Shown one piece after another: positions 1 to 32,584 of a stretch of DNA of 32,584 bases (its first letter is position 1; the number at the start of each line of letters is the position of its first letter). Under the pieces are notes generated by a model that saw nothing but the letters and a program-made list of their open reading frames with translations, had not been told where the DNA came from and searched no databases. The stretch covers positions 1 to 32,584 of the forward strand of contig SVGR01000015.1 in the NCBI GenBank assembly GCA_015056265.1, given 5' to 3'. This DNA comes from Clostridiales bacterium. GTDB lineage: Bacteria > Bacillota > Clostridia > Christensenellales > Aristaeellaceae. The position numbers and the translations under genes are program-made.

Positions 1-42
1 GTGATTTTCAGTCACATGCTCTACCAACTGAGCTACCAAGGC
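1..42 (-). tRNA. tRNA-Phe (GAA), 3' part cut off by the window edge
   Basis: On the minus strand the sequence shows an acceptor 5' arm GCCTTGG, the TA at positions 8-9, a D arm with GCTC/GAGC, and an anticodon stem-loop TGTGA-CTGAAAA-TCAC with anticodon GAA. The T arm and acceptor 3' strand lie left of base 1. It is first from the left in a three-tRNA cluster and is transcribed last. Confidence 0.9.
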
Positions 43-47
43 AAATA

Positions 48-125
48 TGGCGACCCGGAAGGGGCTCGAACCCTCGACCTCCAGCGTGACAGGCTGGCAT
101 TCTAAACCGACTGAACTACCGGGCC
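48..125 (-). tRNA. tRNA-Asp (GTC)
   Basis: Full cloverleaf on the minus strand. Acceptor strand GGCCCGG pairs with CCGGGTC (one G-T pair), the anticodon loop is CTGTCAC (GTC), the T loop is GGTTCGAGCC, and CCA is encoded. It is 5 bases from tRNA-Phe and 6 bases from tRNA-Val, so the three are surely one transcript. Confidence 0.96.
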
Positions 126-131
126 ATTTTG

Positions 132-207
132 TGGTGGGAACAATAGGGCTCGAACCTATGACCCTCTGCTTGTAAGGCAGATGCTCTCCCAGCTGAGCTA
201 TGCTCCC
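132..207 (-). tRNA. tRNA-Val (TAC)
   Basis: Minus-strand cloverleaf of 76 nt with encoded CCA. The acceptor strand GGGAGCA pairs with TGTTCCC, the anticodon stem-loop is CTGCC-TTACAA-GCAG (anticodon TAC) and the T loop is GGTTCGAGCC. It is the first tRNA after the promoter at 240-268. Confidence 0.96.
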
Positions 208-239
208 TCGTCTTGCACACCATGCGCGGGACGATGTAT

Positions 240-268
240 ATAATATCTCATTTAGCACCGCTTGTCAA
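240..268 (-). promoter_or_regulatory. sigma-A promoter of the Val-Asp-Phe tRNA cluster
   Basis: On the minus strand a perfect -35 TTGACA (268-263) and a -10 TATTAT (245-240) are separated by 17 bases. Transcription would start about 25 bases before tRNA-Val. This near-consensus strength is normal for tRNA operons. Confidence 0.88.
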
Positions 269-326
269 GAGGATTTTTTCAAAAATTTTGATATTTTTGA
301 AATTTTCTTTTGTTCTTCTCCTTTTC

Positions 327-355
327 TTGCGGGCACTCTCCGTATATGCTATAAT
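327..355 (+). promoter_or_regulatory. promoter of the LCP-like gene and fruK-like gene
   Basis: A -35 TTGCGG (327-332), a 17-base spacer and a perfect -10 TATAAT (350-355) preceded by the extended TGC. The start site would fall about 23 bases before the GGGAGG ribosome site at 374-379. It is divergent from the tRNA promoter. Confidence 0.82.
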
Positions 356-384
356 ATCATCAGATATTTCAATGGGAGGCCGGA

Positions 385-1269
385 ATGAAACATTTTTTAT
401 GTGGGCTGACCGCCCTTTTGATGCTGTGTTCCTTTGTCTACGCCCAGGCACATCACATCTGGACTGAAGAAGAAACCATATCCCTGATCAAGGCCCTGGA
501 TGCCCATACAATGATCTATGCCCCTGCAGAAAAGCGAATAATTACCACCCAGCGGGATTTATGTGATATCCAAGGCCTAGACGAAAGGCGGCTGAACATC
601 CTGCTGATGAGCAGCAACGCCCCCGATATGCGGGAAAATTTCGGCAAGGCAGAAGCCATTCTCATCCTCTCCCTCCACATGGATACCGGGGAAATGCGGC
701 TGCTGTCCCTGCAGGCGGATGCCCTAATCACCGTGGACAAGCTGCCTATTCCCATCCCCCTGAAATATGTGGCATGCTTTGGCGGGCCCAATCTGATGAT
801 ACGCACCCTGAACCAGACCCTGGGGCTAAACATCCGCCGTTACTGCGCCGTAAACATGCAGGCATTTGCCGCCTGTGTGGACGCCCTCAATGGCATTCCT
901 CTTTCACTGACCGAGGAAGAACAACTGTCCCTGGGGCTGGACAATCCCCCCCAATACCTTACCGGAAATCAGGCCTATCAGTTTATCCGCTCCGCCAAAG
1001 GCAGCGGAACGGCGGGGCGGGCCATTCGGGTGATGCAAAGCGCTGGACGGCGTCTGATAGATACCTTTTCTCTGGGCACAGCCCTGCATCTGGCCGGAGC
1101 GCTGCTTCCCCTTATCGACTGCAATCTGAATATGATTGATATTGGCCGGCTGCTGGGGGCCTTCCTGAGGAACAGCGGCTTCACCCCTCACTCCCTGGGA
1201 GCCGAAGAGCCCATAATAAATCAGCGGCCATATGTCCATGCATTTCTTTACGGGGAGGAAAATCCATGA
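385..1269 (+). CDS. LytR-CpsA-Psr (LCP) fold protein with a degenerate active site
   Basis: This is a 294-residue exported or membrane-anchored protein. Its first 22 residues are a hydrophobic signal segment ending in AQA. The core follows the LCP pattern: an LNILLMSS strand, a block ending LLSLQADALI, a GGPNLMIRTLNQTLGL helix, VDALNGIPLSL, LTGNQAYQFIR and AGRAIRVMQ. LCP enzymes attach wall teichoic acids or capsule polymers to peptidoglycan. Their signature gRaDT and PRD elements appear here as GKAEA and QAD, and the late D-x-GR element reads TAGR. The usual phosphate-binding Arg/Asp set is therefore largely missing, and a non-catalytic role is likely. The start is fixed by GGGAGG six bases upstream of the ATG. 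The stop overlaps the next start (ATGA), so the two genes are translationally coupled. Confidence 0.7.
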   Translation: MKHFLCGLTALLMLCSFVYAQAHHIWTEEETISLIKALDAHTMIYAPAEKRIITTQRDLCDIQGLDERRLNILLMSSNAPDMRENFGKAEAILILSLHMDTGEMRLLSLQADALITVDKLPIPIPLKYVACFGGPNLMIRTLNQTLGLNIRRYCAVNMQAFAACVDALNGIPLSLTEEEQLSLGLDNPPQYLTGNQAYQFIRSAKGSGTAGRAIRVMQSAGRRLIDTFSLGTALHLAGALLPLIDCNLNMIDIGRLLGAFLRNSGFTPHSLGAEEPIINQRPYVHAFLYGEENP

Positions 1270-2189
1270 TCACTGTATTATCCCTCAATCCCTGCTGGGA
1301 CAAAGCCATGACGCTGGATCGATTCGATCCCAGCGCCCCCAACCGGGTAGATGTAGCCAGAATGGATCTGGGAGGCAAAGGGGTGAATGTAGCCCGGGTG
1401 CTGGCTGCATTTCCGGGGAATTATCAGCTGGCAGGCTTTGACTTCCGGGGTGCACCCATCGCCGCTTCCCTCTCTCCCCTGCTGCCCTGCCGACTGATTG
1501 CAACAGACGGGGAATTGCGGGTTAATCTGAAAATTCGGGAGAACAACGGCCACACCATCGAAATCAATGAGCGGGGCGCGGCGGTGGACGCCGATACCCT
1601 GGCCCGGATGGAGCGGCTTATGCTGGATGCCTGCCAGCCAGGGGATTGGGCAGCTCTCTGCGGCAGCCTGCCCCCCGGTGTCCCGGCGGATACCTATGCC
1701 CGGCTGTGCCTGGCCCTGAAGGAAAAGGGATGCTATGTAGCGATAGATTGCGACGGTCCCGCTCTCATTGCCGCCTTGAGTGCAGGCCCCCATCTGATCA
1801 AGCCCAACGCCCAGGAGTTTTGTGCCCTTACCGGCGTTTCTCCAGAAGCTGAAGAGGCCGCCCTCTCTGCCTGCCGCACCCTGCATCAAAAAGGCGTGGG
1901 CATGATCTGCCTGTCCCGGGGACCGGAAGGGGCGCTGCTCTCCGCCCCGGATTTCGCCTTTTCTGCCAATGCGGCGGCTGTACCGGTGCTGGGTGTACAG
2001 GGAGCCGGGGATTCCATGCTGGCAGGACTATTGATCGCCCTGGACCGCGGGGATCCTCCTGACGAAGCGCTTCGCTTTGCCTCCGCTGCGGCAGGCGCTT
2101 CGGTAATGCGACCGGGCACACTGCTGTGCCGCAGGGTGGATGCCGATGCCCTGCTGCCCTCCATTCCCCTTCCCAAACGCTGTTTTTAA
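1266..2189 (+). CDS. fruK: PfkB-family sugar kinase, 1-phosphofructokinase/tagatose-6-phosphate kinase type
   Basis: This 307-residue cytosolic kinase belongs to the PfkB (ribokinase) family. Family hallmarks are the N-terminal TLNP-like motif (LSLNPCWDKA), GGKGVNVARVL near residues 37-47, CGSLPPGVP, KPNAQEFCALTG and the catalytic GAGDSMLAG late in the protein. These match FruK/LacC enzymes, which phosphorylate fructose-1-phosphate or tagatose-6-phosphate at the expense of ATP. No PTS permease, DeoR regulator or aldolase lies beside it, so the substrate is not settled by context and the gene symbol is tentative. It overlaps the LCP-like gene by four bases, with a ribosome site (GGGGAGG) inside that gene, and shares its promoter. 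The pairing of a wall-polymer-type protein with a hexose-phosphate kinase is unusual. Confidence 0.82.
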   Translation: MITVLSLNPCWDKAMTLDRFDPSAPNRVDVARMDLGGKGVNVARVLAAFPGNYQLAGFDFRGAPIAASLSPLLPCRLIATDGELRVNLKIRENNGHTIEINERGAAVDADTLARMERLMLDACQPGDWAALCGSLPPGVPADTYARLCLALKEKGCYVAIDCDGPALIAALSAGPHLIKPNAQEFCALTGVSPEAEEAALSACRTLHQKGVGMICLSRGPEGALLSAPDFAFSANAAAVPVLGVQGAGDSMLAGLLIALDRGDPPDEALRFASAAAGASVMRPGTLLCRRVDADALLPSIPLPKRCF

Positions 2190-2200
2190 TTTGTGCTTTT

Positions 2201-2236
2201 CCCCGAGAAGCCTTGCACGGCCTCCGGGGATTTCTT
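2201..2236 (+). terminator. probable terminator after the fruK-like gene
   Basis: A GC-rich hairpin starts 12 bases after the stop (CCCC-GAG-aa-GCC, loop ttgcac, GGC-CTC-c-GGGG) and is followed by ATTTCTTAT. The tail is only moderately T-rich. Its loop contains the -35 box of the lysA promoter, so terminator and promoter overlap. Confidence 0.5.
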
Positions 2237-2241
2237 ATAAT
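2213..2241 (+). promoter_or_regulatory. lysA promoter
   Basis: TTGCAC (2213-2218), 17 bases, then a perfect TATAAT (2236-2241). The -10 box overlaps an in-frame ATG at 2240. If the promoter is used, that ATG is not in the transcript and the GTG at 2285 becomes the lysA start. Confidence 0.72.
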
Positions 2242-2284
2242 GAAGCATGGAAATCATGAATATACACAAAAGGATGTTTTTACC

Positions 2285-3520
2285 GTGCCTAATTTTTCTC
2301 TCCCCGACAGCGTATTTCAAGCGGCCGCCAGCCGCTTTCCCACCCCCTTCCATCTCTATGATGAGAAGGGCATCCGGGATCGTGCCCGGGCCATGAACGC
2401 CGCATTTTCCTGGGCGCCCAATTTTAAGGAATACTTTGCTGTCAAGGCCTTGCCCAATCCCCATATCCTGAAAATCTTCCAGGAAGAAGGCTGCGGATTG
2501 GATTGCTCCAGCGAATGCGAACTGCTCCTGGCGGAGCGGCTGGGCATGCAGGGCGATGATATCATGTTCAGCGCCAATGCCATGCCTCCTGCCGAATTTG
2601 CCCATGCCCGTGCCCTGGGGGCCATCGTCAATCTGGATGATATCAGCGATATTGATACCCTGGCGGAAAACGGGGGCATTCCGGAATTAGTATGCGCCCG
2701 GTATAATCCCGGCGGGGATTTCACCTTGGGCACCTCCATCATGGGCAGTCCAGGGGAATCCAAATACGGCTGGACCCGGAAACAGATGACAGAGGGCTTC
2801 CTTCGGCTGAAGGAAATGGGGGTAAAGCGCTTCGGCCTGCATGCCTTCCTGGCCAGCAATACCACCGATAATACCTACTATCCCAAGCTTTCCGGCATCC
2901 TCTTCGAACTGGGCGCCGCCCTGGAAAAGGAATGCGGCCTGCAATTGGATTTTGTCAATCTCTCCGGCGGCGTGGGCATCCCCTACCGTCCCGATCAGGC
3001 GGCGGCGGATATCGCCATGATCGGCGAAGGCGTCCGTCAGGAATACATCCGCGTCTTTGGCGATCCTGCTTCCTCCCACGTGGGCATCAAGACGGAGCTG
3101 GGCCGCTTCATGACCGGTCCCAACGGCTGGCTGCTGACCCGGGCCATCCATGAAAAAGATATCCACAAGCGGTATCTGGGGGTGGACGCCTGTGCATCCA
3201 ATCTGATGCGGCCGGCCATGTACGGGGCCTATCATCACATCCATATCTGCGGCAAGCGGGATGCTGCCACAGATACCCTCTATGACGTGACCGGCTGTCT
3301 GTGCGAAAACAACGATAAATTTGCCGTGGACCGGTGGCTGCCCCGGGTAGACAAGGGGGATCTGATGGTGATCCACGATACCGGCGCCCATGGCTTCGCC
3401 ATGGGATATCAGTATAACGGCCGCCTGCGCAGCGCTGAAGTGCTCTATACGGAGGATGGGGATTTCCGCCTCATCCGGCGCGCCGAAACCCCGGAAGATT
3501 ATTTTGCCACTTTGCTGTAA
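2285..3520 (+). CDS. lysA: diaminopimelate decarboxylase
   Basis: LysA removes CO2 from meso-diaminopimelate to give lysine, using PLP (alanine racemase fold type III). Visible landmarks are TPFHLYDEKG, the PLP lysine in EYFAVKALPNP (K54 from the GTG start), the glycine-rich VNLSGGVGIPYRP phosphate site, CLCENNDKFA (the CE..D active-site segment), and DTGAHGFAMGYQYN near the C terminus. From GTG 2285 it has 411 residues, close to the family norm. I chose GTG because AAAGGA lies 11 bases upstream and the promoter's -10 overlaps the alternative ATG at 2240, which would add 15 residues. A longer in-frame ATG at 2126 lies inside the upstream kinase gene and is unlikely. It forms its own transcription unit, ended by a strong terminator. 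Confidence 0.9.
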   Translation: MPNFSLPDSVFQAAASRFPTPFHLYDEKGIRDRARAMNAAFSWAPNFKEYFAVKALPNPHILKIFQEEGCGLDCSSECELLLAERLGMQGDDIMFSANAMPPAEFAHARALGAIVNLDDISDIDTLAENGGIPELVCARYNPGGDFTLGTSIMGSPGESKYGWTRKQMTEGFLRLKEMGVKRFGLHAFLASNTTDNTYYPKLSGILFELGAALEKECGLQLDFVNLSGGVGIPYRPDQAAADIAMIGEGVRQEYIRVFGDPASSHVGIKTELGRFMTGPNGWLLTRAIHEKDIHKRYLGVDACASNLMRPAMYGAYHHIHICGKRDAATDTLYDVTGCLCENNDKFAVDRWLPRVDKGDLMVIHDTGAHGFAMGYQYNGRLRSAEVLYTEDGDFRLIRRAETPEDYFATLL

Positions 3521-3532
3521 TATTCTATATGA

Positions 3533-3579
3533 AAACAGGCTTTCCCGGCGTATCTTCTGCCTGGAAAGCCTGTTTTTTT
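3533..3579 (+). terminator. bidirectional terminator between lysA and the HD gene
   Basis: A perfect 13-bp stem (AAACAGGCTTTCC with GGAAAGCCTGTTT) is followed by a seven-T run on the plus strand and by TTTT on the minus strand. It serves the converging lysA and HD-domain genes; the HD stop codon lies inside the T tract. Confidence 0.92.
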
Positions 3580-4135
3580 ATGCCACATTTTCACTGGCGC
3601 GCATGGCCAGGATGGTACGCTCCATCAGCGTCTCCATGTCCCAGCCCAGCATATCCGCCCCCTGCTGAATGATCTCCCGGGAGCAGCCGGCAGCAAAGCG
3701 TTTATCCTTGAATTTCTTCTTCAGGGAACTGACCTCCAGATCATTTACGCTCCTGGAAGGACGCATGGCCGCGGCAGCGCCGATCAGGCCCGTCAGTTCA
3801 TCGCAAGCGAAAAGCACCTTTTCCATCTCATGAACGGGCGCAATATCCACATGAATTCCGTAGCAGTGACTGGCGGTGGAGCGAATGATGCGCTCATCCA
3901 TGCCCATTTCCCGCATCATTTCCTGGCTCCTCAAGCAATGCTCCTCCGGATACTTTTCATAATCCAGATCGTGAAGAATGCCCACGGCTTGCCAGTAATC
4001 CTTTTCCTCGCCGTAGCCCAATTGATCGGCAAACCAGGCCAGCACATCCCCTACGATGCGGCCATGCATGCGCAAAAATTCCCCTTCATTATGCTGATAT
4101 AGAATATCCAGTGCCTGTGCCGGTGTCGGAATCAT
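3578..4135 (-). CDS. HD-domain phosphohydrolase-like protein
   Basis: A cytosolic HD-superfamily protein of 185 residues. The metal-binding pattern is visible: a first His in MHGRIVGDV, the HD pair in GILHDLDYEKYPEEH, a His in ASHCYG, and a late Asp in CDELTGL. Small HD proteins of this kind hydrolyse phosphate esters or nucleotides, but the sequence does not reveal the substrate. Start choice: ATG at 4135 is preceded by GGAGGAG six bases upstream, while the in-frame ATG at 4150 would place that ribosome site inside the coding region. It begins about 31 bases after the cysK stop and is presumably the second gene of the cysK transcript. A functional link to cysteine synthesis is not evident. 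Confidence 0.82.
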   Translation of the reverse strand: MIPTPAQALDILYQHNEGEFLRMHGRIVGDVLAWFADQLGYGEEKDYWQAVGILHDLDYEKYPEEHCLRSQEMMREMGMDERIIRSTASHCYGIHVDIAPVHEMEKVLFACDELTGLIGAAAAMRPSRSVNDLEVSSLKKKFKDKRFAAGCSREIIQQGADMLGWDMETLMERTILAMRASENVA

Positions 4136-4166
4136 GTTTTTCTCCTCCATATATCATTTTTCAGCC

Positions 4167-5102
4167 TTATGCATCAAATAATCCCGTAGACAGGTATCTT
4201 TCCCCCGTATCGGGCAGCAGTGCCACAATGGTTTTGCCCGCATTTTCCGGACGCATGATCCATGCGATAGCCCCCTGCAGCGCAGCGCCGGAGGAAATGC
4301 CGCAGAGCAGCCCTTCCTTTTGTGCCAGCATCCGGGCGGCAGCATAGGCGTCCTCCGTTTTCACTGCCATCACTTCATCAATAATGGATGCATCCAGCGT
4401 GCCGGGTACAAAACCCGCGCCAATGCCCTGAATGCCGTGGGGGCCAGGCTTGCCGCCGGATAAAACCGGGGAATCCAAGGGCTCTGCTGCGATAATCTTC
4501 ACCAACGGGTTTTTCTCTTTCAAATAACACCCAACGCCGGTGACAGTGCCGCCAGTACCCACCCCTGCAATGAAGGCGTCCATCTCCCCTGCCGTATCCC
4601 GCCATATCTCGGGGCCGGTGGTTACATAGTGGGCCCGGGCGTTTGCCGCATTGCTAAACTGATCGGGGATGAAACCGCCGGGGATTGTAGCGGCCAATTC
4701 TTTTGCCTTGTCGATGGCCCCCTGCATGCCCTGTGCCCCCGGAGTCAATACCACTTCCGCTCCATATGCCCGCATCAGCTGCTGCCGCTCCCTGCTCATG
4801 GAATCAGGCATCACAATAACGGCCCGGTAGCCCCGAAGGGCAGCAATCATGGCCAATCCCACCCCTGTATTGCCGGATGTAGGCTCAATGATCACGCCCT
4901 CCGGCTTCAGCAGGCCCTTCTCCTCCGCGTCGTTGATCATGAAAAGGGCTGCCCTGTCCTTCACCGATCCCCCGGGATTGCCTCTCTCCAGCTTTACCAA
5001 AATGCGCCCGGGCAACGACAACATTTCCTCAATTCTCATGATTTCCATCAGCGGTGTTGCGCCAATGAGCCCCTCCGCCGAAGCCAATATTTTTTGCTGC
5101 AT
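4167..5102 (-). CDS. cysK: cysteine synthase (O-acetylserine sulfhydrylase)
   Basis: CysK joins O-acetylserine and sulfide to make cysteine, using PLP in the cytosol. Its 311 residues match the family length. The PLP lysine is K48 in GNPGGSVKDR, the PTSGNTG substrate loop spans residues 74-80, GVGTGGTVTG binds the cofactor phosphate, and CGISSGAA lies near the C terminus. The ATG has GAGGA about eight bases upstream. It is read from a near-perfect promoter (5186-5157) and followed by the HD-domain gene. No serine acetyltransferase (cysE) is in the window, although the serine-forming serC and serA lie about 9 kb away. A cystathionine beta-synthase-type activity cannot be excluded from sequence alone. 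Confidence 0.94.
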   Translation of the reverse strand: MQQKILASAEGLIGATPLMEIMRIEEMLSLPGRILVKLERGNPGGSVKDRAALFMINDAEEKGLLKPEGVIIEPTSGNTGVGLAMIAALRGYRAVIVMPDSMSRERQQLMRAYGAEVVLTPGAQGMQGAIDKAKELAATIPGGFIPDQFSNAANARAHYVTTGPEIWRDTAGEMDAFIAGVGTGGTVTGVGCYLKEKNPLVKIIAAEPLDSPVLSGGKPGPHGIQGIGAGFVPGTLDASIIDEVMAVKTEDAYAAARMLAQKEGLLCGISSGAALQGAIAWIMRPENAGKTIVALLPDTGERYLSTGLFDA

Positions 5103-5156
5103 TTTACGTCCTCAATCTCGTTTCTTCCCATGGCAAAGCTTTATTCTTCCTTCAAA

Positions 5157-5186
5157 ATTATATGTCCCAAGGGCATTCCCTGTCAA
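5157..5186 (-). promoter_or_regulatory. cysK promoter
   Basis: Minus strand: a perfect -35 TTGACA (5186-5181), an 18-base spacer and a perfect -10 TATAAT (5162-5157). The leader would be about 50 bases, with no room for a T-box or S-box riboswitch. Confidence 0.88.
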
Positions 5187-5453
5187 TCACCTGCCACGAT
5201 TGAAAACAATAAAAATCCCCGGTTCAAAGAAAAGCGCCGGCATTTGCAAAAACGCCGTTTTTCACTACTAGCAAAAGTACTGCTTCTTTTAAAATAGAAA
5301 AGTAAAATTTTTGTCGTTTCCTTGCAGGAAAAAGGATGGTTGTGCAGAATAGTAGAATTTGGGTTAGGATGAAAGTTCTCTTATTTATGAGAAAGCTTTC
5401 ATATAAATAATCAAACCTTTATCACCAAAATGATCAGAATGGGGGAAAAGGGA
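5187..5453 (+). other. AT-rich leader region of the decarboxylase operon, with a hairpin at 5369-5402
   Basis: There is no credible coding sequence here. The stretch is clearly AT-richer than its neighbours. At 5369-5402 lies an imperfect inverted repeat: ATGAAAG pairs with CTTTCAT, then TTCTC pairs with GAGAA, around an eight-base AT loop, with two extra bases on the 3' side. It ends about 50 bases before the carboxyltransferase start, so it is placed as an operator or leader RNA element. No promoter here is good enough to call; the best weak candidate is TTGCAG-17-CAGAAT near 5320-5350. Confidence 0.5.
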
Positions 5454-6908
5454 ATGGATATGTCCGAACAGATGCAGGCTCTGGCAAAGGAAAAAGCCGC
5501 CATCCTGCAAGGCGATGCTCAGCGCATCGCCAAACAGCACGCCGACGGCAAGTGCACCGCCCGGGAGCGGGTTGCCAAGCTGTATGATGCGGGCAGTTTC
5601 GTGGAAATCGACGCCCTGCGCACCGGCAGCAATCTGGTGGCCGGCGTAGGCACGGTGAACGGTCAGGCCGTTTATTGCTTCGCTCAGGATTATGCGTCCA
5701 TGGGCGGCGCACTGACCAAGGAACAAGCTGAAAAGATTCTCAAGGTGCTGCGGATGGCCCGGGTAACCGGCGCTCCCGTGGTTGCCCTGCTGGACAGCGC
5801 CGGGGTGAAAATTGCCGAAGGCCCCTCCGCCCTGCCCGCCTATGCCGATATCCTGGCCGCCATGGCCCGTCTGTCCGGCGTATGCCCCATGATTGCCTGC
5901 GTAATGGGCCCCTGCCGGGGTATTTCCTCCCTGCTCACCCAGGTGTGCGATTTTACCATCCAGGTGAATAAGACCGGCGAAATCGCCCTGCACAGCGCCC
6001 TGGTGATGAATACCGAAAAGGGCAAGGAAAAGACCGCTCAGCAGCTCTTTGGCGCTGAAACCATGGAAAAGCAGGGCGCTGCAGCCCTCACCGCCCAGAG
6101 CGAAGAAGAGGCATTTGCCCTCATCGCCGCCCTCATTGATCTGCTGCCTGCCTGCAATATGGAGGACGCCCCCCTGATGCAGGAAGAGGATCTGAACCGC
6201 CAGCTGGTATGCGAAAACGCTGCCGACATTTCCTCCCTCATGGCCGATCTGGCCGATGGCAATCAGGTAATCGAGCTGTATAAGGCATACGGCAGCGCCG
6301 TAAAGGCCGCTCTGTGCCGCATCGGCGGCCGCACCGTAGGCCTGATCGCCACCGATTATGAAAAGGACGCCGGCCGTCTCACCGCCGACGACTGCCGCAA
6401 GGCTGCCCGTTTCGTGCGGCTGTGCGATTGTTATCACCTGCCGGTGATCACCCTGCTCAATACCGACGGCCTGACCGTTCCCTGCGTATGCGGCCAGGGC
6501 AATCTGATCAAGGCCGCCGCAGAGCTGGTCTATGCCTATGCGGAAGCCACTGCCCCCAAGATCAGCATCATCACCGGTAACGCCGTAGGCGCCGCTTATG
6601 TGGCCATGGGCGGAAAATCCGCCGCGGACTTCAGCTACGCCTGGCCCGCCGCCGTGATCGCCCCCCTCACCCAGGAAACCGCCGTACAGACCATGGATCA
6701 GGATAAGCTGCTGGCCGGCGAAAACCGCGCCGATCTGGAACAGCAGTATGCCATCGCCTGCGGCGCCCTGAACGCCGCCAAGGAAGGCATCGTAGATGAT
6801 GTAATTGATCCCAAGGAAACCCGCAAGTATATCATCGCCGCCCTGGAGCTGCTCTCCACCAAGCATGATGTGAACCTGCCCAAGAAGCACGGCAACCTGC
6901 CGCTGTAA
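5454..6908 (+). CDS. divergent MmdA-type carboxyltransferase (acyl-CoA carboxylase beta fold)
   Basis: This 484-residue protein has the two-half crotonase-type carboxyltransferase fold found in MmdA, GcdA, PccB and the transcarboxylase 12S subunit. The C half is clearly related (KAARFVRLCD, AYAEATAPKISIITGNAVGAAYVAM, SYAWPAAVIAP). The substrate motifs are altered: the family GGARIQEG reads SAGVKIAEG (114-123), MGPCAGG reads MGPCRGI (151-156), and DVPGF reads NTDGL (336-340). The oxyanion-hole glycines that hold the acyl-CoA thioester are therefore partly lost, and the substrate may not be methylmalonyl-CoA. Starts at ATG 5454 (GGGGGA 8 bases upstream) and ATG 5460 (AAAGGG 7 bases upstream) are both good; the in-frame ATG at 5430 has no ribosome site. 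It leads an operon with OadG, biotin carrier, OadB and OadA. Confidence 0.85.
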   Translation: MDMSEQMQALAKEKAAILQGDAQRIAKQHADGKCTARERVAKLYDAGSFVEIDALRTGSNLVAGVGTVNGQAVYCFAQDYASMGGALTKEQAEKILKVLRMARVTGAPVVALLDSAGVKIAEGPSALPAYADILAAMARLSGVCPMIACVMGPCRGISSLLTQVCDFTIQVNKTGEIALHSALVMNTEKGKEKTAQQLFGAETMEKQGAAALTAQSEEEAFALIAALIDLLPACNMEDAPLMQEEDLNRQLVCENAADISSLMADLADGNQVIELYKAYGSAVKAALCRIGGRTVGLIATDYEKDAGRLTADDCRKAARFVRLCDCYHLPVITLLNTDGLTVPCVCGQGNLIKAAAELVYAYAEATAPKISIITGNAVGAAYVAMGGKSAADFSYAWPAAVIAPLTQETAVQTMDQDKLLAGENRADLEQQYAIACGALNAAKEGIVDDVIDPKETRKYIIAALELLSTKHDVNLPKKHGNLPL

Positions 6909-6922
6909 GGGGAGGGAAAAGC

Positions 6923-7282
6923 ATGGATAGATTAATGCTCGGTCTTTCCACCACAGCCATCGGAATGCTGGTGGTGTTCTTCGGCCTGGTGATCCTGATC
7001 CTGTGCATTTCCGGGATGACGCTGATCACCGCCCGCAAGAAGAAGGAAAAGGCCTCCCCGAAGGCGGAAATCCCCGCCCAGCAGGAAATGGCCCCTGCCC
7101 CGGCGGAAGCCCCCGCCCAGGAAGAAAATGATGAACAGCTGATCGCCGTCATCACCGCCGCCATCGCCGCCGTATGGCAGAATGAGGAACAGGGCTTTGT
7201 GGTGCGCCGCATCAAGCGCAATCAAAGCAGCACCCCCCGCGCCCGGGCCGCCCGGGATGAACAGATTTTCAGCCGTCTGTAA
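6923..7282 (+). CDS. oadG: OadG-family gamma subunit of a Na+-pumping decarboxylase
   Basis: A 119-residue membrane protein with one N-terminal transmembrane helix (about residues 6-32, ending LILCISGM). A basic stretch (ARKKKEKA), an Ala/Pro/Glu-rich linker and a C-terminal cytosolic segment follow, including ITAAIAAVWQNEEQGFVVRRIK. This is the standard architecture of OadG/MmdD, which holds the carboxyltransferase to the membrane beta subunit and assists assembly. The ATG is preceded by GGGGAGGG six bases upstream and starts 14 bases after the carboxyltransferase stop. The divergent C terminus gives few family motifs, so the assignment rests on architecture plus operon position. Confidence 0.85.
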   Translation: MDRLMLGLSTTAIGMLVVFFGLVILILCISGMTLITARKKKEKASPKAEIPAQQEMAPAPAEAPAQEENDEQLIAVITAAIAAVWQNEEQGFVVRRIKRNQSSTPRARAARDEQIFSRL

Positions 7283-7303
7283 TTGAGAAGGGAGATTATC
7301 ATC

Positions 7304-7681
7304 ATGCGTAAATTCAATATCACCGTCAATGGCGTTTCCTACGAAGTGGAAGTTGAAGAAGTGGCCGCCGGCGCTGCCGCCGCTCCCCGTGCCGCTGCCC
7401 CCGCTGCCGCCCCCGCCCCCAAGGCTGCCCCTGCTGCTCCCGCCCCCAAGGCCGCTCCCGTGGCCGGCGGTGCGAAGGTTTCCGCTCCCATGCCCGGCAC
7501 CATCCTGGATGTGAAGGTGGCCCAGGGCGCTTCCGTCAAGAAGGGCGATGTGCTGTTCGTTCTGGAAGCCATGAAGATGGAAAATGAAATCATGGCCCCC
7601 CAGGATGGCACTGTGGCCCAGGTGCTGATCACCAAAGGCGCTTCCGTCAACTCCGGCGATGTGCTCTGCGTGCTGAACTGA
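7304..7681 (+). CDS. biotin carboxyl carrier protein of the decarboxylase
   Basis: A 125-residue biotinyl domain protein. An N-terminal segment ([17 protein letters not shown]) leads to an Ala/Pro-rich swinging linker (about residues 21-55), then the lipoyl/biotinyl fold with [11 protein letters not shown], where K91 is the biotin site. The carboxyl group moves from the carboxyltransferase onto this biotin and then to the OadB channel. I chose ATG 7304 because GAAGGGAG lies upstream of it and the sequence after it matches carrier N termini; an in-frame start at 7283 would add seven residues. It corresponds to MmdC or the 1.3S subunit of transcarboxylase. Biotin ligase and biotin carboxylase are not in the window. 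Confidence 0.93.
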
Positions 7682-7723
7682 TCTGATCGGTAACACATCA
7701 TTTCCCGAAAGGAGAAGACTCAC

Positions 7724-9184
7724 GTGCAGAACGTTAATATCATCGGCACCATCTCCGATCTGGCCAATGAATCAGGTATTGCGCAGTTTTTGCGCGATCC
7801 CCTGGCGCTGGTTATGGTGGGTGTTGCCTGCGTATTGATTTACCTGGCTATCGTAAAGAAATTTGAACCGCTGCTTTTGCTTCCCATCGCCTTCGGTATG
7901 CTTTTGACCAATCTGCTGGGCGCTGAAGTATTCCATGAGGAACTGTTTGCCGGCGGTCATGTCAATTGGGGCCTGTTCGGCGGCGCCGTACTGGCAGATG
8001 GCAATTCCCTGCTGGACGCCTCTTCCTATATCGTAAACGCCGCCGGGCAGATCCTGAATGAATCCGGCTCGGTCATCGGCCATTTCGTCAATACCATCAC
8101 CATTGAAGGCACTGAAATGACCATGCCCCTGGCCAACGCCCTGGCCCAGCTGGCCGAAAACGGCAGCGCCGCCTCCGTAGTGATGGAGCACGCTTTCCTG
8201 AGCAATGGCGTGGTGTATTCTGAAGCCGGGCTGCCGCTGGCTGAAGCGGGCAAGACCATCTCCGCCGGCCTGCTGGACTATCTGTATCTGGGCGTGAAGC
8301 TGGGCATCTATCCCTGCCTGATCTTCATCGGCGTAGGCGCGGGCACTGACTTTGGCCCCCTCATTGCCAATCCCAAGACGCTGCTGCTGGGCGCCGCCGC
8401 CCAGGCGGGTATCTTCATCACCTTTATTCTGGCAGCTACCCTCGGCGGCTTTACCCCCGCTGAATCGGGCGCCATCGGCATTATCGGCGGCGCAGACGGC
8501 CCCACCGCCATCTGGCTTACCGGTAAATTGGCCCCCCATCTGCTGGGTCCCATCGCCGTGGCTGCCTACAGCTATATGGCGCTGGTGCCCGTGATCCAGC
8601 CCCCCATCATGAAGCTGCTTACCACCAAGAAGGAACGCTCCATCGTGATGGAACAGCTGCGCCCTGTTTCCAAAAAGGAAAAGATCCTCTTCCCCATCGT
8701 GGTTACCATCCTGGTGTCCATGCTACTGCCCAGCGCCACGCCCCTGGTTGGGTGTCTTATGCTGGGTAACCTGATGAAAGAATGCGGCGTGGTGGAACGG
8801 CTGAACAAGACCGTCCAGAACGAACTGATGAATATCGTCACCATCTTCCTGGGCATCACCGTCGGCGCTACCGCTACCGCCCAGACCTTCCTCACCTTTG
8901 ATACCATCAAGATCATCGCTATGGGTATCTTCGCCTTTGCCGGCGGTACTGCCTGCGGCCTGCTGCTGGCCAAGCTGATGAACAAGCTCACCGGCGGCAA
9001 GATCAACCCCCTCATCGGCTCCGCCGGCGTATCCGCCGTGCCCATGGCGGCCCGCGTGTCCCAGGTAGTTGGTCAGAAGGAAAACCCCGGCAATTTCCTG
9101 CTGATGCACGCCATGGGCCCCAATGTGGCGGGCGTTATCGGCTCTGCCATCGCGGCAGGCGTGCTGCTGAGCATGTTTGGTTAA
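7724..9184 (+). CDS. oadB: Na+-translocating decarboxylase beta subunit with an extra inserted segment
   Basis: OadB/MmdB decarboxylates carboxybiotin and uses the energy to export Na+. This 486-residue polytopic membrane protein has the key motifs. [17 protein letters not shown] carries the membrane Asp (D209) known from OadB, followed by [13 protein letters not shown], and then [21 protein letters not shown] with the Asn, Gly, Ser and Arg residues of the ion path. Family members usually run about 370-430 residues. The excess lies in residues 70-180, between the [11 protein letters not shown] helix and [15 protein letters not shown], a largely polar segment that would face outward or form a loop. 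The start is GTG with GAAAGGAG nine bases upstream. A repeat-rich 121-base gap separates it from oadA. Confidence 0.94.
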
Positions 9185-9187
9185 ATC

Positions 9188-9287
9188 AATTCGGAATGTG
9201 GAATGCGGAATGCGGAATTACATCGTGCTTTGAAGCTTGTTTTCAGTATTATGAATTCCGAATTTCAAATTCCGAATTCCGCATTCG
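9188..9287. repeat. GGAATGCGGAATT repeat arranged as an inverted repeat
   Basis: The left block (9188-9219) contains GGAATGTGGAATGCGGAATGCGGAATT-type units, given here as successive 7-base GGAATGY steps. The right block (9253-9287) carries the complement (AATTCCGAATT, AATTCCGCATTC). GAATGCGGAATT (9208-9219) pairs perfectly over 12 bp with AATTCCGCATTC (9275-9286) around a 55-base loop. The block ends only a few bases before the AAAGGAG of oadA. The same unit recurs at 31215-31248. Confidence 0.85.
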
Positions 9288-9305
9288 TAGTAAAGGAGAA
9301 TCAAG

Positions 9306-10706
9306 ATGGCCAAAGTAAAGATTACCGATACCATCCTGCGCGACGCGCATCAGTCTCAGGCTGCTACCCGTATGCGCATTGATGAAATGCTGCCTGCCTG
9401 CGAAATGCTGGATAAGGCCGGATACTTCTCCCTGGAATGCTGGGGCGGCGCTACCTTCGACAGCTGCCTGCGTTTCCTGAACGAAGATCCCTGGGAACGG
9501 CTGCGCACCCTGCGCAAGGCCCTTCCCAACACCAAGCTGCAGATGCTGCTTCGCGGCCAGAACATCCTGGGCTACAAGCACTATGCCGATGACGTGGTGG
9601 ATTATTTTGTCAAGAAGTCCATCGAGAACGGCATCGACATCATCCGCATCTTCGACGCCCTGAACGACCTGCGCAACATGGAAACCGCCGTGAAGGCCAC
9701 CAAGAAATACAATGGCCTGGCAGAAGTAGCCATGAGCTACACCACCAGCCCTGTGCACACGGAAGAATACTTTGTGAAGCTGGCTAAGGATATCGAATCC
9801 ATGGGCGCCGACCTGATCTGCATCAAGGATATGGCCGGATTGCTGCTGCCCTTCAACGCCTATTCCCTGGTAAAGAAGCTGAAGCAGAACACCAAGCTGC
9901 CCATCGTGCTGCACACCCACAACACCGCCGGCACCGGCGCCATGACGCTGCTGAAGGCCATCGAAGCGGGCGTGGACGTAATCGATACCGCCCTGTCTCC
10001 CCTTGGCGGCGGCACCAGCCAGCCCGCCACCGAATCCATGGTGGCCGTACTGAAGGGCACGGAATATGATTCCGGCCTGGATGAAGAACTGCTGGCCAAG
10101 ATCGCCGAGCATTTCCGTACCGTAGCCGATCGTCTGGGCAAGGATAACTGGCGCGACGCCGGCAAGGTGCTGGCCGTGGACGCCAAGGCCCTGCAGTATC
10201 AGGTGCCCGGCGGTATGCTGTCCAACCTGATCGGTCAGCTCAAGCAGGCCAATGCCATGGATAAGTATTATCAGGTACTGGAAGAAGTACCGCGGGTTCG
10301 CGAGGACTTCGGTTTCCCGCCCCTGGTCACCCCCACCTCCCAGATCGTTGGCACCCAGGCCGTGATGAACGTGCTGGGCGGCGAGAGGTACAAGATGGTC
10401 ACCAAGGAAAGCAAGGGCCTGCTCAAGGGCGAATACGGCCGTCTGCCCGCCAAGGTGAACGAAGATGTGCGCAAAAAGTGCATCGGCAACGATAAGGTGA
10501 TCACCCATCGCCCCGCCGATGATATCAAGCCTGAATTGGAAGGCTACCGCAAGGAAATCGCCCAGTATATCCAGCAGGATGAAGACGTGCTTTCCTACGC
10601 GCTCTTCCCCCAGGTTGCCACGAAATTCTTCCAGTGGCGCCAGGCCCAGCAGCTGAAGGCCGATCCCACCTCCTTCAACAAAGAAGACGGCACCATGCCT
10701 GTGTAA
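9306..10706 (+). CDS. oadA: oxaloacetate decarboxylase alpha subunit / pyruvate carboxylase subunit B-type carboxyltransferase
   Basis: This 466-residue enzyme moves the carboxyl group between oxaloacetate/pyruvate and biotin. It has the DRE-TIM metallolyase barrel with TDTILRDAHQS at the N terminus, LRGQNILGY, the lysine in ICIKDMAGLL (K174, carbamylated in the family) and metal ligands H203 and H205 in LHTHNTAGT. PGGMLSNLIGQL marks the start of the C-terminal part. It lacks a fused biotinyl domain, which the separate carrier at 7304-7681 would supply. AAAGGAG lies close before the ATG. The operon thus has both a 5S-type (OadA) and a 12S-type carboxyltransferase. It is the last gene of the operon; a structured repeat and then a terminator follow. 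Confidence 0.94.
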   Translation: MAKVKITDTILRDAHQSQAATRMRIDEMLPACEMLDKAGYFSLECWGGATFDSCLRFLNEDPWERLRTLRKALPNTKLQMLLRGQNILGYKHYADDVVDYFVKKSIENGIDIIRIFDALNDLRNMETAVKATKKYNGLAEVAMSYTTSPVHTEEYFVKLAKDIESMGADLICIKDMAGLLLPFNAYSLVKKLKQNTKLPIVLHTHNTAGTGAMTLLKAIEAGVDVIDTALSPLGGGTSQPATESMVAVLKGTEYDSGLDEELLAKIAEHFRTVADRLGKDNWRDAGKVLAVDAKALQYQVPGGMLSNLIGQLKQANAMDKYYQVLEEVPRVREDFGFPPLVTPTSQIVGTQAVMNVLGGERYKMVTKESKGLLKGEYGRLPAKVNEDVRKKCIGNDKVITHRPADDIKPELEGYRKEIAQYIQQDEDVLSYALFPQVATKFFQWRQAQQLKADPTSFNKEDGTMPV

Positions 10707-10723
10707 GACGGATATATATTTCG

Positions 10724-10841
10724 GCGGGAAGGGGGCTCTTTTAGAAAAAAGAGCCCCCTTCCCGCACCCATCCCCAGAAAACCTTTACTGGATTTATCTT
10801 GAACTTAAGAAACCAACTGTTTCCCAGTGAAGCTTGGGGAA
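10724..10841 (-). repeat. structured repeat element, copy A
   Basis: Read on the minus strand, it opens with a 5-bp hairpin (TTCCC/GGGAA, 11-base loop; 10841-10821). The conserved middle AAATCCAGTAAAGGTTTTC (10795-10777) and GGGGATGGGTG come next. A perfect 19-bp hairpin (arms 10724-10742 and 10747-10765, loop of 4) closes it. The stem apex is A/T and the base is GC-rich. No T run follows on either strand. The hairpin starts 18 bases after the oadA stop and the element is antisense to oadA. Other copies are at 28853-28965, 31306-31404 and 31413-31529. Confidence 0.85.
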
Positions 10842-10862
10842 CGAAAAAATGCTAAGCTGCTC

Positions 10863-10891
10863 ATGCGCCCCAGAGGGACGCATATTTTTTA
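10863..10891 (+). terminator. terminator of the decarboxylase operon
   Basis: The hairpin ATGCG-c-CCC, loop AGA, GGG-a-CGCAT is followed by ATTTTTTAT. It lies 156 bases past the oadA stop, beyond repeat copy A. Confidence 0.75.
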
Positions 10892-11002
10892 TGAATCGTT
10901 TCAGATATTTTCGATTCCTGGAGCTTTTTTATTTCCTGCTTTTGCAACATTCTGCAATTTTTCTTCGTCATATATATGACAATACTTTCAGGAGGAAATA
11001 CC

Positions 11003-12379
11003 ATGAAAAAAATGCTGATCTGGCTGCTTTTGCTGCTTCCAATATGCGCCCGGGGAGAAGAATCGCTTTACCCCGCCCGGGTGGATGGAAAGTGGGGCTA
11101 TATCAATAAAACGGGGGAAATGGTGATCGCCCCCCAATGGCAGATGGCAGAATTGTTCTCCAACGGGTTTGCTCTGGTGAAAGGGGAAAACTACCAGGCA
11201 GTCATTGACCGGCAGGGAAATGTGCTGCTGGAGACTGACGGCAGAATCATGCCCCGGTCATATACTTATTGTATCAGAAAAAATGATGAGAACGGTGATT
11301 CCATATACGCTTATTTTGATCCTGTCAGCGGGTATCTTTCCCCTTTTATTTTTGATGCTGTTGAAGATATTTTTCGGGATGATCCTGCCGCACCCATGGC
11401 CGTCTTGACGAAGGATCCGCCCCGGGTTACCTATATCATTCCCGCCACCGGAGAGAAAGCTTTCGAAAATGAATATGAACTGTTACACGATGATGCTGAA
11501 TTCCATGAAGGCTACGCCCTGGCAGCCAATGAGTGCATCTTATATGACACAGAGGGCAATATCTGGTCATGGTATCCCGAATTCCATCTGATTGATACCG
11601 CCGGCAGGGAAACCCTCTTCCCCGAGGGCATTTTCCCGGACAGCCCGGTGCAGGAGGGATATCTTCGCATCAGCCGTAATCTGACAGAAGAAGAATGGGC
11701 AGCCGGGAAATCCGGCTGGGGCGTCGTCTATGGCTTAGCAAAACCCAACGGAGAAATTGTGATAGAGCCTCAATATGATTATCTGTATCCCCCGCAGGAC
11801 GGCTGCGTGGTGATCATGCAGGATTACCGATTGGGGCATATCGACCTGGAAACAGGAATGACGGTGGAACCCCGCTTTGAATTTATAACCGATTCACTGC
11901 CCTGCTATACTTTTTCCAACGGGTATGCCCTTCTCTATCCCCTGCAGGTAGGGGAGCAGGAATGGGTCCAGCTGCTCATCGACCGGCAGGGCCGGGAAAT
12001 CTTTTCCACCTATGAAGAGGATGAAATTCGCTTGGAAAGCCCTGTATTCACCCCTGGCGGGCTGTGCGTTTATGAAAAAAACCATCGCTATGGATTGATG
12101 AAGATTCATGAAAGCCAGGCGATTGTACTGACAGAGCCCCTCTACGAAAAGATCAACTATTGGAATTCCTGGCATGAAATGAAGCATCCTTTGGAAAGCG
12201 GCTGGCTGCCGGTGAAAATGGATGGGCTGTGGGGATATATGAATGAGCAGGCAGAAATGATCATTCCTCCGCAATGGGAAGAAGCGGATATCTTCCGCCA
12301 GGGTCTGGCCCGGGTAGAAAAGAACGGGAAAATGGCCTATATCAATCTGCAAGGAGATATCATTTGGCAAGAGCCGTGA
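11003..12379 (+). CDS. secreted WG-repeat protein
   Basis: A 458-residue protein with a signal sequence (MKKMLIWLLLLLPICARGEE). It is built of WG (KWG) beta-repeats, each about 40-50 residues. The best are GKWGYINKTGEMVIAPQW near the N terminus, GLAKPNGEIVIEPQYDYL, LGHIDLETGMTVEPRFEF, YGLMKIHESQAIVLTEPLY, and GLWGYMNEQAEMIIPPQW with GKMAYINLQGDIIW at the end. Acidic middle repeats are degenerate. WG-repeat proteins are surface or periplasmic proteins, most without known function; binding to ligands or wall material is only inferred. ATG 11003 is chosen because AGGAGG lies about eight bases upstream and the signal peptide begins there; an in-frame ATG at 10976 would add nine residues that precede the ribosome site. 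Confidence 0.87.
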   Translation: MKKMLIWLLLLLPICARGEESLYPARVDGKWGYINKTGEMVIAPQWQMAELFSNGFALVKGENYQAVIDRQGNVLLETDGRIMPRSYTYCIRKNDENGDSIYAYFDPVSGYLSPFIFDAVEDIFRDDPAAPMAVLTKDPPRVTYIIPATGEKAFENEYELLHDDAEFHEGYALAANECILYDTEGNIWSWYPEFHLIDTAGRETLFPEGIFPDSPVQEGYLRISRNLTEEEWAAGKSGWGVVYGLAKPNGEIVIEPQYDYLYPPQDGCVVIMQDYRLGHIDLETGMTVEPRFEFITDSLPCYTFSNGYALLYPLQVGEQEWVQLLIDRQGREIFSTYEEDEIRLESPVFTPGGLCVYEKNHRYGLMKIHESQAIVLTEPLYEKINYWNSWHEMKHPLESGWLPVKMDGLWGYMNEQAEMIIPPQWEEADIFRQGLARVEKNGKMAYINLQGDIIWQEP

Positions 12380-12396
12380 TCATGCAACAAAAAAGA

Positions 12397-12464
12397 GCAG
12401 GCCCATCGCATTCGATTGACCTGCCCGGGACATTCAGAAATTCCGGGCAAGCCTGAGGGCCTGC
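12397..12464. other. nested inverted repeats in a convergent gap
   Basis: GCAGGCCC (12397-12404) is complementary over 8 bp to GGGCCTGC (12457-12464). Inside lies a GCCCGG/CCGGGC hairpin (12423-12428 with 12443-12448). It sits between the WG-protein stop and the terminator at 12491. It could be a folded 3' UTR or part of a compound terminator; there is no T run after it. Confidence 0.45.
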
Positions 12465-12490
12465 GCTTCATTTCCTGTCCTGATATCAGT

Positions 12491-12539
12491 ATGCCCGGAA
12501 GGAGGGGAATCATGCCTTCCGGGCATCATTTTTATTTTT
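12491..12539 (+). terminator. terminator of the WG-protein gene
   Basis: A perfect 12-bp stem ATGCCCGGAAGG/CCTTCCGGGCAT with a 12-base loop is followed by CATTTTTATTTTT. The T-rich tail runs into the last codons of the converging gene at 12532. On the minus strand no T run follows. Confidence 0.75.
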
Positions 12540-13257
12540 CCAATTGTTTCAAATATTCAATGCAGATTTTTGCCTCAGTCAATCCATCCGGGGTCAGGGT
12601 TTCGCTTTCCACAATCATGGGCAGGCCCATTTCTTTCGCTTTTTCCCATACGGCCTTCACCGGGGCACATCCCATCCCCAGGGGATACCCGTGGCCCTGC
12701 TCATCGCCATCCTTCAAATGAATAGCAATCATCCGCTCTCCCAGCTTATCCAGGATAAATACCGGATCCTTTTTCGCATTGAACGCCCAGTAAGTATCCA
12801 GTTCCAGCTTCATTTTCGTCCGGTTCAGAATCTCATGATAGATGATCTGCCCATCCTGATTGGGATAAAACTCATGGGAGTGATTATGATAGGCCAGGGT
12901 GATCCCCGCTTTTTCCAATTCAGGCTGGGCCCGATTGACCAGCGCCACAAATTCATCTATCTTTTCTTTTGTGGAAAGATCATGGCCCGGAATGATCAGC
13001 AGGCGGCAATCCATGGCCTGATGATCCCGGATGGTGTTTTCCAGATTTTCCTCTGTCAGGGCATGGGCCCCGGTATGGGTGCCGGAAACGGAAAGGCCCA
13101 GCTCTCTGCACCATTCCCCCACCCGGGACGCCTCCACCCCGGGAACGGTGATGGTTTCCACCATTTTATAACCCAGATCGGCCATAGCCTTCAGGGTGCC
13201 GTAATAATCCTTGGCCAGCGTATCCCGCACACTGTAAAGCTGAATGCCGTATTGCAT
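12532..13257 (-). CDS. sugar phosphate isomerase/epimerase-like TIM-barrel protein
   Basis: A 241-residue cytosolic protein of the xylose-isomerase-like/AP endonuclease 2 TIM-barrel superfamily. It has QLYSVRDTL at the first strand, GTHTGAH, LAYHNHSHEF, the metal ligand Asp/Glu in KLELDTYW, IHLKDGD, and the final Glu in MIVESET. These match the divalent metal site of sugar isomerases and epimerases (IolE/IolI-like or tagatose epimerase-like families). The exact substrate cannot be read from sequence and no sugar operon surrounds it. GGGAGGAAGAGG precedes the ATG. It has its own promoter (13313-13285), immediately after the serA terminator, so it is a separate unit. Confidence 0.87.
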   Translation of the reverse strand: MQYGIQLYSVRDTLAKDYYGTLKAMADLGYKMVETITVPGVEASRVGEWCRELGLSVSGTHTGAHALTEENLENTIRDHQAMDCRLLIIPGHDLSTKEKIDEFVALVNRAQPELEKAGITLAYHNHSHEFYPNQDGQIIYHEILNRTKMKLELDTYWAFNAKKDPVFILDKLGERMIAIHLKDGDEQGHGYPLGMGCAPVKAVWEKAKEMGLPMIVESETLTPDGLTEAKICIEYLKQLEK

Positions 13258-13284
13258 ATCCTCTTCCTCCCAGCTTTTTTCTTG

Positions 13285-13313
13285 ATTATATCACAAAAAA
13301 TACAACAGCACAA
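13285..13313 (-). promoter_or_regulatory. promoter of the isomerase-like gene
   Basis: Minus strand: TTGTGC (13313-13308), 17 bases, perfect TATAAT (13290-13285). It lies directly downstream of the serA terminator. Confidence 0.78.
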
Positions 13314-13318
13314 GCAAC

Positions 13319-13353
13319 GAAAAAATGCGCCCCTTCATGAAGAAAGAGCGCAT
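13319..13353 (-). terminator. serA terminator
   Basis: On the minus strand ATGCGC pairs with GCGCAT around an inner TTCATGAA stem, followed by a T run (complement of the A tract at 13319-13324). It starts 14 bases past the serA stop. Confidence 0.8.
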
Positions 13354-13366
13354 CCAATGGATCCAT

Positions 13367-14536
13367 TTACTTGTGAATCAGGCGAGCGCGGACCACATGA
13401 TTCAGCTTGGCAAGGGCAGCAAGCAGGGTATCATCCGGCTGCTGGGACAGTTCCAGTACGGTGACGGCCATGTCGCCCCGGCTCTTGTTCAGCATGTTCT
13501 GGATATTGATGCCGCGTCCGGAGATCAGATTGGTGATATTGCTGACGATGCCGGGCACATTCATATGGATCAAAAGGATACGGCTACCCTCCGGCATGCC
13601 CAGCACAATTTCAGGCAGGTTCACGCTGTTGCGGATTTCGCCCCGCTCCAGATAATCCCGCATTTGGGCTGCGGCCATTTCGGCACAGCGGTCTTCGCTC
13701 TCCGGGGTGGATGCACCGAGATGGGGCAGACAGATCACCTTTTCGGCGTCGACCAAAGCAGCACAGGGGAAATCAGTGACGTAACAGCTGAGCTGCTCCG
13801 CAGCAATCGCCTTTTTGATAGCCTCAGGATCGGCCAGCTCTCCCCGGGAGAAATTCAAGATGCGAACGCCTTTTTTCAGCCCGGCAATGAAGGCGTCGTT
13901 CACCATACCTTTCGTATCCGCCATCAGCGGCACATGAATGGTAATATAATCAGCGTCCCGCACAGCCTCTTCCACCGAATTGGCCCGGTGAACGGCGCGA
14001 GAGAGCGCCCAGGCATGGGCCACAGAGATATAGGGGTCATAGCCAATCACGTCCATACCGAAGCCCTGTGCAGCAGCATTGGCCACCAGCGCACCGATGG
14101 CGCCCAGGCCGATGACCGCCAGCTTCTTGCCCCTGAGTTCCGGGCCCACAAACTGGCCCTTTCCCTTTTCCACCAGCTTTTCGATACCGTCCTGCCCCTT
14201 CAAACCCTTGGCCCAGGTGATGCCACCAAAGATATCACGGCTGGACAGCAGCAGACCTGCCATCACCAGCTCAGCCACAGCATTGGCATTGGCGCCGGGA
14301 GTATTGAACACCACGATACCCTGCTGGGAGCATTTATCGATGGGGATATTATTGGTGCCGGCACCGGCCCGGGCAATCGCCAGCAACGTTTCCGGCAGTT
14401 CCATATCATGCATGGCAGCGCTGCGCACCAGAATGCCGTCGGGGGTGGGCTCATTATTGGATACCATATAGGTATCAGCAGAAAGGGCGTTATAAATCAC
14501 CGGGGAAATGGCATTGAGCGTCTGAATCTTAAACAT
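13367..14536 (-). CDS. serA: D-3-phosphoglycerate dehydrogenase
   Basis: SerA oxidises 3-phosphoglycerate with NAD+, the first step of serine synthesis. The 389 residues are the short form with one C-terminal ACT domain (about 317-389, RILLIHMNVPGIVSNI...). The nucleotide motif GLGAIG is at 143-148, the catalytic Arg is R231 in NFSRGE, and the catalytic His is H272 in LPHLGAST. The usual DVFxxEP segment is replaced by the shorter VTDFPCAALVDAE, as in many Clostridia SerA proteins, so the classical Glu position is not obvious. The start at 14536 is supported by GGAGGAG upstream; an in-frame ATG at 14566 would lie within serC. It starts 13 bases after the serC stop and shares its transcript. 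The ACT domain suggests feedback by serine. Confidence 0.93.
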   Translation of the reverse strand: MFKIQTLNAISPVIYNALSADTYMVSNNEPTPDGILVRSAAMHDMELPETLLAIARAGAGTNNIPIDKCSQQGIVVFNTPGANANAVAELVMAGLLLSSRDIFGGITWAKGLKGQDGIEKLVEKGKGQFVGPELRGKKLAVIGLGAIGALVANAAAQGFGMDVIGYDPYISVAHAWALSRAVHRANSVEEAVRDADYITIHVPLMADTKGMVNDAFIAGLKKGVRILNFSRGELADPEAIKKAIAAEQLSCYVTDFPCAALVDAEKVICLPHLGASTPESEDRCAEMAAAQMRDYLERGEIRNSVNLPEIVLGMPEGSRILLIHMNVPGIVSNITNLISGRGINIQNMLNKSRGDMAVTVLELSQQPDDTLLAALAKLNHVVRARLIHK

Positions 14537-14549
14537 GTTCTGCTCCTCC

Positions 14550-15620
14550 TCAGGCCTGCATTTCAAATTCCTTCATCGCATCCACCAGCGCCTGCACGCC
14601 TTCCATGGGCATAGCGTTATAGATACTGGCACGCATGCCGCCAACAGACCGATGGCCCTTCAGGTTTACCAGGCCCTTTCCGGCGGCAAACTTTACGAAA
14701 GCGGCGTCTTTATCCTTATCGCCGGTAACGAAGGTGACATTCATGATGGAGCGGTATTCCTTTTGAGCAGTAGCGGTGAACAACTTGCTGTTATCGATAA
14801 AATCATAGAGCAGGGCGGCCTTTTGCTGATTGATCTTTTCAATGGCCTCCACGCCGCCAAGGCCCAGGAGCCATTCCATGCACAACCCCGCCACATAAAT
14901 CGCAAAAGTATTGGGGGTGTTGATCATGCTTTCGTTTTCCGTCTGGGCTGCCCAATTGAGCAGCTTGGGGCAGATGGGAGAGGCATTGCCCAGCAAATCC
15001 TTCTTCACCACCATCACGCACATACCGGCCGGACCGATATTCTTTTGCGCACCGGCATAGATGACGCCGAACTTGGTCACGTCATATACTTCGCCCAGGA
15101 TATTGCTGCTCATATCGGCAACAAGAGGGGCATTCCCTTCGGGAAGCTTCACATAATGGGTGCCGTAGATGGTATTGTTGGTGGTGATGTGCAGGAAATC
15201 GGCATCATCATTCAATTTCCCATCCCAGCAGGGGATATACGTGTAATTATCATCCCGGGAGGAGGCCACGATCCGGGCATCCAGATATTTCTTCGCTTCC
15301 ACCGCCGCGCCGTGGGCAAAATTGCCGCTGTCAATGAAATCGGCCTTGCCGGTCTTGCCCAGGTTCAAGGGGATGGAGGCAAACTGCATGGTGGCCCCGC
15401 CATGAAGGAAGAGGACGGCATAATCATCCGGGATGTGCATCAGCTGCCGCAGCCGCGCTTCCGTCTCATGATAAATATCCAGATACATATTGCTGCGATG
15501 GCTCATTTCCATCACGCTCATGCCGGTGTTGCCGTAAGCCAGCAGTTCAGTCTGCACTTTTTCCAATACGGGAAGGGGCAGGGCGGAGGGGCCGGGGGAG
15601 AAATTATAAACACGATCCAT
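14550..15620 (-). CDS. serC: phosphoserine aminotransferase
   Basis: SerC transfers an amino group from glutamate to 3-phosphohydroxypyruvate, giving phosphoserine, with PLP. At 356 residues it has family length. NFSPGPSALP opens the protein, GNTGMSVMEMSHR and FLHGGATMQF follow, the PLP lysine is K193 in GAQKNIGPAG, and GHRSVGGMRASIYN closes the active site. AAAGGAAGG precedes the ATG. Operon serC-serA is read leftward from the promoter at 15729-15701. The window contains no phosphoserine phosphatase (serB), so the third step is encoded elsewhere. Confidence 0.96.
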   Translation of the reverse strand: MDRVYNFSPGPSALPLPVLEKVQTELLAYGNTGMSVMEMSHRSNMYLDIYHETEARLRQLMHIPDDYAVLFLHGGATMQFASIPLNLGKTGKADFIDSGNFAHGAAVEAKKYLDARIVASSRDDNYTYIPCWDGKLNDDADFLHITTNNTIYGTHYVKLPEGNAPLVADMSSNILGEVYDVTKFGVIYAGAQKNIGPAGMCVMVVKKDLLGNASPICPKLLNWAAQTENESMINTPNTFAIYVAGLCMEWLLGLGGVEAIEKINQQKAALLYDFIDNSKLFTATAQKEYRSIMNVTFVTGDKDKDAAFVKFAAGKGLVNLKGHRSVGGMRASIYNAMPMEGVQALVDAMKEFEMQA

Positions 15621-15665
15621 AATGTATACCTTCCTTTCGGTTGATGTTTCGTTCTATGGGTCATT

Positions 15666-15684
15666 TTTTGCCCGCCGGGCAAAA
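15666..15684. promoter_or_regulatory. perfect palindrome at the serC transcription start
   Basis: TTTTGCCCG and CGGGCAAAA are perfect 9-bp arms around one central base. The palindrome begins about 10 bases downstream of the expected serC start site and no T run follows it in the serC direction. It fits an operator for a dimeric repressor better than a terminator. Confidence 0.5.
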
Positions 15685-15700
15685 CTTGTACCATACATAT

Positions 15701-15729
15701 ATTATGCGCCTCTTTTAAAGAAAATGCAA
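15701..15729 (-). promoter_or_regulatory. serC-serA promoter
   Basis: Minus strand: TTGCAT (15729-15724), 17 bases, CATAAT (15706-15701). It gives a leader of about 75 bases containing the palindrome at 15666-15684. Confidence 0.72.
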
Positions 15730-15769
15730 CCCCTTCCCCACGCAAGTACAATAAAAGAACACGTCCGGT

Positions 15770-15820
15770 CCTGTCGCATCCTGTCGAACAATTGTCCCTT
15801 TCTGCGACAGGCTTCGACAG
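15770..15820 (+). promoter_or_regulatory. cluster of four Spo0A-box-like sites
   Basis: Two perfect 0A boxes (TGTCGAA at 15782-15788 and, inverted, TTCGACA at 15813-15819) alternate with two one-mismatch boxes (TGTCGCA at 15772-15778 and, inverted, TGCGACA at 15803-15809). Within each pair the sites are 10 bp apart, one helical turn. The block ends 10 bases upstream of the -35 box at 15830. The 0A consensus TGTCGAA is established for Spo0A; its use here is inferred. Confidence 0.6.
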
Positions 15821-15829
15821 AGATTGCCA

Positions 15830-15858
15830 TTGCCATTGGGCTGATTCTGACGTATGCT
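15830..15858 (+). promoter_or_regulatory. promoter of the small Spo0E-like ORF
   Basis: TTGCCA (15830-15835), 17 bases, TATGCT (15853-15858). It is a moderate match lying just downstream of the 0A-box cluster, the layout expected for Spo0A activation of a sigma-A promoter. Confidence 0.5.
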
Positions 15859-15913
15859 GTGATCAACGGCAGAACAAACGCGAAAAATCATGCCGTATGA
15901 AGGAGGTATTTCC

Positions 15914-16090
15914 ATGTCACAGCCCACTGTTTTCAAGATTCATTTTCGCCTTGCGCAGCTGCGCGCCCGCCTGTGTCAGGCCTGGGATGGGGGTGATCGG
16001 GCCCTGGCGGCACAGATCAGCACCCAAATCGACGCCTGCCAAGTGCAGCTGTGGCAGTTGGAAATCAAAGGACGGCCACAGGCAAGCTGA
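15914..16090 (+). CDS. small helical protein, possibly Spo0E-like
   Basis: A 58-residue protein that starts with ATG at 15914 behind a perfect AAGGAGG. It is mostly helical and charged, with no membrane segment. The pattern F-RLAQLRARL, a short break (DGGD), then ALAAQISTQIDACQ resembles the two-helix Spo0E phosphatase family, whose signature is SQELD; here it reads STQID, keeping Ser and Asp. Spo0E-type proteins dephosphorylate Spo0A~P and so hold back sporulation. Supporting context is the cluster of Spo0A boxes immediately upstream. The family match is my reading of a short motif and is weak; it may be an unrelated small protein. A strong hairpin follows at 16102-16136. Confidence 0.6.
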   Translation: MSQPTVFKIHFRLAQLRARLCQAWDGGDRALAAQISTQIDACQVQLWQLEIKGRPQAS

Positions 16091-16101
16091 ACGCAGCAAT
16101 G

Positions 16102-16136
16102 AACAGGATCCCCCGGCAGCACCGGAGGATCCTGTT
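16102..16136. terminator. probable bidirectional terminator between the small ORF and recG
   Basis: AACAGGATCC pairs perfectly with GGATCCTGTT, extended by CCGG/CCGG. It lies 12 bases after the small ORF's stop and also downstream of the converging recG. There is no clear T run on either side, so efficiency is uncertain. Confidence 0.45.
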
Positions 16137-16200
16137 ATATTATCAACCCGCTATATTCCGCCCATGTTTTTCCGTCTCAATGGTTTATCAGCCAGATGCT

Positions 16201-18210
16201 TCAATTCATGGCGATCTCTTCCATCACTCTGGCAAAGGCCGCCCGGGCGCTTTCCTTCACCTGCGCCCATTCCGCCTCATAACCGGGGGAGCGCAGCCAT
16301 TTGAGGCAGCTGCTGCTTTCCTCCAGCATCTGAACGTCTGCCCCCATGGCCATACCGGGAATCATCGTATCTCCATGCTGGCGGGTGCCCAGGAAATCCC
16401 CGGGGCCTCTGAGCTCCAGATCCTTTTTAGCAATCACAAAGCCGTCGTTGGTTTCGCATAAGGTTTTCAGCCGTTCATTGGGCGCGGCCATCAGGAAGCA
16501 CCAGCTTTCCTTCGCCCCCCTGCCCACCCGGCCCCTGAGCTGATGCAGCTGGGAAAGGCCGAAGCGATCGGCGTTTTCAATCACCATCACGGTGGCCGCG
16601 GGCACATTCACCCCCACCTCGATCACGGTGGTGGAAACCAGCACATCCAATTCGCCGGATGCAAATTTTCTGATGGTTTCATCCTTTTCAGCGGCCTCCT
16701 GATCCCCGTAGGTCATGCCCAGCCTGAGATCGGAAAGAGGGCCCATGGCCAATTCTGCATAGGTTTCCTGGGCGCTGCGGGCGTCTATGGCCTCGCTTTC
16801 CTCCACCAGAGGGCAGACAATATAGGTCTGCTGCCCCTTTTTGGCTTCGCTGCGGATAAAATCATATAATCCCTGCCGCTTTTCCTCCGGCACAATTCTT
16901 GTTTTCACCGGGGTGCGGCCCGGAGGCAGCTCATCCACAATCGACAGATCCAGATCACCGTACAGCACTAAAGCCAGAGACCTTGGAATGGGGGTGGCGG
17001 ACAGCACCAGTTCGTTGGGGGCCGCATCGCTGTCCGCTTTTTTGGAGAGCAGCCGCCGCTGACGCACGCCGAAGCGATGCTGCTCATCGGTGATCACCAG
17101 GCCCAGGTTCTCATACTCCACCCCTTCGGAGATCAGGGCGTGGGTGCCAATGACAGCCTGCCATTCCCCGGAGGCGATTTTTTGCAGCGCTTCTCTTCTT
17201 TCCTTTGCTTTCATGCCCCCAAGCAGCAATCCGCAGGGGATGCCCAGAGGCTCCAGCATCTTTTTTGCGCTTTCCAGATGCTGCCGGGCCAGGATTTCCG
17301 TAGGGGCCATGAGAACGCTCTGAAATCCGGCCTGAGCGGCCATATACATAGCGCCGAAGGCAAGGGCTGTTTTTCCGCAGCCCACATCCCCCTGCACCAG
17401 CCTCCCCATGGCATGGGGGGCAGACAAATCCCCGGCAATCTCCTGAAGCACTCTTTTCTGTGCGCCGGTAGGCGGAAAGGGAAGTGTTTGCCAATATGCC
17501 TCACAAGCAGTCTCGCCGGCAGAAATCACAATCCCCTTGGATCTCTCCCCCCGAAGGGCGGCGGCCGCTGTCTGATAAAGCAGCATATTTTCAAAGGTAA
17601 TGCGGCGCAGGGCAATAAAAAGATTTTCTTTCGTTTCCGGAAAATGGGCCTGCCGCAGGGCAAAATTCCTTTCGCACAGACCGTATTTGATTCTGAGAAT
17701 ATCCGGCAGCGTTTCCTGACAGCAATCCTCCAATTGGGTGAGGGCCTGGCGCATCAGATCCCGCATCACTTTTGGGGGGATGCCGCCCACGGCCTTATAA
17801 ACAGGCGTGATGCCCCGCTCCTGTACCCGGATAGGGCTGGCCATGCGGATGCGTCCCTGCTTATCCCGGTCAATGCGGCCATAGAGGGTGAGGGGTTCTT
17901 CCGGCTTGATCTGCTGCTGCAGCCAGGGCTGATTGAACCAGACAACCGGAATGGAGCCCGTTTCATCGCAAAGACGCACCGTCACCGACGTCATGCCCTT
18001 GAAACGGGAAAGCCGGGGGGCAGCCTTGGGATAGCCGGATACGCAAACTTCCCCCCCGGGAGCAATTTCACCCAGGGGGGTCAGGGTAGTCGTATCCTGA
18101 TAGCGGGCAGGAAGGGTGAGCAAAAGATCGGTGAGGGTTTTGATCCCCGCCTTATCCAATGCCTCCAGCCTGGCCTTGCCCAGCCCCTTCAGTTCACTCA
18201 GCGCCATCAT
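16201..18210 (-). CDS. recG: ATP-dependent DNA helicase RecG
   Basis: RecG remodels stalled replication forks and Holliday junctions. The protein is 669 residues, typical length. An N-terminal helix-hairpin and OB-fold wedge domain occupies about residues 1-150 (LKGLGKARLEAL, GGEVCVSGYP). Helicase motifs follow: Walker A GDVGCGKT (274-281), MAPTEILARQH, DEQH (375-378), LSATPIPRSLAL, STTVIEVGVNVP and the motif VI QLRGRVGRG. The C terminus carries the RecG signature ELRGPGDFLGTRQHG. It begins six bases after the GH13 stop, with only a weak ribosome site (GGCGG), so translational coupling is likely. It is the second gene of the GH13 transcript; there is no functional reason for that pairing. Confidence 0.97.
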   Translation of the reverse strand: MMALSELKGLGKARLEALDKAGIKTLTDLLLTLPARYQDTTTLTPLGEIAPGGEVCVSGYPKAAPRLSRFKGMTSVTVRLCDETGSIPVVWFNQPWLQQQIKPEEPLTLYGRIDRDKQGRIRMASPIRVQERGITPVYKAVGGIPPKVMRDLMRQALTQLEDCCQETLPDILRIKYGLCERNFALRQAHFPETKENLFIALRRITFENMLLYQTAAAALRGERSKGIVISAGETACEAYWQTLPFPPTGAQKRVLQEIAGDLSAPHAMGRLVQGDVGCGKTALAFGAMYMAAQAGFQSVLMAPTEILARQHLESAKKMLEPLGIPCGLLLGGMKAKERREALQKIASGEWQAVIGTHALISEGVEYENLGLVITDEQHRFGVRQRRLLSKKADSDAAPNELVLSATPIPRSLALVLYGDLDLSIVDELPPGRTPVKTRIVPEEKRQGLYDFIRSEAKKGQQTYIVCPLVEESEAIDARSAQETYAELAMGPLSDLRLGMTYGDQEAAEKDETIRKFASGELDVLVSTTVIEVGVNVPAATVMVIENADRFGLSQLHQLRGRVGRGAKESWCFLMAAPNERLKTLCETNDGFVIAKKDLELRGPGDFLGTRQHGDTMIPGMAMGADVQMLEESSSCLKWLRSPGYEAEWAQVKESARAAFARVMEEIAMN

Positions 18211-18216
18211 ATCGTT

Positions 18217-19968
18217 TTACCGCCTGATGGTGATTTCCACCCGTTCATCGGCAGCGGGAGTACCGAATACATCCTTGCCGCCCTTAATTTCACGAATGAT
18301 CACGATAGTATCGTCATCGGGGGCTTCCACCGTCAGATCCCCCGTCTGCATGGCAGGGCTGTTCCTGCGCTGCCATAGCATATCTTTAATCTGCTTCTGC
18401 AATTGCTGATTTTCCTTGCCCCAAGGGAAGGTGCCCCGGCAATAGGGGTCGCTGCCCCCCTGCATACCCGCCTCATCCCCATAATAAACGCAGGGGATGC
18501 CGGGAAGAGCGCAAAGCAAACGCATCATTTGGATATAGCGAGAGAGGCCCAACTGATAGTTTTCGGGAGAGAGGCGCATCTTGCCCCGTTCGGCCGGGGG
18601 CAGCTCTTCCCAGGTGCAGCAGCATAATTCATTGATGGCCCGGGGCCGATCGTGACTGCCGGCCAGATTCATCAGGGAATAATGGAATGCCTTCGGATAA
18701 TTTTCTTTCTGGCTGTCGATGAGGCGCTTGAGGGAGCGCGCCCCGCTGCGGCGGGTGAAGAAATCCAGGGCTGCAGCCCGGAGGGGATAATTCATCACGC
18801 TGTCCAAGGTATCCCCCTGGCAATAGCAGCGCATTTCCCCGTATGTTTCCTTATTGCTGGCGTCTTCCCATACCTCGCCCAGCACCACGGCGTCGGGATC
18901 CTGGGTCTTGACGGCAGTACGCAGCTGGCGCAAAAAGCTCATGGGCAGTTCATCCGCCACATCCAGCCGCCATCCTGCGGCCCCTTCCTTCACCCAATGG
19001 CGTACTACGCCCTGTTCACCCAGGGCAAATTCCCGATAGCTTTCATTATCCTTATCCATGGCGGGTAGGGTATGGAAGCCCCACCAGCATTCATACTGGC
19101 CGGGATACTGGATGAAGCGGTACCAAGGATAATAGGGGGATTGGGTGGACTGGCAGGCGCCTACGGAGGGATAGCGGCCAAAGCGGTTGAAATAGATGCT
19201 GTCCTCCCCTGTATGGCTAAAAACGCCGTCCAGCATCAGCCGGATACCATGGTCCTTTGCCTTTTCACACAGAGAAATAAAATCCTCCCGGCTGCCCAGG
19301 TGGGAATCGATCTTCAGATAATCGCCGGTATCGTACCGATGATTGGAACGGGCCTGAAAAATGGGATTGAGATAGAGCACGGTAATGCCCATATCCGCCA
19401 GATAAGGCAGCTTCTCCTCAATGCCCTTCAAATCCCCTTCAAAGAAATCCCGGGCGCAGTTATCATCCTCGCCCTCGGGCATCAGGATCGGGTCATCCTC
19501 CCAGTTTTCGTGATAATAGCATTCCTCCCGCCGGGGATGCTTTTCCCCGCTTTTGCGGAAGCGATCGGGGAAAATCTGGTACATGGCCCCCTCCCGCATC
19601 CAATGGGGTGTATCGAAAGCGGGATCGTATACAGTAATCTGCCATGCCCGGGGCTTGGGGCAGATATGGCCCTCTCCGCCCATGCCATCGTGGGGACCGG
19701 CGTAGGAAATTATATTGCCGTCGTAATCCTCCAATTGAAAATCATACCAGCAGAGGATGGGGATTTGTGGCATCTGCACCCGAACGGCAAACCAGCCCTC
19801 CTTTTCCTTTTCCATGGGGAACCATTTTTCCGATCCGTCATAAAAACGCAGAGATGCGCTGCGGGCCTCCTCATCCGCCTGGAGGCGAAGGGTGATCATC
19901 ATTTGGCAGGGCGCAGCGCCCTGGGGATCGCGGCACTGGAGCGACTGGGAATCATGATAAATACGCAT
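18217..19968 (-). CDS. GH13 alpha-glucosidase/neopullulanase-like enzyme
   Basis: A 583-residue cytosolic member of glycoside hydrolase family 13 (no signal peptide). Residues 1-115 form an N-terminal beta domain like that of neopullulanases, then the barrel begins at MREGAMYQIFPDRF. Conserved regions: DGVFSHTG (I), GWRLDVADE with nucleophile D336 (II), VVLGEVWEDAS with acid/base E365 (III), and NLAGSHDRPR with D440 (IV; SHD in place of NHD). This set fits enzymes that cut maltodextrins or pullulan after uptake. The ribosome site is weak (GAGG at long spacing). It has its own promoter (20044-20016), divergent from the MBL gene, and is followed by recG. Confidence 0.9.
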   Translation of the reverse strand: MRIYHDSQSLQCRDPQGAAPCQMMITLRLQADEEARSASLRFYDGSEKWFPMEKEKEGWFAVRVQMPQIPILCWYDFQLEDYDGNIISYAGPHDGMGGEGHICPKPRAWQITVYDPAFDTPHWMREGAMYQIFPDRFRKSGEKHPRREECYYHENWEDDPILMPEGEDDNCARDFFEGDLKGIEEKLPYLADMGITVLYLNPIFQARSNHRYDTGDYLKIDSHLGSREDFISLCEKAKDHGIRLMLDGVFSHTGEDSIYFNRFGRYPSVGACQSTQSPYYPWYRFIQYPGQYECWWGFHTLPAMDKDNESYREFALGEQGVVRHWVKEGAAGWRLDVADELPMSFLRQLRTAVKTQDPDAVVLGEVWEDASNKETYGEMRCYCQGDTLDSVMNYPLRAAALDFFTRRSGARSLKRLIDSQKENYPKAFHYSLMNLAGSHDRPRAINELCCCTWEELPPAERGKMRLSPENYQLGLSRYIQMMRLLCALPGIPCVYYGDEAGMQGGSDPYCRGTFPWGKENQQLQKQIKDMLWQRRNSPAMQTGDLTVEAPDDDTIVIIREIKGGKDVFGTPAADERVEITIRR

Positions 19969-20015
19969 GCCAATAAACAGCCTCTTTTCTGGGGATTCAT
20001 CCCCGGATGCTACAA

Positions 20016-20044
20016 ATCATAGCACAGGAAGAACAGAAAATCAA
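20016..20044 (-). promoter_or_regulatory. promoter of the GH13-recG unit
   Basis: Minus strand: TTGATT (20044-20039), 17 bases, TATGAT (20021-20016) with extended TGC. A GGGGAT/ATCCCC hairpin (19991-20004) lies in the leader. Confidence 0.75.
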
Positions 20045-20065
20045 TCCGGTGTCGCCATTTCCGCC

Positions 20066-20094
20066 TTGATAGGGGCGAAAAACCGTGCTATACT
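20066..20094 (+). promoter_or_regulatory. promoter of the MBL-fold gene
   Basis: TTGATA (20066-20071), 17 bases, TATACT (20089-20094) preceded by extended TGC. It is divergent from the GH13 promoter with only 21 bases between the two -35 boxes, so a shared regulator could act on both. Confidence 0.78.
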
Positions 20095-20127
20095 GGTGAA
20101 AAATCAGCACTTTCAGGAGGAAATATC

Positions 20128-20955
20128 ATGGATTGCCGGATCACCGCCCAGGAAATTGCCCCCGGGATCCATCATCTGACCGACCGAATGGGCATGCACT
20201 GCACACTGCTTGTGGGCAGCAAGCGGGCTTTGCTTTTTGATACCGCTTACGGCCTGGACGATCTGAACGCCGCCGTCCGCCGGATCACCGATTTGCCCTT
20301 CCAGGTCATTTTATCCCACGGGCACCACGATCATGCCTGCGGCAGCTATCAGTTCGATTCCGTACTGGCCGACAGGAAGGAACTGCCCATCTGCCAATTG
20401 TACGCCGCCGGGCAAAGGCAGCGGGTATGGGATCAGGCCCTGGGAAAGGGGGTGGATCTGGCCGACTGGCAGGAAGAGGATTTCGTGGGCAAAGGCTGCG
20501 GAAATGTTCAGCCTCTGGATCAGGATGCTTTCGATTTAGGCGGCCTCACCGCCCGGGTGATTGCGCTTCCCGGTCATACCCCCGGCTCTATCGGCCTGTA
20601 TGTGGAAGAACGGCAAATCATGCTTGCCGGGGATCATTTCAACCCCACCGTCTGGCTCTTTTTTGACGAAGCCCTGCCGATGGCGGATTATCTTGCCTCA
20701 ATGGAGCGGATGCTGGCCCTGCCCTTCGCCCATATCCTCTGCCCACATGGGGAATTGCCTTTTCCCCGGGCTGCCGCGGAGGATTTTTACCGGGGCTGCA
20801 CCGAGGAAAGAATCGCCGCCGCTCTGCCCCAGCCTCACCTTGGGAACGGAAAAACAGTATACGGTTTTTCCCCCGCTCCCGGGCATTTTTTCTGCTTTGA
20901 CGGAGACAAGCTGCCTGATGCCTGGAAAAATGCCCTGACGCACGGCCATTGCTGA
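20128..20955 (+). CDS. MBL-fold metallo-hydrolase
   Basis: A 275-residue cytosolic protein of the metallo-beta-lactamase superfamily. The metal site is complete: HGHHDH (H64, H66, D68, H69), PGHTPGS (H150), GDH (D169, H170), and a late His in CPHGE (H207). The family includes glyoxalase II-like thioesterases, lactonases and RNases; the core does not decide among them. An AGGAGG about six bases upstream fixes the ATG. The gene is a single transcription unit between its own promoter and a terminator at 20990. Confidence 0.88.
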   Translation: MDCRITAQEIAPGIHHLTDRMGMHCTLLVGSKRALLFDTAYGLDDLNAAVRRITDLPFQVILSHGHHDHACGSYQFDSVLADRKELPICQLYAAGQRQRVWDQALGKGVDLADWQEEDFVGKGCGNVQPLDQDAFDLGGLTARVIALPGHTPGSIGLYVEERQIMLAGDHFNPTVWLFFDEALPMADYLASMERMLALPFAHILCPHGELPFPRAAAEDFYRGCTEERIAAALPQPHLGNGKTVYGFSPAPGHFFCFDGDKLPDAWKNALTHGHC

Positions 20956-20989
20956 TCCAGCCGCCCTCTTTTTTCCAATTTTGCTTTTT

Positions 20990-21022
20990 TCCGTCTGCCG
21001 CAATTGCACGGACGGATTTTTT
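20990..21022 (+). terminator. terminator of the MBL gene
   Basis: TCCGTC pairs with GACGGA, followed by six Ts. The same bases carry the -35 box of the ABC operon promoter. Confidence 0.78.
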
Positions 21023-21032
21023 CATGTATAAT
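21004..21032 (+). promoter_or_regulatory. promoter of the ABC exporter operon
   Basis: TTGCAC (21004-21009), 17 bases, perfect TATAAT (21027-21032). It is embedded in the terminator of the gene before it, and the start site lies about 45 bases before the ribosome site. Confidence 0.82.
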
Positions 21033-21097
21033 ATTGTCTGTTTGTGATGAAATAATGATCGCAATCCGGCGAAGGAGCCGTTAAAGGAGGATGTTCC

Positions 21098-22807
21098 TTG
21101 CAATTCATTCTGCGCTATGTGCGTCCCTACATGAAACGGGTGGCAGGCGGCATGACCTGCAAATTCCTGGGCACGATTATGGATCTGTTCCTGCCCTGGC
21201 TATTGGCCCATGTACTGGATCATGTGGTACCGCTGAAGGACGCCGGACAGGTGTACCTGTTCGGGGGAATCATGCTGCTCTGCTCCGCCCTGGCCTGGCT
21301 GGGAAATGTATTTGCCAATCGGGTGGCCGCATCCGTGGCCCGGGATGCTACCCGGGAAATCCGCCATGATCTGTTCGGAAAAATCACCCGCCTCACCTCC
21401 CGGGAGATTGACCGTTTCACCATTCCCTCCCTCATCTCCCGCATGACCACCGATACTTATTATCTCTATCGGGTCATCGGCATGATGCAGCGCATCGGCA
21501 TCCGGGCGCCCATTCTGCTGGTGGGCGGCATCATCGTCACCATGACGCTGGATCCGGCCCTATCCGCCCTGCTGGTGGGCATGCTTCCCTTCATGGGGCT
21601 GATCGTGTGGTTTATTTCCCGCAAGGGGGTACCGCTGTATGATAAGTTGCAGAAGAATGTGGATGTGCTTACCCGCATTGTGCGGGAAAATATGACGGGT
21701 ATCCGCATCATCAAAGCCCTGAGCAAAACGGAAGACGAGAAAAAACGCTTCAATGCCATGAACGAGCAGGTGGCAGCCAGCGAAACCAAGGCCTCCACCG
21801 TGATGGCGATCAATTCGCCCATCATGCAATTCCTGCTCAATCTTGGGCTGGTGCTGGTGATTGTGGTAGGCGCGGGGCGGGTGGACGCCGGGCTATCCGG
21901 ATCGGGCAATATCATCGCCTTCCTTTCCTATTTCACCATTATTCTCAACGCCATGCTCACCATCACCCGCATCCTTACCATGTATTCCAAGGCCCTGGCC
22001 TCTGCCCGGCGGCTGGATGAGGTGCTGGAGGGAGAGGAAGAAGCCGATCAGGGCAAAGAAACCATCTCCGCTCCCAAGGCGCCCCATATCAAATTTGATC
22101 ACGTCACTTTCTCTTACAACAAAAAGGCCCCCGATCTGGAGGATATTTCTTTCTCCCTGGAGCGGGGACAGCGGATGGGCATTCTTGGCCCCACCGGGGC
22201 GGGCAAATCCACCCTGATCAAATTGCTGCTGCGGCTGTATGAGGCCGATGAAGGCCGGGTGCTCATCGACGGAACGGATGTAAACAGCATGCCCCTGGAA
22301 GCCCTGCGCAAGCGATTCGGCGTTGTGTTCCAAAATGACGCCCTATTCCGGGGCACCATTGAGGAAAATGTGCGGCTGGGCAGGGAGATTCCCCTATCCC
22401 AAGTGGATCAGGCCCTGAGGGATGCCCAGGCCTCCTTCGTAGAGGAAAAGGGCGGTGTATCGGCCCAGGTGCTCACCCGCGGCCAAAATTTCTCCGGCGG
22501 GCAGCAGCAGCGCATGCTCATTGCCCGCGCTCTCTGCGGTCATCCTGAAATCCTGATTCTGGATGACGCCGCTTCTGCCCTGGATTTTAAGACCGAATCA
22601 GCCCTCCGCGCCGCCCTGAAGAATGGCTACAGTAATACCACCGTCATTACCATTGCCCAGCGCATCAGCGCCATCATGAACTGCGATTTGATCCTGGTGA
22701 TGGAGGAAGGCAAGCCCATGGGCCTGGGCACCCATGCGCAGCTGATGGAAAGCTGCCCCCTGTACCGGGAAATCGCCCAATTGCAGCTGGGAGGTGAAGA
22801 GGCATGA
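21098..22807 (+). CDS. heterodimeric ABC exporter, half with the degenerate ATP site
   Basis: A 569-residue half-transporter with six transmembrane helices (residues 1-300) and a nucleotide-binding domain. Walker A is GPTGAGKS (364-371), the signature is FSGGQ (465-469), and Walker B is ILILDD, where the catalytic Glu is Asp (D490). The H-loop His is Gln (Q521 in IAQR). These are the marks of the non-hydrolysing site of heterodimeric exporters such as TM287/288 or BmrCD (established knowledge). The start is TTG at 21098, seven bases after AAAGGAGG; the ATG at 21091 is in another frame. It overlaps its partner gene by four bases. Likely cargo is drugs or lipid-like molecules, but this is not visible in the sequence. 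Confidence 0.93.
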   Translation: MQFILRYVRPYMKRVAGGMTCKFLGTIMDLFLPWLLAHVLDHVVPLKDAGQVYLFGGIMLLCSALAWLGNVFANRVAASVARDATREIRHDLFGKITRLTSREIDRFTIPSLISRMTTDTYYLYRVIGMMQRIGIRAPILLVGGIIVTMTLDPALSALLVGMLPFMGLIVWFISRKGVPLYDKLQKNVDVLTRIVRENMTGIRIIKALSKTEDEKKRFNAMNEQVAASETKASTVMAINSPIMQFLLNLGLVLVIVVGAGRVDAGLSGSGNIIAFLSYFTIILNAMLTITRILTMYSKALASARRLDEVLEGEEEADQGKETISAPKAPHIKFDHVTFSYNKKAPDLEDISFSLERGQRMGILGPTGAGKSTLIKLLLRLYEADEGRVLIDGTDVNSMPLEALRKRFGVVFQNDALFRGTIEENVRLGREIPLSQVDQALRDAQASFVEEKGGVSAQVLTRGQNFSGGQQQRMLIARALCGHPEILILDDAASALDFKTESALRAALKNGYSNTTVITIAQRISAIMNCDLILVMEEGKPMGLGTHAQLMESCPLYREIAQLQLGGEEA

Positions 22808-24603
22808 TGCAAGGTCCCCGGGGCGCAAGAGGCATGCCGGGCAAAGGCATGCCCCTGGATAAAAAGCCCGTTAATAAAAAAGCCACCCTGAAGCGGCTGC
22901 TGAAATACATGATGCATTTTAAATGGCTGCTGCTGCTTGCCCTGCTGTTGACCATCGCCTCCAATGCATTTTCCATGCTGGGCCCGCTGCTTTCCGGCAG
23001 CGCCATTGACTGCATTGCCCGGAAGGAAGGGGTGGACTTTGCCGGCGTGGCCCATTTTGCGCTGCTGATGCTGATTTTCTATCTGGTATCCGCCCTTCTT
23101 TCCTATCTTCTTCAGATCCTGATGGTGCATATCAGCCGAAGGGTGACCCTGCGGATGCGCCGGGATCTGTTTGAACGGCTCAGTGATATGCCGGTGGGCT
23201 ATATTGATACCCATCCGGTAGGGGATCTGATCAGCCGCATCTTTTATGATACCGATACCATCAATACCTCCTTGTCCTCAGACGTGGTGCATGTGCTGGC
23301 CAGTTCCTTCACCATCATCCTGTCGCTGGTGATGATGCTGTCCATTTCCCCGCTGCTGGTGCTGATCTTTGCTGTAACCATCCCCATGTCGCTGCTCATA
23401 ACCGCCTTCATCACCCGGCGCACCCAGCCCTTGTTCCGGCTGCGTTCCCGGAAGATGGGGGAACTGAATGATTTTTCTGAAGAAATGATCAGCGGCATGA
23501 AGACGCTGAAGGCCTATCATCAGGAGGATAACACCCTCTCTTCCCTGGATGAGCTGAATGAAGAAGTGGTGCAATCCTATTTCAAGAGCGAATACTATTC
23601 CTCCATGATGGGCCCCTCGGTAAACATGATCAACAACCTGTCCATGTCCCTGATCAGCGTATTCGGGGCGCTTATGTTCATGAACGGCCGCATCACCCCC
23701 GGCAATATCGCCTCTTTTGTGCAGTACAGCCGCCGCTTTTCCGGCCCCATCAATGAAATCGCCAATATATACGGGGAATTGCAATCTGCCATCGCCGCTG
23801 CCGATCGGGTATTCACCCTGCTGGATGAACCCCTGGAAAAGGCCGATGCAGAAAATGCCGTTGTTCTTGAAAATGTACAAGGGCAGGTGGAAATGCAGAA
23901 TGTTTCCTTCGGCTATACCCCGGGAAAAACCGTGCTGAAAAATCTGTCCTTCCAGGCCCGCAGCGGTGCCATGATCGCCATCGTGGGCCCCACCGGCGCC
24001 GGAAAAACCACCCTGATTAATCTGTTGATGCGCTTTTACGATATCGAATCCGGGCGCATCCTGGTGGACGGCAAGCCCATCGATGAAATTCAGCGGGCCA
24101 GCCTGCGTAAGGCCTATTCCATGGTGCTGCAGGATACCTGGCTGTTCTCCGGCACCATCTACGATAACATTGCCTACGCCAAGCCCGGTGCAACCCGGGA
24201 AGAGGTGGAGGCTGTTGCCAAGGCCGCAAAAATCCATCACTATATCATGAGCCTGCCGGAAGGATACGATACCGTAATCACAGATGACGGATCCAATATC
24301 TCCAAGGGCCAGAAGCAATTGCTCACCATCGCCCGGGCCATGCTGGTGGACGCCCATATGCTGATCCTGGACGAGGCCACCAGCAATGTGGATACCCGCA
24401 CTGAGGTACAAATCCAAAAAGCGATGCGGCTGCTGATGCGGGATAAAACATGCTTTGTGGTGGCCCACCGCCTCTCCACCATCAAAAATGCCGATTTAAT
24501 TCTGGTGGTGAAGGATGGCAACGTCATCGAGCGGGGCACCCATAAAGAGCTGATGAAGCAGAATGGGTTCTACCGAGAGATGTACAACGCCCAGTTCACA
24601 TGA
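22804..24603 (+). CDS. heterodimeric ABC exporter, half with the catalytic ATP site
   Basis: The 599-residue partner of the preceding half-transporter. A 30-residue Gly/Lys-rich N-terminal extension precedes six transmembrane helices (about 35-320). The nucleotide-binding domain has Walker A GPTGAGKT (395-402), intact Walker B ILDE (523-524) and H-loop His (H555 in VAHR). The ABC signature is noncanonical, ISKGQ (499-503), which in such pairs faces the degenerate Walker A/B of the other subunit. Together they give one working and one silent ATP site. The start overlaps the previous stop (ATGA) behind GGGAGGTGAAGAGG, so expression is coupled. A terminator follows at 24610. Confidence 0.94.
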   Translation: MMQGPRGARGMPGKGMPLDKKPVNKKATLKRLLKYMMHFKWLLLLALLLTIASNAFSMLGPLLSGSAIDCIARKEGVDFAGVAHFALLMLIFYLVSALLSYLLQILMVHISRRVTLRMRRDLFERLSDMPVGYIDTHPVGDLISRIFYDTDTINTSLSSDVVHVLASSFTIILSLVMMLSISPLLVLIFAVTIPMSLLITAFITRRTQPLFRLRSRKMGELNDFSEEMISGMKTLKAYHQEDNTLSSLDELNEEVVQSYFKSEYYSSMMGPSVNMINNLSMSLISVFGALMFMNGRITPGNIASFVQYSRRFSGPINEIANIYGELQSAIAAADRVFTLLDEPLEKADAENAVVLENVQGQVEMQNVSFGYTPGKTVLKNLSFQARSGAMIAIVGPTGAGKTTLINLLMRFYDIESGRILVDGKPIDEIQRASLRKAYSMVLQDTWLFSGTIYDNIAYAKPGATREEVEAVAKAAKIHHYIMSLPEGYDTVITDDGSNISKGQKQLLTIARAMLVDAHMLILDEATSNVDTRTEVQIQKAMRLLMRDKTCFVVAHRLSTIKNADLILVVKDGNVIERGTHKELMKQNGFYREMYNAQFT

Positions 24604-24609
24604 ATAAAC

Positions 24610-24644
24610 AAGCCTTCAGCACCCAAAATATGCTGAAGGCTTTT
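24610..24644 (+). terminator. terminator after the ABC operon
   Basis: A perfect 12-bp stem AAGCCTTCAGCA/TGCTGAAGGCTT with TTTT after it. On the minus strand the stem is followed by TTGTTTATTC, so it may also end the converging GIY-YIG transcript. Confidence 0.85.
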
Positions 24645-24678
24645 CAATACTGCGTGCCGACCAATGAAATATCAAGCA

Positions 24679-25536
24679 TCAGACAAGGGAAGAGAGACTT
24701 ACAGTTTCTATGTCGTTGATTGTCTGCCCCTGTCTGTTTTTCCATTCAATGCGGCCGTTGGCGCTGCGTCCCATAATGATGGATGCAGCAGCAGAAGGAC
24801 TGGAAAAAACATAATCTCTGGTAAAAGTCAATCGTTCATCGATCACACCGCCTGCAAGCAGCCGTTCTCTGAGCTTTTGAAGAAAGATGGGATAGCTATC
24901 GGTGATGGTTGGTGAAATCACTGAATCCTTAAACACCACAAAACCATCGGTCACAGGCATGCCCACGGCGCTCGCCCCTCTGGTGGTCTGAGTACGGAAT
25001 AACATATTCTGTTCCACAGGAAGCTGGGGCCTTTCCACCGCATCAAACACCTTATATCCCAATCCATTCACCAGCAGCCTGGTTTGATCAATGAATTCAA
25101 CCAGCATCGCTTGATCATATTCCGAAACTGAGCTGTTCACCGGCACCGAAGCATTCATCAATACAAACCGATTGGCGGTTTGCGCCAGATGATAAAATGC
25201 ATATTCCAATCGTTTTACATGGGCTTTGTTCAGGTTGTTATCCTTACTGATAACAGCAATGCACTCATCCCATTCCTCATGATCATTGATATGCTGCTTC
25301 AGACGGTGGAACATTTTTTCCGCTTCACCGATATAAACCGTATCGCACAAATCCCGATCCTTGCCAAACAGAAAATACACCCCCGTATGCTGGGCGTCCT
25401 GACGCAAGGAAAAATCCGCCATGGCAGCCCGGGAAATCTTATAGACCCGGCCGTTCCAATTCGATAATTCACCCATCATTAAATGATTGGGATTGCCACC
25501 GAAAATCAGAAAATGCATGGTTTTATCGTAAGCCAT
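24679..25536 (-). CDS. GIY-YIG nuclease-domain protein with a DUF4357-like C terminus
   Basis: A 285-residue protein. The N-terminal half holds a GIY-YIG nuclease module: TGVYFLFG (52-54 as GVY), VYIGEAE (68-70 as YIG), the conserved Arg in FHRLKQH (R78), and a Glu in VKRLEYAFYHLA. The C-terminal 60 residues (SAAASIIMGRSANGRIEWKN) resemble the DUF4357 domain often found with this nuclease. Such proteins are common in restriction or mobile contexts, but their target is unknown. The gene stands alone with its own promoter and flanking terminators. It looks AT-richer than its neighbours, a hint of acquisition. GGAGG lies seven bases before the ATG. Confidence 0.85.
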   Translation of the reverse strand: MAYDKTMHFLIFGGNPNHLMMGELSNWNGRVYKISRAAMADFSLRQDAQHTGVYFLFGKDRDLCDTVYIGEAEKMFHRLKQHINDHEEWDECIAVISKDNNLNKAHVKRLEYAFYHLAQTANRFVLMNASVPVNSSVSEYDQAMLVEFIDQTRLLVNGLGYKVFDAVERPQLPVEQNMLFRTQTTRGASAVGMPVTDGFVVFKDSVISPTITDSYPIFLQKLRERLLAGGVIDERLTFTRDYVFSSPSAAASIIMGRSANGRIEWKNRQGQTINDIETVSLSSLV

Positions 25537-25574
25537 TCTATGCCTCCGTCAATTCTTCTTATACCTTCCCATAA

Positions 25575-25603
25575 ACTGTACCACAGCTTTTAAAGAAGAA
25601 CAA
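25575..25603 (-). promoter_or_regulatory. promoter of the GIY-YIG gene
   Basis: Minus strand: TTGTTC (25603-25598), 17 bases, TACAGT (25580-25575). The leader is about 30 bases. Confidence 0.62.
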
Positions 25604-25611
25604 GCACAAAA

Positions 25612-25655
25612 CAAAAAAGCGGAATGCCGTAACAGCATTCTGCTTTTTGTTTTTG
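25612..25655 (-). terminator. ileS terminator
   Basis: Minus strand: AAAAAGC-A-GAATGC pairs with GCATTC-C-GCTTTTT, then TGTTTTGTG. The arms are long and the tail T-rich on both strands. It lies about 15 bases past the ileS stop. Confidence 0.88.
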
Positions 25656-25669
25656 GGCAATCCGGAAAA

Positions 25670-28600
25670 TCAGGCCTTCTGCACGCCCAGAGTAGCCTTT
25701 TTGCCGTTGATATCCCATGCCTGGGTAACGCCGTCTTCGGGGGCGGATTCATAGCAAACGTTCAGAGAAAGCACGCCCTTTTCAATCATCTGCTGGAATT
25801 CCTTCACGGCTTCCACCACCGCTTCATCACCCTGGCAGAAAACGTTGATCCGGTCGGTCACGTCAAAGCCGGCGTCCTTGCGCATGGTCTGCAGCTTGGA
25901 GATCACTTCCCGGGCGTAGCCTTCCCGGATGAGAGCATCGGTGAGATTGGTATCCAGCACCACGGTGAGCTTGCCCTCTACCTGAGAGGTGAAGCCTTCC
26001 TTCTTCACGGCCTCCACCAGAATATCTTCCTTATTCAGGATGATTTCGGTGCCGTCGATTGTGAGGGTATAGGTTTCGCCCCGTTCAAAGGCGGCCACCA
26101 CTTCATTTCCGTTCAGCTTCTGCAGTTCGCCCCGCATCTTGCCCAGGAAGCGGCCGTAGCGGGATTTCAGGGTCATAAAGTTGGGCTTGAGATCGTAGTT
26201 GACGAATTCGCTGGCGTCCTTGATGAAGTGGACGGTCTTCACGTTCAGCTCATCTTCTACCAGGGACTGATAGGCCTCGCCGAAATCAGCGCCGGAAACA
26301 TAGAGGTTGGAAAGGGGCTGACGGACCTTCATGTTGCTCAGGTTCCGGCAGGCGCGGCCCAACTGCACCACCGTTTCCACTGCGGCCATCTGGGCTTCCA
26401 CGTCGGCGTCGATCATGGATTCATCGCAGACGGGGAAATCGCACAGATGCACGGATTCGGGGGCGGTTTCATCCACGGTGCGCACCACATTCTGATAGAT
26501 GGATTCGGAGATGAAGGGCAGATAGGGCGCCACCACCTTCACCAGGGTGGAAAGCACGGTATAGAGGGTAATGAAAGCGGCTTCCTTATCTTCCGCCATG
26601 CCCTTGCCCCAGAACCGATCCCGGTTCAGGCGCACATACCAGTTGGACAGCTCATCCACAAAATCGCTGAGCCTGCGGGCCGATTCGGGAATACGGTAGG
26701 CGGAAAGATCCTCATCCACGCCCTTGATCACGGTGTTGAGCCGGCTGAGCACCCACTTATCCATCAGGGTCAGCCTGGCCTTGGAAAGATCGTGCCGGGT
26801 GGGGTCAAACTGATCGATATCCGCATAGAGGATATAGAAGTAGTAGGTGTTCCACAGGGTGGTCATAAACTTCCGGGGGCCTTCGTTCAGGGCGTCCTCA
26901 TGGAAGCGGCAGGGAAGCCAGGGGGCGCTGGAGGTATAGAAGAACCAGCGGATGGCATCCGCGCCCTGCTTTTCCAATACCACCTTGGGATCCACCACGT
27001 TGCCCAGATGCTTGCTCATCTTCCGGCCGTCCTTATCCTGCACATGGCCCAGCACAACGCAATTCTGGAAAGGCGCGGTGCCAAAGATCAGAGTAGAAAT
27101 GGCCAGCAGGGTATAGAACCAGCCTCTCGTCTGGTCGATAGCCTCGGAAATGAAATTGGCAGGGAAACGGGCTTCGAATTTTTCTTTGTTTTCAAAGGGA
27201 TAGTGCCACTGGGCGAAGGGCATGGAGCCGGAATCGTACCAGCAGTCGATTACATCCTTGACCCGGTGCATGGGCTTGCCGCAGTGGGGACACTTGATCA
27301 CCACTTCGTCGATATAGGGCCGATGCAGTTCGGGCAGGTTCACTTCGCCGATGGCCATATCCTTCAGTTCCTGGCGGCTGCCGATCACGTGGATATGCCC
27401 GTGTTCACACTGCCAGATGGGCAGGGGGGTGCCCCAATAACGCTCACGGGAGAGACCCCAGTCATGGACGTTTTCCAGCCAGGTGCCCATGCGGCCTTCC
27501 TTGATGTTATCGGGATACCAGTTGACGGAGCGGTTATTGGCCACCAGCTGATCCCGCAGGGCGGTCATCTTGATGTACCAGGTGGGCCGGGGATAATACA
27601 GCAGGGGCTGATCGCAGCGCCAGCAGAAGGGATAATCATGGGTAAAGGGAACGGCGGCGAAGAGCAGGCCCCGGGCCTTCAGATCCTCCAGGATCAGCTT
27701 ATCCGCATCCTTCACAAATACGCCGGGCCAGAGGGTTTCTTCCGTCATACGGCCCTGGGTATCCACGAAATTCACGAAGGGCAGCCCGTTTTCATTGCAC
27801 ACCCGATTATCGTCTTCACCAAAGGCAGGGGCGATATGCACGATACCGGAGCCGTCCGTCATAGTGACGTAATCATCGCATACCACATACCAGGCCTGTT
27901 TATCCAGCTTGCCCACGGCGAAATCAAACAGGGGCACATATTCCATGCCCTTCAGTTCCTCACCGGGCATTTCGGCCAGGATTTCCACCTGCTTATCCGG
28001 GAATACGGCGGGGATCAATTCCTTGGCCATGATGTAGGTAAGGCCGTCTACGGTAAAGCGGGCATAGGTATCCCGGGGATTGACGCACAGGGCCAGGTTG
28101 CTGGGCAGGGTCCAGGGGGTGGTGGTCCATGCCAGCAGATAGGTATTCTCTTCCCCCTTCACAGGGAAGCGCACATAGGCGGAGGTTTCCTTTACATTCT
28201 TATAGCCCTGGGCCACTTCATGGCTGGACAGGGCGGTGCCGCAGCGGGGGCAATAGGGGGCGATTTTATGGCCCAGGTAGAGCAGGCCCTTTTCATGAAT
28301 CTTTTTCAGGCTCCACCATTCGGATTCGATATAGTCATCCTTATACGTCACATAAGGATCCTCCATATCCACCCAGTAGCCAACCCGATCGCTCATTTCT
28401 TCCCATTCATGCAGGTATTTCCATACGGATTCCTTGCATTCCTTGATGAAGGGCTCGATACCGTATTGTTCGATCTGGGGCTTGCCGTCCAGGCCCAGCT
28501 TCTTTTCCACTTCCAGCTCCACGGGCAGGCCATGGGTATCCCAACCGGCCTTGCGCAGCACGGAATGGCCCTTCATGGTCTGGAACCGGGGGATCAGATC

Positions 28601-28798
28601 CTTGATAGCGCGGGTTTCCACATGGCCGATGTGGGGCCGACCGTTGGCAGTGGGGGGGCCGTCAAAGAACGTGAACGTGCTTTCTGCGTTATCCCGGGCA
28701 TGGAAGCTCTTCTTCACGATATCGTGCTCTTTCCAGAAAGAAAGCACTTCCTTTTCCCGGGCCACGAAGTTCATGTCGGTAGTGACCTTTTTGTACAT
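25670..28798 (-). CDS. ileS: isoleucyl-tRNA synthetase, type 2 (eukaryote-like)
   Basis: IleRS charges tRNA-Ile. The 1042 residues and the catalytic region (GRPHIGHVETRAIKDLIPRF, HIGH at 56-59; GWDTHGLPVE; KMSKH at 593-597) match the long, eukaryote-like class of IleRS found in Clostridia and some other bacteria. A zinc-knuckle-like YCPRCG is at 182-187, the editing domain follows in the 200-400 region (TTPWTLPSNLA, GSGIVHIAPAFGEDD), then the anticodon-binding region with WYVRLNRDRFWG. Type 2 enzymes are generally less sensitive to mupirocin; this is inference here. AGGAGG lies six bases before the ATG. The gene is controlled by a T-box leader, and a structured repeat lies between that leader and the start codon. 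Confidence 0.97.
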   Translation of the reverse strand: MYKKVTTDMNFVAREKEVLSFWKEHDIVKKSFHARDNAESTFTFFDGPPTANGRPHIGHVETRAIKDLIPRFQTMKGHSVLRKAGWDTHGLPVELEVEKKLGLDGKPQIEQYGIEPFIKECKESVWKYLHEWEEMSDRVGYWVDMEDPYVTYKDDYIESEWWSLKKIHEKGLLYLGHKIAPYCPRCGTALSSHEVAQGYKNVKETSAYVRFPVKGEENTYLLAWTTTPWTLPSNLALCVNPRDTYARFTVDGLTYIMAKELIPAVFPDKQVEILAEMPGEELKGMEYVPLFDFAVGKLDKQAWYVVCDDYVTMTDGSGIVHIAPAFGEDDNRVCNENGLPFVNFVDTQGRMTEETLWPGVFVKDADKLILEDLKARGLLFAAVPFTHDYPFCWRCDQPLLYYPRPTWYIKMTALRDQLVANNRSVNWYPDNIKEGRMGTWLENVHDWGLSRERYWGTPLPIWQCEHGHIHVIGSRQELKDMAIGEVNLPELHRPYIDEVVIKCPHCGKPMHRVKDVIDCWYDSGSMPFAQWHYPFENKEKFEARFPANFISEAIDQTRGWFYTLLAISTLIFGTAPFQNCVVLGHVQDKDGRKMSKHLGNVVDPKVVLEKQGADAIRWFFYTSSAPWLPCRFHEDALNEGPRKFMTTLWNTYYFYILYADIDQFDPTRHDLSKARLTLMDKWVLSRLNTVIKGVDEDLSAYRIPESARRLSDFVDELSNWYVRLNRDRFWGKGMAEDKEAAFITLYTVLSTLVKVVAPYLPFISESIYQNVVRTVDETAPESVHLCDFPVCDESMIDADVEAQMAAVETVVQLGRACRNLSNMKVRQPLSNLYVSGADFGEAYQSLVEDELNVKTVHFIKDASEFVNYDLKPNFMTLKSRYGRFLGKMRGELQKLNGNEVVAAFERGETYTLTIDGTEIILNKEDILVEAVKKEGFTSQVEGKLTVVLDTNLTDALIREGYAREVISKLQTMRKDAGFDVTDRINVFCQGDEAVVEAVKEFQQMIEKGVLSLNVCYESAPEDGVTQAWDINGKKATLGVQKA

Positions 28799-28852
28799 GA
28801 TGATCCTCCTAACAATTTATCAGCAGATGATTGGAAATGAAATAACTTGGAT

Positions 28853-28965
28853 TTTCTACCATTCTCGGAGAAACCTGTTGATTTCCTGCACCCAATGAAT
28901 TACCCGAGTTGGTTTTTGGTGGGGGTGCGGGGGAGGTATTTTTGACTCAAAAATACCTCCCCCGC
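28853..28965 (+). repeat. structured repeat element, copy B
   Basis: A 5-bp hairpin TTTCT/AGAAA with an 11-base loop (28853-28873) opens it. The shared ATTTCCTGCAC (28881-28891) and GGTTTTTGGTGGGGGTGCGG come next. A 17-19-bp hairpin of perfect arms (28927-28945 and 28947-28965) ends it, GC-rich at the base and A/T at the tip. The hairpin lies 12 bases from the end of the T-box terminator, inside the ileS leader and antisense to ileS. No T run follows on either strand. Confidence 0.85.
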
Positions 28966-28976
28966 AATACCTCAAC

Positions 28977-29198
28977 AAAAAAGACCCATCCCACGACATG
29001 GGACGGATCTTGTATCCGTGGTACCACCCAAGTTGGCGAAAAAAATCGCCCGCTTATGCATCCTTTTATCGGGGATGAATCGCCGGTTCTTCAACCGGAG
29101 GCTCCAAAGTGATCCGGCGCCGCGCCGCCTGCCGGGCTTCCACCTTGCCCCGGCTCTCTTGAAAGCGGTTCTGCGGGCCCGTCTTTTTCAACGCCCAC
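28977..29198 (-). promoter_or_regulatory. T-box leader of ileS, AUC (Ile) specifier
   Basis: On the minus strand: stem I with the distal AGAGAGCCGGGG and GGTGGAAGCCCGG elements; a specifier loop GGATCACTTTGGAG with codon ATC (29113-29111); the T-box core GGGTGGTACCACGG (29029-29016); and a terminator hairpin GATCCGTCCCA/TGGGATGGGTC followed by six Ts (29009-28977). Uncharged tRNA-Ile would pair with the specifier and with the T-box bulge, form the antiterminator and allow ileS transcription. The layout is standard, except that about 180 bases with a repeat element lie between the terminator and the ileS start. Confidence 0.95.
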
Positions 29199-29204
29199 TT
29201 GAAT

Positions 29205-29233
29205 ATTATAAGTCACTTTGTCTGTTTTGTAAA
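29205..29233 (-). promoter_or_regulatory. ileS promoter
   Basis: Minus strand: TTTACA (29233-29228), 17 bases, perfect TATAAT (29210-29205). The start site falls right at the T-box 5' end. Confidence 0.85.
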
Positions 29234-29238
29234 GCAGG

Positions 29239-29257
29239 AAAAGGCTGAAAAACAGCC
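29239..29257 (-). terminator. probable terminator after the second DHH gene
   Basis: Minus strand: GGCTG, loop of five Ts, CAGCC, then TTTTCC. The stem is only 5 bp. It directly precedes the ileS promoter. Confidence 0.5.
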
Positions 29258-29277
29258 GCTTTCCGAAGAATCCCCGC

Positions 29278-30264
29278 TTACATCCAGCCCTCGTGGGTTT
29301 CTTTATATTCCTTCACCGCCTGATCGGCGTCATGAAGAAGGGATTGCACCTCTTCCTGGGTATAAACCGTAGCGCCGCTGGCGCAGGCATGGCCGCCGCC
29401 CCGATAATTTTCCGCCACCTGATTGATGGCCATAAACCGGCTGCGCAGCCGCACCCGGATGGTTTCCATCTCATCGCCGCTTTCGATAAAGGCGATCCAG
29501 CACAGGCAACCGCGGATGGCCTCCAGGGCAGAAATAGCGGTGCAGGCCTCCTCAAAGGAAAGGTCGAACTCCCGCTGGGCCGCCTTGCTGATGTAAATAG
29601 AGGCTACGCCGTGGGGAGAAAGCTGCATCTGATCATACACATAGGATTTGAATTTCAGCGAATCAAAATCCTTAAGATACAGATGCGCGTAGAGAAGCTC
29701 CGTATCGATACCCTGATCCAGCATCAATCCCGCCAGCCGCATGGTATCCCCGCTGACGCCCTCATAGCGGAAGCGGCCCGAATCGGTCACCATGCCGGTG
29801 AAAATGCAGGTCGCCGCCCGGCTGGTGATCTTCAGCTGATCCTGAAACGCGCCATAGAAAGCAGCTATCATTTCACAGGCGGAGGATCGCTCTTCCTCCA
29901 CCCACATCAGATCCCCATAGGGGCTGCGGTTGATGTGATGATCAATTTTGATCAACTCCTTGCACAGCTTGTACTTCTGATTGGAAATGCGTTCCTCATT
30001 GCCGGTATCGATGACAATGCCCAGAGCGCTCTGATAAATCTCATCCGCCACATCCTCGTCATCCGGGCCCATAAAGGAAAGATAATCGGAGACCTGTTCG
30101 TCAATAATGAAAACTTCTTTTTCCGGGAAGGTGGCCTGCAAAATGGCCTTCAGCCCCTTGGTGGAGCCCACGCAATCCCCGTCCAGGCGGATATGACGGA
30201 AGATCATGATCCTGTCATATTCCCTGATTTTTTTTAAGATCGCTTCCTTGATATCAAGATTCAT
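29278..30264 (-). CDS. DHH/DHHA1 phosphoesterase (NrnA-like), divergent second copy
   Basis: A 328-residue cytosolic phosphoesterase of the DHH family, whose members (NrnA and relatives) cut short oligonucleotides, pAp or pApA with Mn2+. Motifs: HIRLDGDCVGS in place of the usual HxxPDGDAIGS, VIDTGNEER, the name-giving IDHH, TGMVTDSGRFRYEG, and the C-terminal DHHA1 motif GGGHACASGA. The Asp ligands are kept although the first motif has drifted. It overlaps the upstream paralog by four bases (ATGA), with GGAGG ahead of the start, so the two proteins are co-translated. The degree of similarity points to a tandem duplication, and the products may form a complex or differ in substrate. Confidence 0.9.
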   Translation of the reverse strand: MNLDIKEAILKKIREYDRIMIFRHIRLDGDCVGSTKGLKAILQATFPEKEVFIIDEQVSDYLSFMGPDDEDVADEIYQSALGIVIDTGNEERISNQKYKLCKELIKIDHHINRSPYGDLMWVEEERSSACEMIAAFYGAFQDQLKITSRAATCIFTGMVTDSGRFRYEGVSGDTMRLAGLMLDQGIDTELLYAHLYLKDFDSLKFKSYVYDQMQLSPHGVASIYISKAAQREFDLSFEEACTAISALEAIRGCLCWIAFIESGDEMETIRVRLRSRFMAINQVAENYRGGGHACASGATVYTQEEVQSLLHDADQAVKEYKETHEGWM

Positions 30265-31202
30265 TGGTTTTCCTCCATGATCTGATCCAGATCGGCCAGC
30301 ATGGCCATGGCCGCATCCCGGTTTTCCACGGTAGCGCCGCTGGCCTTCTGATGGCCGCCGCCGCCGTATTTCACGGCAATGGGATTGATATTAAACCGGC
30401 TGGAGCGCAGCTCGCACAGCACGCCCTTTTCCGTTTCCGTAAAATTCACCCAAATATCCACGCCACGGATATCCGCCATTACGCCCACCATCCCCCGGGA
30501 AATGGTAAAGGTATCCGCCTGCAGGGAAGCCATTTCTTCCTTGGTGGTGTAGATATAAGCCACATTCTTTTCAGTGAACCGAATTTTCAGCACATAGCTG
30601 GCCCGCAGCTTCATCATTTCAAAATCATCGGCATAGAGATTCCGATAGATTTCGTTGGTGTCGATCTGCTGCTCCATCAGGAAGGAGGCCAGGGCAAAGG
30701 TCTGCTTGGTCGTGGCGTCATAGCGGAAGCGCCCGGAATCAGTGACCATGCCGGTAAACAGGGATTGAGCGGCAATTTTTGATACCTTCCAGCCGCATTC
30801 CCTGGCGCAGGCGGCAATCAGCCCGCAGCAGCTTTCGAAGCTGGTGTCGGTCACCTCCACCTCCGCAATTTTTTCGCAGAAGATGTGGTGATCCATCCGG
30901 GCGGTCATTTTCGCCATCGTGTAACGTTCATCACTGATGAGATGCCGGGCAGAGGTATCCAGAATGATGGCCAGGGCATTTTCGTATACGCTGTCATCGA
31001 TCTGATCCATCTGGGAATCCGCCATAAAGCCGTAGCGCCCGGCCCCATCCCCTACCATATATACCCGCTTTTCGGGGAAATTTTCGCAGATCAGATGCTT
31101 TAATCCCACCTGACTGCCAATGGCGTCCCCATCCGGATGATGATGACGGTGGATCACGATCGTATCATGCGCTTTGATAGCGGAAAGAATATTTTCAAAC
31201 AT
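30261..31202 (-). CDS. DHH/DHHA1 phosphoesterase (NrnA-like), first copy
   Basis: A 313-residue DHH-family phosphoesterase with canonical motifs: HRHHHPDGDAIGS (residues 18-30), ILDTSARH, MDHHI, FTGMVTDSGRFRYDA, and the DHHA1 end YGGGGHQKASGA. The NrnA group degrades 2-5 nt RNA, pAp and c-di-AMP breakdown product pApA (family knowledge). Which of these is used here is not decided. AGGAGGT lies five bases before the ATG. A GGAATTCGGAATGC repeat abuts the ribosome site. It heads a two-gene unit with the second copy; no clear promoter was found in the repeat-filled 340-base gap upstream, so read-through from ddl is possible. Confidence 0.93.
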   Translation of the reverse strand: MFENILSAIKAHDTIVIHRHHHPDGDAIGSQVGLKHLICENFPEKRVYMVGDGAGRYGFMADSQMDQIDDSVYENALAIILDTSARHLISDERYTMAKMTARMDHHIFCEKIAEVEVTDTSFESCCGLIAACARECGWKVSKIAAQSLFTGMVTDSGRFRYDATTKQTFALASFLMEQQIDTNEIYRNLYADDFEMMKLRASYVLKIRFTEKNVAYIYTTKEEMASLQADTFTISRGMVGVMADIRGVDIWVNFTETEKGVLCELRSSRFNINPIAVKYGGGGHQKASGATVENRDAAMAMLADLDQIMEENQ

Positions 31203-31214
31203 ACGTACCTCCTG

Positions 31215-31248
31215 GGAATTCGGAATGCGGAATTCGGAATGCGGAATT
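31215..31248. repeat. GGAATTCGGAATGC direct repeat
   Basis: A 14-base unit GGAATTCGGAATGC occurs at 31215-31228 and 31229-31242 and is followed by GGAATT. The same motif forms the inverted repeat at 9188-9287. It lies a few bases upstream of the AGGAGGT ribosome site of the DHH gene. Confidence 0.85.
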
Positions 31249-31305
31249 GAGTTTCACCGCATTCCCTGCACATCTCCGATTGCATTTCTTATGCTTCTCA
31301 AATTT

Positions 31306-31404
31306 TTATCCCAAGCATCCCTGAGAAATCAGTTAATTTCCTGCACTCTAGAAATATCCATTTAAAAGTTTTTAGGGATGGGTGTTCTTTTTCTCAAAAA
31401 GAAC
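31306..31404 (+). repeat. structured repeat element, copy C (short hairpin)
   Basis: A 5-bp hairpin TTATC/GAGAA with one mismatch and a 12-base loop opens it. It then has ATTTCCTGCAC (31336-31346, identical to copy B) and TTTTTAGGGATGGGTG. The closing hairpin is short, GTTCTTTTT/AAAAAGAAC (9 bp, loop CTC), lacking the GC-rich lower stem of the other copies. It is in tandem with copy D. Confidence 0.8.
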
Positions 31405-31412
31405 GATCACTA

Positions 31413-31529
31413 TTCCCCGGGCTTCTCTGGGAAAATAGTCGATAGAACGGCGATCGGTAAAATCCAGTAATGGTTTTCTTTGGGAGAGCGCGAGAGGGCC
31501 TTTCTTTTTCAAAAGAAAGGTCCTCTCGC
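31413..31529 (+). repeat. structured repeat element, copy D
   Basis: A 5-bp hairpin TTCCC/GGGAA with an 11-base loop opens it (31413-31433). AATCCAGTAATGGTTTTC (31461-31478) follows, nearly identical to copy A. The 19-bp terminal hairpin (31490-31508 with 31511-31529) has one G-T pair (31498 with 31521), which pairs in plus-strand RNA but would be C-A in minus-strand RNA. It lies 13 bases past the ddl stop and antisense to ddl. Confidence 0.85.
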
Positions 31530-31542
31530 AAAAAACACAATA

Positions 31543-32584
31543 TTACAGCTTCAATTTTCCGCCCTTTTTGCCGCCGCCGATGACGGCGCCGGAAAGGATA
31601 TCGGAGGAGAAAGCAAAGCTGTTCCGTTCCTTTTCCCGGTGGGCGCGCAGGGCGCATTCCACCATTTCATCGATCTGATCGGCGTAATTCATGCCCGTTT
31701 CCGCCCACAGATAATAGGCCAGGGAGCCGGGGATGGTATTGATTTCGGTAATATAATAATTGTCGCTGTGCCGATCCAGCATATAATCGATGCGCACAAC
31801 GCCCTTGCAATCCATAGCGTCGAAAATATCCAGGGAAAGGGCCTGCAGTTTTTCCGTCAGTTCCTCCCCGATGGGGGCGGGCACAATGCGCTTGAGGCTG
31901 GCCATACCCTTGCTGCCGGAGGAACCGGCCAGATACTTTTCAGAAAAATCCAGGAATCCGGCGCCGGAATTGGGCATTTCCAAAACAGAAGCTTTCCGCT
32001 GCCCATCAAAGCCCAGCACGGAGCAATTCACCTCAATAGGCTTATCCAGCCCCTTTTCCACCAGCACCCGCCGGTCATAGGAGAAGGCCAGCTCCAGCGC
32101 TTCCTTCAGGGACGCCCGGTCATCCGCCCGGCTGACGCCGATGGAAGAGCCCAGGCAAGCAGGCTTGACAAACACAGGATAGGGCAGGGCCTTTTCAATG
32201 GTATCCATCATGCCGGCCGCATCCTTTTCCCAGGCAGAGCGGGTCACCGCGCAATCGGGCAGGATGGGAAAGCCGCAGCCCCGGAAAAACCGCTTCATGG
32301 TGATCTTATCCATGCCCACGGCGGAGCCGCCGATGCCGGTGGAGGCGTAGGGAATATCCGCCAGTTCCAGCAGGCCCTGGAGGGAGCCATCCTCCCCGTG
32401 CAGGCCGTGCATGACCGGGATCACACAATCCAGCCGGGCCACGATCTCTTCCTTGCCGCCGCCGAACAGGCCCTTGGCAGGCACATAATGGATCAGGGCG
32501 CCGCTGCCGGCGGTGAGATCCAGATGCACAGGGATAATGCCCTTCATGAAGGGATCAAAGGGAGTGTAGGTTTTGATATCCATC
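31543..32584 (-). CDS. ddl: D-alanine--D-alanine ligase, N terminus beyond the window
   Basis: Ddl joins two D-alanines for the peptidoglycan peptide, using ATP (ATP-grasp fold). About 347 residues are visible. The usual N-terminal glycine-rich start (GGxSxEHxVS) is absent, so the true start lies right of base 32584 and the Met at 32583 is internal. Motifs: MHGLHGEDGSLQGLLE, GMDKITMKRFF, FVKPACLGSSIGVS (ATP-binding loop), LVEKGLDKPIEVNCSVLG, FSEKY in the omega loop (the Tyr type of normal D-Ala ligases), and EINTIPGSLAYYLW (Mg site). A D-Ala-D-Lac specificity is unlikely given the EKY loop. The stop is followed after 13 bases by the hairpin of repeat copy D. Confidence 0.93.
   Translation of the reverse strand, partial: MDIKTYTPFDPFMKGIIPVHLDLTAGSGALIHYVPAKGLFGGGKEEIVARLDCVIPVMHGLHGEDGSLQGLLELADIPYASTGIGGSAVGMDKITMKRFFRGCGFPILPDCAVTRSAWEKDAAGMMDTIEKALPYPVFVKPACLGSSIGVSRADDRASLKEALELAFSYDRRVLVEKGLDKPIEVNCSVLGFDGQRKASVLEMPNSGAGFLDFSEKYLAGSSGSKGMASLKRIVPAPIGEELTEKLQALSLDIFDAMDCKGVVRIDYMLDRHSDNYYITEINTIPGSLAYYLWAETGMNYADQIDEMVECALRAHREKERNSFAFSSDILSGAVIGGGKKGGKLKL

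Follow-up and report, generated by a model that had tools for sequence, protein, structure and literature searches.

What kind of element do the four related, structured repeats on a single Clostridiales contig represent? The window, that is, the whole stretch of DNA analysed, is 32,584 nt long, and an initial annotation had described four copies with paired-base changes in it. It had read them as a structure under selection: a small RNA, an RNA processing or 3′-end element, or a miniature mobile element. A covariance-model search showed that the four window copies are members of a dispersed element of about 119 nt. The model, R1, was built from an alignment of 13 copies from the window's own genome, the four window copies among them, and it found all four (E-values from 1e-13 to 2e-27), bearing out both their positions and their relatedness. 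Copies A (10723–10842, minus strand; 110.6 bits), B (28851–28966, plus strand; 78.5 bits) and D (31412–31530, plus strand; 116.4 bits) are accompanied by copy C (31306–31405, plus strand; 64.3 bits), a degenerate tandem copy. When folded as single-stranded DNA, copies A, B and D had z-scores of −9.1, −7.0 and −4.5, respectively, with none of 200 shuffles as good; copy C had a z-score of −1.7, and 11 of 200 shuffles were as good.

A dispersed repeat family

The initial annotation had suggested looking for further copies, and both the window's own genome (a 2.36-Mb assembly in 176 contigs, 78% complete) and its relatives proved to hold them. A Blast search of the own genome with copy A returned five more places, 75–82% identical over 67–87 nt, plus shorter pieces. 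With R1, at least 88 raw matches at E ≤ 10 were obtained among the best 150 of 1,071 first-look candidates that were scored. The 65 matches with E ≤ 1e-4, merged over both strands, correspond to at least 48 places, at least 33 of which reached E ≤ 1e-10; these place counts are lower bounds and the R1 E-values are rough. The search was also run across 60 genomes (the own genome and 59 relatives), with the best 60 candidates scored in each. Within the genus, matches at E ≤ 0.01 were present in 28 of 29 genomes, G018 being the sole exception; their number ranged from one in G017 and two in G004 to at least 59–60 in each of the richest genomes (G000, G001, G002 and G022). R1 matched none of the seven genomes from other genera of the family (E ≤ 0.01, best 60 candidates per genome), and two of the 24 from other families of the order (G047 and G051).

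In a collection of named genomes, the exact hairpin pattern occurred in 49 stretches from eight MAGs, all uncultured. Five of these are titled as goat or sheep gut; the titles of the others (SIG375, SIG368 and SUG1264) give no sample. Phage records contained nothing matching window positions 31200–31560, and a degenerate hairpin pattern found nothing in viral contigs. Once overlaps and matches shorter than 75 nt had been dropped, 137 copies were retained, 130 of them with a scoreable hairpin. Among the 31 own-genome copies the nearest pair outside the tandem at L032 is only 84% identical, and the median identity is 65%, so there is no sign of recent bursts. The tandem itself (L032, 31–372) consists of three copies that are 87–96% identical, a local amplification.

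Watson–Crick pairing in the 5′ domain and the terminal hairpin

From 5′ to 3′, the element comprises a weak hairpin H1, a helix P, a short GAT/ATC helix, a tract considered in the next section and a terminal hairpin H3. H3 is 98.5% paired over 150 aligned matches, which contain some overlapping and reverse-strand palindrome matches, and all 18 of its pairs show two-sided changes. The paired-base changes first noticed in the window are thus real, and the view that they reflect a structure under selection is supported. As judged from the fold and the letters, H3 occupies 10724–10765 in copy A (minus strand; a 19-bp stem with a 4-nt loop), 28926–28966 in copy B (plus strand) and 31490–31529 in copy D (plus strand), where the single G–T pair pointed out by the initial annotation is present. 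Across the family, G–T mismatches in H3 exceed A–C mismatches on the element strand (45 vs 16 distinct contexts); distinct contexts were counted because one subtype carries many of them, so that counts of alignment cells overstate the bias. A G-quadruplex calls for four runs of at least three G. The common type, GGGAGAG-CGC-GAGAGGG, falls short of this with only two such runs (by eye), and other types have four.

The 5′ part of the element also pairs by Watson–Crick rules, with the best support at CNGG/CCNG. The initial annotation had placed a TTCCC/GGGAA hairpin here, which corresponds to H1. All five of its pairs show some two-sided changes, but the hairpin is weaker than H3: 68.6% of its cells are paired in the same 150 matches (78.0% for the GAT/ATC helix). 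The CNGG/CCNG pairing has better support. Helix P joins a CNGG in the region of the H1 loop to a CCNG about 35–40 nt later, in variants that include CTGG/CCAG, CGGG/CCCG, CCGG/CCGG, CTCGG/CCGAG and GCAGGG/CCCTGC. Its variable base is complementary in 102 of 121 copies, compared with 72.8 after shuffling (85 in the best of 5,000 shuffles); the simple pattern used for this count overlooked 16 of the 137 copies, and among the 19 non-complementary ones several do pair once the register is shifted. Copy B is one of those overlooked: CTCGG at 28864–28868 (plus strand) has its partner, CCGAG, at 28904–28908, and H1 of the same copy (TTTCT/AGAAA) spans 28853–28873. Since H1 and helix P have bases in common, the two may be alternatives.

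A mirror tract varies together with the arms of the hairpin

The 13–15 nt lying 5′ of H3, when read backwards, match the 5′ arm of H3, with two arm bases skipped between the purine and T-rich parts of the arm. In copy D, the tract (31474–31488, plus strand) reads TTTTCTTT-GGGAGAG and is followed by GAGAGGG-NN-TTTCTTTT. The corresponding sequences are TTTTCTGGGGATGGG, then GGGAAGGGG-GC-TCTTTT in copy A (tract at 10767–10781, minus strand), and GTTTTTGGTGGGGG, then GGGGGAGG-TA-TTTTTG in copy B (tract at 28912–28925, plus strand). The mirror score is 14/14 both in copy A, with a skip of two, and in copy B. Copy C has lost the feature: its mirror fit is 2, and its short H3 (31384–31404, plus strand) has no mirror match.

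The 130 scoreable copies represent 100 distinct combinations of tract and arm, the best skip being two bases in 80 of them, one in 12, three in four and four in four. A triad was counted as allowed if the tract base was identical to the arm base that it faced, and T facing A was accepted as well. In the lower half of the stem, the mean is 6.16 of seven allowed triads for 31 distinct combinations, vs 4.63 (sd 0.17) when tracts were shuffled among arms, and none of 10,000 shuffles was as high. For the full 13-nt tract (83 distinct combinations, 2,000 shuffles), the mean is 12.20 vs 10.43 (sd 0.11), and the observed match was again never reached. These values, like the G–T counts above and the triad counts given below, overstate independence: the copies are related by descent, and the triad rule itself had served to fit the register.

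Copies at the same gene end in different species provided 51 pairs for comparison. Both members are well registered in 42 of these, and the lower arms differ in 15, for which the tract fits its own arm better in 13, ties in two and is worse in none. If misregistered copies are included, the tract fits its own arm better in 22 of all 24 differing pairs and ties in the other two. One copy, L099:1210, displays a triple change (TTTCCTTT/TTTCCTTT/AAAGGAAA). Overall, 121 of the 130 copies follow the three-tract triad rules, purine or pyrimidine motif, and nine are mirror misfits. Reading the tract as a direct repeat instead gave a poorer match than the mirror in nearly all combinations. We regard both the anatomy of the element and the three-way co-variation as well supported.

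A putative intrastrand triple helix

The tract cannot pair by ordinary rules, because a mirror of the 5′ arm is complementary to the 3′ arm in parallel; antiparallel, Watson–Crick pairing between tract and 3′ arm is excluded by sequence. The pattern is the signature of an intrastrand triple helix and, judging from the sequences, such a triplex may form. The tract could lie as a third strand, in the lower part antiparallel to the 5′ arm, which is purine there, and in the upper part parallel to the 3′ arm, the purine arm at that level. The lower half would then be of the purine motif and the upper half of the pyrimidine motif, both best satisfied on the element's own strand. Among 109 distinct segments, with the nine poorly fitted copies of the 130 omitted, the third-strand base opposite A in the lower half is A in 122 cases, T in 37 and G in four, and the base opposite T–A pairs in the upper half is T in 543, A in two and G in one. 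This points to the element strand, since A or T below and only T above is what that strand predicts, and the other strand predicts the reverse. The fitted boundary leaves 36 G.G:C triads and 14 G opposite C–G in the upper half.

By the triplex classes of PMC4666352, the putative fold would be class I continued as class IV. According to the same paper, RNA cannot adopt triplexes of the purine motif. If this holds, the fold would be one of single-stranded DNA, and for this reason we place a DNA mechanism ahead of an RNA-based one. Our confidence is highest for the triplex, lower for its DNA rather than RNA form and lowest for the role as a polar block proposed below.

The element usually stands beside stop codons and is sometimes paired

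Flanks of 300 nt or more were available for 128 copies, and in 107 of these a stop codon on the opposite strand follows 1–25 nt past H3. When genes were called by codon usage, 103 of the 130 copies had H3 no more than 30 nt from a stop codon on the other strand; the upstream neighbour is co-directional for 75 of these near-stop copies and convergent for 26, and two have no called neighbour. H3 of copy D ends 13 nt from the stop codon of a minus-strand gene (31543–32583), and copy A is the near copy of the upstream plus-strand gene, with its stop at 10704–10706. The gene beside copy D we take to be D-Ala-D-Ala ligase-like. Among the 27 other copies are several that another copy or a hairpin separates from the stop codon (window copy C; L020 and L024), or that form the distal half of an inverted pair. 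Copy B presumably stands after a T-box-like terminator instead of a stop codon: we place it between the start of ileS (28798) and what we take to be a T-box-like leader with a terminator, upstream of ileS on the minus strand at about 28975–29200. The Rfam matches at gathering score did not include this leader. The gene end is common to a copy in another species for 58 of 128 sampled copies, and the other copy often belongs to another sequence type.

Beyond the element, 35 of the 101 near copies with a called neighbour have an oppositely pointing hairpin with a mirror tract; one of the 35 looks like chance. The proportion is 20 of 29 in G022. No far partner was detected for 66 or 67 of the 101. 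The 34 rows of inverted pairs, some of which are one pair seen from both ends, join alpha with beta in 29 cases and beta with beta in two; none is alpha–alpha, and three have an unclassed apex. The mirror tract, the stop-codon rule and the genome-wide copy number are additions to the initial account.

Terminators at gene ends with and without the element

Ortholog ends were compared for two genes, which we name, presumptively, D-Ala ligase-like and carboxyltransferase. The first has the element or a remnant of it in 3 of 27 genomes and an ordinary terminator in 15 of 27; for the second, the respective figures are 3 of 22 and 7 of 22. At these two genes, then, presence of the element is patchy. 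Terminators were classed by pattern, as a hairpin plus a T-run beginning within 70 nt of the stop codon (the first contig of G001 stops 77 nt past it). For both genes combined, this pattern was found at 22 of 43 ends without the element vs none of six with it. On the other hand, the gene of copy A has an ordinary terminator, a hairpin and then a T-run, some 20 nt beyond the element (10863–10890). Terminator replacement is therefore suggested at some genes and not at others. On this limited evidence the element may replace terminators, and for copy A an insertion between gene and terminator fits equally well. In a looser scan of the 75 co-directional near-copy gaps, T-rich hairpins lay beyond the element in 16 gaps and inside it in 10, and 50 gaps had none; one gap had both, about five of the 16 are parts of far copies, and the scan had no matched control.

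The element itself resembles an intrinsic terminator in its place, with a hairpin a few nucleotides past the stop codon. It differs in having an extra third-strand tract and a 5′ domain, and in that no T-run follows H3 in the copies with listed flanks.

A proposed polar transcription-end block and its alternatives

What could such an element do? We tentatively favour a genus-wide punctuation element of gene 3′ ends, similar to REP and BoxC, that might act as a polar block at the end of transcription by folding as single-stranded DNA. As the third strand, the tract would occupy the major groove of H3. The lower triads would be G.G:C and A/T.A:T, formed by reverse Hoogsteen pairing against the purine 5′ arm, and the upper ones T.A:T and C.G:C, formed by Hoogsteen pairing along the purine 3′ arm, with the third strand crossing between the arms at the two skipped pairs. 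The fold would arise on the element strand when RNA polymerase nears the 3′ end of the gene on a path for which that strand is the non-template one. It would trap the bubble, and transcription would stop just before the gene. G-rich non-template strands favour transcription blocks. A near copy would halt polymerases that come in from beyond the gene, and the transcript of the gene itself would be ended by a far copy in inverted orientation. Near copies without a far partner leave the transcript ends of those genes unexplained by the block model. Also counting against it are the terminator beyond copy A, the nine mirror misfits and the G opposite C–G in the upper half, as well as E. coli PIT/BoxC elements, which showed neither terminator nor promoter activity and, by DMS footprinting in vivo, no triplex (as reported in PMC4666352). 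It seems unlikely to us that the bolder claim will hold, namely that the three-strand co-variation reveals selection in bacteria, in vivo, for an alternate-strand intrastrand triplex whose third strand passes between the hairpin arms at the two-pair skip, and that one genus of gut bacteria uses it at dozens of genes as a polar end signal folded in DNA, which at some of them takes the place of the intrinsic terminator.

The comparison with BoxC, also called PIT or TMECO, deserves attention. According to PMC4666352, BoxC is a dispersed intergenic repeat with three tracts able to form an intrastrand triplex, and its inverted pairs join types A and B, as alpha and beta are joined here. BoxC is described there as class II (pyrimidine–purine–third strand), with stems of 9 nt; its distance is not fixed, and neither strand is favoured. 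The present element does not have the class II order; on its own strand, the order is third strand–purine–pyrimidine, followed by a pyrimidine-motif half past the two-base skip. This order sets it apart from BoxC/TMECO. It also has an extra 5′ Watson–Crick domain and a preferred place beside stop codons. We found no description of the composite element in the literature searched. For BoxC/TMECO, folding is clear in vitro, footprints in vivo are negative and no function was found, according to the same paper. Evolution supplies another kind of evidence in the present case: co-changing triads, tolerance of A or T in one half and T only in the other. Moreover, the site beside stop codons gives a testable function.

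Alternatively, the element could be a selfish repeat of REP/REPIN or MITE type, mobilized by an enzyme that recognizes its folded single strand, the triplex-like fold being the recognition form and gene ends being either tolerated or targeted. We consider this possible, if short of probable. Such a repeat would account for the high copy number, the subfamilies and the inverted alpha/beta pairs, for the tandem copies (C–D in the window and three in a row at L032), for the different sequence types at shared positions and for the ordinary terminator kept beyond copy A. The patchy presence at the two compared genes, in few species, also speaks for the mobile element of the initial annotation. Its niche would be that of REPs, which PMC3733652 places less than 20 bp from, or close to, ORF 3′ ends. 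REP, BIME and REPIN sequences are similar in copy number, inverted pairs and position near 3′ ends of co-directional or convergent ORFs (same paper), the position found here for the 103 near-stop copies. However, the element is longer than a REP, contains the mirror tract and lacks the GTAG/CGTC tag of the hairpin base: a search up to 6 nt from the H3 feet found GTAG in 0 and CGTC in 1 of 130 copies (GTAG in 1 and CGTC in 4 at the 5′ end of the element). There is no consistent RAYT either. Y1 transposase (PF01797, the sole family searched) occurs in only 10 of 29 genus genomes, is absent from copy-rich G022 and does not track with the copies; the four matches in G000 are fragments. A link to a RAYT is thus unsupported. 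Finally, the own-genome identities with their lack of recent bursts, and the sharing of gene ends between species, count against a selfish repeat.

A third reading, which we find rather improbable, is an RNA element: the transcript of one strand would fold, with hairpins and a U.A:U upper triplex, and would end, protect or process mRNA 3′ ends. PMC4666352 bears on it directly, as the lower half is of the purine kind said there not to form in RNA. Watson–Crick covariation and the 3′-end position would suit an RNA, and so would the G–T excess; yet this excess, together with the triad rule, favours the strand antisense to the adjacent gene. In addition, no U-tract follows H3 in the listed copies, and no Rfam family matched: above the gathering cut-off the window yielded only tRNAs, and five loci searched at E ≤ 1 gave only microRNA matches, all below the cut-off. 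Therefore, while selection on structure holds, the small-RNA and RNA-element readings of the initial annotation were not established.

It is very improbable that the element has no function, its palindromes being kept perfect by template switching at replication and its mirror being an inherited accident of a few founder copies: the copies are related, and the correction of quasi-palindromes can rewrite one arm to match its partner, but such copying yields inverted and not mirror repeats, the tract tracks the arm across the 31 distinct lower-half combinations and between species, and a similar module is seen by eye in G051, from another family of the order.

Related modules and neighbouring sequences

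Twenty stretches totalling about 327 kb, drawn from G018, from seven further genera of the same family and from 10 genomes belonging to other families of the order, were scanned for mirror hairpins. One weak mirror match and two direct matches came out; the scan overlooked imperfect hairpins of G051 that look module-like by eye. The G051 sequences have a tract and hairpin built to the same plan, as in GAAGGGTGGGGG-CCC-GGGGGAGGGAATCC (by eye). In G047 there is a looser tract-plus-hairpin version, in some printed cases upstream of apparent gene starts (by eye). Modules of this kind related to the element, L157 and L162 in G047 and L163 in G051, have other positions relative to genes.

Several other sequences recur near the element. 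A short tandem family, GAATTCGGAATGCGGAATT, is found near several elements, at about 31216–31249 in the window and also near the L006 and L009 copies. A hairpin of the form TGCGNCCY...RGGNCGCA, often beside CAACGAGAAG, lies 5′ of several copies (by eye); its sites are window positions 10863–10890 and the upstream flanks of L017, L019, L021, L023, L024, L033 and L046. In two copies with their 3′ flanks (L041, 1501–1597, and L044, 1501–1592), H3 gives way at the same point to a different palindromic sequence common to both, which looks like the insertion of a second repeat into H3.
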